A DNA stretch of 64,000 bases, taken from NCBI RefSeq assembly GCF_015709225.1, contig NZ_JADNRS010000049.1, positions 1-64,000 on the forward strand, in the 5' to 3' direction. Each line of letters opens with the position of its first letter. The first letter of the stretch is position 1. The translations under genes and the position numbers were made by a program. The notes under the pieces were generated by a model. It searched no databases. It was not told the origin of the DNA and saw nothing but the letters and a program-made list of their open reading frames with translations. This document shows, in pieces, positions 1-64,000 of this stretch. The stretch is from Acholeplasma laidlawii. GTDB lineage: Bacteria > Bacillota_I > Bacilli_A > Acholeplasmatales > Acholeplasmataceae.

Positions 1-40
1 TTACCTTTAGATAGGTAGGCCCTGATTCTTTATATATATA

Positions 41-403
41 TTATATAGTTAACTGAATTATTAATCCTGTAAGCGCGAATAATAAGGACGTGGTCCATAA
101 CATGATATAAGTCATTCTATCAATTATATTTCTATCTTGAATGTACTCTGGGTAAGTCATCTTCATACGCTTACCAACAATACCTTTAAAGAATTGTTGG
201 ACACCGTATATAAATAAGTCAAATACACCTTCATTTGCTACAAATACCATCCAGCCAAATGTAAAGAGTATAGCGGCTGAAACATAAAAGTAATCAAAGA
301 AATACTTCCAGTCTGGTGAATATAAATAAATTAAACCAAATACAATAGAACCAATCACTATATCTATTAATAATAGTTTTAAAATCTTTCTTTTGTCTCT
401 CAT
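41..403 (-). CDS. small membrane protein, DUF3899-like
   Basis: A 120-residue protein with three predicted membrane segments (about residues 9-27, 38-56 and 97-118). A conserved-looking stretch near residues 57-75 (GVFDLFIYGVQQFF) resembles the DUF3899 family of small Firmicutes membrane proteins; that match is from memory. AAGGAG lies 8 bases before the start, supporting it. The gene is divergent from oppA across a 206-base intergenic region, so the cre-like site there could affect either gene. No function can be assigned. Confidence 0.6.
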   Translation of the reverse strand: MRDKRKILKLLLIDIVIGSIVFGLIYLYSPDWKYFFDYFYVSAAILFTFGWMVFVANEGVFDLFIYGVQQFFKGIVGKRMKMTYPEYIQDRNIIDRMTYIMLWTTSLLFALTGLIIQLTI

Positions 404-493
404 AGGTAAAACTCCTTAAAAAATTGTAAGTGGAAACAGTCAAAGTATATCATAAAAGGGCGATTTTTACGTTTAAAATAAAATTTTTTGCTA

Positions 494-507
494 TGAATAC
501 GTTTACA
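494..507 (+). promoter_or_regulatory. cre-like operator upstream of oppA
   Basis: TGAATACGTTTACA matches the CcpA-box pattern TGWNANCGNTNWCA with one mismatch (T at position 5). It lies 34 bases upstream of the oppA -35 hexamer. A 14-mer differing by one base occurs at 43488-43501. Assignment to CcpA is inference; a ccpA-like gene lies at 35854. Confidence 0.5.
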
Positions 508-541
508 TTACAACATTTGTCGTTTTTTTGAAATATTATTG

Positions 542-570
542 TTGACTAAATAAATCAATTATAGTAAACT
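542..570 (+). promoter_or_regulatory. promoter of oppA
   Basis: TTGACT (542-547) and TAAACT (565-570) are separated by 17 bases. GAGAGGA at 594-600 is the ribosome-binding site of oppA. Confidence 0.55.
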
Positions 571-609
571 CTTTCCATACCTTAATTTGGGTAGAGAGGA
601 AAAGAGAGA

Positions 610-2991
610 ATGAAAAAAATATTATTTACACTTTTAGTGTTACTAAGCGCATTAGTTTTAATCGCATGTACTCCAAAAGATAGTAATACATATCGTACTT
701 ACACAAGCGGAACAGCTAAATTGAATCCATATTCTGAAAGTTTAGCAACTGCTAGTGAATTATTTGATTATGTTACAGATTCACTATATACAGGAGACTA
801 CGATTGGGCTAAAGCAATTGAAGAAGGAACTGCTACAAAAGTAGGTGACTTTACAAATGCTGCATCATTACCATATGCACGTGTTCCAAGAATGGCGGCT
901 GGGGAACCAGTAGACGTTAATGGAGACGGTACTGTTTGGGAAATCACACTTAGAACTGACCTGAAGTTCCAAGATGGTACTCCAATCAACGCAAATACAT
1001 TTGATTATTCATGGAGACAATTATTAGATCCTGATCAATTAAACGTAAGAGCAAGTAACCTTTATGATGCATCTAACTTACCGTTAGTAAACGCAGAGGC
1101 TTACACAAAACAAAAGAGTCCAAAATCTGATGCTTTTGGTGAATTTGTTTGGTTAGTAGATGGAAAAGAAGTGTCCATTGATAACGCATATTCACACGAA
1201 GTTGGTGGTTTTGACTACTACTTCGCTACAGTAGAAGGTTATTTTGTTGAATTCTATGGCGCAGATTATGCATCATACTTCCCAAGAAACTATACTAACT
1301 GGGCACTTACATTAGAAGACGGTTCATTATTAGCTGAAGACGCAGCTGGTAATCTTTCAAAATTACCTAACGGTGATGCAAACCCTGCATTCGATGCAGA
1401 AACAGCATTAGAAGGTTATGTTGCTGGTAGACCACAATTAAGATTTGAAGACGGTGCAGTCGTACCGGTTGCTGAAAATGGCGAACCAGTTGGCGGAACA
1501 AAAATCCCTAACGATCCTATGGCTTGGGCAAATGTTGGTTTCAAAGTTACAGGAACTCACAAATTCCAAATCACATTATCAGAACCTAAAGACGCTTGGT
1601 ACGTTAAAGGTCAATTAATGAGTGGTATTACAGGTGTTGTTCACGAAGCTAAATACGAAGCTGGTAAATCAGCTGATAAACGTACTACTACTTACGGTAC
1701 AATTGACAACCCATTAGTATCTTATGGTGCTTATAACTTAATCGAATGGCAAGATGGCGTATTATACTTATTTGAAAAGAATGATGATCATTACGCAGCT
1801 GACGAATATAGAATTGAAAGAATTAGATACGATGTTATCGCTGATCAAAGTATTGCAGTTAACGAATTTAAAGCAGGGCGTTTAGATATCGTTGGAGCAA
1901 GCGGTGAATACTTCAAAGAATTCAAAGACTCACCACAATTAAAATTAACTCCATCAACAGTGTTCTTCAGATTTGCATTTAACATTGCTGAAAGACCTGA
2001 TGGATCAACTAATCCGATTTTAACTTATCCAGAATTTAGACAAGCATTCTACTACGCAATTGACCGTGAAGAATTTGCATCTGAAGTTAGAGCTCCGGCT
2101 TATGCTAACCAAGGATTCATCGGACCTGTCTACATTGCTACTGAATATGGTTCCGTTTCATACCGTGGATCAGACGCAGGTAAAGCAGTATTTGCTCCAT
2201 TATCACCAGAAACAACTGGATTTAACCCAACTAAAGCTAAACAACTATTTGATGCAGCTTATGCTAAATCAGTAACTGATGGCAATATCGCAAATGGCGA
2301 CAAAGTAACTGTAGAATATACATATTACAAAGTTGAAACTAACGACACTGTTGCTGACTGGGTAAAACAAACAGTTGAAGCTATCTTTGGTGATAAGTTC
2401 GAACTTAAATTAAATGGTGTATCTTCTGATGCATTAGACGCGGCTTGGGATAACTTTGACTTCGACATGACATTTGGTGGATGGCAAGGTCTAAACTTCA
2501 ATCCAGTTTCCTTAATGGGTCAAGTTTATAACTCAATTAGTGGTGCAAATAACATGTTAGAAAATGGTTTCAATACTGGTGATATCGCGTTAGAAATCGA
2601 ACTTCCAAACACTAAAGCAGCATTACAAAGATGGGTTGCTGACTTTAATGAAGAAACAGCATCTGAAGCACAATTAGCAGCATATGGAAGATGGACAGCA
2701 GCTTTAGCTAACTTTGGTGATACAGATACATATTCTGCGACATTTGATAATGTATATAAAGCAGCAGCATCTACATTCTATAACGTAAGTGATGTAAACT
2801 ATACAGGTCGTAACGATGACTTTGATAGAATCACTGCAGCTATGGAAGCGGCTTTATTAGAAGAAATGATCGCGATTCCATTATTTACATCAGTTTCAGC
2901 TACAGTTTATAGTTCAAGAGTCAAATTTGAAGCTACCGAATACCATGCATGGATGGGTTGGGGTGGTCTAAAATACATGTACCTTGACTAA
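610..2991 (+). CDS. oppA: oligopeptide ABC transporter substrate-binding lipoprotein
   Basis: Membrane-anchored peptide-binding component of an Opp-type ABC importer. The signal peptide ends in lipobox VLIAC with lipid-modified Cys20. Family 5 binding-protein features follow: DLKFQDGTPINANTFDYSW near residues 118-136, and the hallmark PEFRQAFYYAIDRE around residue 478. At 793 residues it is about 250 longer than classical OppA; the extra length sits mainly between residues 165 and 310, and homologues in related mollicutes may share it. It heads the oppABCDF cluster and has its own promoter. A hairpin and an internal promoter separate it from oppB, as expected if the binding protein is made in excess over the membrane subunits. 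Peptide uptake fits an amino-acid-scavenging lifestyle; substrate specificity cannot be read from the sequence. Confidence 0.9.
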   Translation: MKKILFTLLVLLSALVLIACTPKDSNTYRTYTSGTAKLNPYSESLATASELFDYVTDSLYTGDYDWAKAIEEGTATKVGDFTNAASLPYARVPRMAAGEPVDVNGDGTVWEITLRTDLKFQDGTPINANTFDYSWRQLLDPDQLNVRASNLYDASNLPLVNAEAYTKQKSPKSDAFGEFVWLVDGKEVSIDNAYSHEVGGFDYYFATVEGYFVEFYGADYASYFPRNYTNWALTLEDGSLLAEDAAGNLSKLPNGDANPAFDAETALEGYVAGRPQLRFEDGAVVPVAENGEPVGGTKIPNDPMAWANVGFKVTGTHKFQITLSEPKDAWYVKGQLMSGITGVVHEAKYEAGKSADKRTTTYGTIDNPLVSYGAYNLIEWQDGVLYLFEKNDDHYAADEYRIERIRYDVIADQSIAVNEFKAGRLDIVGASGEYFKEFKDSPQLKLTPSTVFFRFAFNIAERPDGSTNPILTYPEFRQAFYYAIDREEFASEVRAPAYANQGFIGPVYIATEYGSVSYRGSDAGKAVFAPLSPETTGFNPTKAKQLFDAAYAKSVTDGNIANGDKVTVEYTYYKVETNDTVADWVKQTVEAIFGDKFELKLNGVSSDALDAAWDNFDFDMTFGGWQGLNFNPVSLMGQVYNSISGANNMLENGFNTGDIALEIELPNTKAALQRWVADFNEETASEAQLAAYGRWTAALANFGDTDTYSATFDNVYKAAASTFYNVSDVNYTGRNDDFDRITAAMEAALLEEMIAIPLFTSVSATVYSSRVKFEATEYHAWMGWGGLKYMYLD

Positions 2992-2998
2992 AAAAGTA

Positions 2999-3027
2999 TT
3001 GTATTTTAACTAAACACATAGTATAAT
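2999..3027 (+). promoter_or_regulatory. internal promoter ahead of oppB
   Basis: TTGTAT (2999-3004) and TATAAT (3022-3027) are separated by 17 bases in the oppA-oppB gap. It would give the permease/ATPase genes transcription independent of oppA. Confidence 0.45.
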
Positions 3028-3042
3028 AAGTAAAACTTATTT

Positions 3043-3088
3043 CGACAGTAAGACCCTGATGATATAAAGCATTAGGGTTCTTATGTCG
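3043..3088 (+). other. long imperfect hairpin between oppA and oppB
   Basis: The arms 3043-3061 (starting CGACAGTAAGACCCT) and 3070-3088 (ending TTCTTATGTCG) pair over about 19 positions with a few mismatches and bulges. No U-run follows, so it is not a standard terminator. It could be an mRNA-stabilising or processing structure protecting the oppA transcript, or a leader fold of the oppB transcript. It ends 8 bases before the oppB Shine-Dalgarno. Confidence 0.55.
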
Positions 3089-3104
3089 TATGAATGGAGA
3101 AATT

Positions 3105-4064
3105 ATGAGAAATTATATCTTAAAAAGGGTTTTCCTCATTTTCATAACAGCGGCAATTATCATTTTTTTAGTATTCGTATTTATTAAAATGTTGCCAAAC
3201 TATCACGCAGCTGTTCTAGGAGTTGACCCAGAACTACGAAAACTACTTGAGGAATTAGAGGGATATAATAAGCCGATCTTAGAACAATTTGTGATATGGA
3301 TAAGAAATATTATTCAGTCTGGTAGTTTAGGAAGATCATTAAATAGAAGTAGAGACGTTACTGCTATTTTAGCTGATAGAATTCCTGTATCACTTAGATT
3401 AAATATCGTTCCTTATTTATTATCAATTCCAATTGGTATAGGATTAGGGATTTGGGCCGCACTTAAAAAGAATAAACTAACCGATCATTTAATTTCGATT
3501 GGTGTTGTTATTTTTATTTCCGTACCAACCTTTGTTGTAGCAACATTACTACAATATACAGTTGTCTACCAACTAGAGTGGTTAGACACACCTTTTGTTG
3601 CATCTAATATTGACTTCGCAGAGAATATCTTTAGAGGTCTAGCATCTTATGTAATGCCTGTTGTCGTTATGACTATTGGTTCTGTAGCTGGTTTAACAAG
3701 ATTAACTAGAGCGGAATTAACGGAAGTATTAACATCAGAATTTATGTTATTAAGTAGAACAAAAGGATTAAACAAAAAGCAAGCAACAGTAAGACATGCG
3801 CTAAGAAATGCATTAGTTCCAATTGCACCATCTTTACTTGGTGGATTTGTATCTATCCTTTCTGGATCACTAATTATTGAAAGAATCTTTAGAGTTGAAG
3901 GCGTCGGTGGTATTTACATCGAAGCATTCAACAACAGAGATTATCCGTTAATCATGGGTTATCTAATGTTTTATACTGTAATCGGTTTATTTGCAGGTTT
4001 AATCGTTGATATTTCATACGGTATTATTGATCCAAGAATTAGAGTAGGAGCTGGAAAACGATGA
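3105..4064 (+). CDS. oppB: oligopeptide ABC transporter permease
   Basis: Inner permease subunit of the peptide importer, 319 residues with about six membrane helices. The EAA-type cytoplasmic loop that docks the ATPase is visible around residues 205-240 (SEFMLLSRTKGL, then RHALRNALVP). An ATG at 3090 is also in frame, but GGAGA at 3096-3100 precedes the ATG at 3105, and MRNYILKR is a typical OppB start, so 3105 is chosen. The stop overlaps the oppC start in an ATGA arrangement, indicating translational coupling. Confidence 0.9.
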   Translation: MRNYILKRVFLIFITAAIIIFLVFVFIKMLPNYHAAVLGVDPELRKLLEELEGYNKPILEQFVIWIRNIIQSGSLGRSLNRSRDVTAILADRIPVSLRLNIVPYLLSIPIGIGLGIWAALKKNKLTDHLISIGVVIFISVPTFVVATLLQYTVVYQLEWLDTPFVASNIDFAENIFRGLASYVMPVVVMTIGSVAGLTRLTRAELTEVLTSEFMLLSRTKGLNKKQATVRHALRNALVPIAPSLLGGFVSILSGSLIIERIFRVEGVGGIYIEAFNNRDYPLIMGYLMFYTVIGLFAGLIVDISYGIIDPRIRVGAGKR

Positions 4065-5374
4065 ACAATATAAATGTAGATAAAAGTAAATTTGTATTTA
4101 CTCAAGATACGGGCGTTATCTATGATGAACAACTTAAGTCAAAGTCTGTAGGTTATTATCAAGATGCTTGGAACCGCTTTAAGAAGAATAAAGCTTCTTT
4201 AATCGCGTTTATTATCTTAATCGTTATTATGCTGATGTCAATGGTTGGTCCTCACATCAGAAACTATGATCTTGTAAGTAATCAAGAAAGTAGAAAATGG
4301 ACTGACAGATTAAAAGAAATGCCGCCAAGAATCTCTGGTTTAGAGTGGCTTGGTTTTAATGGTCACAAAACCTTAGAAGGGTTCCCTCAACGTTTTGATA
4401 TTTTACTTAATGATCAGAATGCTGAAGGTATTATTATTGGTAACTTTAGTAAACCAAATGCAGTAGGTATGGTTAAAGTTAAAGTTGACTATTACAAGTA
4501 TGTAGATTACATGAACTCTTATGATAGTTATTTATCATTATCTATTAAAGAATATGAAACTATTAAAGCATATGAAGCATCAAATCCTGGTGAAGTTATT
4601 ATTCATGAGGATGGTGAACTAATAAACGGTACATACCGTGTCAGAGTTCATTTCTTTAAATTCTTAGAAGTGGTTTATGGAAACACAAATCAAGACTTTT
4701 GGTTTGGATCTACAGTTGCAGGTAATGACCTATTTACATTAATGTGGGAAGGTTTAAGTGTTTCTTTATTAATCGCATTTATGGTTGCTGCTATTAATAT
4801 TATTGTAGGTATTATTGTTGGTTCTATATCTGGTTATTATGGTGGTACATTAGACTTAGTTATTGAACGTATTTCTGAAATTTTATCAGGATTACCGTTT
4901 ATGGCTATCTTAACACTATTATTATTAAGATTTGGTAATACAACTTGGATTGTTATCATAGCATTCACATTAACCGGATGGCTAGGTATATCCGCACTAA
5001 CCCGTGCACAATTTTATAGATATAAAAACCGTGAATATGTACTTGCAGCTAGAACACTAGGTGCTAGTGATATTCGTATTATGGCAAAACATATTTTCCC
5101 GAGTACTGTAGGTACTTTAATTACATCTTTAGTATTATATATTCCAGGTGTTATTACATCAGAATCAACATTTGCATACCTTGGTATTATTAACTATAGT
5201 AATGCTCAAAGTTTCGGTGCATTACTATCAGATGGTCAAGCACGTATGATGTCAGCATTCCATTTAGTTATCTTCCCATCATTAGTTATTTCATTTATGA
5301 TCTTAGCATTTAACTTATTTGGTAATGGTTTACGTGACGCATTTAACCCATCCTTGAGAGGAGTTGAAGAATAA
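4061..5374 (+). CDS. oppC: oligopeptide ABC transporter permease, long form
   Basis: Second permease subunit, 437 residues against about 300 for the classical form. An N-terminal cytoplasmic segment and the first helix (about residues 45-66) are followed by an extracytoplasmic insertion of roughly 140 residues before the binding-protein-dependent transport core (about residues 228-430). The EAA loop is clear (NREYVLAARTLGASDIRI, about residues 321-338). The insertion faces the binding protein and may pair with the enlarged OppA; that is inference. It overlaps both neighbours by 1-4 bases. Confidence 0.9.
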   Translation: MNNINVDKSKFVFTQDTGVIYDEQLKSKSVGYYQDAWNRFKKNKASLIAFIILIVIMLMSMVGPHIRNYDLVSNQESRKWTDRLKEMPPRISGLEWLGFNGHKTLEGFPQRFDILLNDQNAEGIIIGNFSKPNAVGMVKVKVDYYKYVDYMNSYDSYLSLSIKEYETIKAYEASNPGEVIIHEDGELINGTYRVRVHFFKFLEVVYGNTNQDFWFGSTVAGNDLFTLMWEGLSVSLLIAFMVAAINIIVGIIVGSISGYYGGTLDLVIERISEILSGLPFMAILTLLLLRFGNTTWIVIIAFTLTGWLGISALTRAQFYRYKNREYVLAARTLGASDIRIMAKHIFPSTVGTLITSLVLYIPGVITSESTFAYLGIINYSNAQSFGALLSDGQARMMSAFHLVIFPSLVISFMILAFNLFGNGLRDAFNPSLRGVEE

Positions 5375-6483
5375 TGTCAGACAAAATTTTATCCGTTCAA
5401 GATTTAACTGTCTCATTTAGAACTCAACAAGGTACACTAAAAGCCGTTCGTGGAATTAACTTCGATTTACATCGTGGTGAAACACTTGCGATTGTTGGTG
5501 AAAGTGGTTCTGGTAAGAGTGTTACATCTAGAGCAATTATTGGTATATTAGCTGGAAACTCCATCCATGAAAAAGGATCTATTTACTACTATGACAGTGG
5601 CATTAAGAAATTAAAGCAAACCGAAGGTAGTGAAGAAGATCAACAAAATGAAGATGAAACTGATATTATCGACTTAATGACAATCTCAGAAGATGATTTC
5701 CATTTATTAAGAGGGACTAAAATCTCAATGATCTTCCAAGATCCAATGAGTAGTTTAAACCCAATTATGCGTGTGGGTAATCAAATTTCAGAAGCCCTTT
5801 ATTTAAAAATGGGTATGACAAAAGAACAAGCTAAAGCAAGAGCTATTGAACTTATGGAAGAAGTGGGTATTACAAATGCTGCACAACGTTATTCTAACTA
5901 TCCGTTCCAATTTTCAGGTGGGATGAGACAAAGAATCGTTATCGCGATTGCACTTGCAAATAATGCTGAAATCCTAATCTGTGACGAGCCAACTACAGCT
6001 TTAGACGTTACAATTCAAGCTCAAATATTAGAATTAATTAATCGTATCAAAAAAGAACGTAACCTTTCAGTTATCTTCATTACACACGATTTAGGTGTTG
6101 TTGCGAATATGGCTGACCGTGTTGCAGTAATGTATGCTGGTAAGATTGTTGAAACTGGTAATGTGGAAGAAATCTTCTATGATCCAAAACACCCATATAC
6201 TTGGGCACTTCTATCAGCAATGCCTGATTTAGATTCAAAAGATAAACTATTTGCTATTCCTGGAACACCACCAGATATGCATTTCCCACCTGTTGGTGAT
6301 GCTTTTGCCCCAAGAAATAAATTTGCTATGCAAATCGATTTTGAGCAAGAACCACCTCTATTTAAGGTCAGTGAAACGCATTATGCTTCAACCTGGTTGT
6401 TACATCCAGATGCACCTAAAGTGGATTTACCTGAATCTTTAAAGAGAAGAATTGAAAAGAATAAGGCAGGTATAACACGATGA
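5374..6483 (+). CDS. oppD: oligopeptide ABC transporter ATPase OppD
   Basis: Cytoplasmic ATPase subunit, 369 residues. Walker A is GESGSGKS (residues 42-49), the Q-loop is in MIFQDPMSSLNP, the signature is FSGGMRQR, Walker B is LICDEPTTALD, and the switch histidine is in FITHDLG. A C-terminal oligopeptide/dipeptide extension (HPYTWALLSAMPDLD) is present. An acidic insert (about residues 75-100, EGSEEDQQNEDETD) sits between Walker A and the Q-loop, the same place where OppF has its charged insert. The start overlaps the oppC stop by one base. Confidence 0.93.
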   Translation: MSDKILSVQDLTVSFRTQQGTLKAVRGINFDLHRGETLAIVGESGSGKSVTSRAIIGILAGNSIHEKGSIYYYDSGIKKLKQTEGSEEDQQNEDETDIIDLMTISEDDFHLLRGTKISMIFQDPMSSLNPIMRVGNQISEALYLKMGMTKEQAKARAIELMEEVGITNAAQRYSNYPFQFSGGMRQRIVIAIALANNAEILICDEPTTALDVTIQAQILELINRIKKERNLSVIFITHDLGVVANMADRVAVMYAGKIVETGNVEEIFYDPKHPYTWALLSAMPDLDSKDKLFAIPGTPPDMHFPPVGDAFAPRNKFAMQIDFEQEPPLFKVSETHYASTWLLHPDAPKVDLPESLKRRIEKNKAGITR

Positions 6484-7787
6484 ATAGAGAAAAAGTCTTA
6501 GAAGTTAAAGGTCTAGAACAACACTTTAAAGTGGGTTCAGGACGTAATAAAATGGTCGTTAAGGCTGTTGACGGGATTAGTTTTGATATCTATAAAGGTG
6601 AAGTATTTGGTCTTGTAGGTGAATCAGGCTGTGGTAAAACTACGACTGGTCGTACAATCGTTAAATTATATGATGCTACGAATGGTGAAATCTTATTTAA
6701 AGGTCAACGTATTGGTGGTGGTGTAGGTACTTATGTTAAGCGCATTAAAGAAGCTAAAGCAGAAGCTAAGGCAGAAATCGATGCATTAAAGAGCGATACT
6801 ACTACGGATAATAAAGATAAAATAGCACAAATTAAAAAAGATTTAAGTTTATTAGTTAAAGCCCAAAAACAAGAAATTAAAAGAATGAAAAAGGACAATG
6901 CTTTCAAAGGTGAATTAATAAACACCATGAAGAAAGTACAAATGATTTTCCAAGATCCAATTTCATCCTTAAATCCACGTATGACAGTTAAAGAAATTAT
7001 CGCTGAGGGTTTACGTATTGGTGGTTTAAGGGATTCTAAAGTTATTGATGAAAAAGTATTTGAAATCTTAAAAGTTGTTGGTCTTGTTCCAGAACACGCA
7101 TTCCGTTATCCACATGAGTTCTCAGGTGGACAACGTCAACGTATTGGTATTGCCAGAGCGTTAATTGTTGAACCTGAATTATTAATTGCAGACGAACCTA
7201 TTAGTGCACTTGACGTATCTATTCAAGCTCAAGTCATTAACTTACTAAAAGATTTACAAAGTACTTTAAACTTAACTATTTTATTCATTGCTCACGACTT
7301 ATCAGTTGTTAAATACTTTAGTGATCGTATCGCGGTTATGCACTTTGGTAAAATTGTTGAATTAGCTTCATCAGAAGATTTATTCAATAATCCACTGCAT
7401 CCATATACTAAATCACTTTTATCAGCAATTCCATTCCCGAACCCAATTTATGAAAAGACACGTAAGAGATTCTCTTATGATGCATCAGTTCATAACTACA
7501 GTGAAACAAATCAACCATCGCTAGTCGATGTTGGTGGTAATCACTTTGTATACGGTTCACCAGATGAAATTGCAAACTATAAAAAAGAAGTTGTAGAAGC
7601 ATCTAAAGCTAAAACTAGCTCAACACCTGTTGATGTAGTAGCTAAAGCTGAAATTGAAGAAAAAGTAGTTGCTAAAAAAACAGCTACTAAGAAACCGACA
7701 GCAGCAAAAGCACCAGCTAAAAAAGCTGATGCAACAACAAAAAAGGCACCCGCTAAAAAGCCAGCTGCTAAAAAAGTAACTAAATAA
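6480..7787 (+). CDS. oppF: oligopeptide ABC transporter ATPase OppF with charged insert and Lys/Ala tail
   Basis: Second ATPase subunit. Walker A is GESGCGKT (residues 47-54), then Q-loop [13 protein letters not shown], signature FSGGQRQR, Walker [13 protein letters not shown] and switch His in IAHDLS. At 435 residues it is about 100 longer than classical OppF. Two additions explain this: a coiled-coil-like Lys/Glu/Ala insert at about residues 84-145 between Walker A and the Q-loop, and a C-terminal tail (about residues 385-435) of alternating Lys, Ala, Pro and Thr ([19 protein letters not shown]) that resembles histone-H1-like tails. The tail's function is unknown; binding to nucleic acid or anionic lipid is possible. 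It overlaps oppD by 4 bases and is followed by a terminator. Confidence 0.92.
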
Positions 7788-7795
7788 AACTTTTT

Positions 7796-7830
7796 AAAAA
7801 GAGAGTTTCCTTGGGGAACTCTCTTTTATC
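7796..7830 (+). terminator. terminator of the opp operon
   Basis: GAGAGTTTCC and GGAACTCTC form a stem with a short loop, flanked by A-rich and T-rich tracts. It may also serve the convergent gene at 7840. Confidence 0.8.
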
Positions 7831-7839
7831 TTTAACTAG

Positions 7840-8562
7840 TTATTTATTTAATAAATCAATTAAATGTTTAGATGCAAAATCATAATATGGAGTTGGTGGA
7901 TTTGTTGTACTGTGAACAAAATAAGCAACATGATCATCCAAAAAGTGGTAAACATTAATTAAAACAATGTTTTGTTTGTGGTTTCTAGCAAATAATACCA
8001 TGTTTGTAGATTTAGCAAGTTCTTGTGTAAACTTCTTATCTGATTTAAACTGGTAAATAATTCTTTGACTATATTTTGCATTTTTGTATAGATGCATTTC
8101 TAATTTGTTAATCGATTTTTCAATGATTTCATTTTCAAAACTTAAGCTATTATCTGCAATCGCAACCACAATATAAAGCGTTTTAAATGCACGTTTGTTA
8201 TTTGGTCCATTATCTATCTTATAGTAAATGCTGTAACCGCCATAAGACTTATATAACTGGTATTTTTCTTTTTTTAACATCTCAAACCATGCTTGAGATA
8301 ATATGATCTGGTTTGTTTCTACTGCAGGTGCTAGATTTTCAAATAATGCACTATGTCTATATAAGAAATTATAGTAATCAAACTTAGATTTTAAGACTAA
8401 ACTTAAGATTAAACCAATAAGTAATATGACAAATAAAATCGGCATTAACACATTAAATTCAAGTGGTAAAAATAGTAAAAACACTAAGAGTGCAAAGGTG
8501 ATTACGACCTCAATTAAGATCCAAATTAAAAACTTTTTTTGTAATTTATTATATGTATTCAT
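7840..8562 (-). CDS. membrane-anchored protein of unknown function
   Basis: A 240-residue protein I do not recognise. Two hydrophobic helices at about residues 12-33 and 35-58 are followed by a soluble, presumably cytoplasmic domain of about 180 residues rich in Tyr, Lys and Asn. No catalytic motif is apparent. AGAGGA lies 9 bases upstream of the start. It is convergent with oppF and divergent from the suf operon, so it is probably monocistronic. Upstream, 8563-8809 holds only the suf promoter region and AT-rich sequence. Confidence 0.7.
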   Translation of the reverse strand: MNTYNKLQKKFLIWILIEVVITFALLVFLLFLPLEFNVLMPILFVILLIGLILSLVLKSKFDYYNFLYRHSALFENLAPAVETNQIILSQAWFEMLKKEKYQLYKSYGGYSIYYKIDNGPNNKRAFKTLYIVVAIADNSLSFENEIIEKSINKLEMHLYKNAKYSQRIIYQFKSDKKFTQELAKSTNMVLFARNHKQNIVLINVYHFLDDHVAYFVHSTTNPPTPYYDFASKHLIDLLNK

Positions 8563-8766
8563 ATCATCATTTCCTCTAGTGATATTCTATCATATTAACG
8601 TCCTAAATCGTAAATATAGAAGTCAGTTTCATGGGTTTTTACCACAATTAGTTTAAATTATGTATTTTATACATCATATTATAAATAGAAATGTAGTAAC
8701 AATATTAGAATCTTTAAAATAACTTAAATATAAAACCTATGTTTAGATATCTAAGGCATTTAATGT

Positions 8767-8772
8767 TATAAT
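8767..8772 (+). promoter_or_regulatory. -10 element of the suf operon promoter
   Basis: TATAAT 38 bases before sufC. Only weak -35 candidates (TTAGAT at 8743-8748, 18-base spacing) are visible. Confidence 0.4.
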
Positions 8773-8809
8773 AATTTAGGTAAATATTAATTTGTAGAAG
8801 GAGAATATA

Positions 8810-9577
8810 ATGTCAACATTAACAATCAATGATTTACACGTATCCATTGAAGACAAAGAAATCTTGAAAGGTGTTAACTTAACTGTAAAAACAGGTGAAG
8901 TACACGCAATCATGGGTCCAAATGGTACAGGTAAATCCACTTTAGCTTCAGCATTAATGGGCCATCCTAAATATGAAGTGACACAAGGAAGTGCATTTTT
9001 AGATGATGCAGACCTATTAGAATTAGAAGTAGATGAGCGCGCTCGTCAAGGACTTTTTTTAGCTATGCAATACCCACAAGAGGTTAGTGGTGTAACCAAT
9101 TCAGATTTTATGCGTCAAGCATTAAAAGCTGTTACAGGTAAAGATGTACCACTTATCAAGTTCATTATGGATTATGAACAATATGCAAGTGAATTAAAAA
9201 TGCGTGAAGACTTACCACACCGTTACTTAAACGAAGGTTTTTCAGGTGGGGAAAGAAAACGCAATGAAATACTTCAACTTAAAACTTTAAAACCTAAATT
9301 TGCTATTTTAGATGAAATTGACTCAGGTTTAGATATTGACGCATTACGTATTGTGGGCGAGAATGTCAACGACATGGTTTCACCTGATTTTGGGTGTATA
9401 CTAATTACCCACTATCAAAGAATTTTGGATTACATTAAACCAACACACGTTCATATTATGATAAATGGTAAGATTGTATTATCAGGTGGTAGTGACTTAA
9501 TAGAAAAAATCGATCAATCTGGTTATGAATGGGTAAAAGAAGAACTAGGTATTGATTTTGAAGTTGGTAAAGAATAA
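8810..9577 (+). CDS. sufC: Fe-S cluster assembly ATPase SufC
   Basis: ABC-type ATPase of the SUF scaffold, forming the SufBCD complex on which Fe-S clusters are built. Walker A GPNGTGKS is at residues 36-43, the signature is FSGGERKRNEILQL, and Walker B is FAILDEIDSGLDIDA, with the SufC-specific DEIDSGLD. At 255 residues it has normal length. GAAGGAG lies 7 bases before the ATG. It is first of five genes in the Firmicutes order sufC-D-S-U-B with gaps of 2-13 bases or overlaps, hence one operon. Confidence 0.95.
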   Translation: MSTLTINDLHVSIEDKEILKGVNLTVKTGEVHAIMGPNGTGKSTLASALMGHPKYEVTQGSAFLDDADLLELEVDERARQGLFLAMQYPQEVSGVTNSDFMRQALKAVTGKDVPLIKFIMDYEQYASELKMREDLPHRYLNEGFSGGERKRNEILQLKTLKPKFAILDEIDSGLDIDALRIVGENVNDMVSPDFGCILITHYQRILDYIKPTHVHIMINGKIVLSGGSDLIEKIDQSGYEWVKEELGIDFEVGKE

Positions 9578-9579
9578 TT

Positions 9580-10452
9580 ATGAGTATTATCCAATTAACA
9601 AATGTAAATAACCAATCACTACCAAGTGGTGTTACATTTAGTGACAATACATTAAAATTATTAAAAAAATCAGTTTTTAAAGACACTTTAACAATCAAAC
9701 TTAACCATAGAGAACTAACGCGTTTAAATATCGTTGTTGAACCGAGTGTTGAAGCTAAACTTATTTTAGAACTTAATGACACGGATTCAAGTGATGTAAC
9801 TTATGATATAGACATGAAACTTATGGAAAATTCACAAGTAAAGTTTCTACTTATTTCAGAAGTTCAATCAAACAATGCTAAGTTAAATTTTAAATCATCA
9901 AGTTTAGCAGATTCTAATATGGAGTTTATTGGTGGTTTTGTTAACAATGTGATGGATGCTAAACTATTTTTAGATCTTGATGGTAAAGGTGCTAATTTAA
10001 GGGTAAGAACAATTACAGTATCAAGTACAGATCATAGTCAAAAGCTAGATATTCATATGACACATTATGCACCATTTAGTTCAGCAGAAATGACCAACGT
10101 TGGTATAGCTGGTCAAAATGGTATTATTAAAATCAATGGTGTTGGACAAATTGAACAAGGTATGAATGGTTCATCAGCATTCCAAACACTTAAAGGTATT
10201 ATTACAAATGATAAAGCCCAAATCGATGTGAACCCAATATTAATTATTGATGAACATGATGTGAAGGCTGGACATGCCGCTACAGTTGGTAAAATGGAAG
10301 ATGAAGTTATCTTTTATTTAAGAAGTAGAGGTATTACATTAGAAGATGCGCAAAGATTAATTATTAATGGTTATCTACAACCAATTATTGATGAAATTGA
10401 TGATGAACTCATCAAAGAAAATGTAGCAAAAATCGTAAACGAAAGAATATAG
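9580..10452 (+). CDS. sufD: Fe-S cluster assembly protein SufD
   Basis: Scaffold partner of SufB, 290 residues, shorter than Bacillus SufD (about 437) because the N-terminal helical region is reduced. The beta-helix core and the C-terminal motif are recognisable: DEHDVKAGHAATVGKMEDEVIFYLRSRGI (given here only for its pattern of HDV, GHAA and YLRSRG, about residues 225-253), followed by the helical end. It starts 2 bases after sufC, implying translational coupling. Confidence 0.88.
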   Translation: MSIIQLTNVNNQSLPSGVTFSDNTLKLLKKSVFKDTLTIKLNHRELTRLNIVVEPSVEAKLILELNDTDSSDVTYDIDMKLMENSQVKFLLISEVQSNNAKLNFKSSSLADSNMEFIGGFVNNVMDAKLFLDLDGKGANLRVRTITVSSTDHSQKLDIHMTHYAPFSSAEMTNVGIAGQNGIIKINGVGQIEQGMNGSSAFQTLKGIITNDKAQIDVNPILIIDEHDVKAGHAATVGKMEDEVIFYLRSRGITLEDAQRLIINGYLQPIIDEIDDELIKENVAKIVNERI

Positions 10453-10456
10453 ATAA

Positions 10457-11659
10457 ATGATTGATGTAAAGAAGATAAGAGCACAATTTCCAGTTTATTC
10501 AAAATATCCTGATACAAGGTTTTTTGACTCTGCAGCAAGTGCTTTTAAACACCAATCAGTAATAGACGCTATGATGGATTATTTATCCTTTAATGGAACC
10601 AATGTTCACCGTGGTGTATATCAACTTGCAGCAGAATCAACTGAAAAGTATGAACATGCAAGAAGCGTGATTGCAAAGTTTATTAATGCGTCCACTGAGG
10701 AAGTTATCTTTACAAAGTCTACAACACATAGTTTAAACTTAGCAGCAAACAGTTTAGGGTTAACACTTCAAAGTGGCGATGAAATTATTTTATCTGAGTT
10801 AGAACATCATTCCAACTTACTACCTTGGTTAGAACTAGCATCCAGATTAAATTTGGTCGTTAAGTTTATACCTTTAATGGATGGTATGATCACGATTGAA
10901 AACTTCAAAACTGTTTTAACAGGTAAAACGAAGTTAGTCATTACGCATCACATGTCTAATGTGATGGGTTATGAAACACCACTTCAAGAGATGGCAAAAC
11001 TGACACATGCTGTTGGTGCTAAAATCATTGTTGATGCTGCTCAATCTATTGTTCATATTAAAACCGATGTGAAAGCACTTGATGTGGATATCTTAGCCTT
11101 TAGTGGTCATAAAGTCTATGGACCAAATGGTATCGGTGTTTTATATATCAAAAGAGGGCTGATGTCTAAACTATCTCCAACAGAATTTGGTGGAGAAATG
11201 GTTGATAAAGTTCATTTAGAAGGCTCAACTTGGAAAAGTGGTGCCTATAAATTTGAAGCAGGTACTCCTGCAATAGCAGAGGCTATAGGACTTGCTAAAG
11301 CATTAGAGTTTATTGATTCAGTTGGTATTGAAAATATCCATCAACACGAACTTCACCTAAGAAATTATGTTGTAACTAAATTAAAAGATGAACCAGGTAT
11401 AACTATTTTTAACAAACATGGAAAGACCAGTCTTTTATCGTTTAACATTGATGAGGTACATCCTCATGACACATCAAGCTTCTTAGATCAACATGGTGTT
11501 GCTGTAAGAGCGGGACATCATTGTAATCAACTTACAATGAAGTATCTAAATCAAGATGCAACGGTGCGTGCATCATTTGCAATATACAATAGTATTGAAG
11601 ACTGTGACATATTAATTAAAGCAATCCTTGAAACAAGAGATTTCTTCCACAGTATATAG
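10457..11659 (+). CDS. sufS: cysteine desulfurase SufS
   Basis: PLP-dependent group II cysteine desulfurase that mobilises sulfur from cysteine for Fe-S assembly. The PLP Schiff-base lysine is K219 in SGHKVYGP. The catalytic cysteine is C356 in RAGHHCNQ, the class II context. The N-terminal DSAASAFKH and HHSNLLPW motifs of aminotransferase class V are present. Length (400 residues) is normal. Its product would transfer sulfur to the adjacent SufU, as established for Gram-positive SUF systems. Confidence 0.95.
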   Translation: MIDVKKIRAQFPVYSKYPDTRFFDSAASAFKHQSVIDAMMDYLSFNGTNVHRGVYQLAAESTEKYEHARSVIAKFINASTEEVIFTKSTTHSLNLAANSLGLTLQSGDEIILSELEHHSNLLPWLELASRLNLVVKFIPLMDGMITIENFKTVLTGKTKLVITHHMSNVMGYETPLQEMAKLTHAVGAKIIVDAAQSIVHIKTDVKALDVDILAFSGHKVYGPNGIGVLYIKRGLMSKLSPTEFGGEMVDKVHLEGSTWKSGAYKFEAGTPAIAEAIGLAKALEFIDSVGIENIHQHELHLRNYVVTKLKDEPGITIFNKHGKTSLLSFNIDEVHPHDTSSFLDQHGVAVRAGHHCNQLTMKYLNQDATVRASFAIYNSIEDCDILIKAILETRDFFHSI

Positions 11660-11672
11660 AAAGGAACTATTT

Positions 11673-12119
11673 ATGGACTTAAAAACATTATATCGCTCAG
11701 TAATCATGGATCATTATAAAAACCCTAAAAACAAGGGATTAATCAATGATGAGGGTTACTTAACGGTCCACTTAAATAATCCAACATGTGGGGATGACCT
11801 AATTGTTCAATTACTCATCAAGGATGATAAAATTATCGACTTAAAACAACAAGGCAAAGGATGTAGTATATGCTGTGCATCTGCATCTATAGCCTCTGAA
11901 CTATTAAAAAATAAAGACACAACAGAAGCCATAAAACTTATTCGTACCTTTTATGATATGTTAACTGGCAAAGAAATTAAAGATAAATCCGTATTAGAAG
12001 ATGCCTTAGCATTTGAAGGTGTTGGTCAATTTCCAGCAAGAATCAAATGTGCAACACTTGCATGGAAAGCATATGAGAAGGGTTTAAATCCTTTGGAAGG
12101 AGAACAAAATAATGAGTGA
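11673..12119 (+). CDS. sufU: SufU sulfur-transfer protein
   Basis: IscU-like zinc protein that accepts persulfide from SufS in Gram-positive SUF systems, 148 residues. The conserved ligands are visible: NPTCGDD, then [14 protein letters not shown], then [10 protein letters not shown]. The second motif carries extra cysteines (CSICC). An in-frame ATG at 11628 lies inside sufS and lacks a ribosome-binding site. AAGGA at 11661-11665 precedes the ATG at 11673, which gives the typical start [18 protein letters not shown]. The end overlaps sufB by 8 bases. Confidence 0.93.
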
Positions 12120-13521
12120 CACAAAAACAAAAATAGATAATATTGTTGGTGACTATCAGTTTGGATTCATAACGGACTCTAAACCCATCATGGATACTGG
12201 TAAAGGTATTAATGAGAAAATAGTTAGACAAATATCTGAAATTAAAAAAGAACCAAAATGGATGACAGACTATCGTTTAGAATCCTATAATAATTTTATA
12301 AATACACCAAACCCTAACTGGGGTCCTGATTTAAGTTTTATTGATTTTCAAGAATTTACTTACTATATCAAATCTACTGATAAAGCAATGAACTCTTGGG
12401 ATGATGTACCGGAAAAGATTAAAGAAACTTTTGAACGCTTAGGTATTCCTCAAGCTGAAAGAAATTACTTAGCAGGTGTTTCCACACAATTTGAATCTGA
12501 GGTTGTTTACCACAGTTCAAAAGAAGAGTTAGAAAAACTAGGTGTTATCTATGTAGATACAGATACTGCAATTAGAGAGTATCCGGAACTTGTTAAAGAA
12601 TACTTTGGTACAGTTGTAAGTAATAAAGATAACAAATATGCTGCACTAAATGCTGCAGTATGGTCAGGTGGTTCATTTATTTACGTACCAAAAGGTGTAC
12701 GTGTAGAAAAACCACTACAATCATACTTTAGAATTAACTCTGATCAAATGGGTCAATTTGAAAGAACACTTATCATTGTTGATGAAGGTGCTTATGTAAA
12801 CTACGTAGAAGGTTGTACAGCACCAATTTATCAAAAAGACTCGCTACACGTTGCAACTGTTGAAGTGATTGTTAAAAAGAATGCAACATGCCGTTATACA
12901 ACCATTCAAAACTGGTCAACAAACGTTATTAACTTAGTTACTAAACGTGCATTTGTCTATGAAAATGGACATATGGAATGGATTGATGGTAATATCGGTT
13001 CTAACGTAAATATGAAATACCCTTCTTGTATCTTATTAGGTGAGCATGCAAAGGGTACGACAATTTCGATTGCTTTTGCAGGAAAAGACCAATGGCAAGA
13101 TGCTGGTGCTCGTATGATTCACGTTGCCCCAAATACCACTTCAAACATTATTTCTAAATCGATTGCTCGTGGTGGTGGTAAGGTCAATTACCGTGGTAAA
13201 GTATCCTTTGGTAAAAACGCTAAAGGTTCTAAATCCAATATTGAATGTGACACGATCATCTTAGATGGTATCTCAACATCCGATACAATTCCTATTAACG
13301 TCATTAAAAACTCCGATGTATTCTTACAACATGAGGCAACAGTATCTAAAATATCAGAAGAACAACTATTCTACTTAATGAGTCGTGGTTTAACTGAAGA
13401 AGAAGCTACTGAAATGATTGTAATGGGCTTTATTGAACCATTTTCAAAAGAACTACCAATGGAATATGCTGTCGAGTTAAATCAATTGATTAAACTTGAA
13501 ATGGAAGGCTCTATTGGTTAA
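12112..13521 (+). CDS. sufB: Fe-S cluster assembly protein SufB
   Basis: Main scaffold subunit of SufBCD, 469 residues. Family signatures include [39 protein letters not shown] and a C-terminal [20 protein letters not shown]. It overlaps sufU, so the whole suf set is one translationally linked operon. A strong hairpin terminator begins 12 bases after the stop. Confidence 0.95.
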
Positions 13522-13533
13522 TAGATATATACG

Positions 13534-13575
13534 AACCACCTTATAGATAATAAATGCTATAAGGTGGTTTTCTTT
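13534..13575 (+). terminator. terminator of the suf operon
   Basis: A 13-bp perfect stem (AACCACCTTATAG at 13534-13546 with 13557-13569), loop of 10, then TTCTTTTT. Confidence 0.9.
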
Positions 13576-13617
13576 TTATATAGTATAATGAGTATAGAAA
13601 TTTATTTAGGGGTATTT

Positions 13618-14844
13618 ATGAAAAAAATTATTTTGGCTATATGTATATTAACTGTATCATTTTTTTTGGTATCATGCGAGATAGGTAAAACTAACTATGA
13701 AATTAACCTAGATATGCCTGATTTTTTATATATTGGAGATAGTATGATACTTGAACCAACTAGTAGTAATGTTAACGATAAATTTACTTTTCAATCTAGT
13801 AATGTAGATGTAGCTTTAGTCGATACAACAGGTAATATACGTGCATTAAGTGTAGGGACTACAATAATAACTGTTACAAATGCCACAAACAATATCTTTG
13901 AAAAGGAAGTCACGGTACTTGCATTACCACCGGTAGAGGGGTTACAACTAAATGTTGTAAGTGAGCAAAATAATTTATTCTATGTTGGTAAGATATATCA
14001 GGTAACATTAGATTTTTTACCTGATAAATCATATAATTCTGATGTAAGATATAGTTATACTGCAAGCTTTATCGACTTTGATGATAAAACAGGAAATATC
14101 AAATTTTCTAAAGCTGGTAAGTATAGCTTAACTGCTTATCTTGCTAGTGACTGGCAAACTCAAACGACGATTGAATTTGAAGTGGTTTATAGTGATGAAG
14201 TTGAAGCATATAATCTATTATTTATTGGAAATAGTTTAACAAAATATACCTATAACATTCCAAATTTTATATATGAAATGTTAAGAGCGGATGATGTAGT
14301 TGTAAACTTTTTATTAGATAGTACAACTCCACAATGGATTATAGATCATGAAATCAACTTTAATTTTCTTATAACTAAAGATCAGTATACACATGTGTTT
14401 TTACAAGAGTATAGTAATGGACCCATCATGGATTATAAAAAGTTTGAAGATGCAGTCGTCTTGTTTGATAAAAAAATTATGGCACAAGGCGCTAAAACAG
14501 TACTTTATCAAACGTGGGGCTATAACTATGAAGACACATTAGCACGTGATAATATGACGAATCAATTAGGCGCGTTATACGAGCAAGCCGCTACAAAGAT
14601 AGATGCGACACTATCACCAGTGGGTTATGCTTTCTTAAATATAAGTCAAAACCATCCAGAAATTAATTTATATCAAGACCTAAACCATCCAAGTTTATAC
14701 GGTGCACTACTTTCTGCATATACACATTATGCAGTACTAACAAACAGATCACCACTTGAAAATGATTGGGTCCATCTAGATTTAGATGAAACTATTATGA
14801 CGATACTTAAACAAGCAGCACATGATACAGTATTTAACTCCTAG
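13618..14844 (+). CDS. lipoprotein with Big-2-like and SGNH-hydrolase-like (DUF4886-type) domains
   Basis: Predicted exported lipoprotein, 408 residues; lipobox FLVSC gives lipid-modified Cys20. Residues about 30-100 look like a bacterial Ig-like group 2 domain (SNVDVALVDTTGNIRALSVG). Residues about 198-405 resemble a GDSL/SGNH esterase: FIGNSLT with nucleophile Ser206, a central LYQTWGYNYED block, and a terminal NHPSLYGALLSAY block supplying the His. This pattern fits DUF4886. The substrate is unknown; surface glycan or lipid deacylation is plausible. AGGGG lies 7 bases before the ATG at 13618, which is preferred over upstream in-frame starts inside the terminator. TATAAT occurs at 13584-13589. 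Confidence 0.75.
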   Translation: MKKIILAICILTVSFFLVSCEIGKTNYEINLDMPDFLYIGDSMILEPTSSNVNDKFTFQSSNVDVALVDTTGNIRALSVGTTIITVTNATNNIFEKEVTVLALPPVEGLQLNVVSEQNNLFYVGKIYQVTLDFLPDKSYNSDVRYSYTASFIDFDDKTGNIKFSKAGKYSLTAYLASDWQTQTTIEFEVVYSDEVEAYNLLFIGNSLTKYTYNIPNFIYEMLRADDVVVNFLLDSTTPQWIIDHEINFNFLITKDQYTHVFLQEYSNGPIMDYKKFEDAVVLFDKKIMAQGAKTVLYQTWGYNYEDTLARDNMTNQLGALYEQAATKIDATLSPVGYAFLNISQNHPEINLYQDLNHPSLYGALLSAYTHYAVLTNRSPLENDWVHLDLDETIMTILKQAAHDTVFNS

Positions 14845-14854
14845 ACTTAAAAAT

Positions 14855-14895
14855 AAAACACTTTAAACTAAAATCTTTCAGTTTAAAGTGTTTTT
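14855..14895. terminator. bidirectional terminator
   Basis: AAAACACTTTAAACT (14855-14869) pairs with AGTTTAAAGTGTTTT (14880-14894). T-runs on both strands serve the convergent lipoprotein gene and the minus-strand gene whose stop codon lies within the right arm. Confidence 0.85.
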
Positions 14896-15593
14896 AAATA
14901 GTCCATTAAATCTCTTCGTTTTTGTTTCAGTTTTGAGTCGATATTTTCTATATAGAAAGTAATCAATGTCACTTCATGTGCTTGAAATTGAATTAAAGTA
15001 GTATCAAGTTCTTTGATAAATCCTTGAATTTTAAAGTGTATATATTCCCATAGAGCTATATACTTTTCATTCTTCATTAAACTACCATCCATGGCGTATT
15101 CAATACCAAAATCTAAAATGAGGTTTTGCGGATAATATGGTAGATTGTTTTTATCTAAATTTAGGTCATGAATAAGTATGTAACTTAAGATATCTATTCT
15201 AGATATTAAATTGATAAAGCTCACATGATGTTTAGCAAGTGTATCTGTAATTAAAAATAGATAACCAAATGAGGATTGAAGTTCACAGTATTTTAATAGA
15301 TCATCTAATTGTTTTAATTTAGGTCTATTTAAATAATCTATTTTTGAGGTTATAAATACTTGGAACCAATCGATATAAATATAAGGATTTGCTAAGTGCT
15401 CTTTAAGTAGTGCTTTAAACATCTTATGATCTGATGTATAACCATTTTTATAAGCTTTAAAAAGCGTTTCATGCGCTTTAAGTTCATCAACTGTCTGTAG
15501 TTGTTCAATATGTTTTAAGTGACTATAAATAGTTTGATATAAATTGCGTATCTTTTTATCTTTAATCAGTTTTAAATCTTTATCTTGAAGCAT
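14883..15593 (-). CDS. distant phytoene/squalene synthase-like protein (tentative)
   Basis: A 236-residue, mostly helical protein. The central and C-terminal parts echo the head-to-head prenyl synthase fold: LDDLLKYCELQSSFGYLF resembles the L..YC..VAG.VG block. DILSYILIHDLNLDKNNLPYYPQ resembles the second Asp-rich region followed by R-I-Y-L-P (cited by pattern; here D-x-L-S-Y and N-L-P-Y-Y-P). The canonical DxxxD motifs are degenerate, so catalysis is doubtful. Acholeplasmas are known to make carotenoids, which makes the family plausible. AGAGGG lies 9 bases before the ATG at 15593, favouring it over the in-frame ATG at 15623. Otherwise this is a hypothetical protein. Confidence 0.45.
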   Translation of the reverse strand: MLQDKDLKLIKDKKIRNLYQTIYSHLKHIEQLQTVDELKAHETLFKAYKNGYTSDHKMFKALLKEHLANPYIYIDWFQVFITSKIDYLNRPKLKQLDDLLKYCELQSSFGYLFLITDTLAKHHVSFINLISRIDILSYILIHDLNLDKNNLPYYPQNLILDFGIEYAMDGSLMKNEKYIALWEYIHFKIQGFIKELDTTLIQFQAHEVTLITFYIENIDSKLKQKRRDLMDYLKTL

Positions 15594-15669
15594 AATTGGA
15601 AACCCTCTTATAATTACTATCAACTAACATTATAACACTTTATAATAGATTTAAAAAAGGGTGATAAGC

Positions 15670-16071
15670 ATGATTTACTTTATTAAAAATGAATCAGATG
15701 GAGGCATCATTTATCCGAATAGAAGAAAATCTGGAACCTCTGCATTAGCAGTGGTTAAAAAACTATGTTTAAAGCACTTAACAAGTTTTGAAAGCTATCA
15801 GAAATCAGTACGCAATATAACAAAGGAACAATATAAAATACCGATTGTTTTAAGTAGCAAATATGCTTTTTTTGCGACAAAGTCATATCATCATATAGAT
15901 AGTATTTGGATAAATTATATGCAGATAAAAGAAATTATATATATGGATAAATATATAGAGTTCATATTTGATGAAACTTACCGAATAAAGGTCGATTTAT
16001 CGACTAAAAGTTATCAAAGATTAGTCAGTCTAATATTTAAAGTACTTAATTACAAAGTAAGTTTAGAATGA
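15670..16071 (+). CDS. ComK-like protein
   Basis: A 133-residue basic protein whose pattern matches the ComK family, the competence transcription factor of Bacillus: NRRKSGTS near residues 17-24 (compare GRKAGT), then YKIPIVLSSKYAFFATKS around residues 53-70, then IWINYMQIKEI, then IFDETYRIKVDLSTKSY. It lacks the N- and C-terminal extensions of Bacillus ComK (192 residues). AGGG precedes the ATG at 15670; a GTG at 15661 is in frame but overlaps that site. TATAAT lies at 15641-15646. It is divergent from the gene at 14883 and precedes pgk. DNA-binding function is inferred from family only. Confidence 0.55.
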   Translation: MIYFIKNESDGGIIYPNRRKSGTSALAVVKKLCLKHLTSFESYQKSVRNITKEQYKIPIVLSSKYAFFATKSYHHIDSIWINYMQIKEIIYMDKYIEFIFDETYRIKVDLSTKSYQRLVSLIFKVLNYKVSLE

Positions 16072-16094
16072 ATACACTTTCAATTAATAAGTTA

Positions 16095-16124
16095 TTGGCA
16101 ACAATTTTATGTTCATGGTATAAT
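16095..16124 (+). promoter_or_regulatory. promoter of the pgk operon
   Basis: TTGGCA (16095-16100) and TATAAT (16119-16124), 18-base spacing; AAGGAG precedes the pgk ATG. A palindromic AAACGTTT lies in the leader at 16136-16143. Confidence 0.6.
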
Positions 16125-16161
16125 ATGACATGGAAAAACGTTTAACATAAGGAGAAATAAA

Positions 16162-17361
16162 ATGGCTAAAAAAACAATTAGAGACATCGAATTAAAAAAC
16201 AAAAGTGTATTAATGCGCGTAGACTTCAATGTTCCTTTGAATAAAGACGGATCTATCTCAGATGATACACGTATTACAGCTGCTTTACCTACAATTGAAT
16301 ATGCAATTGAAAAAGGTGCTAAGTTAATACTGTTCTCACACTTAGGACGTATTAAAACAGCTGAAGATAAAGCAACAAACTCACTTAAACCAGTTGCAGC
16401 TAGATTATCGGAATTAATCAACAAACCAGTTGTATTTATTCCTGAAACAAGAGGCGAAGCTTTAGAGGCTGCTGTTAAAAATCTAAAATCCGGTGATGTG
16501 TTAATGTTTGAAAATACACGTTTTGAAGATTTAGATGGAAACAAAGAATCTAAAAACAATCCAGAATTAGGTAAATACTGGGCATCATTAGGGGATGTAT
16601 TTGTAAATGATGCGTTCGGTACAGCGCATAGAGCACATGCTTCTAACGTTGGTATTGCAAACAATATGGAAGTTTCTGTTGCAGGTTTATTACTTGAAAA
16701 AGAAATCAACTTTATTGGTGGAGCATTAGAAAATCCTGAAAGACCATTCGTTGCGATTTTAGGTGGTGCTAAAGTATCTGATAAAATTGAAGTGATTAAA
16801 AACTTACTAAAAGTTGCTGATAAAGTATTGATCGGTGGCGGTATGGCATTTACATTCTTAAAAGCTCAAGGCTTTGAAGTAGGTAAATCCTTAGTAGAAT
16901 TAGATAAATTAGATTTAGCTAAAGAATTACTTGAGTTATCTAATGGTAAAATTGAATTAGGTTTTGATGTTGTTACAGGTAAAGCATTTGATAAAGATAC
17001 TGAAACGAATGTAAGATCATTTGATGCAATTCCGGCAGATGAAATGGGCTTAGATATTGGACCTAAAACAGTAGCAAGATTTAAAGAAATTATTGCAAGT
17101 GCTAAAACTGTTGTATGGAATGGACCTCAAGGCGTATTTGAAATGGAAAAATTTGCAAATGGTACATTAGAAGTTACAAAGGCATTAGCAGACTTACATG
17201 GTAAAGCAATTACAATCGTTGGTGGTGGAGACTCTGCAGCAGCGGTTGCAAAATTTGGTCTTGAAGATAAATTTAGTCACATCTCAACCGGTGGTGGTGC
17301 TTCCTTAGAGTATTTAGAAGGTAAAGTATTACCAGGTGTAGAATTGGTAGATGTAAAATAA
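16162..17361 (+). CDS. pgk: phosphoglycerate kinase
   Basis: Glycolytic enzyme converting 1,3-bisphosphoglycerate and ADP to 3-phosphoglycerate and ATP in the cytoplasm. Diagnostic motifs: [11 protein letters not shown] near residues 16-26, [34 protein letters not shown], and the C-terminal GGGDSAAAV nucleotide-binding segment. Length (399 residues) is normal. It is the first gene of a four-gene operon with an XRE-cupin regulator, an HPr-like protein and tpiA; its stop shares one base with the next ATG. Confidence 0.97.
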
Positions 17362-17909
17362 TGATAGATATCGGCAAGAAAATCAGAGCACTCAGACTTG
17401 GTAACAACCTGACTCAAGAAGAACTTGCTAACCGCTTAGAATTGACTAAAGGCTATATTTCACAATTAGAAAACAATTTAACTTCACCTTCCATTCAAAC
17501 ATTATTTTCATTACTTGAAGTGTTAGGTGTAGAAACACATGAGTTCTTTTCTAAACCAGAAGGCGAAGACGCAAAAATTGTATTTACCAAGGAAGACTTT
17601 TACGAAAAAGAAAACCCTGATTTAGGGTCTACAATTTCATGGATTGTTCCAAATGCATTAAAGTATGAAATGGAACCAATTATTATTGAAATCATGCCGG
17701 GCGGTCAATCTACAATAGATGATTCACACCCTGGGGAAGAATTTGGATACGTATTAGAAGGTCAAGTGACCTTAGTATTAAACAAAACTAGACACATCGT
17801 AAAAAAAGGCGAAACCTTTTATTACATGGCTAATAAAGAACACTACTTACAAAATTTAGGAAATAGTGTGGCAAGAGTCCTCTGGATTTCCACACCACCA
17901 ATGTTTTAA
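17361..17909 (+). CDS. XRE-family regulator with C-terminal cupin domain
   Basis: A 182-residue transcription regulator. The N-terminal helix-turn-helix (residues about 5-60) reads LRLGNNLTQEELANRL then TKGYISQLENNLTSPS. The C-terminal half (residues about 105-180) is a cupin: HPGEEFGYVLEGQVTLVL then GETFYYMANKEHYLQN. Cupin-XRE proteins usually sense a small metabolite. Its position between pgk and the HPr-like gene, with a one-base overlap to pgk, suggests a link to central carbon metabolism. The effector and target genes are unknown. Confidence 0.88.
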   Translation: MIDIGKKIRALRLGNNLTQEELANRLELTKGYISQLENNLTSPSIQTLFSLLEVLGVETHEFFSKPEGEDAKIVFTKEDFYEKENPDLGSTISWIVPNALKYEMEPIIIEIMPGGQSTIDDSHPGEEFGYVLEGQVTLVLNKTRHIVKKGETFYYMANKEHYLQNLGNSVARVLWISTPPMF

Positions 17910-17928
17910 AAAATAAAGGAGAATGACT

Positions 17929-18174
17929 ATGGAAAAAGAAATTATCATCGGTTCTACCGCTGGACTTCATGCAACACTAGCTGCTAAAGTCGTCCAAACA
18001 GCATCTAAATATGCTGTAGATATTAAATTATACTATAAAGATAAAGTTGTTGATCTCAAATCAATCTTAGGATTAATGAGTTTAGCAGTACCTAAAGGTG
18101 AGAACGTTAAAATTGTTGCAGCAGGACCTCATGCCGAAGAAGCAATTAAAGACATCTCTTCAATCTTAGGTTAA
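17929..18174 (+). CDS. ptsH: HPr-like protein with regulatory Ser but without the active-site Arg
   Basis: HPr-fold protein of 81 residues. AGGAG sits one base from an ATG at 17923 but 7 bases from the ATG at 17929, so the latter is chosen. The histidine is present (GLHA, H14), and the HPr-kinase serine region is intact (LKSILGLMSLAVPKG, S45). The invariant H-A-R-P-A sequence of phosphotransfer HPr reads H-A-T-L-A here, so the catalytic arginine is lost. This argues for a Crh-like regulatory role (Ser-P cofactor of CcpA) rather than sugar phosphotransfer. No PTS enzyme gene is visible in the window. It lies between the cupin regulator and tpiA. Confidence 0.85.
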   Translation: MEKEIIIGSTAGLHATLAAKVVQTASKYAVDIKLYYKDKVVDLKSILGLMSLAVPKGENVKIVAAGPHAEEAIKDISSILG

Positions 18175-18179
18175 TAGCA

Positions 18180-18944
18180 ATGGCAAAAAGAATACCTGTA
18201 ATTGCAGCAAACTGGAAAATGTTTAAAACTAAAGATGAGGCTTTAGAATTCATTTTCGCTGTAAATGGTGCAGTACCAAGTAGAGACGAAGTTGAGTCTA
18301 TTATTTGTGCGCCAGCAATCTTATTAAACTTATTAGTAAAACGTGAAGGCGAACATATCCGTATCGGTGCACAAAATATGCATTATGCTGATGAAGGCGC
18401 ATTTACTGGAGAAAACTCACCCGCACAAGTAAAAACAGCTGGTGCTGAATATATCTTAATTGGACACTCAGAACGTCGTAGTTTATTTAATGAAACAGAC
18501 AAAGACGTGAACTTAAAAATGCATGCAGCATTTAAATATGACTTAGCTCCAATTTTATGTATTGGTGAACAATTAGATACAAGAGAAGCTAATAAGACTA
18601 AAGAAGTACTAGATGTTCAATTAGACAAAGCATTTGAAGGCGTTTCTAAAGAACAAGCATTAAAAACTATTGTAGCTTATGAACCAGTGTGGGCAATCGG
18701 AACAGGTAAAACTGCTACACCACAAATGGCAAATGATACAATCAAAGATGTACGTGCTAAACTAAGTGACCTATATGGTGCTGAAGTTGCAGCTCAAGTA
18801 CGTATCTTATATGGTGGTTCTGTTAAACCAGATAACATTGAAAGTCTATTACAAGAATCAGATATCGATGGTGCATTAATTGGTGGCGCAGCATTAGATC
18901 ATAAAAACTTCTTAACATTTACAAAAGCAGCAAAAAACAAATAA
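18180..18944 (+). CDS. tpiA: triosephosphate isomerase
   Basis: Interconverts dihydroxyacetone phosphate and glyceraldehyde 3-phosphate. Motifs: AANWKMFKT near residues 8-16 (catalytic Lys), IGHSERR with the electrophilic His, AYEPVWAIGTGKTATP with the catalytic Glu, and YGGSVKPDN. The length of 254 residues is normal. It is last in the pgk operon, 5 bases after the HPr-like gene, and is followed by a terminator. Confidence 0.97.
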   Translation: MAKRIPVIAANWKMFKTKDEALEFIFAVNGAVPSRDEVESIICAPAILLNLLVKREGEHIRIGAQNMHYADEGAFTGENSPAQVKTAGAEYILIGHSERRSLFNETDKDVNLKMHAAFKYDLAPILCIGEQLDTREANKTKEVLDVQLDKAFEGVSKEQALKTIVAYEPVWAIGTGKTATPQMANDTIKDVRAKLSDLYGAEVAAQVRILYGGSVKPDNIESLLQESDIDGALIGGAALDHKNFLTFTKAAKNK

Positions 18945-18957
18945 TTAAACTTAAAGT

Positions 18958-18989
18958 GGGTCATGGATGAACGCCATGACCCTTTTATT
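18958..18989 (+). terminator. terminator of the pgk-tpiA operon
   Basis: GGGTCATGG (18958-18966) pairs with CCATGACCC (18974-18982), followed by TTTTATT. Confidence 0.9.
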
Positions 18990-19020
18990 ATGCTAAAATA
19001 AAGTAAACATATGTATCCAG

Positions 19021-19051
19021 TTGACTACCTATATACCCCTATAGGTATAAA
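19021..19051 (+). promoter_or_regulatory. possible distal promoter of the redox operon
   Basis: TTGACT (19021-19026) and TATAAA (19046-19051), spacing 19. The first CsoR-like operator fills the spacer and overlaps the -10, so bound repressor would block it. Confidence 0.4.
19032..19049 (+). promoter_or_regulatory. CsoR/CstR-like operator 1
   Basis: TATACCCCTATAGGTATA: inverted arms TATACC/GGTATA around a 6-base centre with a C-tract. It resembles the GC-tract pseudopalindromes bound by CsoR/CstR-type copper or persulfide sensors. No csoR gene is in the window. Confidence 0.5.
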
Positions 19052-19060
19052 TAGTGAATT

Positions 19061-19118
19061 TATGCTTTAAAAAGTGTAAATATGGGTAAAATCCTAATAT
19101 TTAATGATTTAAAGCATA
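19061..19118 (+). repeat. 11-bp inverted repeat between the two operators
   Basis: TATGCTTTAAA (19061-19071) is perfectly complementary to TTTAAAGCATA (19108-19118), loop 36. It could fold in a leader transcribed from the distal promoter. Confidence 0.5.
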
Positions 19119-19130
19119 TCAATTTATCAA

Positions 19131-19148
19131 TATACCCCTTATGGTATA
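19131..19148 (+). promoter_or_regulatory. CsoR/CstR-like operator 2 overlapping the proximal -10
   Basis: TATACCCCTTATGGTATA: same arms and spacing as operator 1 (16 of 18 bases identical), with centres 99 bases apart. A TATAAT at 19145-19150 overlaps its right arm. Confidence 0.55.
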
Positions 19149-19174
19149 ATTGAAGGTATAAATAAGGAGTAAAA

Positions 19175-19651
19175 ATGATGATTAAACGAGCATTTGATCT
19201 ATTGAAAACTAAAAAATATATAATTCAAGGTATCATATTTCTATTGTTATTCTTGTTTATATATTTTATTGTAGATTACTTAAATATGTCCTACGAAACT
19301 ATGGCAAACCAATTTGGTATGTATCTTGTAGTGATTAACATCTTCATGAATGTTATCATGGCAATCCTATCAACGCTTTTAATGAACTTATCAACAGCAA
19401 TGGTAGAGATTAAGGGTAGAGAATCTAAAGCGTCAAATTTAGGGTTTGTATCTGTATTATTTGGTATACTAACCTATGGTTGTACAAGTTGTGTGATTGC
19501 ATTCTTTGCAGCAATCGGGATTAGTTTTAGTGTCATTGCATTACCACTTGCAGGATTCCCATATAAAATCATATCACTAGTACTTATAGTACTTGGCTTA
19601 GGTATTGTCATTAGACAAATACACTCAGGCGTTTGTAAAATTAAACTTTAG
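19175..19651 (+). CDS. cysteine-containing membrane protein of the redox operon
   Basis: A 158-residue protein with about four membrane helices (roughly residues 16-36, 46-70, 90-118 and 122-146). A membrane-embedded CTSC motif (C103, C106) and a C-terminal cysteine (SGVCKIKL) stand out. I do not recognise the family. The CxxC in a membrane next to a reductase and a redoxin suggests thiol transfer across the membrane, or metal or sulfur-species handling; this is inference. AAGGAG (19164-19169) supports ATG 19175 or the adjacent ATG 19178. First gene of a three-gene operon behind two operator-like repeats. Confidence 0.7.
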   Translation: MMIKRAFDLLKTKKYIIQGIIFLLLFLFIYFIVDYLNMSYETMANQFGMYLVVINIFMNVIMAILSTLLMNLSTAMVEIKGRESKASNLGFVSVLFGILTYGCTSCVIAFFAAIGISFSVIALPLAGFPYKIISLVLIVLGLGIVIRQIHSGVCKIKL

Positions 19652-19672
19652 AGAAGATTAAGGAGAATTTAG

Positions 19673-20641
19673 ATGTTTAACTTTAATTTAGATACACAAC
19701 TTCATAACACATTCAACACAAACTTAATATATGACTTTATCGTTATTGGTGGTGGTCCATCTGGATTAAATGCAAGCATTTATGCACATCGTCTTGGTAT
19801 GGTAACAGGTATCATTACTTATGATATTGGTGGTCAATTACTAAATACCAATGATGTAGATAACTACTTAGGATTACCAAATGACACCGGTAGTGGATTA
19901 ACAGAAAAGTTTATCTCACATGTTAAACAGTTTAAAATCCCAGTTTTAGATAAAGTCTATGTTGATAAAGTAACAAAAGATAATGATATATTTCAAATAT
20001 ATTTAAACAACGGTGAGATGGTTCAATCAAAAACAGTCTTACTCTCAACAGGAAGCACACCTAAAAAGTTAGGCATTCCAGGTGAGGATATATTTGATGC
20101 TAAAGGTATATCTTATTGTGCAATATGTGATGCACCATTTTATAAAAACAAACACGTTGTTGTTGCAGGTGGAGGAAACTCCGCAATAGAATCCGCACTG
20201 GATTTAGCTAAATGGGCGAAAAAAGTTACAGTCATTCAAAGATCTAGATTTAGAGCAGATAAAATACTACTTGAAAACATGTATAAAAACGATAAGATCG
20301 ATTACATGCTAGAAACTCAAATACTAGAAGTACATGGTACGAAACAAGTAGATGGTTTAACGATATTAGATAAGAAGACAAATAAAACTTCAATCTTTAA
20401 AGCAGATGGCTTATTTGTTGCAATTGGTATGAAACCAAACACGAAGTTTATTAAAGACTTCGTGAAACTTAATGACTATCATGAAGTCATCGTAAATAGT
20501 AAACAAGAAACTAATATACCTGGGCTTTATGGAGCAGGTGATATGGTAGATCAACCTCATAAACAAATAATCATAGCTGCAGCAGAAGGTGCAAAAGCAG
20601 CGATACATGCAAACCAATATTTAAAATTCAAAGGAGAATAA
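19673..20641 (+). CDS. thioredoxin-reductase-like flavoprotein
   Basis: A 322-residue FAD/NAD(P)H disulfide reductase of the low-molecular-weight TrxR type. FAD-binding IGGGPSGLNASIYAHRLG lies near residues 25-42. The redox-active pair is C149/C152 (SYCAICDAP), followed by the second Rossmann motif VVAGGGNSAIESALDLA. QRSRFRAD sits at the position of the HRRDxFRA NADPH motif, and the terminal GLYGAGDMVD binds FAD. It probably reduces the two-domain redoxin encoded 4 bases downstream. It could be the housekeeping thioredoxin reductase, but the operator-controlled operon suggests a dedicated role. Confidence 0.88.
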   Translation: MFNFNLDTQLHNTFNTNLIYDFIVIGGGPSGLNASIYAHRLGMVTGIITYDIGGQLLNTNDVDNYLGLPNDTGSGLTEKFISHVKQFKIPVLDKVYVDKVTKDNDIFQIYLNNGEMVQSKTVLLSTGSTPKKLGIPGEDIFDAKGISYCAICDAPFYKNKHVVVAGGGNSAIESALDLAKWAKKVTVIQRSRFRADKILLENMYKNDKIDYMLETQILEVHGTKQVDGLTILDKKTNKTSIFKADGLFVAIGMKPNTKFIKDFVKLNDYHEVIVNSKQETNIPGLYGAGDMVDQPHKQIIIAAAEGAKAAIHANQYLKFKGE

Positions 20642-20645
20642 CAAA

Positions 20646-21290
20646 ATGAAAAGTTTATTAACACCAGATGTAGCTGGACAAATTAAAGAAGTATTAAAAA
20701 TGATGGAAAATCCAATCAAAGTCATTTTATTTACATCACATGATTGTGAATCATGTGAACCAACTTTACAATTACTAGAAGAAGTAAGTGCTTTAAATGA
20801 TAAGATTACTTTTGTTGAAAGAACACTAGAAGACGATAAAGTAGAAGCTGAAAAGTATAATATAACCTTAGCACCTACATTTGTTATACTAGATCAAAAC
20901 AATAACTTTAGAAACTTTAGATTCAATGGTATACCTGCAGGTCATGAAATCAATTCACTTATTTCAGCATTAATTGATAGTGCTTCAACTAAGCCATTCT
21001 TTGATGAAAAGACACTTGCAAGATTAAGCAAAATTGACAAAGATGTGAACATTAAAGTGTTTGTAACATTAAGTTGTCCACATTGTCCTGGTGCAGTATC
21101 AAGTGCATTTAGACTAGCAATGACAAATCCTAATATTACAGCAGATGCTTATGAAGCTCAAACTTTTAGTGATTTATCCATGAAATATAATGTAAGCAGT
21201 GTACCAAAGATTATTATTAACGATAAGTATGAATTCTTAGGTAATCAACCAATTGAAGCATTCTTAAACGAAATAGAAAAAATTAAATAA
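20646..21290 (+). CDS. two-domain redoxin (AhpF-N-terminal/PDO type)
   Basis: A 214-residue protein made of two thioredoxin folds. Domain 1 carries HDCESCEP (C34, C37) and domain 2 carries LSCPHCPG (C144, C147), with a cis-Pro loop in SSVPKIIIND. The arrangement matches the N-terminal half of AhpF and archaeal protein disulfide oxidoreductases. As the partner of the upstream TrxR-like protein, it amounts to a split AhpF. No peroxiredoxin (AhpC) gene is adjacent, so the final acceptor is unknown. The gene starts 4 bases after the reductase. Confidence 0.85.
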   Translation: MKSLLTPDVAGQIKEVLKMMENPIKVILFTSHDCESCEPTLQLLEEVSALNDKITFVERTLEDDKVEAEKYNITLAPTFVILDQNNNFRNFRFNGIPAGHEINSLISALIDSASTKPFFDEKTLARLSKIDKDVNIKVFVTLSCPHCPGAVSSAFRLAMTNPNITADAYEAQTFSDLSMKYNVSSVPKIIINDKYEFLGNQPIEAFLNEIEKIK

Positions 21291-21337
21291 TATAGTTATA
21301 ATGTTTGTTAAAATATGACAAAAATATCTTAATAAAC

Positions 21338-21488
21338 TTGACAATACCGTTATATTTAGTTTGTAAAATAGTAATGCATTCGATTTAAAGTATGCCCTAG
21401 GTGGAAGATTGATTAAATTTAGAATTAAAATTAAGACAGTATTTATACTGGATGGTTATTTTTCAATTGAATAACCATCTTTTATTTT
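21338..21488 (+). ncRNA. candidate small RNA (promoter to terminator)
   Basis: TTGACA (21338-21343) with a weak -10 (TGTAAA, 21362-21367, 18-base spacing) precedes about 115 transcribed bases with no ribosome-binding site or ORF (the only ATG, 21391, reads three codons to TAG). A self-complementary CAGTAT/ATACTG element sits near 21437. Transcription would stop at the hairpin at 21451-21488. It matches no RNA family I know. It might equally be just the 3' end of the redox operon. Confidence 0.3.
21451..21488 (+). terminator. terminator downstream of the redox operon
   Basis: GATGGTTATT (21451-21460) pairs with AATAACCATC (21470-21479), followed by TTTTATTTT. Confidence 0.88.
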
Positions 21489-21536
21489 AAATAATCACCG
21501 ACTTTACAATAGAAATTCTTTGTTTATTAATTATGA

Positions 21537-21542
21537 TATAAT
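21537..21542 (+). promoter_or_regulatory. extended -10 promoter of the repeat lipoprotein gene
   Basis: TGATATAAT (TGn plus TATAAT); no good -35. The start codon follows 35 bases later. Confidence 0.4.
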
Positions 21543-21577
21543 ATGGATATAGTGAACTAATTTTTAAGGGGATATGT

Positions 21578-23869
21578 ATGAAGAAAGTAATATGGATATT
21601 TTTCGCAGTATTTTATTTGACTTCATGTTCGAATTTAGCACCTAAAGTCAGATTTGAGGTTGATGGGGGAATGCCAATTAATCCAATCTTGTTTGAAGAT
21701 GTTGATAAGTTACCTATACCTATAAAAGAGGGTTTCAGTTTTGATGGATGGTATCTAGACAGTGATTACCATGAAGAGTTGATCAATTCCACCCAAATAT
21801 CAAGAAATACCACACTCTATGCTAAGTGGGCAATAAATCAATACACTATTTCATTTGAAGTAAACGGTGGCACTGAATTAGAGAGTAATGTCTATGATTT
21901 TGAAGCTATAATTAATTTACCAATATTAGACAAAGAGGGTCATGTGTTTCAAGGTTGGTATTTAGATAGTAACTTTACAAATAGATTTGATTTAGTAAGG
22001 ATGCCTTCAAAAAACATAACTTTATTCGCAAAATGGTTGTTGGCAGAGTATGAACTTAATTTTTATCACGAAAATCAATTATTATCAAGCATTACATTAG
22101 CGTATAATCAAGAGATTACAAAAAACATGATACCGGCTATACCAATTATCGAAGGAAAATCATTTGATCGATGGACACTTGAAATACCAAATAGTATGCC
22201 AGCAAATGATGTCAACGTGTCAACTATGTACAAGATAACTGAACATTTGATTACATTTATAGATTATGATGGCACGATTTTATTAGAAGCAATTGTGAAG
22301 CATAACTCTGATGCACCTTTACCACCAACACCAAATAATCATGAAGGAAAATTATTTTTGGAATGGAAGGGACAGACTAAAAACATCACTAGTGATGGTA
22401 TTGTTGTAGCTGTTTATAATGATCTACTAACTGTATCCTTTGAAACAAATGGAGGATTTAATATTGAAGACGTTCAGATAGTGAAAGGTAGTTTGCTAAC
22501 AAATTTACCTATAGCTATAAAAGAGGGTTTCAGTTTTGATGGATGGTATATAGATTCAGATTTGGTAATCGTATTTAATGAGAAAGAGATTTTGACTGAA
22601 GATATTCACTTATACGCCAAATTTAAGCGTGATGAAATTACAGAAATTGTAATTATGCATGGTGCGCCATATGAGGTTGACCCATTCGATGCGGCTTACT
22701 CTGGTAGAGATCAACAAGAAAGACAAAATAAACAAAGAGAAGTTGAATCAAGACTAAATGTTAAAGTGGTTTATAAAGGATTCCCTGCAGCGGCAGCTTG
22801 GGGACCAGACCGTGTTAATGAGATTATTAAAGCGTCAGTAGCGGGAGCTCCATTAGCAGATATCTTATGGACAAATTCTGACTGGACTGCTCAATTAGCT
22901 AACGCAAATGCAATTGTTCCGGTTGACAAATATTTGTCATCAACCGGTACAAACATTACAACAGAGGCTAAACAACTAGGAACATTTAAGGGTCAATTCT
23001 ATGCATTCTCAGCAAACAAACCTACTGTGGATGTTGGTCTATACTTCAATATCGAATTAGTTAATGACTTAGGTATTGAAAATCCAGCTGTATTATACAA
23101 TAATGGTGAATGGACTTGGTCTAAATTTGAACAATGGGCAGATGCTGCTAAAGCTGCGCTTCCAAGTTTGGGTGATGACTATAAAGTTCTAGGTGGTGTA
23201 CGTGCTGTATATGCTGAAAATATGATTCCATTAAATGGTGGTTCATTAATAAACGTATTATCTGGACGTGTTGCATTCCATCAAGCACCAGCGTTAGAAA
23301 CATATAGTTTCTTACACGGTCTATATAATAAAGGGCTATTTGAAGGTTCAGGTACTTATGATTCTGGATCTCCATTATGGCATTCAGGTAAAGTTGTTAT
23401 ACATCCAGGTAGTTTCTGGTTCTTAAATGCAGCAAACAGATGGAATTACTTATCATTTGACTTAGGATTTGTTCCTTATCCATCAAGTGATACATACACT
23501 GGTGATTATGTTTCTCCAATTAGTGGATTGCAGGTTTATAACCTATCCGGTGGACTTAGTCCTGCTAAGGAAGCATTAGCATTCCAAGTATGGAATGAAC
23601 TTCAAATGTGGAAGACAGATACTGAACTATCAGATGAATTCTACGCAACATTGGTACAAAGATTCAATGATGAAGCTTCGATTAATGCTTACCTAAGCAT
23701 ATTTGATAAAACAAGATTAGATTTAACAGGTGCATTAGGTATCTCAAAATTCGCAGCAAATGGCTGGTACGGCGCAGCAAACCTTGCAATCGCTAATGGC
23801 GATGCTAGAGGTGAGATGGACAAGATCAGACCTGCTTACGAAGACGCACTTGCTACATATTTAAATTGA
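21578..23869 (+). CDS. lipoprotein fusing InlB/Flg_new-type repeats to a sugar-type solute-binding protein
   Basis: A 763-residue lipoprotein; lipobox YLTSC gives Cys17. Residues about 25-350 hold Listeria-Bacteroides (Flg_new/InlB B) repeats recognisable by GGxxI...GFSFDGWYLDS...LYAKW, three clear copies and one or two degenerate. Residues about 355-763 resemble a family 1 extracellular solute-binding protein (VESRLNVKVVYKGF, ADILWTNSDW, WTWSKFEQWADAAKA, GALGISKF). No permease or ATPase gene is adjacent, so it may be an adhesin or an orphan binding protein served by a remote transporter. The repeat part is more AT-rich than the binding domain, suggesting a domain fusion. Bases 21710-21759 and 22505-22554 are nearly identical. 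Confidence 0.8.
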   Translation: MKKVIWIFFAVFYLTSCSNLAPKVRFEVDGGMPINPILFEDVDKLPIPIKEGFSFDGWYLDSDYHEELINSTQISRNTTLYAKWAINQYTISFEVNGGTELESNVYDFEAIINLPILDKEGHVFQGWYLDSNFTNRFDLVRMPSKNITLFAKWLLAEYELNFYHENQLLSSITLAYNQEITKNMIPAIPIIEGKSFDRWTLEIPNSMPANDVNVSTMYKITEHLITFIDYDGTILLEAIVKHNSDAPLPPTPNNHEGKLFLEWKGQTKNITSDGIVVAVYNDLLTVSFETNGGFNIEDVQIVKGSLLTNLPIAIKEGFSFDGWYIDSDLVIVFNEKEILTEDIHLYAKFKRDEITEIVIMHGAPYEVDPFDAAYSGRDQQERQNKQREVESRLNVKVVYKGFPAAAAWGPDRVNEIIKASVAGAPLADILWTNSDWTAQLANANAIVPVDKYLSSTGTNITTEAKQLGTFKGQFYAFSANKPTVDVGLYFNIELVNDLGIENPAVLYNNGEWTWSKFEQWADAAKAALPSLGDDYKVLGGVRAVYAENMIPLNGGSLINVLSGRVAFHQAPALETYSFLHGLYNKGLFEGSGTYDSGSPLWHSGKVVIHPGSFWFLNAANRWNYLSFDLGFVPYPSSDTYTGDYVSPISGLQVYNLSGGLSPAKEALAFQVWNELQMWKTDTELSDEFYATLVQRFNDEASINAYLSIFDKTRLDLTGALGISKFAANGWYGAANLAIANGDARGEMDKIRPAYEDALATYLN
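21710..21759 (+). repeat. 50-bp near-exact direct repeat, copy 1
   Basis: Identical at 48 of 50 bases to 22505-22554; an uninterrupted 34-base identity runs 21721-21754. It encodes the KEGFSFDGWY core of two InlB-type repeats. Recombination between the copies would delete 795 bases (265 codons) in frame. Confidence 0.9.
22505..22554 (+). repeat. 50-bp near-exact direct repeat, copy 2
   Basis: Second copy; 34-base exact core at 22516-22549. The two copies lie 795 bases apart, a multiple of three. Confidence 0.9.
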
Positions 23870-23880
23870 TGAGGTAGTAA

Positions 23881-23925
23881 AAACTATAACTAGTCCATAA
23901 ATGATTTGCTAGTTATAGTTTTTTT
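23881..23925 (+). terminator. terminator of the repeat lipoprotein gene
   Basis: AAACTATAACTAG (23881-23893) pairs perfectly with CTAGTTATAGTTT (23909-23921), then a T-run. Confidence 0.9.
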
Positions 23926-24004
23926 GTTTATGTAGCGTTATTAAGATAACATGATAAAATAAATATAGGAATCAATCAATACATAACTTCATAAGGAGAT
24001 ACAC

Positions 24005-24982
24005 ATGCATATTACCAAGTTGGAAGATAAACACTTAAGTGAAGCACTCAATCTATTTAACAAAACTACAAATAGAAGTGACTTTTTATATGAAAAATTA
24101 AACATCGATCAGTTTAGAATGAAGTTCCTTGGCTCCACTTCAATCTATGATATTCATTCCTTTGTTGCAGTAGAAAATGATCATGTTATCGGATATATTA
24201 GTGGTACCTATGATAAAGACACTAAAAAAGCTTATATTTCAATGATCATCGTTGATGAAAAACACATGAGAAAAGGTATAGGTTCTATGTTATTAAAAAC
24301 ACTAGAAGAATCCTTAATCAAACAAGATCTTATGATGAAGAAAATTGAAATAGTTTTCTTTAATCCGGTAGGGTTTAGTTGGATTGTCCCTAACACAGAT
24401 GCAATACATCCAAATGCTCCAGGTATTGATCAAAACTCGATTGCTTACCTGTTCTTTAAATCTAAGAGCTATATAGATTTTGCTGTCCAAAATGCATACT
24501 ATATGGATATTAGAAACTATGAATTTAGCAGTCAAACAAGTGAAGTCATTTCAAGTGTAGAAGAAAAGCGTGTTAAGTTTGCATACTATGATGTTAAAAA
24601 AGATCATGGATTAGCTGAATTATTAGACGATTTAGGAAGCCCAGTGTGGAAAAAAACGGTTACCCTACATGTTGAAAAGATGAAAGAAAATAATACTTTG
24701 TTAGTGCCAACCTTTAATCATAAAGTGATTGGATTTACAGGACCATTAATTGTTGAGCCTAATAAAAGAGGGTATTTTGCAGGTATAGGAACACACTCTG
24801 AATTTAGGGGATTTGGCCTGGGTAAAGCCTTATTCGCAAAACTGGTCAAGGGCTTAAAGAATTTAGGCGCATCTTATATGACGTTATTTACAGGTGAGAA
24901 CAATCCTGCTAGACGTATGTATGAAAAAGAAGGTTTTAAGATTGTTAGAACATTTATAGATATGAGAAAGGTGGATTTTTAG
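24005..24982 (+). CDS. double GNAT-domain acetyltransferase
   Basis: A 325-residue cytoplasmic protein with two GNAT folds. The N-terminal domain has an acetyl-CoA loop EKHMRKGIGSMLLKTLEE near residues 85-102. The C-terminal domain has SEFRGFGLGKALFAKLVKG near residues 262-280, then GENNPARRMYEKEGF. Both loops keep the R/QxxGxG/A pattern, so both may bind CoA. AAGGAG precedes the ATG. It is directly followed (stop TAG, then ATG) by a PIG-L deacetylase. An N-acetyltransferase plus N-deacetylase pair suggests amino-sugar or small-thiol chemistry; substrates are not deducible. Confidence 0.85.
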   Translation: MHITKLEDKHLSEALNLFNKTTNRSDFLYEKLNIDQFRMKFLGSTSIYDIHSFVAVENDHVIGYISGTYDKDTKKAYISMIIVDEKHMRKGIGSMLLKTLEESLIKQDLMMKKIEIVFFNPVGFSWIVPNTDAIHPNAPGIDQNSIAYLFFKSKSYIDFAVQNAYYMDIRNYEFSSQTSEVISSVEEKRVKFAYYDVKKDHGLAELLDDLGSPVWKKTVTLHVEKMKENNTLLVPTFNHKVIGFTGPLIVEPNKRGYFAGIGTHSEFRGFGLGKALFAKLVKGLKNLGASYMTLFTGENNPARRMYEKEGFKIVRTFIDMRKVDF

Positions 24983-25675
24983 ATGAAAACGATTATGGCA
25001 ATTGGTGGCCACATAGGGGATATGGAACTCACCTGTGGTGGCACACTTGCAACAATGAGTTTAGAAGGACATAAGATAGTTATTGTTGCACTTACTGGTG
25101 GAGAAAAAGGAAACCCACCACACTTAAGTGTTAAAGAATATAGAAAGCAAAAAGAAAGTGAAGCGGTTAGTTTTGCTGACATGCTTGGTGGTATAAGTGT
25201 TGTATTACCTTATAGTGATGGTGAACTACTTACCAATGATAAAGTAAAATTTGAAGTCGCAAAACTGATTAGAGAACACAAGCCAGATGTTTTGATTACA
25301 CACTGGAAAAATTCGATGCATAAAGATCATGAGGCTACGTATCATATTGTAAAAGATGCGCAATTTTATGCAGGCATTAAAGGGTTTGAAACGGACCTAC
25401 CACCACACTATGCAAGTGGACCATACTATGCAGAAAACTGGGAAGACCCAATTGACTTTAAACCTTATGTATATGTAAATGTATCTGAGGCTGGTTATAA
25501 GTTATGGCAAAAAGCAATCGATACTCACTGGTTTGCGATTCACTCTAAGTCATTCCAATATAAAAGATACTATGAAGCATTAATGATTGTAAGAGGTTGT
25601 GAAGCTAGAACACAATATGCAGAAGCATTCAACGTAGAAGAGTTGACTAAAAAGGTTATCAAACAGTCATTTTAA
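24983..25675 (+). CDS. PIG-L/LmbE-family deacetylase
   Basis: A 230-residue zinc-dependent N-deacetylase of the PIG-L family (GlcNAc-PI deacetylase, MshB and BshB relatives). The metal motif AIGGHIGDMEL (residues 6-16) replaces the usual AHPDDE, a known variant form, and the second metal motif is MHKDHEA near residue 112. ITHWKNSMHKDH supplies the remaining ligand. The gene is coupled to the preceding GNAT protein with no gap. BshB-like bacillithiol biosynthesis is possible, but no bshA or bshC is in the window. Confidence 0.82.
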   Translation: MKTIMAIGGHIGDMELTCGGTLATMSLEGHKIVIVALTGGEKGNPPHLSVKEYRKQKESEAVSFADMLGGISVVLPYSDGELLTNDKVKFEVAKLIREHKPDVLITHWKNSMHKDHEATYHIVKDAQFYAGIKGFETDLPPHYASGPYYAENWEDPIDFKPYVYVNVSEAGYKLWQKAIDTHWFAIHSKSFQYKRYYEALMIVRGCEARTQYAEAFNVEELTKKVIKQSF

Positions 25676-25689
25676 ATAAGAGTAAGAAA

Positions 25690-25721
25690 AAAGGACATTT
25701 AGTAAAATGTCCTTTATTTTT
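25690..25721. terminator. bidirectional terminator
   Basis: AAAGGACATTT (25690-25700) pairs with AAATGTCCTTT (25705-25715), with A and T tracts on both sides, between convergent genes. Confidence 0.9.
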
Positions 25722-25730
25722 GTAAACCTA

Positions 25731-26327
25731 TTATCTGTTGTAGAATTCAACGATTAATTGTTCATTAATATCGAATAAGAATTCGTTTCTCTCTGGTAGT
25801 CTTGAGAATGTTCCAACACCATTAGCATCTAATGCAACATAGTCAACATGTGCGAATTGAGCTTCTAAAGCTTCTTTAACGATTGTTAAGTTCTTGCTCT
25901 TTTCTTTCAATTGTACTGTTTGTCCTGGTGCTAATCTGTATGATGGAATATCAACTTTCTTTCCATCAACTAAGATATGACCATGGTTCACTAATTGTCT
26001 AGCTTGAGCACGAGTCTTTGTAAAACCTAAACGATACACAACGTTATCTAATCTAGATTCTAAAAGTTTTAAGAAGTTCTCACCTTGTTTACCTTGCATC
26101 TTTGCAGATTCAAGGAAAGTTTTCTTAAATTGTTTTTCACTTACTCCATAAACAAAACGTACTTTTTGTTTTTCTTGTAACTGAATGCCGTAGTTAGATA
26201 ATTTGGAACGTCTTTGACCGTGTTGTCCAGGTGCATAAGGTCTTTTCTTTAATTCTTTACCTGTTTCAGATATTGAATAACCTAAGCGTCTAGAAACTTT
26301 CCAAGTTGATCCTGTAAAACGTGACAT
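25731..26327 (-). CDS. rpsD: 30S ribosomal protein S4
   Basis: Primary 16S rRNA-binding protein that nucleates 30S assembly, 198 residues. The start [18 protein letters not shown] is preceded by a strong AAGGAGG, so in-frame ATGs further upstream are rejected. The S4 domain reads [15 protein letters not shown] then [21 protein letters not shown] (pattern RxDxxLxxxG and HGHxxVNG). In Firmicutes rpsD is autoregulated through its leader. The 164 bases upstream (26328-26491) are long enough for one, but I could not trace the known fold and found no convincing promoter. Confidence 0.96.
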
Positions 26328-26491
26328 AGAATTTACCTCCTTTTTATTTTTGGGTAAACACACCATCATAAATCTATATAATCCGCAAATTCCTTTTCAC
26401 TTTCTAGCAGAAGAAAATTACTTAGTGCATCCATATAATGAAGGGATATTTATAAACCTATTTTTGGCCTGCTTTTGACCGCTTACTTATT

Positions 26492-26956
26492 TTATATTAA
26501 ACCCTTACTAAAGTCAATATAATTTTCAATTAATAGACCGAATTGTTGTAAAAAGTCGACGAGATCTTTATCAAATCTATTTTCAACCGGACTATCTAAA
26601 TCTAGTATCGCCCAAATAGCACCGTTATGTCTAATTGGGATGACAGTTTCCGACATAGAGATTGGATCACAAGTGATATGATTTTCAATTTCATGCACAT
26701 TTTTAACAACAATAACTTCATTTTTAGAATAACTTGTACCTACTACCCCTTTACCAGGCATGATTAAATTACATGCAACTTTACCTTGGAAAGGTCCAAG
26801 CGTTAAAATACCATTTTTATACATATAAAAGCCAACCCAATTTAAATCAGGGATAGCATCATTTAAGAATGCGGATGCATTACTTAAAATTGAAAGATTT
26901 GTTGGTTCGGTTGAAAGTAAGCCTTCAGCACTTTCTAACAATACTTTATAATCCAT
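26492..26956 (-). CDS. free methionine-(R)-sulfoxide reductase, GAF type
   Basis: A 154-residue GAF-domain enzyme (fRMsr, YebR/MsrC-like) that reduces free methionine-R-sulfoxide. Hallmarks: LNWVGFYMYKNGILTLGPFQGKVAC, shown by its WVGFY, LGPFQG and AC elements, then GKGVVGT, then the catalytic HITCDP and LDLDSP. Of the three conserved cysteines, the first (GKVAC) and the catalytic one (ITC) are kept, while the middle one (normally GKGVCG) is valine. Two cysteines can suffice for the disulfide mechanism. It is divergent from thiI. Confidence 0.85.
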   Translation of the reverse strand: MDYKVLLESAEGLLSTEPTNLSILSNASAFLNDAIPDLNWVGFYMYKNGILTLGPFQGKVACNLIMPGKGVVGTSYSKNEVIVVKNVHEIENHITCDPISMSETVIPIRHNGAIWAILDLDSPVENRFDKDLVDFLQQFGLLIENYIDFSKGLI

Positions 26957-27084
26957 TTTTAAAACACCTCTTCTTGTCTATAATATGAAATATTATATCA
27001 GTTTTTATGTTAAGTGAAACAAATATCCAAATTATGACATAATATTTATCTACTTTAGATGATATAATAATACATGGTGATATT

Positions 27085-28323
27085 ATGGAAAAGGCAATTT
27101 TAATTCGCTTTGGTGATTTAGTACTAAAAGGTAAGAACAAACCTAAATTCATCGGCCAGATTAAAAAAAATATAAGAAGTAAGTTAAAAAACGTAAATGT
27201 AGAGTATACTTTCCAACATGATCGTATATATGTTCATTTTAATGAAGTAGATAGTGATGAAGTGATTAAACAACTAGGATATGTATCCGGTATACACTCA
27301 TTTAGTTACATCTACAAAACAACAAAAGATATTGAATCTATTGCACAGCTTGCAAAAGAAGTGATTCAAAAGGAAGTTAAGCTTCCTACAACATTTAAAA
27401 TAGAGACGAAGAGAACGGATAAAAACTATCCACTAAAATCTTTAGAAATCTCACAAAAAGTGGCATCACTCGTACTTCCATCATTTGACGGAATAAAAGT
27501 AGAAGTGAAAAACCCTGAAACAGTTTTAGATATTGAGCTTAGAAGCGAAGGTACTTATATCTATGTGGGTAAAATACCTGCACTCGGTGGTTTTCCAATA
27601 GGTTTAGGTGGTAAAGGTTTAGTGATGTTATCCGGTGGTATTGATTCTCCGGTGGCTGCACATCTTATGATGAAGCAAGGCATTGATGTGGAGTTATTCC
27701 ACTTTGAATCCACACCACTTACACCATTAGAATCTGTTCAAAAGGTTATAGAAATCGCTAAAAAATTAGCATACTATACACCATATAATAAGATTAAACT
27801 ACATCTTGTACCGTTTACTAAAATACATGAAGCGATACTAAGTTATGTAGCAGATCCGTATATTATTACGATCATGCGTCGTATGTTCTACAGATTAGGT
27901 GAAAGCTATGCTAATCAACATGGTTTAGATACCTTAATTAATGGTGAATCCGTTGGTCAGGTAGCAAGTCAAACCTTAAGTAGTATTAAAGTAATAGAGA
28001 ATGTTACATCAATACCTATTTTAAGACCAGTCATTACGTATGATAAAAATGACATCATAAACTTATCTAAAAAAATAGATACATATGATATATCTATTTT
28101 ACCGTTTAATGATTGCTGCTCAATTTATGTACCAAGAAACCCGGTTACTAAACCAACCATTGACCAAGCATTGAAAGAAGAATCTAGATTTGAGTTTAAA
28201 GAACTCTTAGAAGATGCACTTAAGAATGTTCAAACAATGATTATTACCCCTACCACTGATTTTGAAATCGCATTACACGGCTTTGATGTGAAAGATGCAT
28301 TAAGTTCATATACACAGGAGTAG
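27085..28323 (+). CDS. thiI: tRNA 4-thiouridine synthetase ThiI
   Basis: Adenylates tRNA U8 for 4-thiouridine formation, 412 residues. An N-terminal ferredoxin-like/THUMP region (about residues 1-165) precedes the PP-loop SGGIDSP at residues 183-189. The C-terminal segment FNDCCSIYVPRNPVTKPT is typical of Firmicutes ThiI. The rhodanese domain of the E. coli protein is absent, as in many Gram-positives, where a cysteine desulfurase donates sulfur directly. TATAAT lies at 27063-27068. It starts a run of four close genes (thiI, rRNA methyltransferase, TIM-barrel protein, GH20). Confidence 0.93.
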   Translation: MEKAILIRFGDLVLKGKNKPKFIGQIKKNIRSKLKNVNVEYTFQHDRIYVHFNEVDSDEVIKQLGYVSGIHSFSYIYKTTKDIESIAQLAKEVIQKEVKLPTTFKIETKRTDKNYPLKSLEISQKVASLVLPSFDGIKVEVKNPETVLDIELRSEGTYIYVGKIPALGGFPIGLGGKGLVMLSGGIDSPVAAHLMMKQGIDVELFHFESTPLTPLESVQKVIEIAKKLAYYTPYNKIKLHLVPFTKIHEAILSYVADPYIITIMRRMFYRLGESYANQHGLDTLINGESVGQVASQTLSSIKVIENVTSIPILRPVITYDKNDIINLSKKIDTYDISILPFNDCCSIYVPRNPVTKPTIDQALKEESRFEFKELLEDALKNVQTMIITPTTDFEIALHGFDVKDALSSYTQE

Positions 28324-28331
28324 TTTATTAC

Positions 28332-29036
28332 ATGATAGAATCTAAAGACAATAAGAAATTTAAATCTTGGATGAAGCTTAAAACTAAAAAATATAGAGAT
28401 CAAATGGATCAATATATAGTTTATGGCCAAACCTTTGTTGATTTAGCACTCAAAAAAGGTGTTGTAGAAGAAATTGTTACAACAAACCAAAATATTGATG
28501 GGACCTTAATTAGTGAAGGGCTCATGAAAGAACTGAAAGTGACTGAAACATCGTACGATGTTTTTGCAGTATGCAAAAAGATTTCAACACCTATTGTTTC
28601 AAACCAAATCTTAGTCTTAGATGATGTTCAAAATCCGGATAATGTCGGTGCTATTTTAAGAAGTGCACTCGCGTTTAATTTTATGCATGTGGTGTTTTCA
28701 AATCACACTGCAGACTTATATAATGACAAAACAATTCGTGCATCTGGTGGTGCACTTTTTGACTTATATATTGAAAGACTGGATATTCATGAATTCCTCA
28801 CGTTAAAAAAACAAGAAGGCTTTCAAATATTTGGTGCAGATGCACATAAATCAGAGTTAGAACCAGATAAAGAAAACCCATTTATTTTAGTATTAGGTAA
28901 TGAAGGTCAAGGCTTAAGAAGTAAGACCATTGAACTTTTAGATGGTAGATTAAATATTGAAACACATCATGTTGAAAGTTTAAATGTCACAGTTGCAGGT
29001 TCCATACTTATGTATGAATGGAGTAAGAAGAGATGA
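28332..29036 (+). CDS. SpoU/TrmH-family RNA 2'-O-methyltransferase
   Basis: A 234-residue SPOUT methyltransferase. An N-terminal substrate-binding domain (about residues 1-90) precedes the knotted catalytic domain: motif 1 DDVQNPDNVGAILRSA (about 97-112, catalytic N and R), motif 2 LVLGNEGQGL (about 186-195) and motif 3 LNVTVAGSILMYEW (about 216-229). It likely methylates ribose in 23S rRNA or tRNA. The exact target is unclear, so no symbol is given. It lies 8 bases after thiI, and its stop overlaps the next start (ATGA). Confidence 0.88.
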   Translation: MIESKDNKKFKSWMKLKTKKYRDQMDQYIVYGQTFVDLALKKGVVEEIVTTNQNIDGTLISEGLMKELKVTETSYDVFAVCKKISTPIVSNQILVLDDVQNPDNVGAILRSALAFNFMHVVFSNHTADLYNDKTIRASGGALFDLYIERLDIHEFLTLKKQEGFQIFGADAHKSELEPDKENPFILVLGNEGQGLRSKTIELLDGRLNIETHHVESLNVTVAGSILMYEWSKKR

Positions 29037-29929
29037 AAGCTATTCTATCCACATTCCTAGATTATAAACAAGCTAGTTTAGAAACTCAGATAGACTTGTT
29101 TAATAAACTAAATTTATCTCACTATATGTTAAGACGTATAGATGGTAAAGCAATTTATGAGATGACTTTAGATGAGCTAGATTTAATATACCCTCAATTT
29201 GAAAAGATACGTGTTTTAGCAGTAGATCCACTCTTACCATCTTTTCATATGGATCAAATGGATGGATTGGATCCTTATAATCAGTTACTAGAAGAAACTG
29301 TCACACGTGTTAAAAAGTTTAATGCTTCATACTATGTATATACCATTCCAGTATTTGATGAAACCATAAATGACTATAAACAAATCGTTGAAGTGGTTAC
29401 TGAACACATTAAAATCATTAGAAAACATAAACTCAAAGTGTTCATTAAGTTTAGTGATAAACACACACCTAAAATGTACAGATACATTTTGGATGCGCTT
29501 AGAAACAAACATGTTGAAATTATATTTGATTACACTTACCTTTATAAGATAAATGAAGCAGAAGTCACAGCATACCGTATCTTAAGAGATTATATTGGTA
29601 TGCTCATCATGGAAGATATCGATAAAACTGGAGCAGGTCGTGTGATTGGTAGTGGTGAACATATACCGGTTGCTCAGATTGCTAAAAGATTTATTAAAAA
29701 ATCATTTGAAGGTTACATCGTTTTAGATTCAAGTTTAGTAGAACTCCTAGGCACTACTAAAGAACAAGGTTGGTTCTCAAAACTTGTATCTAAAAAGACT
29801 AAACATGAATTAAAGATCTATAATGATTTCATAGAACGTTACACATCAACAGACACATATAGGGTTTTAGTTGTTCAAATGGCAGTACTCTCACTCATGT
29901 TTTTAAATAAAAAAATAGCACTAGGATAA
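29033..29929 (+). CDS. xylose-isomerase-like TIM-barrel protein
   Basis: A 298-residue protein with the alternating beta-alpha pattern of the sugar phosphate isomerase/epimerase (AP endonuclease 2-like) superfamily. Strand-like blocks include NASYYVYTIPVFDE, KLKVFIKFSD, HVEIIFDYTYLY and YIGMLIMEDID. The metal-ligand Glu/His set of true xylose isomerases is not clearly conserved, so activity is uncertain. It overlaps the methyltransferase by 4 bases and precedes a GH20 hexosaminidase by 14 bases. The latter pairing suggests amino-sugar catabolism. This is weakly supported. Confidence 0.6.
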   Translation: MKAILSTFLDYKQASLETQIDLFNKLNLSHYMLRRIDGKAIYEMTLDELDLIYPQFEKIRVLAVDPLLPSFHMDQMDGLDPYNQLLEETVTRVKKFNASYYVYTIPVFDETINDYKQIVEVVTEHIKIIRKHKLKVFIKFSDKHTPKMYRYILDALRNKHVEIIFDYTYLYKINEAEVTAYRILRDYIGMLIMEDIDKTGAGRVIGSGEHIPVAQIAKRFIKKSFEGYIVLDSSLVELLGTTKEQGWFSKLVSKKTKHELKIYNDFIERYTSTDTYRVLVVQMAVLSLMFLNKKIALG

Positions 29930-29943
29930 GGAAGGGAATAAAC

Positions 29944-31803
29944 ATGTTAAATATCAAAAAATTAGATTTAAAATACCAAAATGGATTTAGTCTTGTAGCA
30001 GAAAAATTAGGTATAGAGCTTGGTGATAATGGACTTGTGGTACATGTGGTTTTAGCACCACACTTAAGTTTAGAAAAAACATCAACACACTTAAATATTC
30101 AAATCAGCTCACACAATGAACTTTATGTAGCTTTAAGAGTATTTAAAGAAAACGAAGATAAAGCAACATTTAAAATAGATTATCCGAAAAAGATCAAGAA
30201 CTTAACGTTCATGTTAGATGCATCAAGAAATGCAGTTGCAACCACTGACACAGTGAAAGATTATTTATTAAACTTAGTCATCTTTGGTTATGATGCACTA
30301 CAACTTTATACAGAAGATACATTTGAAATGGAAGGCGAACCTTTCTTTGGCTATATGCGTGGTGCGTATACCAAAGTAGAACTTCAAGAAATTGAAGAGT
30401 TTGCTGAAGAGTTAGGTATGGAGTTAGTACCTTGTATCCAAACACTAGCTCATTTAAATGCCATTACAAGATATCGTCAATATGGTCATTTATTTGATAC
30501 CTTAGATATTTTATTAGTAGGTGAAGAAAAAACCTATGAGTTCATCGAAAAGATGATTCAAACAGTTGCAACGACCTTTAAATCTAAAAAGATCAACATT
30601 GGTATGGATGAGGCTTACATGTTAGGTCGTGGTAAATATCTAGATAAAAATGGTTATCAAAATAGATTTGAAATCATGGTAAAACATTTATCAAGAGTAC
30701 TAGATATCTGTAAAAAATACGGACTAGAACCTATGATGTGGTCAGATATGTTTTTTGCTCAAGGTTGGGGAGATTACTACAACAAGGAAAAACAAATTCC
30801 TCAATCAACCATTGATCAAGTACCTAAAGAAGTTAGTTTAGTTTATTGGGACTATTATCATACGGATGTAGATCATTATGAAAAAATGATTGAAAAACAC
30901 CAAGCATTTAACAACCCAATTTATTTTGCAGGTGGCGCATGGAAGTGGATTGGATTCACACCGGATAACCGTTTTAGTTTAGCAGCAAATAAAGCAAGTA
31001 TGATTGCTTGTGCAAATAAGGGTGTAGATAATGTTATTATCACCTCGTGGGGCGATAATGGAGCAGAAGCATCACCGTTTTCTATCCTGCCATCACTAGC
31101 TTATAACGGTGTATTAAAATATGGACACCAAGAGATAGATGATGCATTTAAACATACATTTAAAGTGGTTACTAAAGTTGATTTTGATGCCTTCATGCTA
31201 ATTGATAGTGCGAACCAACTAACCAATAACTTAGCACATAAATCAACAGCGAACAAGCACTTCTTGTATAATGATATTTTACTAGGACTACTAGATTCAT
31301 CTACAGAAGCACACTATCCAAAAATCTATACAAAACATATTAATAAGATGAAAAAACAAATGGATAACTATGGTGAATATAGATATATATTTGAAACCCA
31401 ATTTGCCCTACTAAAAGTATTAAAGAAAAAAGTATTACTAGGTGTTGAACTTAGAAGTGCATATCAACGAAAAGATAAAGATGGTTTATTAAAATCCTTA
31501 CGCGATTTAAAACAAACCAAAAAACTTATTGTAGCGTTTAAAGAATCCTTTATGAAACAATGGTATTTAGAAAATAAAGCATTTGGTTATGAAATTCAAG
31601 ATTTAAGAATTGGTGGTATTTTACAAAGAATAGATACAGCAATACTTAAATTAAACCAATATCTAAATGGTCAAATAACACGTATTGAAGAACTTGAAGT
31701 TGAAGTACTTGATTACTATGGTCATAAAGATGTGGTACAAAAATCACATAACATTGCAGAGTTTAGATATAAACCAGTTGTCTCTGTTGGTGTTACAGTT
31801 TAA
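29944..31803 (+). CDS. glycoside hydrolase family 20 beta-N-acetylhexosaminidase
   Basis: A 619-residue enzyme without signal peptide, so cytoplasmic. The family 20 catalytic core is visible: LDASRNAVATTDTVKDYL (about residues 91-108), QLYTEDTFEMEG, LVPCIQTLAHLNAITRY, and the catalytic Asp-Glu pair D222/E223 in IGMDEAYMLGRG. GH20 enzymes hydrolyse terminal GlcNAc or GalNAc by substrate-assisted catalysis, with the Asp-Glu pair as polariser and acid. Intracellular location suggests imported chito-oligosaccharides or glycan fragments. AAGGAAGGG precedes the ATG. The association with RNA-modification genes seems incidental. Confidence 0.82.
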   Translation: MLNIKKLDLKYQNGFSLVAEKLGIELGDNGLVVHVVLAPHLSLEKTSTHLNIQISSHNELYVALRVFKENEDKATFKIDYPKKIKNLTFMLDASRNAVATTDTVKDYLLNLVIFGYDALQLYTEDTFEMEGEPFFGYMRGAYTKVELQEIEEFAEELGMELVPCIQTLAHLNAITRYRQYGHLFDTLDILLVGEEKTYEFIEKMIQTVATTFKSKKINIGMDEAYMLGRGKYLDKNGYQNRFEIMVKHLSRVLDICKKYGLEPMMWSDMFFAQGWGDYYNKEKQIPQSTIDQVPKEVSLVYWDYYHTDVDHYEKMIEKHQAFNNPIYFAGGAWKWIGFTPDNRFSLAANKASMIACANKGVDNVIITSWGDNGAEASPFSILPSLAYNGVLKYGHQEIDDAFKHTFKVVTKVDFDAFMLIDSANQLTNNLAHKSTANKHFLYNDILLGLLDSSTEAHYPKIYTKHINKMKKQMDNYGEYRYIFETQFALLKVLKKKVLLGVELRSAYQRKDKDGLLKSLRDLKQTKKLIVAFKESFMKQWYLENKAFGYEIQDLRIGGILQRIDTAILKLNQYLNGQITRIEELEVEVLDYYGHKDVVQKSHNIAEFRYKPVVSVGVTV

Positions 31804-31826
31804 TTAGAAACGACTGATAAAATAAA

Positions 31827-31861
31827 AAGGCTTAGAACCCAACATATGAGTTCTAAGCCTT
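31827..31861 (-). terminator. terminator, mainly for def
   Basis: A 12-bp perfect stem (AAGGCTTAGAAC 31827-31838 with 31850-31861). The A-rich left flank makes a U-run for the minus strand; the plus side has a weaker T tract for the GH20 gene. Confidence 0.8.
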
Positions 31862-31865
31862 AAGT

Positions 31866-32453
31866 TTATTCAGCAATCGGTTCTGATTCATCATCAGATG
31901 TTTCAAATAATGGAAAAGCATTTGGTAGGTTAGGATATAATTTAGATGTAAACATAATACCATCTAAATGATCGTATTCGTGTTGGAAGACAATTGCAGG
32001 ATAACCTTCTAAGGTTAACTCAATTGGTTTTGCTGTTAAGCTTTCAAAATCAAGATGATAACCTCTAACCATAATACCGTAGTATCTTGGTGTTAAACCA
32101 CTTGTTGCACGGTCTACTGAAAGACATCCTTCTCCACCAGGTAGGTAGGTTTCCTCGTGAGTGTGACCAATAATTTCAGGATTGATCATGACGTAAGAAT
32201 AAAGTGTACCGTCCATATCTTCTACATGCATCGCAAACATTCTTTTTAATTCATTAATTTGTGGTGCTGCTAGTCCAACAGATGGGCGAAGGCGATGTTT
32301 TTTAACCATTGCATCATCTTGACTATTTTTCACATATTCTATTAGAGATTTACCTAAATCTATATCTTTTTGAGATAATGGTAATAGGACGGGTTTTGAT
32401 GGGGTAGTTAAACTAGGGTGTCCTTCCCTAATGATATGGTTCATTTTAATCAT
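31866..32453 (-). CDS. def: peptide deformylase
   Basis: Removes the N-formyl group from nascent proteins. All three motifs are present: GLAAPQI (about residues 64-70), EGCLSVD with the metal Cys, and HEYDHLDG with the metal His pair and catalytic Glu. It has 195 residues. AGAGGTGA precedes the ATG at 32453 by 6 bases. An in-frame ATG three codons in is less well placed. The gene is divergent from rsuA with 40 bases between starts. Confidence 0.95.
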   Translation of the reverse strand: MIKMNHIIREGHPSLTTPSKPVLLPLSQKDIDLGKSLIEYVKNSQDDAMVKKHRLRPSVGLAAPQINELKRMFAMHVEDMDGTLYSYVMINPEIIGHTHEETYLPGGEGCLSVDRATSGLTPRYYGIMVRGYHLDFESLTAKPIELTLEGYPAIVFQHEYDHLDGIMFTSKLYPNLPNAFPLFETSDDESEPIAE

Positions 32454-32496
32454 ATGTATTCACCTCTAAGACATATTATATCATAAGGAGATTATG

Positions 32497-33192
32497 ATGA
32501 GACTAGACAAATTCCTCTCTAACTTAAATTATGGGAGTAGAAAAGAAATTAAATTAATGGTTAAAAACGGGCTTGTTAAAGTAGGTAATTTAACCGTTAA
32601 ATCATCCGATGTTAAAATTGACCCAAATTATGATAAAATATTCGTTAATGGCACTGAAGTCATTTATAAAGAAAATGTCATACTTTCCTTTTATAAACCT
32701 ACAGGCTATTTATCAAGTCATAAAGCGGAAATATACCCTTCATTATTTGAACTGATCGGTGCACCTTATAATCAATATGATTTAAAGATTGCAGGTAGAC
32801 TAGATTATGATTCTGAAGGATTAATGATTCTTACAACAAGTGGTGATTTGGTTCACCAAATCACACACCCTAAGAAAAAAATCAGGAAAATATATGAAGC
32901 TAAACTAGATAAGAACTTTAATGAAGCATCCAAGTTAAAACTACTTCAAGGTGTTGAAATTATGGGTGAAGATAGCATACCTTATATCGGTACAGCACTT
33001 GATTTAAATTATAAGGAAGATGTTGCATATATAACTATTGATGAAGGTAAATTTCATCAAGTTAAAAAGATGTTTTTAGAAGTTGGTTTTCTAGTTACTA
33101 ATTTGAAAAGAATTCAAATTGCTGATCTGAAGCTTGATCTAGAACCGGGAACATATAAAGAAATCGAAAAAAATGATATATTTGGAAGGTAA
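32497..33192 (+). CDS. rsuA: 16S rRNA pseudouridine synthase, RsuA family
   Basis: A 231-residue pseudouridine synthase. The N-terminal S4 RNA-binding domain (MRLDKFLSNLNYGSRKEIK, then VKNGLVKVGN) precedes the catalytic domain with KIAGRLDYDSEGLMILTTSG, where the Asp of RLDYDSEG is the nucleophile. AAGGAG at 32485-32490 is 6 bases from the ATG at 32497 and 3 from the ATG at 32494, so 32497 is preferred. RluB-like specificity cannot be fully excluded, but length fits RsuA. Confidence 0.85.
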   Translation: MRLDKFLSNLNYGSRKEIKLMVKNGLVKVGNLTVKSSDVKIDPNYDKIFVNGTEVIYKENVILSFYKPTGYLSSHKAEIYPSLFELIGAPYNQYDLKIAGRLDYDSEGLMILTTSGDLVHQITHPKKKIRKIYEAKLDKNFNEASKLKLLQGVEIMGEDSIPYIGTALDLNYKEDVAYITIDEGKFHQVKKMFLEVGFLVTNLKRIQIADLKLDLEPGTYKEIEKNDIFGR

Positions 33193-33196
33193 TACT

Positions 33197-33427
33197 ATGG
33201 AAATAAAAAGATGTGCATATATAGTCGACTTTAAAGGTAAAGAAGTACCTAAAAGATTAAGTAAGATGGATGTGAATCTAACTTACATCTCTAAAAAATT
33301 TAATTACGCTATTGTATACCTTGATGAAGCTAAGGGTGAAAAACTTTTAGTCAATCATTTAAAGAATGTTAAAGGCTTTATGGGGGTATCTCCTTCACTA
33401 TTTTATGATGAAAATGCCAATATATAA
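33197..33427 (+). CDS. YlbG-like (DUF2129) small protein
   Basis: A 76-residue protein matching the YlbG/DUF2129 pattern of Firmicutes: YIVDFKGKEVPKRLSKMD, then LTYISKKFNYAIVYLDE, then VKGFMGVSPS (compare the YVSKRLKYAVLY and V-x-x-V-x-PS of Bacillus YlbG). Function is unknown. GGAAGG lies 8 bases before the ATG at 33197; an in-frame ATG at 33173 lies inside rsuA and is rejected. It is co-transcribed with rsuA. Confidence 0.7.
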   Translation: MEIKRCAYIVDFKGKEVPKRLSKMDVNLTYISKKFNYAIVYLDEAKGEKLLVNHLKNVKGFMGVSPSLFYDENANI

Positions 33428-33446
33428 CATTGTCAACCAAAACTAC

Positions 33447-33474
33447 TTGACAGATGTTATTATTGTGTTAAAAT
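33447..33474 (+). promoter_or_regulatory. promoter of the rpsP operon
   Basis: Consensus TTGACA (33447-33452) and TAAAAT (33469-33474) with 16-base spacing. Confidence 0.7.
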
Positions 33475-33511
33475 AGTATGGAATTAAATTTAGATATAAG
33501 GAGAAAATAAT

Positions 33512-33754
33512 ATGGCAGTTAAATTACGTTTACAACGTTTTGGTAATCACAAACGTCCATTCTACAGAATTGTAGCAGCTGATGCAAAAGCACCAAGAGA
33601 TGGAAAATTCTTAGAAATAGTTGGAACATATGAACCAATTAAAGGTGCTGTAGCAGTTGATAGCGAAAAAGTTCAAGCTTGGATGAGTAACGGTGCACAA
33701 CCTACAGATACAGTAAAGAGTTTATTCAAAAAGTTTAATGTTTTAAACAAATAA
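33512..33754 (+). CDS. rpsP: 30S ribosomal protein S16
   Basis: An 80-residue S16 with the invariant start [19 protein letters not shown] and [21 protein letters not shown] strong AAGGAG precedes the ATG. It is the first gene of the classical rpsP-khpA-rimM-trmD-rplS order of Firmicutes, which joins a ribosomal protein to 16S maturation and tRNA methylation. Confidence 0.97.
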
Positions 33755-33775
33755 TTATAAAAGGGGGTCAAACAT

Positions 33776-34024
33776 ATGGCAGTAGATTTTGCTAAATTAA
33801 TCAAACAAATAGTTACGCCATTAGTGGTTTCCCCAGATGATGTTTCTGTAAAAGTATTATCAGAAGATGATCAAATCGTTCATATACAACTACTTGTAAA
33901 TGAACAAGATTTAGGTCGTGTAATTGGTAAGGGTGGAAAGATTGCAACAGCAATCCGTACCATCGTTTATGCAGGTGCATCTAAAGTTGGTAAACGTGTC
34001 CATTTAGACATCGATACGTATTAA
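33776..34024 (+). CDS. khpA: KH-domain RNA-binding protein KhpA
   Basis: An 82-residue single KH-domain protein (YlqC family). The GxxG loop is in LGRVIGKGGKIATAIRTIV (about residues 46-64). KhpA with KhpB binds RNA and influences cell elongation and division in Gram-positives; the mollicute role is unknown. AGGGGG precedes the ATG. It lies between rpsP and rimM as in Bacillus. Confidence 0.92.
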   Translation: MAVDFAKLIKQIVTPLVVSPDDVSVKVLSEDDQIVHIQLLVNEQDLGRVIGKGGKIATAIRTIVYAGASKVGKRVHLDIDTY

Positions 34025-34027
34025 TCA

Positions 34028-34507
34028 ATGTTGTATTCTATTGGTAAAGTGGTGCAAACCCACGGCATCAAGGGTGAAGTTAAAATTAAACCCCATACAG
34101 ATTTTGATCGTTTTGTAAAAGATTTTGATGTTATCATTAAAGACACGAAATATAAAATTCAAACTGTTAGAGAGCAAAAGGATTTATTATTAGTCTCATT
34201 TGTAGGCTACCCAACTTTAACTGACGTGGAACACTTAAAACAACAAGAAATATATACGGATGAAGAGCCTCTTGATTTAGAATCAAATGCATTTCATCTG
34301 CCCAAATTAATTGGTCTTAAAGTATATGACCAACATAATTATTTGATTGGAACAGTCTTAGAATTGGTTGATGTACCACAAGGTTATCTCCTAAGAATTC
34401 TTAGAGATGATAACGGTAAAACAGTGCTTATACCGTTTATAGATAAATTCATTAAGTTAGTTGATGAAACATCTATTCACATTGAAACGATAGAAGGTTT
34501 AATATGA
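34028..34507 (+). CDS. rimM: 16S rRNA processing protein RimM
   Basis: A 159-residue factor for 30S maturation (head domain, binds S19). The N-terminal IGKVVQTHGIKGEVKIKPHTD motif (cited for THGIKGEVK) opens the beta-barrel domain, and the PRC-barrel C-terminal domain includes LVDVPQGYLLRI and VLIPFI. It starts 3 bases after khpA, and its stop overlaps trmD. Confidence 0.93.
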   Translation: MLYSIGKVVQTHGIKGEVKIKPHTDFDRFVKDFDVIIKDTKYKIQTVREQKDLLLVSFVGYPTLTDVEHLKQQEIYTDEEPLDLESNAFHLPKLIGLKVYDQHNYLIGTVLELVDVPQGYLLRILRDDNGKTVLIPFIDKFIKLVDETSIHIETIEGLI

Positions 34508-35235
34508 TTATTGATATTATTACAATCTTCCCAAACTTCTTTGATCAATTTTTAACAACATCTAAAATCAAGCATGCAATCGAAGATAAGCGTGTGGAAA
34601 TTAATATCCATGACTTAAGATTGTATACCGATTTAAAAGGTGGAAAAATTGATGACACACCTTATGGTGGTGGTGCGGGTATGTTAATGATCTATCCACC
34701 TTTTCATAAACTTATTAATAAATTAAAAACTAAAGATACGTATACAGTTTTATTATCACCACAAGGGAATGTCTTCAATCAACAAGTAGCAACCAAGTGG
34801 CGTGATGAAATTAAACACTTGATTTTAATTTGTGGGCATTATGAAGGTATTGATGATCGTATTCAAAACTTAATCGATGAAGAAATAAGTATTGGTGATT
34901 ATGTATTAACTGGCGGTGAGATACCTGCAATGGTCATTACAGACAGTATTACAAGGTTGATTCCTGGTGTGATTAATGAAGCATCTTATATGGAAGATAC
35001 CCATCAACAAGGGTTACTTAAATACCCACAATATACTAAACCTGATGAATATTTAGGCATGAGCGTACCGGATATATTAAAGTCTGGACATCATGAACAT
35101 ATTAGATTATGGCGCTTAGAGAAGAGTTTAGAGAAAACATATCTCAAAAGACCTGATTTATTAGTGAATAGAGATCTTACTAAGGAAGAAAGTAAGATAT
35201 TAAGTAAAATAAAAAAAAATCTTGAATCCCAATAG
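34504..35235 (+). CDS. trmD: tRNA (guanine-N1)-methyltransferase
   Basis: Methylates G37 of tRNAs, preventing frameshifting. SPOUT-fold motifs are present: YGGGAGMLM (about residues 57-65), LICGHYEGIDDRI (about 110-122) and GDYVLTGGEIPAMV (about 132-145). It has 243 residues. A run of nine A near the 3' end (35210 region) is in a normal Lys/Asn context and does not break the frame. The rplS promoter lies within its last codons. Confidence 0.96.
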   Translation: MIIDIITIFPNFFDQFLTTSKIKHAIEDKRVEINIHDLRLYTDLKGGKIDDTPYGGGAGMLMIYPPFHKLINKLKTKDTYTVLLSPQGNVFNQQVATKWRDEIKHLILICGHYEGIDDRIQNLIDEEISIGDYVLTGGEIPAMVITDSITRLIPGVINEASYMEDTHQQGLLKYPQYTKPDEYLGMSVPDILKSGHHEHIRLWRLEKSLEKTYLKRPDLLVNRDLTKEESKILSKIKKNLESQ

Positions 35236-35250
35236 GGTTTCATGTATAAT
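35222..35250 (+). promoter_or_regulatory. promoter of rplS
   Basis: TTGAAT (35222-35227) and TATAAT (35245-35250), exactly 17 bases apart, overlapping the end of trmD. It gives rplS extra transcription. Confidence 0.65.
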
Positions 35251-35255
35251 TTAAA

Positions 35256-35315
35256 AAGCACGCTGGTCCGCTGAGTTTTATCTACTCAAGAACAGACGTA
35301 GAATAAGGAGAATCG
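35256..35315 (+). promoter_or_regulatory. rplS leader RNA (L19-leader-like)
   Basis: The short leader contains CGCTGGTCCGCTGAG, a TGAGT/ACTCA hairpin and AGAACAGACGTAGAAT before the ribosome-binding site. This resembles the L19 autoregulatory leader of Firmicutes as I remember it. A covariance-model search would settle it. Confidence 0.5.
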
Positions 35316-35319
35316 TTAT

Positions 35320-35682
35320 ATGGCAAAACTAAAAGGTCAAGCGTTAATCGCTGAAATCACAAAAAAGCACTTAATTGAACGTCCAAGTTTTAATGCAGGA
35401 GACACTGTTGGTGTTTACGTTAAAATTAAAGAAGGCGCGAAAGAAAGAATCCAGTTATTTGAAGGTTTAGTAATTAAACGTCAAGGCGCTGGCATTGGTG
35501 AAACATTTACAGTACGTAAATTATCAAGCGGTATTGGTGTTGAAAGAACATTCCCAATACATGCACCTGCAGTAGACCGTATTGAAGTCATTCGTTACGG
35601 TGTCGTACGTAGAGCTAAATTAAATTACATCCGTACTTTAAGTAAAAAAGCTTCACGTATTAAAGAAAGAAAACAAAAGTAA
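35320..35682 (+). CDS. rplS: 50S ribosomal protein L19
   Basis: A 120-residue ribosomal protein at the 30S-50S interface. Family segments: [19 protein letters not shown], then [36 protein letters not shown] and [15 protein letters not shown] precedes the ATG. It is last in the rpsP-trmD cluster, with its own promoter and leader and a strong terminator. Confidence 0.97.
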
Positions 35683-35694
35683 TTTGTTTATTGT

Positions 35695-35731
35695 AAAGCA
35701 CTCAAGTCTAATACTTGAGTGCTTTTCTTTT
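35695..35731 (+). terminator. terminator of rplS
   Basis: AAAGCACTCAAGT (35695-35707) pairs with ACTTGAGTGCTTT (35713-35725), then TCTTTTT. Confidence 0.92.
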
Positions 35732-35799
35732 TATAAATACAAATTTTATGTATAATATGTTCGGTTTATGAAAGTTTTTACATTTTGTTACATTACATA

Positions 35800-35828
35800 T
35801 TGTAAGTGCTTACAATTTATGATATAAT
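35800..35828 (+). promoter_or_regulatory. promoter of the ccpA-like gene
   Basis: TTGTAA (35800-35805) and TATAAT (35823-35828), 17-base spacing; the -35 lies inside the cre-like operator. Confidence 0.6.
35801..35814 (+). promoter_or_regulatory. cre-like operator over the -35 of the ccpA-like gene
   Basis: TGTAAGTGCTTACA: 6-base inverted arms around a TG centre, a LacI/CcpA-type operator. It covers the -35, consistent with autorepression. Confidence 0.6.
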
Positions 35829-35853
35829 TTCTAGTATTAAAGGAGTGATATCT

Positions 35854-36846
35854 ATGAGTAATGCAACAATTTATGACGTTGCTGGGGCTGCAGGTGTTTC
35901 ATTAGCAACAGTTTCCAGAGTTTTAAATTCACCAGAGAAGGTTAAAGAAGAAACGCGTTTACGTGTTTTAAAAGTAATTAAAGAGTTAGGTTATAGACCA
36001 AACGTTATCGCTAGAGGTCTAGCAAGTAGAAAAACAACAACTGTCGGTGTTGTCATTTCAGATATTACTAGAGCATCTGTTTCTGAAATGTTAGGTGGTA
36101 TTGCTGATATTGCTGAAAAGTATAAATATTCTATTAAACTTTTTACAATGCATGATGAGGCTGATGTATTAGATACCTTACAAAATATTGTTGCAGAACA
36201 AGTGGATGGTATTCTTTATTTAAATGATGAACTAAGCGATAAAGACGTTGAATTAATCAAACGTATGTTTAATGAAAACAAAATTCCTTATGTGTTTGCT
36301 AATGTTGCAACATCAGATCCAATTGTACCTACAGTTTCTATTGACTATGTTAAAGCAGGTTATGAAATTACTAAGAAACTCATTGAAAAAGGCTGTAAGG
36401 ATATTTACTTACTATCAACAGCTAGAAGATATAGCGTAAATGATAAAAAAGAAGAAGGTTATACTAAAGCTATGGTTGAAGCTAAACTTGAACCAATGAT
36501 TTTTAGAACCAGTGGAGATACATCCATTAATAAACCTCACTTTGAAACATTCTTTGCAGATATTAATGTAGATGGCGCAATCGCAGTTAGAGACTCTATT
36601 GCAGTATCGTTTTTAAATACAGCAATCAATAACGGTAAAAAAGTACCAGAGAACTTAAAGATTGCTGGATTCCAAAATACGAAGTATGCAGCATTATCAA
36701 GACCTGAACTAACATCTATTGATATTCCAGTCTATGATATTGGTGCTGTATCTATGAGATTATTAACCAAGTTAATGCAATCTCATGATGTTGAAAACAC
36801 AAGAATCATCCTACCTCACAGAATTATTAACAGAGAATCAATTTAA
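35854..36846 (+). CDS. ccpA: LacI-family regulator, CcpA-like
   Basis: A 330-residue LacI/GalR-family regulator. The N-terminal HTH reads TIYDVAGAAGVSLATVSRVLN, and the hinge helix PNVIARGLASRKT follows. The rest is a periplasmic-binding-protein-like domain (about residues 60-330). N-terminal wording and length fit CcpA, which binds cre with HPr-Ser-P. The HPr-like gene at 17929 keeps the needed serine. AAAGGAG sits 9 bases before the ATG at 35854; an upstream in-frame ATG overlaps the operator and is rejected. The gene is monocistronic, with the T-box of tyrS downstream. A sugar-specific LacI regulator is the alternative. Confidence 0.8.
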   Translation: MSNATIYDVAGAAGVSLATVSRVLNSPEKVKEETRLRVLKVIKELGYRPNVIARGLASRKTTTVGVVISDITRASVSEMLGGIADIAEKYKYSIKLFTMHDEADVLDTLQNIVAEQVDGILYLNDELSDKDVELIKRMFNENKIPYVFANVATSDPIVPTVSIDYVKAGYEITKKLIEKGCKDIYLLSTARRYSVNDKKEEGYTKAMVEAKLEPMIFRTSGDTSINKPHFETFFADINVDGAIAVRDSIAVSFLNTAINNGKKVPENLKIAGFQNTKYAALSRPELTSIDIPVYDIGAVSMRLLTKLMQSHDVENTRIILPHRIINRESI

Positions 36847-36859
36847 TCAATCGATGATT

Positions 36860-37052
36860 TAGACTAAAGTAGTATATATCAACTTACAAAAAGAGATCTA
36901 GTACATGGTGGAAGACTAGAAGTTAATGATATAAATGAATTACAACTAATGAGATTACTTATAATAATGAGTGCACAGCAATGTGAACTAAGGTGGTACC
37001 ACGATTTAATGCGTCCTTAGGTTGATTTTTCAACCTAGGGACTTATTTTTTT
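36860..37052 (+). promoter_or_regulatory. T-box riboswitch, tyrosine
   Basis: T-box sequence AAGGTGGTACCACG is at 36990-37003. The Stem I apical loop GGTGGAAG is near 36907, lower-stem pairs TATATC/GATATA are seen, and the specifier UAC is at 36941-36943 (GAATTACAACT). The terminator stem pairs 37013-37024 with 37031-37042, then TTATTTTTTT. Uncharged tRNA-Tyr would favour read-through into tyrS. Confidence 0.93.
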
Positions 37053-37100
37053 AACAAATTATGATAAGATATGAAAGTATAAAGAAGGATAGTGAATAAA

Positions 37101-38333
37101 ATGGACTTATTTAAACAACTAGAATATAGAGGCATGGTCAAAGATGTAAGTGATCTTGAACTTGCTAAACAATTATTAAATGAACAAAAAATTAAATTTT
37201 ATGTGGGTTATGACCCAACAGGTGAATCTTTAACAGTAGGGCACTTAGTTCAAATTGTACGTATGTTGTATCTACAAAAACATGGACATACACCGGTTGT
37301 ATTAATTGGTGGTGGTACAGGTTTAATTGGAGATCCAAGAGAAACAAGTGAACGTTCTTTATTAACACTTGAAAAATCACTTGAAAATGCTAAGAAAATT
37401 GAAAATCAAATTAGAGGACTTATTAAAGGTAATGTAGAGTTTGTAAATAACTACGAATGGTTATCTAAAATTAATTTGATTAGTTTTTTAAGAGATTATG
37501 GCAAACATTTTAGTGTATCTTATATGTTACATAAAGATACTGTTCAAAAAAGATTAGAATCAGGTATTTCTTATACAGAGTTTTCTTATATGATTTTACA
37601 GTCTATTGACTGGCTAAATCTATACCAAAACCGTGATGTTAAAATTCAATTTGGTGGATCAGACCAATGGGGTAACTTAACATCTGGATTAGAACTGATT
37701 CGCCGTGTATTAGGTAAAAATGATGCAGTTGGTTTATCTAGCCCACTGTTATTAAAAGCTGATGGTACAAAATTTGGTAAATCAGAATCTGGTGCGTTAT
37801 GGCTAGATAAAGAACTCACATCACCTTATGAATTATACCAATACTTTTTAAATAGTAGTGATACGGATATTGAACAATTCTTAAAACTTCTTACTTTAAT
37901 TGAACAAGATGAAATTGAAACTATTTTAGAAACACACCGTGAAAAACCAGAACTACGTCATGCTCAAAAAGTACTAGCTAAAGCGGTTGTAGAATTAGTA
38001 CATGGTAAAGAAGAGTTAGAAACTGCACTTCAAGTAACAGATGCATTATTTAGTGGCGAGTTTGATGGTTTAACAAAATCAGCTTATAAAACACTAGAAA
38101 GTGTTATTAATGTGGTGCATTTTAATGGTGAAAACTTAATTGAACTTGTTGTAAAATCAGGACTTGCATCCTCTAATAGAGAAGCAAGAGAATTTATTTC
38201 AAATGGAGCAATTAGTATCCAAGGTGAAAAGATAACAGATTCCATGTATAATGTAGTAGAAACATCAAAAGCATTTGATTCTTATGCAATCATTAGAAGA
38301 GGAAAGAAAAAATACGCACTCATCGTATTTTAA
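37101..38333 (+). CDS. tyrS: tyrosyl-tRNA synthetase
   Basis: Class I synthetase charging tRNA-Tyr, 410 residues. The HIGH-like motif is in [15 protein letters not shown] and the KMSKS-like motif is [20 protein letters not shown] is typical, and a C-terminal S4-like domain (about residues 345-410, [18 protein letters not shown]) is present. AAGGAT lies about 10 bases before the ATG at 37101; an in-frame GTG at 37092 is too close to it. Controlled by the tyrosine T-box. A lipid kinase gene follows 8 bases later. Confidence 0.96.
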
Positions 38334-38341
38334 ATATAGCG

Positions 38342-39184
38342 ATGGATATAATATTATATAACCCATTATCAAATAAAGGCAAAAATATAAAAATTGCAGA
38401 AAAACTTCATAAAAAAGCTACCAAAGAACAAAGGGAATCTAAAATTGTTAACCTAATTGAGATCAAGGATGTTCAAGCGTTTTTAAATGGTTATAATGCA
38501 GATGACCGTATGATCTTAATTGGTGGGGACGGCACTTTAAATCGTGTTGTAAACCAAATTAAAGATATCGTCATAAAGCCTCAGATCTATATGTATAAAG
38601 CAGGTACGGGTAATGATTTTATGCGCAGCATTAAATCAAAGAAAAACTTAGTGGATATCAAACCACATATCCAAAATTTACCGATTTTAAAGGTAAATGG
38701 TAAAGAAGAATTGTTCCTAAACGGTGCTGGTGTTGGCCTTGATGGTCTTGTTTGTTACAACGTAAATACATCTAAGGAATCCAAAAATAAATCAAACTAT
38801 TTTAAAAATGCCTTTAAATCATTTATGTCATATAAACCAGTATCGGTCTTAATTGATGTTGATGGTAAGGTGTGGGAAGAAAATAAGGTTTGGTTTGTTA
38901 CAGCGATGAATGCCCCATATTTTGGAGGAGGTATGAAACTTGCACCTAATAAACTGCGAAAATTAGATCATTTAGAATTGGTAGTCATAAAAAAGGTACC
39001 TAGATGGTTGATTTTTATGATATTTCCAACTATCTATTTAGGATGGCATAAAATATTTAGAAGTTTTGTAAGATTTTACAAAGGACAACACATCAAAGTA
39101 ACGATGTTAACAGATAGCTATCTTCAAAGAGATGGTGAACATGAATATCCTGTAAGAGAATTTGAAGTATTTAAAAATAAATAG
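38342..39184 (+). CDS. diacylglycerol/lipid kinase family protein
   Basis: A 280-residue member of the DagK/YegS lipid kinase family. The nucleotide loop GGDGTLNRVVNQI is near residues 60-72, and GTGNDFMRS near 93-101 is the second conserved motif. FGGGMKLAPNKLRKLDHLELV is typical of the C-terminal beta-sandwich (cited for GGGMKLAP). It probably phosphorylates diacylglycerol or a related lipid at the membrane face. No strong ribosome-binding site is seen, and the ATG is 8 bases after tyrS, so translational coupling is likely. Confidence 0.85.
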   Translation: MDIILYNPLSNKGKNIKIAEKLHKKATKEQRESKIVNLIEIKDVQAFLNGYNADDRMILIGGDGTLNRVVNQIKDIVIKPQIYMYKAGTGNDFMRSIKSKKNLVDIKPHIQNLPILKVNGKEELFLNGAGVGLDGLVCYNVNTSKESKNKSNYFKNAFKSFMSYKPVSVLIDVDGKVWEENKVWFVTAMNAPYFGGGMKLAPNKLRKLDHLELVVIKKVPRWLIFMIFPTIYLGWHKIFRSFVRFYKGQHIKVTMLTDSYLQRDGEHEYPVREFEVFKNK

Positions 39185-39200
39185 AATATAGAAAAATAAG

Positions 39201-39235
39201 TCTAGATTGAATACCATTTCAGTCTAGATTTTTTT
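39201..39235 (+). terminator. terminator after the lipid kinase gene
   Basis: TCTAGATTGAA (39201-39211) pairs with TTCAGTCTAGA (39218-39228) with one G-U, then TTTTTTTC. Confidence 0.85.
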
Positions 39236-39270
39236 CAAATATACCTAAGGTTTTAATTAAAATATCTGAA

Positions 39271-40341
39271 ATGCTTTCGGATAATCATAAAAACATGGTT
39301 TATACTATCTATGCTAATGAAGTTGCAGCTATTATTCCGACCAGTGACTTTAATAAAGCATATGAAATTGGTTTAAACCTACTAAATAAGATGGCCGATT
39401 CTATCGCTATCGATAGATACCAAATTGGCATACTACTCAATGGGAGTATCGTCCAATATCCACTCCATATAAAAGATTCCAATGATGCTATAAAAAATTC
39501 AGCCATGATATTAGATCAAACGATAAATGACTTTGGTCTCCATGAATATAATGATGAAATGGAAAGAAAAAGTAGACTACAGGGTGAACTGGTTTCTGAG
39601 TTACTACATGCTATAAAAGAGAATGAATTTCACTTGGTCTATCAACCTAAAATTTCTTTAGATGGCAGCGAGCAATTAAGTGTTGAAGCGCTACTTAGAT
39701 GGCATCACCCGTATAAAGGTACGATTAGCCCTATGGTATTCATACCAGTTGCAGAAGAATCGGGTCTTATCAATGAAATAACTAAGACTGTGATTAGAAA
39801 CGTTATTGAGCAGACCTTATTATGGAAAGAAAAGGGTCTTGATGTTAAAACATCTATCAACATCTCTCATCGCGACTTTAATCATAAAGATTTTTTGACA
39901 TACATCCAAAAATCAATGGCTGAATGCCAAATAGATCCTTCGTTCATTGAGTTTGAGATTACTGAAAGAGGTGTACTTGAACGTAATGATAATATAATAA
40001 AATTATTTACTAATTTAAGAGATATGGGAATTAAAATATCAATTGATGACTTTGGCACAGGGTATAATTCACTTATCCACTTAGTACAAGTACCAATGGA
40101 TTATCTAAAAGTTGATAGATCCTTTATCATCAATATTACAAAACCTAAGTATCAAAAGAGGATTCAAAGATTAATTAGTTTAGCACACGATCTAGATATT
40201 AAAGTAATTGCTGAAGGTGTTGAAACCAAAGAACAACTCGATTTCCTTAAAGACATGAATTGTGATATTGTACAAGGTTATTACTTATCTAAACCGTTAG
40301 AAGCAGATGCTCTTGAGGCATTTTACAAAAATAGGGTATAA
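39271..40341 (+). pseudogene. 5'-truncated GGDEF-EAL protein with intact EAL domain
   Basis: The EAL domain (about residues 105-350) looks intact: EALLRWHHP, SINIS, FEITERG, DDFGTGYNSL, KVDRSFI, IAEGVE and QGYYLSKPL, so c-di-GMP phosphodiesterase activity is possible. The first ~100 residues are the C-terminal half of a degenerate GGDEF domain (TIYANEVAAIIP at the GGDEF position). Matching sequence continues upstream of the first ATG in the same frame (codons from 39211) into the preceding terminator, where a TGA at 39208 closes the frame. No ribosome-binding site precedes 39271 or the next ATG. I read it as a truncated remnant, possibly still translated. Confidence 0.6.
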
Positions 40342-40368
40342 AAAAAGTGATGATATCATCACTTTTTT
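40341..40368. terminator. bidirectional terminator
   Basis: Perfect palindrome GTGATGATATCATCAC (40347-40362) flanked by A6 and T6, between the convergent EAL and trpS genes; the trpS stop is inside it. Confidence 0.9.
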
Positions 40369-41363
40369 CTTTTTAAGCCCATTTTCGAGAGGATTTTCGA
40401 AAGTTTTCTTTGAGCATACATGGAAGCTTTTTGAGCACCCGCATCTAATATATCGTCTAAGGTATTTGAAGCTATTAAAGTTTTATAATTTTCTTGAATT
40501 TGACCAATATGTTCGGCAACAATTTCAGCCAAGTCAGCCTTAAATCCAGCGTAGGATGTTTCATATTTGTATTTAGATTCAATGTCTTTAATATCTAAAT
40601 TTGTAATTGCAGAGTAAATTGTAAGTAAGTTTGAGATACCTGGCTTATTGACTTCATCAAAATATATTTTAGTATCTGAATCTGTTACAGCAGACTTAAT
40701 CTTATTTTTAATTTGATTTAAGTTATCTTCTAATAAAATATAAGACTTTTGAGATAAGCCTTCAGACTTACTCATTTTTTTAGTAGGTTCTTGAAGGTCT
40801 TTAATCTTAGCGCCCACTTTAGTTACATAGCCCTCAGGAACCACAAATGTGTCTCCATACATATGATTAAATCTTTGAGCTAAAGTTCTTGTAAGTTCTA
40901 AGTGCTGAGTTTGGTCTTCTCCAACTGGTACGATACTTGCATCGTATAATAGTATATCTGCAGCCATAAGTGCTGGATAAGTTAAAAGAGAAGTACGAAC
41001 GCCTTCAGTTTGTGAGGTACGCTTTTCTTTAAACTGAATCATACGCTCCATTTCACCAATGTAAGCAGTAGACTCCATAATATATGAAAGCATTGCATGT
41101 TCCATCACCTCAGATTGAACAAATAAATTCACTCTGTTTGGATCTAGTCCACATGCGATATAGTATGCTGCAATATCGCGTACTCTCTTTTTTAATAATT
41201 GCTTATCTTGTGGTGTTGTTATTGCATGTAAGTCAGCAATAAAAATAAAGAATTCTGTTTCTGGTAATTCATTTTGTAGTTTAACAAATTGTTTGATTGC
41301 TCCAATGTAGTTACCAAGTGTTAACTCACCGGTTGGTTTAATGCCTGATACAAGTCTTTTCAT
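40359..41363 (-). CDS. trpS: tryptophanyl-tRNA synthetase
   Basis: Class I synthetase charging tRNA-Trp, 334 residues. The start MKRLVSGIKPTGELTLGNYIGA contains the HIGH equivalent (TLGN). PVGEDQTQHLELTR binds the substrate, and KKMSKSEGLS is the KMSKS loop. TGA is its stop, and Trp here is not encoded by TGA, in line with the standard code. It is controlled by a tryptophan T-box and its own consensus promoter. Confidence 0.96.
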   Translation of the reverse strand: MKRLVSGIKPTGELTLGNYIGAIKQFVKLQNELPETEFFIFIADLHAITTPQDKQLLKKRVRDIAAYYIACGLDPNRVNLFVQSEVMEHAMLSYIMESTAYIGEMERMIQFKEKRTSQTEGVRTSLLTYPALMAADILLYDASIVPVGEDQTQHLELTRTLAQRFNHMYGDTFVVPEGYVTKVGAKIKDLQEPTKKMSKSEGLSQKSYILLEDNLNQIKNKIKSAVTDSDTKIYFDEVNKPGISNLLTIYSAITNLDIKDIESKYKYETSYAGFKADLAEIVAEHIGQIQENYKTLIASNTLDDILDAGAQKASMYAQRKLSKILSKMGLKRKK

Positions 41364-41390
41364 TAAATGATTCCTTTCTGTAAATAAAAA

Positions 41391-41600
41391 TTCGTCCTTA
41401 AAAGTATAATAACTTCTAAGGACGAAATATAATTTCGCGGTACCACCTTAGTTCTAGATAAAAATCTAGCACTTATATGTAGTTGTATAAGCTCCAAGGT
41501 CCATTCACGACTAAGTTTTTCCTATATTTCACCAGGCTATAGGTCTCTAAATAAAAAGTTAGTAGTTACTTGTTCTTATCATTGCTTATTCATATTGTAT
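41391..41600 (-). promoter_or_regulatory. T-box riboswitch, tryptophan
   Basis: On the minus strand the T-box AAGGTGGTACCGCG is at 41449-41436 and the specifier UGG at 41503-41501, in the context GAATGGACC. The terminator stem pairs TTCGTCCTTA and its complement (41391-41400 with 41417-41426) followed by a T-run. It senses uncharged tRNA-Trp to control trpS. Confidence 0.92.
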
Positions 41601-41622
41601 AATTTTATGAATGATTAGTCAA
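41594..41622 (-). promoter_or_regulatory. promoter of trpS
   Basis: Minus strand TTGACT (41622-41617) and TACAAT (41599-41594), spacing 17. Confidence 0.65.
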
Positions 41623-41631
41623 TTATAAAGA

Positions 41632-43395
41632 TTATTCATTTAATAAAGCTTCTAATTGATCTAATAAAGATTCCATACGTTTTACAACTGCTAGGAAAGA
41701 TTCTTTCTTAGTTAAATCTGCACCAGCAATTTTGGCTTCATCCACTGGATACATAGAACCACCAGTTTTTAACATATCAATATAGTTATCAAATGCTTTA
41801 GGTGTATTTGATTTAACATTATCATAAATCTTTAATGAAGCACTAAATGCTGTTGCATATTGGTATACGTAAAATGGTGTGTAGAATAAGTGAGGTATAT
41901 ATGCCCAAACATATTGTTTACCTGGTTCTTTAGTAATGTCTAACCCGTAGTAATGTTGGTATAAATCAATCATGATTTGGCTTAATGCTTTTTCATTGAC
42001 TGGTTTACCTTCACTTACAAGTTTATTTGCTTCATATTCATAAGTAGCAAATAAAGTTTGACGGTAGAAAGTTGAATGAATGTTATCGATTGCTAAAGAT
42101 AGTAATTCAATCTTTTCTTGTTTAGAATTAGATTTTTCTAATAAGTAATCTAATAAAGCATGTTCATTGAATGTAGACGCGATTTCTGCAACGAAGATCG
42201 TGTAGTTAGAAATAGCCATTGGTTGTGCTTTATCAGAGAAAATAGAGTGTGCTGAGTGTCCTGCTTCGTGTGCAAGTGTAAATACTGCATCTAATGTATC
42301 ATTATGATTTAATAAGATAAACGGATGATGACCATACATACCAGAAGAATAAGCACCACTACGTTTTCCATCTTGAGGTTTTGCATCTACAAAGCCATCT
42401 TTGATCGCATCTTTTTGGTTATCAACGAATTCTTTAGGGAAGTTTTTAATAGATTCTAAGAATAGTGCTTTGGCTTCATCATATGGATATTTTTTACCAG
42501 ATTTTGCAAGTGGTAAGAAACGATCATATGTGAAGTATTCATCCATACCTAAAGCTTTTTTTCTAATTTCAATATAACGTTTTAATGTATGTGTATTTTC
42601 ATATGCAGTATCTTTTAAGTTATGGAATACTGAGGTAGGAATATTATTGTTAAAGAGTGCTGCATCTAAACTGGATGCGTAACCTCTATTTTTATTATTT
42701 GCTGATAGTGACTGTAAAACTAAGTTATATGTTGCAGCAAATGCTGTTTTATTATCCACATATTTTCTATATAAGGACTCAAAAATTGCTTTTCTATCTT
42801 CAGGTGTTTTAGCGTCTTCAATTAATGCTCTAAACTGTGCTTGAGTGACTAAGACATCACTACCATCTGACAATTTAATTGTTTCATCTTTACGATCGAT
42901 TGTAGATAATGCTTGGTATAAAGAGGTAGGAATATTTCTAATTGGTGAGAAGTTAGACATTAACTGTTCACTTTTTGCATCTAAAATATGTTCTTGGCCT
43001 CTAAATAACTTTTCATAAGGAAACTTGAATGGTTTTAAGAATTCATCCTTTTCAACAAAACCTAAGACTGTTTCTTTTCCTAGGTCAATAATCTCTGGTG
43101 AGATGAATGAAGTTAATTGATTCAACTCAGATAATACTAAACCAACTTGTTGATTCATTTGCATTTTCTTAGTATCTTTTAAGTTTAAATCAGATGCTAA
43201 ATGTGCATACGCATATACTTTGTATAAAAGTTTGGTGACATCCTCATCGAATTTATGATAAGCTAAGAAATCATCAAAATTACCAAGTTTTCCTTTGAAA
43301 TTACTGAATTTAGCAACCTCTGTTTTTAATAAATTGAAATCTTTTTCCCATGCTTCATCATTCGGATAAAAGACTGATAAATCCCATTTTGACAT
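41632..43395 (-). CDS. pepF: oligoendopeptidase F
   Basis: Cytoplasmic M3 zinc metallopeptidase that cleaves imported oligopeptides, 587 residues. The zinc site HEAGHSAHS begins at H376, with the third ligand Glu further on in FNEHALLDYLLE. PepF_N-like segments precede it. AGGAG is 10 bases from the ATG at 43395, whereas the in-frame GTG at 43404 is too close to it. TGA and TAA stops are avoided internally. Its job complements oppABCDF, and both genes have a nearly identical cre-like element upstream. Confidence 0.93.
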   Translation of the reverse strand: MSKWDLSVFYPNDEAWEKDFNLLKTEVAKFSNFKGKLGNFDDFLAYHKFDEDVTKLLYKVYAYAHLASDLNLKDTKKMQMNQQVGLVLSELNQLTSFISPEIIDLGKETVLGFVEKDEFLKPFKFPYEKLFRGQEHILDAKSEQLMSNFSPIRNIPTSLYQALSTIDRKDETIKLSDGSDVLVTQAQFRALIEDAKTPEDRKAIFESLYRKYVDNKTAFAATYNLVLQSLSANNKNRGYASSLDAALFNNNIPTSVFHNLKDTAYENTHTLKRYIEIRKKALGMDEYFTYDRFLPLAKSGKKYPYDEAKALFLESIKNFPKEFVDNQKDAIKDGFVDAKPQDGKRSGAYSSGMYGHHPFILLNHNDTLDAVFTLAHEAGHSAHSIFSDKAQPMAISNYTIFVAEIASTFNEHALLDYLLEKSNSKQEKIELLSLAIDNIHSTFYRQTLFATYEYEANKLVSEGKPVNEKALSQIMIDLYQHYYGLDITKEPGKQYVWAYIPHLFYTPFYVYQYATAFSASLKIYDNVKSNTPKAFDNYIDMLKTGGSMYPVDEAKIAGADLTKKESFLAVVKRMESLLDQLEALLNE

Positions 43396-43417
43396 ATGGT
43401 CCACGCTCCTTAAATAA

Positions 43418-43447
43418 ATTATAGTAATTATATCAATAAAATATCAA
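43418..43447 (-). promoter_or_regulatory. promoter of pepF
   Basis: Minus strand TTGATA (43447-43442) and TATAAT (43423-43418), spacing 18. Confidence 0.55.
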
Positions 43448-43487
43448 AATATAAAGAAAACAAGTAATTATATGCACATTTGTTTGA

Positions 43488-43501
43488 TGAATACGTTTTC
43501 A
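43488..43501 (+). promoter_or_regulatory. cre-like operator between pepF and spx
   Basis: TGAATACGTTTTCA differs by one base from the site upstream of oppA (494-507). It lies 33 bases before the spx -35, almost the same distance and orientation as at oppA, and 40 bases beyond the pepF -35. Which gene it controls is open. Confidence 0.5.
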
Positions 43502-43534
43502 GTTTGAGGTTAAAAATAAATTCCGGGTTTACTA

Positions 43535-43563
43535 TTGTAAATTGTTTGACAAAACTATATAAT
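43535..43563 (+). promoter_or_regulatory. promoter of spx
   Basis: TTGTAA (43535-43540) and TATAAT (43558-43563), spacing 17. A TTGACA at 43546-43551 lies within and could be a -35 for a weaker overlapping promoter. Confidence 0.5.
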
Positions 43564-43572
43564 AACAGTAGA

Positions 43573-43606
43573 CACTCCTGAAGGCATTAGCCTTGCATAA
43601 CTGGAG
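43573..43606 (+). promoter_or_regulatory. structured 5' leader of spx
   Basis: ACTCC/GGAGT outer pairs enclose an AAGGC-ATTA-GCCTT hairpin in the short spx leader, upstream of AGGAGG. No known riboswitch is recognised; it may tune translation or stability. Confidence 0.4.
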
Positions 43607-43630
43607 TAGCATGATAGGAGGAGACTAAAG

Positions 43631-44092
43631 ATGATTACAATTTATACGACTCCAAGTTGCTCATCATGTCGTAAGGCAAAAAAATGGCTCGATGAGCATA
43701 AGGTAGCATATGAGGAAAAGAATTTATTCAACCACCGCATTAATGATACCGACATTGAGATGATGTTAAATCACGCCGAAAATGGATTTGATGACATTAT
43801 TTCAACACGTTCTAAAGTGTTTAAAGAACAAGAATTAGAAGTAGAAGATATGTCAGTATCCGAACTTAAAAACTTTATTATTAGCCATCCGTCTGTTTTA
43901 AAACGTCCAATTATCGTTGATGCTAAACGCATGCAAGTAGGATATAATGATGAAGAAATTCGTGTGTTTATTCCAAAGAAATTAAGAGAAATGATCATGA
44001 GAGAAAACTCTGAGGAAGATTTTACACATTATGAAGACACATTGAGCAGATATTTTGCAACGATTGACACCAAAGAAACTGATGAAGAATAA
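43631..44092 (+). CDS. spx: Spx/ArsC-family redox regulator
   Basis: A 153-residue Spx homologue. Spx binds the RNA polymerase alpha C-terminal domain to switch transcription during disulfide stress. The redox switch CxxC (C10, C13 in TPSCSSCRKA) is intact, and the ArsC-like fold with LKRPIIVDAKRMQVGYNDEEI, cited for RPIIVD and GYNDEEI, is clear. It is longer than Bacillus Spx (131) by an acidic C-terminal extension (EEDFTHYEDT to DTKETDEE). It could join the thiol response with the redox operon at 19175. AGGAGG precedes the ATG. Confidence 0.92.
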   Translation: MITIYTTPSCSSCRKAKKWLDEHKVAYEEKNLFNHRINDTDIEMMLNHAENGFDDIISTRSKVFKEQELEVEDMSVSELKNFIISHPSVLKRPIIVDAKRMQVGYNDEEIRVFIPKKLREMIMRENSEEDFTHYEDTLSRYFATIDTKETDEE

Positions 44093-44117
44093 CTTTTATG
44101 AGTTATTCTTTTTTTTA
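44085..44117 (+). terminator. terminator of spx
   Basis: AAGAATAACT (44085-44094, overlapping the stop) pairs with AGTTATTCTT (44101-44110), then T8. Confidence 0.88.
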
Positions 44118-44167
44118 TATTCATGGTAAAATGGCTCTATAGTGTAATAGCGTGAGGAGATTTTTAA

Positions 44168-45148
44168 ATGGAACAAAATACAAGAAGGCAAGAAATCATT
44201 CAGGAAAACTTCTTTAGTTATTTAAAGTTAAAAGGTATCACAATGTCAGCTTATGCACAAGCAAACGATTTAGATAGGACACTTTTATCCAAATGGAAAA
44301 GCGGTGTTTCTAACATGAGTCCTGAACATATTTATCAAGCTGCTTCTTATTTTAGTATAAGTGTTAATGAACTTTACTACACTAAAAATGAACTTTTAAG
44401 AATCGAGGCAGTAGAAACTGGATTTGAACCTCAAATACCACAAAAAATAAAACTATTTCTAAATTATAAACCATTCTTTAAAAAACCTTTTGTTTTGATT
44501 GCTTTATTATTAATAATCGCTGTAACACTGACTTTTATTGCTGACATTTTAAAGTTAAAGAGCGAGTATTTTATGGTACTCGTGTTAAGTACTATGATTA
44601 TTTCATTATTTATTGTTATGAGATATCTTAGGAAGAAAGAACAATTTATTATTAATTATACCGACGATATATATTATCAAGCTAAATTGGAAGAGCCAGT
44701 TTCAGTTAAAATGCATATTTACAGTAGAATCACCATGTTTATACTCATGATTATGTTACTTGTATTCAATTTATTGTCATTAAGCCAATTAGATGAATCG
44801 CTGTTTCAAATCATTGGTTTATATATAGTAATTCTTATGTTCTATATGATGGTCTTAATTGTATCTATTGTGCATCTACCATTTAGATTTAAAACAATCC
44901 GTTATGATAATCAGCTAGAAGGTTACGATTTAAGTTTTTTACTTATAAGTTTAGGATCTTTTCAACTTGTTTATTTTCTTTTTACATTGTTGATTAACAC
45001 GATAAATATTGCCACACTTATATTAAGTTGTATATTGTATATTATAAATATTATAGATTTTATCAATATCTCTAAGTACTATAATCAATATGACATTATA
45101 TTTGATGCCTATGGTAATCCACCTCAAAAACTTTATAAAGACAAATAG
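44168..45148 (+). CDS. helix-turn-helix membrane protein
   Basis: A 326-residue protein with an N-terminal XRE-like helix-turn-helix (about residues 8-70: FFSYLKLKGITMSAYAQAN, then RTLLSKWKSGVSNMSPEHI) joined to about six membrane helices in three pairs (roughly 105-125, 135-155, 190-210, 218-240, 260-280, 282-300). This layout suggests a membrane-tethered DNA-binding regulator. Signal and targets are unknown, and I do not recognise the membrane family. GAGGAG precedes the ATG. It is probably monocistronic, between two terminators. Confidence 0.7.
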   Translation: MEQNTRRQEIIQENFFSYLKLKGITMSAYAQANDLDRTLLSKWKSGVSNMSPEHIYQAASYFSISVNELYYTKNELLRIEAVETGFEPQIPQKIKLFLNYKPFFKKPFVLIALLLIIAVTLTFIADILKLKSEYFMVLVLSTMIISLFIVMRYLRKKEQFIINYTDDIYYQAKLEEPVSVKMHIYSRITMFILMIMLLVFNLLSLSQLDESLFQIIGLYIVILMFYMMVLIVSIVHLPFRFKTIRYDNQLEGYDLSFLLISLGSFQLVYFLFTLLINTINIATLILSCILYIINIIDFINISKYYNQYDIIFDAYGNPPQKLYKDK

Positions 45149-45155
45149 TTGAAGA

Positions 45156-45196
45156 ATTGTCACAATCATATTAAAGATGTTGCTATATTGTCACAA
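45156..45196 (+). repeat. paired ATTGTCACAA direct repeats
   Basis: ATTGTCACAA occurs at 45156-45165 and 45187-45196, 31 bases apart (about three helical turns). Each contains the palindrome TTGTCACAA. The second overlaps the terminator loop. Confidence 0.45.
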
Positions 45197-45207
45197 CGTC
45201 TTTTTTT
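45173..45207 (+). terminator. terminator after the HTH-membrane gene
   Basis: AAAGATGTTG (45173-45182) pairs with CAACGTCTTT (45194-45203) with one G-U, then TTTT. A TATAAT for the next gene is at 45223-45228. Confidence 0.75.
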
Positions 45208-45270
45208 ATTGTTTTATGCCACTATAATAGGTTTATCGATAAAAGATAACTTGAAAAGAGGGCATAAAAA

Positions 45271-46029
45271 ATGGCACGAAGAAAAAAGAACCAAACGGAT
45301 ATATTAGATATTTTTATAGGTGTTACATCACTACTTGTAACACTAATTACACTTATGATGAACCTATTCATTAAATTGATTTGTTTTATCTATGATGTAA
45401 TTACCATCTATCAAAGCGGATATAAGAAGAAATCAGGCAACGGATTCTTTAAAACCTATTTTAACAAAGGTCATATGGGTGAGTTTAGATTATATCGTAA
45501 ACTAAAAAGACTAATGAAGGCAGAGGATATGATATATACAAATATTTACTTACCTGGTTTAAATACGACACATACAGAACTAGATCTATTAGTTGTAAGC
45601 AAAAAAGGTTTAATCGTATATGAAGTTAAAAACTATGGAGGCTATATTTATGGTTCTAAACAAGATACGCATTGGACACAAGTTCTAAATCATTTTAGTA
45701 AACACAAATTCTATAATCCGTTACGACAAAACTATGCACACCATAAAGCACTAGAAAACTATTTAGCAATTCCATTTGAATCGGTCTATCCAGTGGTTAG
45801 CTTTTCAAATCGAAGTAGGTTAAGTAAAATTAAAGTGGATGACACAGCGCGTGTAATGCAGACAAAAGATACGATTAAATATACAAAAGATATATTAACC
45901 CATGGACCAGATATATTTAGTGATGATATGTTAAGTGAAATTAAATCTAGATTAGAACTGGCCATATTGAAAGATCAATCAACGAAGACGAATCATGTAA
46001 ATGAGGTTATCCAGTTGATTAAAAAATGA
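45271..46029 (+). CDS. NERD-domain protein with N-terminal membrane anchor
   Basis: A 252-residue protein. A hydrophobic segment (about residues 12-46) anchors it, and a NERD (nuclease-related) domain occupies about residues 65-185: GHMGEFRLYRKLKRL, then LPGLNTTHTELDLLVVSKKGL and VYEVKNYGGYIYG. The E-x-D and E-V-K residues match the PD-(D/E)xK nuclease core. DNA cleavage is inferred from family. AGAGGG precedes the ATG. It is an isolated single gene, so neighbours give no further clue. Confidence 0.82.
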   Translation: MARRKKNQTDILDIFIGVTSLLVTLITLMMNLFIKLICFIYDVITIYQSGYKKKSGNGFFKTYFNKGHMGEFRLYRKLKRLMKAEDMIYTNIYLPGLNTTHTELDLLVVSKKGLIVYEVKNYGGYIYGSKQDTHWTQVLNHFSKHKFYNPLRQNYAHHKALENYLAIPFESVYPVVSFSNRSRLSKIKVDDTARVMQTKDTIKYTKDILTHGPDIFSDDMLSEIKSRLELAILKDQSTKTNHVNEVIQLIKK

Positions 46030-46065
46030 TGGAGTAAGGGCGGGGAACCTTAAGTAGCGCCATGT

Positions 46066-46100
46066 AAAAACACCTATTTGATATCAGTAGGTGTTTTTAT
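46066..46100 (+). terminator. terminator of the NERD gene
   Basis: AAAAACACCTA (46066-46076) pairs with TAGGTGTTTTT (46088-46098). Between the stop and this hairpin, a GGCG/CGCC pair (about 46039-46061) may form another small fold. Confidence 0.88.
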
Positions 46101-46106
46101 TATAAA

Positions 46107-46137
46107 AAAACGTCTAAACTTTTAAGTTTAAACGTTT
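46107..46137 (-). terminator. terminator of the CYTH gene
   Basis: AAACGTCTAAACTT pairs with AAGTTTAAACGTTT across a two-base loop; a T-run follows on the minus strand. Confidence 0.8.
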
Positions 46138-46146
46138 GTTAAGTAT

Positions 46147-46704
46147 TTATAGAGTTGGTACAACACAAAGTAGTGCGCGTTCGCTTTTTCTCTTGGTTTG
46201 TTCAAATTCAATATTGAATTTGTGTAACATCTTGTTAAAGATTTCTAAACCAGTTTCAAAATGATCTGCTTCGTATTCAAGTTCGTAATCGGTTCTACCG
46301 CAATACTCATTATAATCTAAGAATAGAATACCACCCATGTAAGGTGTAGATGCTCTAAAGTTGTCTAATGATGTTTGGAAATATACATGATAATCAATTT
46401 GTTCAAAGAATTCTTTTGTATGGAATCCGTCTTTTTTCATCTTTTCAGCTTGTTCAGCATCAATTAAGACATGATACTCAAATGAACCTGTTTCACTTTG
46501 AGACTTTAACGTCAATTTAAATGCATCTCTTTTATGTCTGATTCTAAGAACCATAGAGCGCTTGTTTAAATCAAGGTCAGGTGTATCAAAATAGTAGTTA
46601 GTTTGTTTGAAAACATTTTGGTCTAATTCAAATATATTAATAAGTTCATCATATTTTTCTTTAGTGATGCGTGTTTTAAATTCAATTTCTACATTCATGT
46701 GCAT
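46147..46704 (-). CDS. CYTH-domain protein
   Basis: A 185-residue CYTH (CyaB/thiamine triphosphatase-like) protein that folds as a triphosphate tunnel. The signature ExExK is E6-x-E8-x-K10 (VEIEFK), followed by YYFDTPDLDL, then RSMVLRIRHKRDAFKLTLKS with the basic tunnel residues. It probably hydrolyses inorganic triphosphate, thiamine triphosphate or a nucleotide; the substrate is open. AGAGG precedes the ATG. It is divergent from gapA. Confidence 0.87.
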   Translation of the reverse strand: MHMNVEIEFKTRITKEKYDELINIFELDQNVFKQTNYYFDTPDLDLNKRSMVLRIRHKRDAFKLTLKSQSETGSFEYHVLIDAEQAEKMKKDGFHTKEFFEQIDYHVYFQTSLDNFRASTPYMGGILFLDYNEYCGRTDYELEYEADHFETGLEIFNKMLHKFNIEFEQTKRKSERALLCVVPTL

Positions 46705-46772
46705 TATAATATACCTCTTGTAAACAATTATATCATAGTTGTATTATTTTTTAAATAATGGGGATTATGGTA

Positions 46773-46786
46773 AGTAAACGTTTACA
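46773..46786 (+). promoter_or_regulatory. cre-like palindrome upstream of gapA
   Basis: AGTAAACGTTTACA with a perfect 12-base palindrome GTAAACGTTTAC (46774-46785). It ends two bases before the gapA -35, a position typical of activator or RNA-polymerase-contacting sites. Confidence 0.6.
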
Positions 46787-46788
46787 AT

Positions 46789-46817
46789 TTGAAATTATCT
46801 TAAAATACGAGCATAAT
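46789..46817 (+). promoter_or_regulatory. promoter of gapA
   Basis: TTGAAA (46789-46794) and CATAAT (46812-46817), spacing 17; a TAAAAT at 46831-46836 could be an alternative -10. Confidence 0.45.
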
Positions 46818-46875
46818 AAAATAATTATGATAAAATAGTAGTGAATAAAAATCAAAATATTAGGAGGAATTACAT

Positions 46876-47889
46876 ATGGCTATCAAAGTAGCAATTAACG
46901 GATTTGGTCGTATTGGTAGACTTGCGTTTCGTTTAATGGTAGATAACCCAGCATTTGATGTTGTGGCAATCAACGATTTAACGGATACAGAAACTCTTGC
47001 TTACCTTTTAAAGTATGATACAGCTCAAGGTCCTTTCAAAGGTCATGAAGTATCAACAAACGGAGATAAATTAGTAGTTGATGGTAAATCAATCACTGTT
47101 TACGCTCAAAAAGATCCATCTGAGTTACCATGGGGTACACTTGGTGTTGACGTAGTATTAGAGTCAACTGGATTATTCACATCAGCTGAAAAAGCTGGTT
47201 TACACATCAAAGCGGGTGCTAAGAAAGTTGTAGTTTCTGCACCAGCAACAGGTGAAGGCGTTAAAACTGTTGTTTACAACGTTAACGACAACATCTTAGA
47301 TGGAACTGAAACTATCGTTTCAGCTGCATCATGTACAACTAATGCTTTAGCTCCTTTAGCAAAAGTTTTAGATGATAACTTTGGTATCGTTAAAGGTTTC
47401 ATGACTACTGTTCATGCTTACACTAATGACCAATCATTAATGGATCAACCACACAAAAAAGGTTTCATGTCAAGACGTGGACGTGCTGCTGCTTCTAGCA
47501 TCATCCCATCTTCAACAGGAGCTGCTGCTGCAATCGGTTTAGTATTACCTCAATTAAAAGGTAAATTAGACGGAACAGCTTTACGTGTACCTACAATTAC
47601 TGGTTCAATCGTTGACTTAACAGTTGAATTAGGTAAAGAAGTGACATTAGCTGAAATTGATGCTGCTTTCAAAGCTGCTGCTAACGAATCATTACAATAT
47701 CAACCAGATCCAATCGTATCTGCTGATGTAATCGGTTCACACTTCGGATCAATTTATGATGCAAACACAACTCAAATCTTAAAAACAGATGCTAAATTTG
47801 TTAAAGTTATGGGTTGGTATGATAATGAAATGTCATATACTGCTCAACTTATCAGAGTTATGGCAAAAATCGCTAATTTAACTAAGTAA
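46876..47889 (+). CDS. gapA: glyceraldehyde-3-phosphate dehydrogenase
   Basis: Glycolytic NAD-dependent dehydrogenase, 337 residues. The NAD-binding start is IKVAINGFGRIGRLAFRL, and the catalytic cysteine is C153 in SAASCTTNALAPL. TVHAYTNDQSLMDQPHKK and WYDNEMSYTAQLIR are family segments. Codons are strongly biased, as expected for an abundant protein. AGGAGG precedes the ATG. It is monocistronic, away from pgk and tpiA, but shares a cre-like element with the putative CcpA network. Confidence 0.97.
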   Translation: MAIKVAINGFGRIGRLAFRLMVDNPAFDVVAINDLTDTETLAYLLKYDTAQGPFKGHEVSTNGDKLVVDGKSITVYAQKDPSELPWGTLGVDVVLESTGLFTSAEKAGLHIKAGAKKVVVSAPATGEGVKTVVYNVNDNILDGTETIVSAASCTTNALAPLAKVLDDNFGIVKGFMTTVHAYTNDQSLMDQPHKKGFMSRRGRAAASSIIPSSTGAAAAIGLVLPQLKGKLDGTALRVPTITGSIVDLTVELGKEVTLAEIDAAFKAAANESLQYQPDPIVSADVIGSHFGSIYDANTTQILKTDAKFVKVMGWYDNEMSYTAQLIRVMAKIANLTK

Positions 47890-47905
47890 GATAGCAATCG
47901 ATTTC

Positions 47906-47934
47906 ACCCCGTAGCCTAGGTTGCGGGGTTTTAT
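47906..47934 (+). terminator. terminator of gapA
   Basis: ACCCCG (47906-47911) pairs with CGGGGT (47924-47929), followed by TTTATC, with partial pairing of the TA/TG inner bases. Confidence 0.85.
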
Positions 47935-47945
47935 CTATTTTACCC

Positions 47946-47974
47946 TTGTAATTTAAAAAGCATAGGACTATAAT
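47946..47974 (+). promoter_or_regulatory. promoter of the V/A-ATPase operon
   Basis: TTGTAA (47946-47951) and TATAAT (47969-47974), spacing 17. The leader is about 90 bases. Confidence 0.6.
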
Positions 47975-48068
47975 GAAAAAGGTATAAAAATATGCTATGA
48001 TATACATAACAATGCATAAATGTAAACGGCAGAAATAAAAGTAAGTAAAAGAAGGCGAATAAAAGACT

Positions 48069-48385
48069 ATGAAAACATTAATTCGTGAGGTTATTCAACT
48101 CGATCAACAAGCTAGATTAGAAATTGAAAAACTAAAAAAAGAAAAAGAAGAACTCTTCAATTCCTTTAAAGAAATGAAGGCGGATTTAAAAAATCAACAA
48201 CTACTTGAACTTGAAAAACAAACCAAGCAATTAGAGGTTGATGCCCAAATACTATTCGAACAACGTCTTGTTCAATACCAAAAAAAAATGCCATTAGGGA
48301 AGCAAACATCGTTAAGCAATATGAAGCGAATAAAGATGTTTGGCTTAAAGAACTAATGGATTTTATATTAGGTGAAGATAATTGA
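48069..48385 (+). CDS. ntpF: V/A-type ATPase peripheral stalk subunit (G/H, NtpF-like), -1 frame change at A9
   Basis: A coiled-coil stalk subunit expected to pair with subunit E. Frame 0 from 48069 reads a continuous Lys/Glu/Gln coiled coil to Lys73, then leaves it after nine A residues (48280-48288) and ends at 48356 with an unrelated basic tail. The -1 frame from 48287 continues sensibly (NAIREANIVKQYEANK, ending WLKELMDFILGEDN) to TGA at 48383-48385. That gives 105 residues, the usual size. The TGA overlaps the TTG start of ntpC by two bases, as coupled genes do. Either programmed/transcriptional slippage restores it, or the gene or read is broken. The start has only a weak ribosome-binding site. 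Confidence 0.75.
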
Positions 48386-49413
48386 TTGGCGCACATAATG
48401 CACTAATTACTAAGATTAAGACCATTCGTGCGAATGCCTTAAAATCTAGTGATTATGATGAACTACTTAAAAAAAGATCACTTTCTGATGTATCTTCATT
48501 CTTGAAGAAACATCCAGGATATCAAGATATTTTAAGTAAGGTTTCAGAAAATACAATTAATAGAAGTCGACTTGAAGGTCTCATTCGTCGTCAAAAATTT
48601 AATGATTTAATGCGTATCATTAAATTCTTAAAGATGAAAGATCAATCTTTTTATTTGCTTAGTCTTCTGCATCAAGAACATGAAGTACTATTATCTATGA
48701 TACGTAGTTTTATTTCTAGTGAAGTATATGATGTTGTTAAAGATTTACCGGTCTACTTTAACCAGTATTCCAAAATTGATTTTGAAGCAATCGCACTCAC
48801 TAAAAATTTAGCTGAATTTGTCGAGGCATTAAAAGGCACTAAATATCAAGAGATGTTAAAGAGTTTTAGAAATGTTAAAAATGAAGACATTAAGTATTAT
48901 GAATTTGAAGCTTTATTTGAAAATGATTATTACGATTATGCCTTTACTCACATTCAAAAACATTACAAAGGTAATCGTAAAAAAGAATTAGAAGATGTTT
49001 TCAAATCCAAAATTGAAATTGAAAACATCACTAAGATTTATCGTTTAAAGAAATATTATAAAGTCAATAATTTAGAGATTAAATCGACACTGATCCCAAC
49101 CAATAGAATTGGTGAAGAAAAGTTAGAACAAATCTTAAAAGTAGAAGATCCAAATCAAATATTAAATCGCATTATTGAAATGGGCGATAAAACATTTGTG
49201 GGTGAACAAGACCAAATATATCTAGAATATTTTACAGATCATATGCAATATAAGATTGCAAGTAAACTAATGTATTACGGTACACATCCATCTATGGTCT
49301 TCTTAGGTTATATGATTTTATCAGATTTAGAAGTAAGCAATTTAATTCACTTAATAGAAGGTATTAGATACAGTGTACCAGAGAGTGAAATCAGAACCAT
49401 GATGGTATTTTAG
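48382..49413 (+). CDS. ntpC: V/A-type ATPase subunit C
   Basis: Central-axis adaptor linking the D/F shaft to the membrane rotor, 343 residues, all-helical. The start IGAHNALITKIKTIRANALKS and the recurring YYEFEALFENDYYDYAF-type helices (cited for pattern) fit the AtpC/NtpC family. The start is TTG at 48382 and overlaps the stop of the frame-shifted upstream reading. Position second in a nine-gene cluster supports the call. Confidence 0.87.
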   Translation: MIGAHNALITKIKTIRANALKSSDYDELLKKRSLSDVSSFLKKHPGYQDILSKVSENTINRSRLEGLIRRQKFNDLMRIIKFLKMKDQSFYLLSLLHQEHEVLLSMIRSFISSEVYDVVKDLPVYFNQYSKIDFEAIALTKNLAEFVEALKGTKYQEMLKSFRNVKNEDIKYYEFEALFENDYYDYAFTHIQKHYKGNRKKELEDVFKSKIEIENITKIYRLKKYYKVNNLEIKSTLIPTNRIGEEKLEQILKVEDPNQILNRIIEMGDKTFVGEQDQIYLEYFTDHMQYKIASKLMYYGTHPSMVFLGYMILSDLEVSNLIHLIEGIRYSVPESEIRTMMVF

Positions 49414-49421
49414 AGGTCCTT

Positions 49422-51335
49422 ATGATAACAAAAATGAAATTAGTCAACTTAACAGCGGATAAGCGTATGGTCGATGAAGTCTTAAGAAGATTCATTGATT
49501 TTTCAGGGTTCCATCCAGTAGATAATCAAAAGATCTTAAGTACTGTGCATGGTTCAACTACTTTTGAGGGTACAAACCCTGCAACAGAGTTACTTGAACA
49601 AATCCATGAGATTGAAGAAGAACTTAACTTAACCTTACTTCCTGTTAAAACAAGAAAATTAAAAACAACTTTAGATGATATGCATCAATATATTTTAAAA
49701 TCTCACCAAGAATTTAAGACAGAATTTGATGATATTAAGGCATTAGAGCAAGAAAACTCTAATATATTGATTGCTTTAAAGCAATTAGAAAATTTAGCGG
49801 ATTTAGAATTATCATTTGATGATTTATTCTCTGCTAAGTTTGTTACTGTACGTATTGGTAAACTACCTTTTGATAGTATCGAACGTATTAGTTATTATAG
49901 TCATAAACCATTTATCTTTATTCCTTTTACTGAAGAAAAAGAAACAAAGGAATTATGGTGTCTATATTTAACTTCTAATGAATATAAACGTGAAATTGAT
50001 AACTTATTTACTTCCCTATACTTTGAGCGTGTTTACATTCCTGACTTTGTACATGGTACACCAGAAAATGCTCAAGAAGCATTAAGAGAAGTGATTAAGA
50101 AAAACGAACAAGAGATTAAAGAGTTTAGACAGATTTTAATTGATTTAGTACAAAAGTATCAAGAGCGCCTAGGTATTATTAAAGGTGAATTAGAGTTTAT
50201 TGATTTAATGTATAAATCAAGACGTCACGTTGTATTACTGGGTGACAGAATGTCGATTTCCGGGTTTGTTGAAGCAAATAAAGTAGCTCAGTTTGAAAAG
50301 TTATTTGATGGTTTAGCCAACTTAAGTGTCGATGCATCAGAAGCTCAAAGTGATAGACGTTTTACACCACCTACTAAACTTAAAAACAATTGGTTTAGTA
50401 AACCATTTGAAACTTATGTTGAAATGTATGGTATTCCAACCTATGGTAGTATTGATCCAACCAACTTAATGGCAATCACTTATACCTTATTATTTGGTAT
50501 GATGTTTGGTGATTTAGGTCAAGGCTTATTATTATCACTTATTGGGTTCTTATTAGGTAAGTTTAAAAATTGGAGTTTAGGTCCAATTATTGCTAGAATC
50601 GGCTTAAGTGGCGCATTCTTCGGACTTATTTATGGTGAATTTTTCGGTAACCAAGACTTCTTAATGCCACTTTATGATTGGCTAGGTATTGATTTCTTAC
50701 CTTTCCACGCGATGTCATCTAGTAATACGATGACACTTGTATTACTGAGTGTGAGCTTTGGTGCGATGTTATTATTAATGTCGATATTTGTAAGCACATT
50801 CTATAAGTTTAAACTTAAAGAATATGCAAAAGCAATCGCCTCCCCTAATGGTTTAGCTGGTCTTATATTTTATGGTTATATCTTAGTGGGTATCGCAGGT
50901 GGTATGTTGTTACAAATTCCTGGATTGTTCTCAATTATTCCAATCATATTATTCATTGGTATACCAGTTATACTGATGTTCTTACAAGAACCAATCGAAC
51001 GTAAATTCCATGGGGAAGCAATGTTTCCTGATGGTGTTGGTGGATTCTTAACAGAGGCAGTATTTGAAATGTTTGAAATTATATTAAGTTATGTAACAAA
51101 TACCTTATCATTCTTACGTGTTGCCGGATTCGTCTTAGTGCATGCTGGGTTAATGATGGTTGTTAATACTTTAGCAAATGATGGTACAAACCTTGTTGTC
51201 TTAGTATTAGGTAACTTATTTGTTATGGGTCTTGAAGGTTTACTAGTAAGTATTCAAGTATTAAGATTAGAGTTTTATGAAATGTTTTCACGTTACTATG
51301 ATGGTGACGGAATAGTGTTTAATCCAATATCTTAG
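49422..51335 (+). CDS. ntpI: V/A-type ATPase subunit I (a)
   Basis: Membrane stator subunit carrying the ion half-channels, 637 residues. The N-terminal soluble half (about residues 1-330) contains coiled-coil stretches, and the C-terminal half has seven to eight helices. The key arginine is in the FLRVAGFVLVHAGLMMV region (about residue 565). SIDPTNLMAITYTLLFGMMFGDLG is the conserved entry into the membrane domain (cited for PTNLMA and FGMMFGDLG). It is 8 bases after ntpC. Confidence 0.93.
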   Translation: MITKMKLVNLTADKRMVDEVLRRFIDFSGFHPVDNQKILSTVHGSTTFEGTNPATELLEQIHEIEEELNLTLLPVKTRKLKTTLDDMHQYILKSHQEFKTEFDDIKALEQENSNILIALKQLENLADLELSFDDLFSAKFVTVRIGKLPFDSIERISYYSHKPFIFIPFTEEKETKELWCLYLTSNEYKREIDNLFTSLYFERVYIPDFVHGTPENAQEALREVIKKNEQEIKEFRQILIDLVQKYQERLGIIKGELEFIDLMYKSRRHVVLLGDRMSISGFVEANKVAQFEKLFDGLANLSVDASEAQSDRRFTPPTKLKNNWFSKPFETYVEMYGIPTYGSIDPTNLMAITYTLLFGMMFGDLGQGLLLSLIGFLLGKFKNWSLGPIIARIGLSGAFFGLIYGEFFGNQDFLMPLYDWLGIDFLPFHAMSSSNTMTLVLLSVSFGAMLLLMSIFVSTFYKFKLKEYAKAIASPNGLAGLIFYGYILVGIAGGMLLQIPGLFSIIPIILFIGIPVILMFLQEPIERKFHGEAMFPDGVGGFLTEAVFEMFEIILSYVTNTLSFLRVAGFVLVHAGLMMVVNTLANDGTNLVVLVLGNLFVMGLEGLLVSIQVLRLEFYEMFSRYYDGDGIVFNPIS

Positions 51336-51347
51336 GAGGAAAGAATT

Positions 51348-51800
51348 ATGGAATGGATTTTATTAAGTATCATCGTGTTAGGGGTAATCTTTATCGCATT
51401 ACCTTTAGTTAAAGTTTTTAAGGGTTCAGTATCTGCTTTATCAGCTAAAAAAAGAATTATGTTACACATTGGTTTATTTGCAACATTCTTCTTTACAGTA
51501 GCAATCATTGCACCTTTTGCATTTGCAGCTGAGTTTGCAACTCCAGGTGTAGCTGAATCAGGATTTTTCTATCAAGCAGCAGCATTTGGTTATTTAGGTG
51601 CAGCAATCTCAACTGGTGCATCAGCACTTGGTGCGGGTATTGCGGTTGCAGCTGCAGCGCCAGCAGCGATTGGTGCTATTTCTGAAAATCCAAAAAACTT
51701 AGGTAAATCATTAATCTTCGTTGCTTTAGGCGAAGGGGTTGCGATTTACGGTATGTTAATTTCTATCTTGATTTTAAATACGATTCCAGCAATCGCTTAA
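51348..51800 (+). CDS. ntpK: V/A-type ATPase subunit K (rotor ring c)
   Basis: Proteolipid of the rotor ring, 150 residues. The conserved hairpin is in the C-terminal two helices: FGYLGAAISTGASALGAGIA and then SLIFVALGEGVAIYGMLIS with ion-binding Glu129. Two further hydrophobic segments (about residues 3-20 and 38-62) precede it but lack a second Glu, so one ion site per protomer. The Gln/Thr pattern of sodium-binding E. hirae NtpK is not evident, which favours protons; this is weak inference. AGGAGG precedes the ATG. Confidence 0.93.
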   Translation: MEWILLSIIVLGVIFIALPLVKVFKGSVSALSAKKRIMLHIGLFATFFFTVAIIAPFAFAAEFATPGVAESGFFYQAAAFGYLGAAISTGASALGAGIAVAAAAPAAIGAISENPKNLGKSLIFVALGEGVAIYGMLISILILNTIPAIA

Positions 51801-51816
51801 TTAAAGGGAAATTATC

Positions 51817-52131
51817 ATGAGGTTTTATCTTTTAAGTGACAACGTAGACACATTAGTCGGGTTAAGATTAGTAGGCATCGAAGGTGAAGTCATCCATGAG
51901 AAAACACACCTTGTTGAGACATTAAAAACAATCACGCAAGATGAATCGATTGCGATTGTTTTACTCACTACCAAGGTCGTTTTACTGGCACCTGAATTAA
52001 TATCCGAATTAAAACTTAGAAATCAAAACCCATTATTTATAGAAATACCAGACAGACACGGAAAATCAAATATGGGTGAGAGTGTCGATGATTATGTATC
52101 TAAAGCAATCGGTGTAAAACTAACAAAGTAG
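51817..52131 (+). CDS. ntpG: V/A-type ATPase subunit F (NtpG)
   Basis: Small central-stalk subunit, 104 residues, with a Rossmann-like alternating pattern: FYLLSDNVDTLVGLRLVGIEG at the start (cited for its L-x-D-x-x-T-x-x-G-x-R-x-x-G pattern), then ESIAIVLLTTKV and NPLFIEIPDRHGK. It lies between subunits K and E, 16 bases after ntpK. Together with subunit D it forms the rotating shaft. Confidence 0.9.
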   Translation: MRFYLLSDNVDTLVGLRLVGIEGEVIHEKTHLVETLKTITQDESIAIVLLTTKVVLLAPELISELKLRNQNPLFIEIPDRHGKSNMGESVDDYVSKAIGVKLTK

Positions 52132-52138
52132 GTGTATC

Positions 52139-52708
52139 ATGAAATTTAACAATAACGAAGAATTAAGTAAATATTTCAAAACAGCCATTGAAAAGGAATC
52201 TAGTCTTGAAATTGAAACTTTAAGAACTGAAATTGAAGGTATGAAGTCAGAAGCACGCCAAAAATTCAAAAAAGAACTTGAAGAAGAAAAGTTAGATATC
52301 TTATCAAGTCGTGCTAGAGATATTTACAAGCAATACCAAGAAGAACTATCAGTTAAGCAACGTACGCTTGATCTTTTAGTTATGGAAAAAAGAATGCATT
52401 TGATTGATGAATTATTTGATACGCTTGAAGAAAAAATAAAAGAATTTAGAAAAACACCAGAAAGCGTTAAGTGGTTTAAGAAAAAACTAACCAAGTATGA
52501 TCTTAAATCTTTTGATACGATAGAGTTAAACCCATTAGATAAAGATATTGCACCTAGCCACTTGAAGGTGAAGTTAAATCCTAATATACGTGCAGGCTTT
52601 ATTCTTTATAATGAAAATTTAAACCGCTTAGTTGTTGAAACAATTTCTTCAAATTTAGAAGAAGCACGTAAATACTTCTATGAAAATGCGAAATGGTTTA
52701 GTGAGTAG
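52139..52708 (+). CDS. ntpE: V/A-type ATPase subunit E
   Basis: Peripheral stalk subunit, 189 residues. A long charged coiled coil (about residues 10-105) precedes a C-terminal globular domain (NIRAGFILYNENLNRLVVET, about residues 148-167; the G-F-I pattern is typical). It pairs with the G/H subunit encoded at the head of the operon, so a defect there would unbalance the stalk. The stop is immediately followed by the ntpA ATG. Confidence 0.9.
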   Translation: MKFNNNEELSKYFKTAIEKESSLEIETLRTEIEGMKSEARQKFKKELEEEKLDILSSRARDIYKQYQEELSVKQRTLDLLVMEKRMHLIDELFDTLEEKIKEFRKTPESVKWFKKKLTKYDLKSFDTIELNPLDKDIAPSHLKVKLNPNIRAGFILYNENLNRLVVETISSNLEEARKYFYENAKWFSE

Positions 52709-54460
52709 ATGTTTATGAAAAATACAATTAGAGTAATTAACGGACCGGTTGTTAAACTTGGTTCTACAGATGAATTTAAAATGTTAGAAATGGTCTATGT
52801 TGGACCAAAAAGATTAATTGGAGAAGTAATTTCCATTTCTGATACTGAAACAGTTATCCAAGTTTATGAAACCACACAAGGTTTAAAAGTTGGGGACTTA
52901 GTTTACCCTACAGGTGAACTTGTTTCAGTGATGCTTGGTCCTGGTTTAATGGGTAATATTTTTGATGGGGTTTTAAGACCACTTCAAAAAATAAAAGACT
53001 CTGACGGTCCATTTATTAAAGCTGGTTCTAATATTCCAAGTTTGGATTTTGAACAAACATTTGATGTTGAGGTTAAAGTTCAAGAAGGTAATTATTTAGG
53101 TTGCGGTATGGTATATGCAGTGATTAAAGAAACCAGTGCGATTGAACATCGTTTAATGGTTCCACCACATATAGAAGGTATTGCTAAATCAGTGAAACCT
53201 TCTGGAAGTTATCAAGTTAAAGATACTGTCTTAGTGTTAGAAACTAAAGATGGTGATGTGGAATTAAAATTATACCAAACATGGCCAATTAAAAAAGCAA
53301 GACCTGTTACAGAAAGACTTGAATTATCTACACCACTGATTACTGGTCAACGTGTAATTGACACACTATTTCCAATTGCAAAAGGTGGTACAGCAGCAAT
53401 TCCTGGTGGATTTGGTACAGGTAAGACCATGTTACAACATCAACTCGCTAAATGGTCTGATGCAGATATAATCGTCTATGTTGGTTGTGGGGAACGTGGT
53501 AATGAAATGACACAAGTCTTGGAAGAATTTACTAAGTTAGTAGACCCAAGAACCAATCAAACTTTAATGGATAGAACTATTTTAATTGCAAACACATCCA
53601 ATATGCCAGTAGCAGCAAGAGAAGCGAGTATTTATACAGGGCTTACTGTTGCTGAATACTACCGTGATATGGGGTATCATGTTGCGATTATGGCAGACTC
53701 TACATCACGTTGGGCAGAAGCACTTCGTGAAATTTCAGCAAGACTTGAAGAAATTCCTGCTGAAGAAGGTTATCCATCTTATTTACCAAGCCGTATCTCT
53801 AAATTCTACGAACGTGCTGGTATGATGATTAATCAAAATAGATCAACTGGATCAGTTTCAATTATTGGTGCAGTTTCTCCTCAAGGGGCAGACTTTAGTG
53901 AACCAGTCACTCAAAATACAAAGCGTTTTGTTAGAGCATTTTGGGCACTTGATAAATCACTAGCGCATCAAAGACACTTTGCAGCGATTAACTGGAATTT
54001 GAGTTACTCAGAATATATTTATGATTTATCAAGTTGGTATGACAATACACTGGACCCTAAATTCTTAAAATATAGAAGTAGAATTTTAAGTATACTTGCT
54101 GAAGAATATAAATTAAATGAAATCGCAAGTTTAATGGGTAGTGACGTTTTACCAGATAACCAAAAACTTACGATTGAAATTGGACGCGTTATCCGTACTG
54201 GATTTCTCCAACAAAATGCATTCAATGCAGTGGATACATTCGTACCACTACATAAACAATTAAACATGATTGAAACCATTTTATACCTATATGATAGTTC
54301 ATTAAGATTCATTGAAAAAGGTAAAGCTTTAACACTTATCTTAAAATCAGGTATATTTGATCAGATCATTCAAATGAAATATGAAATTGGAAATGAACCA
54401 ACTGACGAATTTGACAAATTAAAACACCTAATTGATCAAACAATTGATTCAATTTTCTAA
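52709..54460 (+). CDS. ntpA: V/A-type ATPase catalytic subunit A
   Basis: Nucleotide-hydrolysing subunit, 583 residues. The P-loop is PGGFGTGKT (residues 232-240), in place of the more common GAFGCGKT or [25 protein letters not shown] follows (catalytic Glu), then [16 protein letters not shown] and [14 protein letters not shown]. The start has no gap to ntpE, and a second ATG two codons on is possible. With B it forms the A3B3 head. Whether the enzyme makes or consumes ATP cannot be told. Confidence 0.96.
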
Positions 54461-54477
54461 AGAGAGGATAATTAAAT

Positions 54478-55914
54478 ATGAGTTTAGAATATGTAGGTCT
54501 AAAAGCGATTAAGGGTCCAATTATCTTTTTAGAAGGATCAAAAGATATTGGTTATGAAGAAGTCGTTGAAATCCGTATTGGTAACAATGAAGTACGTCAT
54601 GGACGTGTCATTGAAATATCTGGTGACATCGTAGCGGTTGAAGTATTTGAAGGTACTGACGGTATGATGTTAAAAGATGTATATACTAAATTTTTAGGTC
54701 ATCCACTAAGAATGGGATTATCTAAAGAAGTGTTGGGACGCACATTTAACGGTGCAGGTTTACCAATTGATGGGTTAGGACCAATCTTTTCCAATATAAG
54801 TATGGATGTCAATGGTGAATCCATGAATCCAGTATCTAGAAGATATCCTAAAAACTTTATTGAAACAGGTATTTCATCTATTGATACATTAGCTACTTTA
54901 ATTAGAGGTCAAAAACTTCCAATTTTTTCAGCAACAGGTTTAACACATAATGAGCTTGCTGTAGAAATTGTTAAACATGCTAAAATAGCTGAAAAAGAAC
55001 ATGACAAGTTCTGTATCGTATTCGCTGCTATGGGTGTTAAACACGACGTAGCACAATACTTTAAATCACAATTTGAACAAGCACACGTTATGGATAGAGT
55101 TGCTATGTTTTTAAACACAGCATCTGAACCAATTGTTGAACGTATTTTAGCACCACGTGCGGCACTAACAACTGCAGAATATTTAGCATTCCATGAAGAC
55201 TACCATGTATTAGTTATTATGACTGATATGACAAGCTACTGTGAAGCCCTAAGAGAGTTTTCATCTTCTAAAGGTGAAATTCCTGGACGTAAAGGATATC
55301 CTGGATATATGTATTCAGATCTTTCATCCCTATATGAACGTGCTGGTATGATTGAAGGTAAATCTGGTTCAGTGACTCAAATTCCAATATTAACGATGCC
55401 TAATAATGACATTACACATCCAATTCCTGACTTAACTGGTTATATTACAGAAGGTCAAATCGTATTAGATGGACAATTAAAACAAAGAGGCATTTTCCCG
55501 CCTATTAGTGTACTACCATCACTTTCACGTTTAATGAAAGATGGTATTGGTGCAGATTATACGAGAAAAGACCATGCAATTGTAGCAGACCAATTACTAG
55601 CTGCTTATGCAAAATATAATGAAGTTACAGCACTTAGCCAAGTCATTGGTGAAGATGAACTAAGTACAAGTGACCAACACTTTATGATGTTTGGTAAATT
55701 ATTTGAAACCCACTTTATTAATCAAGGTGAAGAATCTAGACGTTTAGGTGATTCATTAGATTTAGGATGGGATTTATTAAGTCTATTACCAGAAGATCAA
55801 TTAAACCGACTAAGTAGAGACCAAATTAGTCAATATATTAACAAAGAAAAAGCATATGCAAGATTTGAATTAAATGATAATGATACAATTGAGCGCATGC
55901 TTGGAAAGAACTAA
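54478..55914 (+). CDS. ntpB: V/A-type ATPase regulatory subunit B
   Basis: Non-catalytic partner of A, 478 residues, with a degenerate P-loop as expected (LPIFSATGLTHNELAVEI). Other segments: FAAMGVKHDVAQYFKSQFE, MTDMTSYCEALREFSSSKGEIPGRKGYPGYMYSDL (cited for TDMTSYCEALRE and GRKGYPGYMYSDL), and PDLTGYITEGQI. AGAGAGG precedes the ATG by 9 bases. Confidence 0.96.
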   Translation: MSLEYVGLKAIKGPIIFLEGSKDIGYEEVVEIRIGNNEVRHGRVIEISGDIVAVEVFEGTDGMMLKDVYTKFLGHPLRMGLSKEVLGRTFNGAGLPIDGLGPIFSNISMDVNGESMNPVSRRYPKNFIETGISSIDTLATLIRGQKLPIFSATGLTHNELAVEIVKHAKIAEKEHDKFCIVFAAMGVKHDVAQYFKSQFEQAHVMDRVAMFLNTASEPIVERILAPRAALTTAEYLAFHEDYHVLVIMTDMTSYCEALREFSSSKGEIPGRKGYPGYMYSDLSSLYERAGMIEGKSGSVTQIPILTMPNNDITHPIPDLTGYITEGQIVLDGQLKQRGIFPPISVLPSLSRLMKDGIGADYTRKDHAIVADQLLAAYAKYNEVTALSQVIGEDELSTSDQHFMMFGKLFETHFINQGEESRRLGDSLDLGWDLLSLLPEDQLNRLSRDQISQYINKEKAYARFELNDNDTIERMLGKN

Positions 55915-55920
55915 TAATTT

Positions 55921-56553
55921 ATGAGCCAAGTAATTCCAACTAAAGGCAACTTAATACATCTTAAAGCTAAAGAAGCCCTCGCTAAAAATGGAGAGGTTTT
56001 ATTAGATAGAAAGAAAAATATTTTAATACAAGAAGTATTAACTTTAGTTACGGATATTACAGAGGTACGTACCAAACTACAAGAAACTTATAAGAAGGCA
56101 TATCAAGCATTACAAGATGCAAATATCACACTAGGTATTGTTAGTGAGATTGCTAAAGCAATTCCAATTGACCAAAACCTACAAGTCACTTACCGTTCTT
56201 TAATGGGTGTGGACTTACCAGTGATATTATATGAAAAACCTAATATACGTTTAAGTTATGGATTACGTGCTACAAACTCTAAATTTGACTATGCATACAA
56301 AACGTTTCAAGATGCTAGAGATTTAACCGTAGAACTTGCAAAATTAGAATCTACATTATATAGATTAGCCAATGCAATCCGTCAAACTAAAAAAAGACAT
56401 AATGCATTAAAAAATGTTATTCTACCAAACCTGGATACAGATATCCACTGGATTAAAGAAAGACTAGAAGCTGAAGACCAAGAAGAGTTCATTCGTTTAA
56501 AAACCATCAAAAATAAACAAGAAAAGGCTAAAGTGAATGGAAAGCAAATCTAA
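55921..56553 (+). CDS. ntpD: V/A-type ATPase subunit D
   Basis: Central shaft subunit, 210 residues, predicted as a long antiparallel coiled coil. The N-terminal PTKGNLIHLKAKEALAKNG and the C-terminal RLANAIRQTKKRHNALKNVI are family hallmarks. It is last of the ATPase genes and overlaps the signal peptidase gene by 17 bases. Confidence 0.94.
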   Translation: MSQVIPTKGNLIHLKAKEALAKNGEVLLDRKKNILIQEVLTLVTDITEVRTKLQETYKKAYQALQDANITLGIVSEIAKAIPIDQNLQVTYRSLMGVDLPVILYEKPNIRLSYGLRATNSKFDYAYKTFQDARDLTVELAKLESTLYRLANAIRQTKKRHNALKNVILPNLDTDIHWIKERLEAEDQEEFIRLKTIKNKQEKAKVNGKQI

Positions 56554-57202
56554 GTATATCCGTTTAATCAAGAATATCGTATATTACGGTATTATATTCT
56601 TTTTACTCATAGTAATTGCAGTATCCTTATTTATTCCAAATGGCTTAGTTAAAGTATTTGGTGTTGGTTGGTACCGCGTTGTATCTGAGTCGATGGAACC
56701 CCTTATTATGACGGGTGATTATATTGTTGTTGTAAAAGATACGGATGTTGAGGATTTCGAAGATGGCGATATCATTATCTTTCAAACATACTTTTATAAC
56801 AGTCGAGTAGGTATGTATATTAGTGATGTTGTAACACATCACTTTTATGATATTGACGATGAAGGCTATATCCTTACCTACCCACACTCACAATATGACC
56901 TAGCACCAGAACTTCGTAGATTAGATGAATGGCGAAGATCTTCAACTGAGATCTATAGATTAAAACCAGAAGATATTATTGGACGTCACCAGTCAACCAT
57001 AAAAATGTCTATGGTATCTGCATTTATTACATCCCCTTATGGTGTTGCAGTGATTATTATCAATATTGGATTAGTGATCGGACTCATTGTCCTTTATCAA
57101 TATGACAAACATAAAAAACAAGAAAAATTAGGTGAAACGAACATACCTGATGAAAACCTAAATGGAGATACAAATACCAATGTGGACAACTTGGATGAAT
57201 GA
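56537..57202 (+). CDS. ER/SipW-type signal peptidase I
   Basis: A 221-residue S26 peptidase of the archaeal/eukaryotic-like type. An N-terminal anchor helix (about residues 10-33) precedes the catalytic SESMEP (Ser52), TGDYIVV and DVVTHHF, where His replaces the Lys of ordinary bacterial signal peptidases. A second helix (about residues 167-190) precedes an Asn/Asp-rich tail (NLNGDTNTNVDNLDE). It cleaves exported proteins at the outer membrane face. It overlaps ntpD by 17 bases and ung at its 3' end. No other signal peptidase is in the window, so it may be the main one. Confidence 0.85.
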   Translation: MESKSKYIRLIKNIVYYGIIFFLLIVIAVSLFIPNGLVKVFGVGWYRVVSESMEPLIMTGDYIVVVKDTDVEDFEDGDIIIFQTYFYNSRVGMYISDVVTHHFYDIDDEGYILTYPHSQYDLAPELRRLDEWRRSSTEIYRLKPEDIIGRHQSTIKMSMVSAFITSPYGVAVIIINIGLVIGLIVLYQYDKHKKQEKLGETNIPDENLNGDTNTNVDNLDE

Positions 57203-57827
57203 AGAACTAATAAAGCCGTATTTTAAAAATCTCATGTCTTTTTTGGATGAGCGTTCAAAGACTGAAACAATCTATCCACCAAAAGAGGATTGGTTTAACG
57301 CGTTTTTATATACTTCTGTAAATAATCTTAAAGTCGTTATCCTTGGTCAAGATCCATATCATGGACCAAACCAAGCGCATGGTTTAAGTTTTTCAACATT
57401 AAATGAAAAACTACCACCAAGCTTAAAAAACATATATCAAGAATTAAAAGATGATTTAAATATCGACATATCAACAAAAGGTGATTTAACATCCTGGGCT
57501 AGGCAGGGTGTTTTGTTGCTTAATACGGTCTTAACTGTTGAAGCATCTAAACCACTTTCTCATAAAAATAAAGGTTGGGAAACTTTTACACACCAAATGA
57601 TAAAGCATATCAATTTATTAGATCAACCGATTGTCTTTATCCTTTGGGGAAATCAAGCAAAAGACATCAAACCACATTTAACAAACCCTAAACACATGGT
57701 GTTAGAAAGTGTTCACCCATCACCTTTTTCAGCAAGATTAGGATTTTTTGGTTCTAAGCCTTTTTCAAAAGCAAATCATTATTTAACTATGCATCATGTC
57801 AATCCAGTTGACTGGCATATTAAATAA
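57180..57827 (+). CDS. ung: uracil-DNA glycosylase
   Basis: Family 1 UDG that removes uracil from DNA, 215 residues. The catalytic motif is GQDPYHGPNQAHGLSFS with D58, and the second motif HPSPFSARLGFFGSKPF carries H179. GGAGAT lies 9 bases upstream of the ATG at 57180; an in-frame ATG at 57162 overlaps it and one at 57195 is less well spaced. It overlaps the preceding gene by 23 bases. A dUTPase gene at 62483 serves the same uracil-avoidance task. Confidence 0.95.
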   Translation: MWTTWMNEELIKPYFKNLMSFLDERSKTETIYPPKEDWFNAFLYTSVNNLKVVILGQDPYHGPNQAHGLSFSTLNEKLPPSLKNIYQELKDDLNIDISTKGDLTSWARQGVLLLNTVLTVEASKPLSHKNKGWETFTHQMIKHINLLDQPIVFILWGNQAKDIKPHLTNPKHMVLESVHPSPFSARLGFFGSKPFSKANHYLTMHHVNPVDWHIK

Positions 57828-57835
57828 TGTATAAT
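57808..57835 (+). promoter_or_regulatory. promoter of the folT riboswitch transcript
   Basis: TTGACT (57808-57813) and TATAAT (57830-57835), spacing 16, inside the end of ung. Confidence 0.65.
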
Positions 57836-57851
57836 AGGTATAATTTCATTT

Positions 57852-57960
57852 AGAGGTATATGCGTCAAGTGTCAACTGGTTAGTGGATGATTAGTTGAAC
57901 GAACATAAGTATTTATGGCGGTGTATATTTCTGATCCGCTTTTATTTTTTAAGTGGATCT
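57852..57960 (+). promoter_or_regulatory. tetrahydrofolate riboswitch (class I-like)
   Basis: Hallmarks of the folT-associated THF aptamer occur in order: AGAGGTATATGCGTCAAGTG (57852-57871), a P2-type arm closing TCAACT/AGTTGA, ACGAA at about 57899, then GGCGGTGTATATTTCTGATC and CGCT ending near 57940. The 3' part (GATCCGCTT) can alternatively pair with AAGTGGATC at 57952-57960, a plausible expression platform just before AAGGAGGT. Confidence 0.85.
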
Positions 57961-57981
57961 CGACTAAGGAGGTCTTTTTTA

Positions 57982-58548
57982 ATGGTTAAACAAAATTTAA
58001 GGAAACTGACACTAGCTGCAGTTTTAACAGCACTATCCATTGTATTAGATATATTATTTAAATCCATTGTCCCTGCAAATCAAAGCTTTGGATTTCCCTT
58101 TTATGCAATCCCACTTGTAGTTGGTTCAATTGTACTAGGTCCAATCTACGGTGGTATGATGGGCTTTATCTCTGATGCGGTAGGCTTTTTTGCAGGTGGA
58201 TCACAATTTGCATACGACTTTATGTTTGCGCTACAAGCTATTAGTTGGGGTGTAATACCTTATCTAATCGCAAGAAGAAAGTCAGGCTGGGTTCGCATTT
58301 TACTAGCTGTAATTGTTTCACACATCATGGCTACTAGTTTTTCAACACTTGCAAGTTTCTTAAGTAGCTATGCCTATTCTAGTAATCTAAATAGTGCAAT
58401 TACTTATGCAACAGCTAATCTACCGTTAAGACTTCTGATGATGCCCGTAAACATTATCATTATTAGTTATGTGACATTTACTGTCAATACTAGATTAGAA
58501 CCTCTATATATGGAGTTTTTTGAACAAAAGCGTACTAAAAATACATAA
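57982..58548 (+). CDS. folT: folate ECF transporter S component
   Basis: Integral membrane folate-binding S component of an energy-coupling-factor transporter, 188 residues with about six helices. Typical text includes LAAVLTALSIVLDI at the start, VLGPIYGGMMGFISDAVGFF (the A/GxxxD-type S-component loop) and LPLRLLMMPVNIII. The ATG at 57982 follows a strong AAGGAGG; longer in-frame readings run through the riboswitch and are rejected. The shared EcfA/EcfT module is not in the window. Control by the upstream THF riboswitch supports the substrate. Confidence 0.92.
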   Translation: MVKQNLRKLTLAAVLTALSIVLDILFKSIVPANQSFGFPFYAIPLVVGSIVLGPIYGGMMGFISDAVGFFAGGSQFAYDFMFALQAISWGVIPYLIARRKSGWVRILLAVIVSHIMATSFSTLASFLSSYAYSSNLNSAITYATANLPLRLLMMPVNIIIISYVTFTVNTRLEPLYMEFFEQKRTKNT

Positions 58549-58552
58549 AAAT

Positions 58553-58602
58553 AAAAAGCATTTGATAATCAAATTAATGATTAAGACAAATGCTTTTTTT
58601 AT
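58553..58602 (+). terminator. terminator of folT
   Basis: AAAAAGCATTTG (58553-58564) pairs with CAAATGCTTTTT (58587-58598), then TT. Its A-rich left side could also end the minus-strand gene at 58614. Confidence 0.85.
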
Positions 58603-58613
58603 TGTTGTTATAA

Positions 58614-58991
58614 CTAAATTTCTTTACCAATAATAGTAAGCAAATGGACGACACCATTTAGACCATAGACAGTAGAGATAAAGATATCCAATGTATTATA
58701 AACACCTAATGATGATGTAGGATCTAGTAAATAAAATAAACCGATTATTATAATTGGTGAAAAATAGTATGCCGCTAGATAGATAGCAGACTTCATTTCA
58801 TGATAAGGACTTCTGTAATGATAAATTGTAAATAGTAATAAGATTACTAAGTATAGAAACGCGAAAATAAAGTCACTTACCTTTAAACCTTGAGGATAAC
58901 TTATAAGCGTATCTACTAAAAATATAATAAATAATAGAAGTAGGATACTTTGTAGAATTAAACTTACTAAGTACAGATATTTTCTATACAT
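58614..58991 (-). CDS. small four-helix membrane protein, unknown
   Basis: A 125-residue protein with about four membrane helices (residues about 5-28, 38-57, 68-88 and 98-120). No family is recognised. It starts 6 bases after the aquaporin gene on the same strand without a clear ribosome-binding site, so it is probably translationally coupled and may act with it. Confidence 0.65.
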   Translation of the reverse strand: MYRKYLYLVSLILQSILLLLFIIFLVDTLISYPQGLKVSDFIFAFLYLVILLLFTIYHYRSPYHEMKSAIYLAAYYFSPIIIIGLFYLLDPTSSLGVYNTLDIFISTVYGLNGVVHLLTIIGKEI

Positions 58992-58997
58992 ATGGAT

Positions 58998-59672
58998 TTA
59001 AGCTTTTTCTTCAGGCACTTGATCAAAATACGGTGCAGCAACAGCAGCTAAAAATGCACCAATCATAGGTCCTACAATAAATATCCAAACTTGTTCTAAT
59101 GCTTTACCACCCTGAAATAGTCCAGAGAAGATAGAACGAACTGGGTTTAACCCTGCATTTGTAAGAGGACCTGTAAAATAAATAAGTGCTGCAAGTGTTA
59201 AACCAATGATTAAACCTGCAAGACTCTTTAGATTTGGTTCTTTTGTAACGCGCAAGATCACAAAGACAAATAAGAATGTACCAATCACTTCAACTAAGAC
59301 ACCTAATAATAAAATTAAGATGCCTGTTTGACCACCAAAGTCACCAAATATTTGATTTGCACCTAAATTAGATAAATCACCAACAAATGGTACTAAACAT
59401 AACACTGCGATTAATGAACCAAGTAATTGGAAGAAACTATACATTCCAAAATCTTTCCAAGATAATCTTTTAGTCAATGCCATCGCAAACGATACTGCAG
59501 GATTAAAGTGTCCTCCTGATGTTGAACCTACTGCATAAATCATAGCCATAAGAATAAGTCCAAATGCTAAGGCAATACTAGATAATTCTAAGTTTAATAC
59601 TGCAGCAGTTGAACCCACTAAAACTAGAGCGAAAGCTCCAATAAATTCTGCCAAATAGGCTTTTAACTTCAT
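58998..59672 (-). CDS. aquaporin/glycerol facilitator family channel
   Basis: A 224-residue MIP-family channel with six helices and two half-helices. The first signature is GGHFNPAVSFA; the second reads NAGLNPVRS, so NPA is NPV there, with the selectivity-filter Arg retained. Size and filter surroundings (no glycerol-type Asp after NPxR) favour a water-channel-like AqpZ subtype, with low confidence. AAGGAG lies 9 bases before the ATG at 59672; longer in-frame starts overlap that site. It is divergent from trmFO. Confidence 0.88.
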   Translation of the reverse strand: MKLKAYLAEFIGAFALVLVGSTAAVLNLELSSIALAFGLILMAMIYAVGSTSGGHFNPAVSFAMALTKRLSWKDFGMYSFFQLLGSLIAVLCLVPFVGDLSNLGANQIFGDFGGQTGILILLLGVLVEVIGTFLFVFVILRVTKEPNLKSLAGLIIGLTLAALIYFTGPLTNAGLNPVRSIFSGLFQGGKALEQVWIFIVGPMIGAFLAAVAAPYFDQVPEEKA

Positions 59673-59746
59673 ATAATTCATCTCCTTGATTCTAAAGTAT
59701 TTATATTTATTACAATTATACCAAAATATAAACAAATGTTTCATGT

Positions 59747-59752
59747 TATAAT
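59747..59752 (+). promoter_or_regulatory. extended -10 promoter of trmFO
   Basis: TGTTATAAT (TGn plus TATAAT) with no -35; the transcript would start within about 10 bases of the ATG. Confidence 0.45.
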
Positions 59753-59767
59753 CAAGGTGGTGAAAAT

Positions 59768-61051
59768 ATGATAAAAATTATTGGTGCCGGACTAGCCGGC
59801 AGTGAAGCAGCCTATTATTTAGCAAATAAAGGCTATAAAGTAAAACTATATGAAATGAGACCTAAAAAGAACACACCTGCTCATGTCACTAAAAACTTTG
59901 CAGAACTCGTATGTTCAAACTCATTTAGATCAAACGATCCACTCAATGCTGTGGGTCTTTTAAAAGTTGAAATGACATATTTTAACTCGCTTATATTAGA
60001 AGCAGCACATATACATAAAGTACCTGCAGGTAGTAGCCTTGCAGTCGACAGAAATTTATTTTCTGAATATGTAACTGAAAAGATTAAGAACCATGAAAAT
60101 ATTGAAGTCATTCATGAAGAAGTTACATCACTAAATCCAAATGAATATACCATTATTGCAGCAGGACCACTAGCTTCTGATTTACTCTCAAAACAAATCC
60201 AAGATCATCTACATTTAGAGAGTTTAAACTTCTTTGATGCGGTTGCACCAATTATTGATGCAAAATCCATCAACATGGATATTGTATATCTAAAATCTAG
60301 ATATGATAAAGATGAAGCAGCATATATTAACTGTCCAATGAACAAACAAGAATATTTAGAATTCTATAAGGCGTTAATGACTGCAGAATCAGTCGCACCT
60401 AAAGACTTTGAAAATAATGTATTTGAAGGTTGTATGCCTGTTGAAGACATGGGTAAACGTGGTATTGATACCCTACGCTTTGGTCCACTTAAACCAGTTG
60501 GTTTAACTAAACCCAATGGTGAAAAACCTTATGCAGTTGTTCAATTAAGACAAGATGACGTCAATAAGACAATGTATAATATGGTTGGTTTTCAAACCCA
60601 CATGAAGTGGGGCGACCAAAAACGAGTGATCCAAATGATACCGGGATTAGAAAATGCTGAAATATTAAGATATGGTGTCATTCATAAAAATACATATTTA
60701 GAATCTCCAAAACATTTAAACAATGCATTTCAAGTTAGAGATATTCCAAAATGGTTCTTTGCTGGACAAATTTCTGGCGTAGAAGGTTACATTGAATCTG
60801 CTGCATCTGGATTAAATGTTGCAATCAATTTACATAATTTATTAACTCAAGGTGAAATTAGACCTTTACCAGTAGATACGATGATGGGTGCGATGGCACG
60901 TTATATTTCAAACTATCATCAGTACTTTGTACCTATGAATGCAAACTTTGGTTTATTTGATCAAATAGAAGCACATAAGACTGTAAGAAAACAAATGTAT
61001 CATGATCGTTCAATCAATGCACTAAAGGAATATATTAAAGGAGGTATCTAA
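59768..61051 (+). CDS. trmFO: folate-dependent tRNA (uracil-54-C5)-methyltransferase TrmFO
   Basis: FAD- and methylenetetrahydrofolate-dependent enzyme making ribothymidine 54 in tRNA, 427 residues. The FAD loop GAGLAGSEAAYYLANKG is at residues 6-22, and the catalytic cysteine region LVCSNSFRSNDP is near residue 50. GQISGVEGYIESAASGLN closes the FAD site. GGTGG precedes the ATG. The order trmFO-xerC matches Firmicutes (gid-codV). Its folate need parallels the riboswitch-controlled folT about 2 kb upstream. Confidence 0.96.
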   Translation: MIKIIGAGLAGSEAAYYLANKGYKVKLYEMRPKKNTPAHVTKNFAELVCSNSFRSNDPLNAVGLLKVEMTYFNSLILEAAHIHKVPAGSSLAVDRNLFSEYVTEKIKNHENIEVIHEEVTSLNPNEYTIIAAGPLASDLLSKQIQDHLHLESLNFFDAVAPIIDAKSINMDIVYLKSRYDKDEAAYINCPMNKQEYLEFYKALMTAESVAPKDFENNVFEGCMPVEDMGKRGIDTLRFGPLKPVGLTKPNGEKPYAVVQLRQDDVNKTMYNMVGFQTHMKWGDQKRVIQMIPGLENAEILRYGVIHKNTYLESPKHLNNAFQVRDIPKWFFAGQISGVEGYIESAASGLNVAINLHNLLTQGEIRPLPVDTMMGAMARYISNYHQYFVPMNANFGLFDQIEAHKTVRKQMYHDRSINALKEYIKGGI

Positions 61052-61052
61052 T

Positions 61053-61973
61053 ATGGATATTATCTCTGATTATAAAGATTATCTCATCATTGAGAAAAAC
61101 TTTAGTGAACACACAGCCATAAGTTATATCAATGATGTTAAAGGGTTCGAGGATTTTTTAATCAAAGAGGGGCTAGCTAAAGATTTATTAGGTGCTAGAC
61201 GACCCCGTTTAGCACGTAATTATATATCTTATTTAGATAATCAAGACTTTAAGAAAAAATCGATTGCTAGAAAACTATCTAGTTTAAAGAACTTTTACAA
61301 TTATTTAATCTTTAAAGAACTTATAGAAGAAAACATCTTTAGTGATATTAAAGCACCTAAAGTAGCTAAAACCTTGCCGCATATTATTGATGATGAGGCT
61401 ATCAATTATTTATTTGATTCTATTGACACATCAAAGCCTTTAGGTTATAGAAATCTAGTCATTTTAGATTTACTATATAGTTGTGGTGTTCGTGCAAGTG
61501 AACTTATTAATTTAGAAATTAAAGATATTTATTTATCCAGTGGTCAAATACTTATCCATGGTAAGGGTAAGAAAGATAGATATATCATCTTACATGATAA
61601 GTTAATTGAAGAAATTAGACATTATCTATCGTTTGTAAGAGTCACCCTACTTTCTAAGGGTGATGATACCAATCAACAAAAACTGTTTATAAATTATAAG
61701 GGTGGACCACTTACGGTAAGAGGTTTAAGAGTTATCTTAAATCAATTGATTAAAGATAGTGGTGAAACTTATGCGATACATCCGCATATGTTAAGACATG
61801 CTTTTGCTACTACGATGTTAAATCATGGTGCAGATTTAAGAGTTGTACAAGAACTCCTAGGTCATGAGCATTTAAAATCCACTCAAATTTATACACACGT
61901 TTCAAAAGAACAATTAAAAGAAAAATATATGCAGACGCATCCAAGGAATCAACATAATGAGAAAACTAAGTGA
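61053..61973 (+). CDS. xerC: tyrosine recombinase XerC-like
   Basis: Site-specific recombinase, 306 residues, for chromosome-dimer resolution at dif. The N-terminal SAM-like domain (about residues 1-95) precedes the catalytic domain with SCGVRASELINL (first Arg, about 148), the K-beta hairpin GKGKKDR, HPHMLRHAFATTML (HxxR), LLGHEHLKSTQIYTH (H and nucleophile Tyr). AGGAGG precedes the ATG two bases after trmFO. Adjacent to trmFO as in Firmicutes. It is a chromosomal Xer rather than a phage integrase. Confidence 0.92.
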   Translation: MDIISDYKDYLIIEKNFSEHTAISYINDVKGFEDFLIKEGLAKDLLGARRPRLARNYISYLDNQDFKKKSIARKLSSLKNFYNYLIFKELIEENIFSDIKAPKVAKTLPHIIDDEAINYLFDSIDTSKPLGYRNLVILDLLYSCGVRASELINLEIKDIYLSSGQILIHGKGKKDRYIILHDKLIEEIRHYLSFVRVTLLSKGDDTNQQKLFINYKGGPLTVRGLRVILNQLIKDSGETYAIHPHMLRHAFATTMLNHGADLRVVQELLGHEHLKSTQIYTHVSKEQLKEKYMQTHPRNQHNEKTK

Positions 61974-62472
61974 AATTATAATTGAAGAAGGTACCGAAGA
62001 TTTAGTTATAGATAAAACTAGAACTACCATTAGGGCGATAATTTGTAACAACAATAAGTTACTTATGGTCTATTCACCAACCTTTAAAGACTATACCTTT
62101 CCAGGTGGTGGTATGAAAAAAGGTGAAGATCACATCAGTGCACTTAAAAGAGAAGTTAAAGAAGAAATTGGTGCGAGTGAAGTCTTTAATATAAAACCTT
62201 ATGGTTATATTGAAGAAAAAAGATATGGTATTTCAAATAGACCAACTGTGTATCTTCAAACATCTTATTACTATGTAGTTGAAGTATCAAACTTTGGTGA
62301 TCAAGATTTAGCAGATAGAGAAAAAGAACACGGTGTAGAACCGGTTTGGGTTTCAATTGATGAAGCCATACATATTAATCAATTATCTATGAGTAAGTTA
62401 AATAAAAAAAGAGGCATGAAGACTGTTTTACCTAGAGAGATTAAGGTATTAGAGTCACTTAAAAAAATTTAG
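61957..62472 (+). CDS. NUDIX hydrolase
   Basis: A 171-residue NUDIX protein. The box GGGMKKGEDHISALKREVKEEIG (cited for G-x5-E-x7-REV-x-EEIG) lies at about residues 50-72. It hydrolyses a nucleoside diphosphate derivative, and the substrate is not deducible. It overlaps xerC by 17 bases and precedes dut by 10, so nucleotide-pool cleaning is a reasonable guess. Confidence 0.88.
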   Translation: MRKLSEIIIEEGTEDLVIDKTRTTIRAIICNNNKLLMVYSPTFKDYTFPGGGMKKGEDHISALKREVKEEIGASEVFNIKPYGYIEEKRYGISNRPTVYLQTSYYYVVEVSNFGDQDLADREKEHGVEPVWVSIDEAIHINQLSMSKLNKKRGMKTVLPREIKVLESLKKI

Positions 62473-62482
62473 AGGTAAGCAT

Positions 62483-62923
62483 ATGAGAAAATTTGAAGTA
62501 GTTACAAGTTTTAAAGATAAAACTATCAATATACCTAAAAGAGCGACTAAATATAGTGCAGGCTATGATATCGAAAGTGCAGCAGATTACGTAATTAAAC
62601 CAGGTACGATTCAATTAATTGATACAGGTTTAAAAGTAGATATGTTAGAAAACGAAGCACTTATGATTTATCCAAGATCTTCATTAGGTATTAAAAAAGG
62701 TTTAATTATGTCAAATGCGGTTGGAATTATCGATAAAGATTATTATAACAACCCAAATAATGAAGGACATATTATGATCCCGTTATTTAATTTTGGTCAA
62801 AGTGATGCAGTCATTCAAAAAGGTGAACGTGTTGCTCAGGGTGTTTTCCAAAAATACCTCATTACAAGTGATGATGAGAGTTCGAATGAACGTACTGGTG
62901 GGTTTGGTAGTTCAGGTCAATAA
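62483..62923 (+). CDS. dut: dUTP diphosphatase
   Basis: Trimeric dUTPase, 146 residues, keeping uracil out of DNA and supplying dUMP. All five motifs are visible: SAGYDIES (1), PRSSLGIKKGL (2), VGIIDKDYY (3), KGERVAQGVF (4) and the C-terminal ERTGGFGSSG (5). AGAGGT precedes the ATG. It is last in the trmFO-xerC-nudix-dut run; no clear terminator follows before the rpsB promoter. Confidence 0.95.
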   Translation: MRKFEVVTSFKDKTINIPKRATKYSAGYDIESAADYVIKPGTIQLIDTGLKVDMLENEALMIYPRSSLGIKKGLIMSNAVGIIDKDYYNNPNNEGHIMIPLFNFGQSDAVIQKGERVAQGVFQKYLITSDDESSNERTGGFGSSGQ

Positions 62924-62947
62924 TTAAAATTCGTATAAATATGGTAT

Positions 62948-63010
62948 TTGACATTTTTTGGTAAAAAGATGCAATAATTTGTTGCAAAACATATATGAAT
63001 ATGGTATATT
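62948..63010 (+). promoter_or_regulatory. promoter region of rpsB
   Basis: Best match: TTGCAA (62982-62987) and TATATT (63005-63010), spacing 17. A consensus TTGACA (62948-62953) with AATAAT (62973-62978, spacing 19) may be a second promoter. AATATGGTAT occurs twice, at 62938-62947 and 62998-63007. Confidence 0.5.
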
Positions 63011-63043
63011 AAGTAGGCTGTTAAATACACATGTAACATGTTT

Positions 63044-63080
63044 CTTATGTCAGGTGCTATACGTCGTATAGTGGCATAAG
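63044..63080 (+). promoter_or_regulatory. hairpin in the rpsB leader
   Basis: CTTATG/CATAAG outer pairs and an inner CTATAC/GTATAG stem form a strong hairpin in the ~120-base leader. A translational operator for S2 is a reasonable but untested reading. Confidence 0.5.
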
Positions 63081-63132
63081 TGTAAAAGTGTTGCAGAGGA
63101 AAAAAACTAAAAATCGAAAGGAAGTATATTAA

Positions 63133-64000
63133 ATGGCAGTAGTATCAATGAAACAACTCTTAGAGTCTGGTGTACATTTCGGTCACCAAACTAGAAGATG
63201 GAACCCTAAAATGGCTCCTTACATCTTTACATCACGTAAAGATATTCACATTATCGATTTAAAGCGTACAGCTTTAGAAATCGAAAAAGCTTATGCAGCT
63301 TTATATGACATCGCTAAAGATGGCGGTACAGTACTATTTGTAGGTACTAAGAAACAAGCATCAGAAGCAATTAAAGAAGAAGCAATCCGTGCAGGTCAAT
63401 TTTATGTTGATCACAGATGGTTAGGTGGAACTTTAACAAACTTCAAAACAATTAGACAACGTATTAAATTATTACATAGCCTTTACGCAGCAGAAGCTGA
63501 TGGTACATGGGCTAAGTTACCTAAAAAAGAAGTGTTAGGTCTATCAAGACAACGTATTAAACTTGAAAGATTCTTAGGTGGTATTAAAGATATGCAACGT
63601 ATACCACAAGCACTATTCGTAGTAGATCCAAGAACTGAAGAAATCGCAGTTAAAGAAGCACGTAAATTAGGTATTCCTGTATTTGGTATTGTAGATACAA
63701 ACTGTGACCCAGATTTAGTAGACTACATTATTCCAGCAAACGATGATGCAATCCGTGCAGTTAAACTATTAACTTGGGTAATGGCAAATGCTGTTGTTGA
63801 AGCTAATGGTGGTGTTGTTGAAAAATATGATGATGAAGAAAATGCACCATTTGAACAAGACGAACCAAGAAAACCATCACAAAAACCAAGACAAAACCGT
63901 CCTGAACATAAACCAAGATTTGATAAAGCAGCACCTAGACATGAAGCTAAAGTAGAAGTTAAAGCTGAAGTTAAGGCAGAAGCTAAAGTAGAAGCTAAAC
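63133..64000 (+). CDS. rpsB: 30S ribosomal protein S2, 3' end beyond window
   Basis: Partial gene: 289 complete codons are visible and the frame is still open at 64000. Family hallmarks: [60 protein letters not shown] and the [24 protein letters not shown] block (here [10 protein letters not shown]). The core ends near residue 232. An extension follows: an acidic and Pro/Arg/Lys part ([15 protein letters not shown], then [14 protein letters not shown]), then an Ala/Lys/Val/Glu repeat ([17 protein letters not shown]). Such a long tail is unusual for S2. GAAAGGAAG precedes the ATG. Confidence 0.95.

Follow-up and report, generated by a model that had tools for sequence, protein, structure and literature searches.

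A probable one-base loss created a nine-A run and divided a V-type ATPase stalk gene between two frames in Acholeplasma laidlawii

Buchnera and Blochmannia carry genes that are frameshifted at poly-A runs and for which a rescue through slippage of the polymerase has been proposed. In many bacterial genomes slippage becomes apparent once a run reaches nine adenines, and a run of this length (A9) is present in Thermus dnaX (PMC1088944). In E. coli and Buchnera insertion rates climb exponentially with run length, in a study where no restoration of a reading frame was observed (PMC5574713), and the A9 of IS1447, an IS3-family element of Clostridium thermocellum, slips at a rate of about 16% each way (PMC6211511). 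Here we describe an A9 within the first gene of a V-type ATPase operon of Acholeplasma laidlawii, which lies in the 64,000-nucleotide stretch of contig NZ_JADNRS010000049.1 that we analysed (the window). The comparisons shown here suggest that this stalk gene has lost a single base, that the loss is probably real and probably leaky, and that the site is probably not an evolved dosage device.

Read from the ATG at 48069, frame 0 of the stalk gene stops at a TAA (48354-48356), and the final 22 residues of its product lie outside the ancestral frame. Past the A9 the -1 frame encodes NAIREANIVKQYEANKDVWLKELMDFILGEDN, and the joined product is a coiled coil of 105 residues whose TGA (48383-48385) overlaps the TTG start of ntpC at 48382. 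An earlier note on this DNA had described the A9, the frame-0 stop at 48356, the -1 continuation to 105 residues and the overlap with ntpC, and all of these were borne out by the sequence, the last at 48382-48385. When products were computed for different run lengths in the mRNA, A10 gave 105 residues, A7 gave 104 and A9 gave 95, with A8 and A11 giving 75-76. The A9, with its A-AAA-AAA, had also been named as a slip site, and the frame relation is indeed the correct one, since it is the -1 frame that encodes the full-length product. The same A9 is found in contig G000:C43 of the assembly, which is the same data as the window and not a set of independent reads.

Table 1. Coordinates of the stalk gene, its nine-A run and the operon that follows
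Feature	Position	Strand	Remarks
Frame-0 ORF, putative V-type ATPase peripheral-stalk subunit G-like protein	48069..48356	+	95 aa
Nine-A run (A9)	48280..48288	+	One nucleotide fewer than the 10-nt AAGAAAAAAA of the nearest relative, G005
Ancestral C-terminal part, -1 frame	48287..48385	+	32 codons and TGA; conserved NKDVW motif
ntpC, V-type ATPase subunit C (AC39/d)	48382..49413	+	PF01992, E=1.5e-53; start overlaps the stalk gene's ancestral stop
Remaining V-ATPase operon: I, K, F, E, A, B, D	49422..56553	+	All intact

Seven genomes of the same genus were compared with the window genome (G000), five of which have the stalk gene, and together with 22 proteins from elsewhere in the family these gave a set of 27 extracted homologues. 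The nearest relative, G005 (one contig of 1,496,992 bases), matches the window DNA at about 93.5% across 61 kb, and its stalk protein, with 105 residues in one open frame, is 97% identical to the joined reading. The other four same-genus homologues are likewise uninterrupted (66%, 61%, 60% and 48% identity to the joined reading), as are the weaker ones elsewhere in the family. In fact all 27 read through one frame and end in a similar tail, and a C-terminus of the frame-0 type had no counterpart among them when they were aligned. Moreover, of the near-invariant positions in this alignment (L11, D12, A15, L22, K26, K89 and W92), K89 and W92, which belong to an NKDxW motif, sit solely in the -1 tail and are absent from the frame-0 product, and the stalk TGA, which in the window overlaps the ntpC start, is found at the same position in the genus relatives. 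Since the homologues share this tail, the two conserved residues lie within it and the position of the TGA is kept in the genus, the alignments indicate that the -1 tail is no chance reading but the ancestral, evolved end of the stalk protein, in agreement with what the note had proposed. One apparent hidden frameshift, in homologue L030 with four internal stops, was rejected as a spurious match inside an unrelated 644-codon open frame. Elsewhere in the window, a 763-aa lipoprotein-like ORF (21578-23869), which reads as InlB-like repeats followed by a putative sugar-binding-protein domain, sits in a 2.6-kb stretch missing from G005 at that place, and a gene for an EAL-domain (cyclic-di-GMP phosphodiesterase-like) protein at 39271-40341 is strongly diverged from G005 at its locus.

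At the site of the run G005 has CAAGAAAAAAATGCC and the window has CAAAAAAAAATGCC, and deletion of one G from the former reproduces the window's A9 exactly, so that the loss of one G would explain the run and the frame shift together. We therefore envisage that one nucleotide, most simply the G, was recently lost within an ancestral CAA GAA AAA AAT, which would have joined AA to AAAAAAA to make the A9 and thereby shifted the frame; another route would be a G-to-A substitution, giving an A10, followed by the loss or miscounting of one A. Neither the frameshift nor the A9 was found in any of the 27 homologues, and no run above A7 occurs within the stalk gene of the five same-genus relatives. Because the A-runs of the genus members other than G005 are short and interrupted here, the two-frame arrangement is, on this comparison, private to the window genome. 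What we observe is thus a single private indel in a gene that is intact in every close relative having it, which points to a recent and lineage-private change and not to conserved programmed frameshifting. On the 3' side of the run the window and G005 differ at three positions, none of which alters the -1-frame protein; these silent differences fit either a very recent shift or continued use of the tail and do not separate the two.

The note had offered a recent mutation or an assembly error as the simple alternative to slippage, and the comparison with intact relatives backs this pair of explanations. We infer that the deletion is present in the DNA and did not arise in assembly, and we hold a real mutation to be about twice as probable as an error. 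The window genome is a 1.33-Mb draft in 55 contigs (99.67% complete), and its consensus might have lost one base at or beside a homopolymer while the true frame is intact. Such an error would suit the position of the indel, which falls in a kind of run (nine or more A/T) that is scarce in the draft (about 13), the intact stalk gene of every relative and an operon that is otherwise intact and conserved. However, in an orthologue comparison of G005 with G000 over about 264 kb (the window plus 200 kb of contig C21, C21:1-200000), about 230 G005 genes were intact in G000 with no other mid-gene frame break, the stalk gene alone being divided between frames; a further G000 gene has an internal stop, and the other flagged genes were partial or divergent matches. 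The method does detect frame splits, since several G005 genes appear shifted in the reverse comparison. The G005 counterparts of the G000:C21 genes at 7037, 21951, 105140 and 148355 appear to be frame-split, either as pseudogenes or through errors in that genome. Three other mid-gene A9/T9 runs of G000 (L039, L044 and L045) also stay in frame, and these and the orthologue comparison rule out a general homopolymer error in the assembly. A direct error, moreover, must drop a G, and an undercounted run requires a true A10 reached through a separate E-to-K substitution. In 225 sampled G000 genes (from the window and C21:1-200000), compared with shuffles of synonymous codons, A-runs of eight numbered 9 against 36.8 expected, those of nine 2 against 14.3 and those of ten or more 0 against 8.3; a true A10 misassembled as A9 is not an obvious guess, because long A-runs are depleted in genes. 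T-runs of six or more are depleted in a similar way, and the shortage of long A/T runs suggests selection against slippage or indels. An isolated assembly error is thus possible, if less economical than a real mutation, and we consider it the lesser of the two accounts and on balance unlikely.

Assuming that the deletion is real, its consequence depends on what the gene encodes. The stalk gene stands first in the operon, in which Pfam identifies the C, I and F subunits (ntpI as PF01496, the F subunit as PF01990) and in which A and B were recognised as subunits of a rotary ATPase. In a PDB profile search the top three matches were V-ATPase subunit G (positions 6-101 of 103), with weak E values of 0.012-0.035, and among 22 homologues there was one Pfam match to PF16999 (E=0.002) and one to PF03179 (E=0.0036). 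The coiled coil, the profile search and the gene order thus support, with weak scores, a subunit G-like half of an EG peripheral stalk. Of the two subunits of an EG stalk, E makes contact with the catalytic head while the stability of the stalk comes from G (PMC6131620). With its conserved end missing, the frame-0 product would probably build a poor stalk. Faithful expression would yield this 95-residue product, which lacks the conserved C-terminus, and the V-ATPase would be impaired by this loss of function. The rest of the operon has pN/pS values of 0.00-0.14 against G005 and no decay, which indicates that it is under strong purifying selection; this counts against loss, although a recent loss would not yet show decay. 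An F-type atpD is also present in the window genome, as is a further A/B pair of V-type, in agreement with the published ATPase inventory of A. laidlawii (PMC4221730), and because of this F-type and second V-type ATPase an impairment may be tolerable. The second V-type ATPase and the F-type ATPase lie close together at G000:C48:39024-51151, and the genome has three rotary ATPases.

The impairment may also be incomplete. Some full-length protein would probably still come from a minority of transcripts that have gained one A, or from ribosomes shifting to -1 on A-AAA-AAA. Leaky rescue through RNA-polymerase slippage is plausible, since A9 slips in several bacteria and an IS3-family A9 in this genus needs the same shift. 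In that element (L043 401-1366, G000:C33) an A9 at 456-464 lies where orfA, with HTH domains, and orfB, with an rve integrase core, overlap in a -1 relation, and the exact A9 at this junction is kept in G000, in G001 and in copies from G004 at about 84% DNA identity, which suggests programmed slippage in the genus. Taken together, a recent one-base loss, an impaired but tolerable V-ATPase and leaky rescue by slippage make up what we regard as the best explanation overall and one that is rather probable. A bolder version, in which the A9 is real and fixed and RNA-polymerase slippage yields sufficient full-length subunit G for the V-ATPase to go on working, we hold to be doubtful; if true, an essential-looking component of the stalk would come solely from slipped transcripts, in a genus with A9-dependent IS elements.

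The A-run could also be a contingency locus, varying in length by DNA replication slippage and so toggling the ATPase within the population. Ion-pump subunits are unusual as contingency genes, the relatives have no long run at the site, and long A-runs are avoided in the genes of the window genome. Although homopolymer phase variation occurs in bacteria (PMC2831843), and a change between A9 and A10 would by our computation switch the frame, we regard such a locus as improbable.

As for a -1 frameshift being an evolved requirement of the gene and slippage setting the dose of the stalk subunit, neither claim is supported by the comparison: the five same-genus relatives are intact with no shift and runs of at most A7, so the run is private. 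Programmed recoding, in which slippage at the A9 by polymerase or ribosome would be selected to set the amount of full-length subunit, has in its favour that A9 and A-AAA-AAA are proper slip sites, that the folding prediction places a stem 3 nt downstream (z -2.56) and that a genus IS3-family element has its conserved A9 at a -1 junction. However, frameshift and run are absent from every relative compared, no homologue (n=27) combines a slip site with conservation of both frames, and the frame-0 end is without counterpart. The stem was rejected as a frameshift stimulator, being equally stable in the unshifted G005 and ordinary for the operon, where 78 of 417 windows fold as well or better. Nor does the IS3-family A9 make the stalk site programmed, because the stalk site is unconserved and its stem is shared with G005. 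Programmed recoding is thus the least credible of the explanations weighed here, and we give it very little weight.

If the A9 is real, the recent loss that we favour would offer a clean natural test of how far slippage buffers an accidental poly-A frameshift in a mollicute; the intact sister gene would allow a comparison, and the conserved A9 of the IS element would provide an internal yardstick within the same cells. If it is not, the locus would be a caution that a single indel in a draft genome can mimic recoding.

Set beside the known systems, the stalk gene most resembles the frameshifted genes of Buchnera and Blochmannia, with a one-nucleotide indel, an A-run, a conserved gene, an AT-rich genome and a possible rescue by slippage; however, it stands alone in a genome where long A-runs are avoided, and its rescue is a prediction. 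It is similar to tssM of Citrobacter rodentium in having a premature interruption whose frame could be restored by transcriptional frameshifting, which was there established by experiment and is here our reading of the DNA (PMC4256274). With IS1447 and other IS3-family elements it shares an A9 and a change of frame required to read on, but theirs is conserved and programmed whereas that of the stalk gene is private to one genome (PMC6211511). Lastly, like dnaX of Thermus thermophilus it is a cellular gene with nine A, which in dnaX undergo transcriptional slippage; there the full-length product comes from the frame written in the DNA and the short one from slippage, and in the stalk gene these roles would be reversed (PMC1088944).
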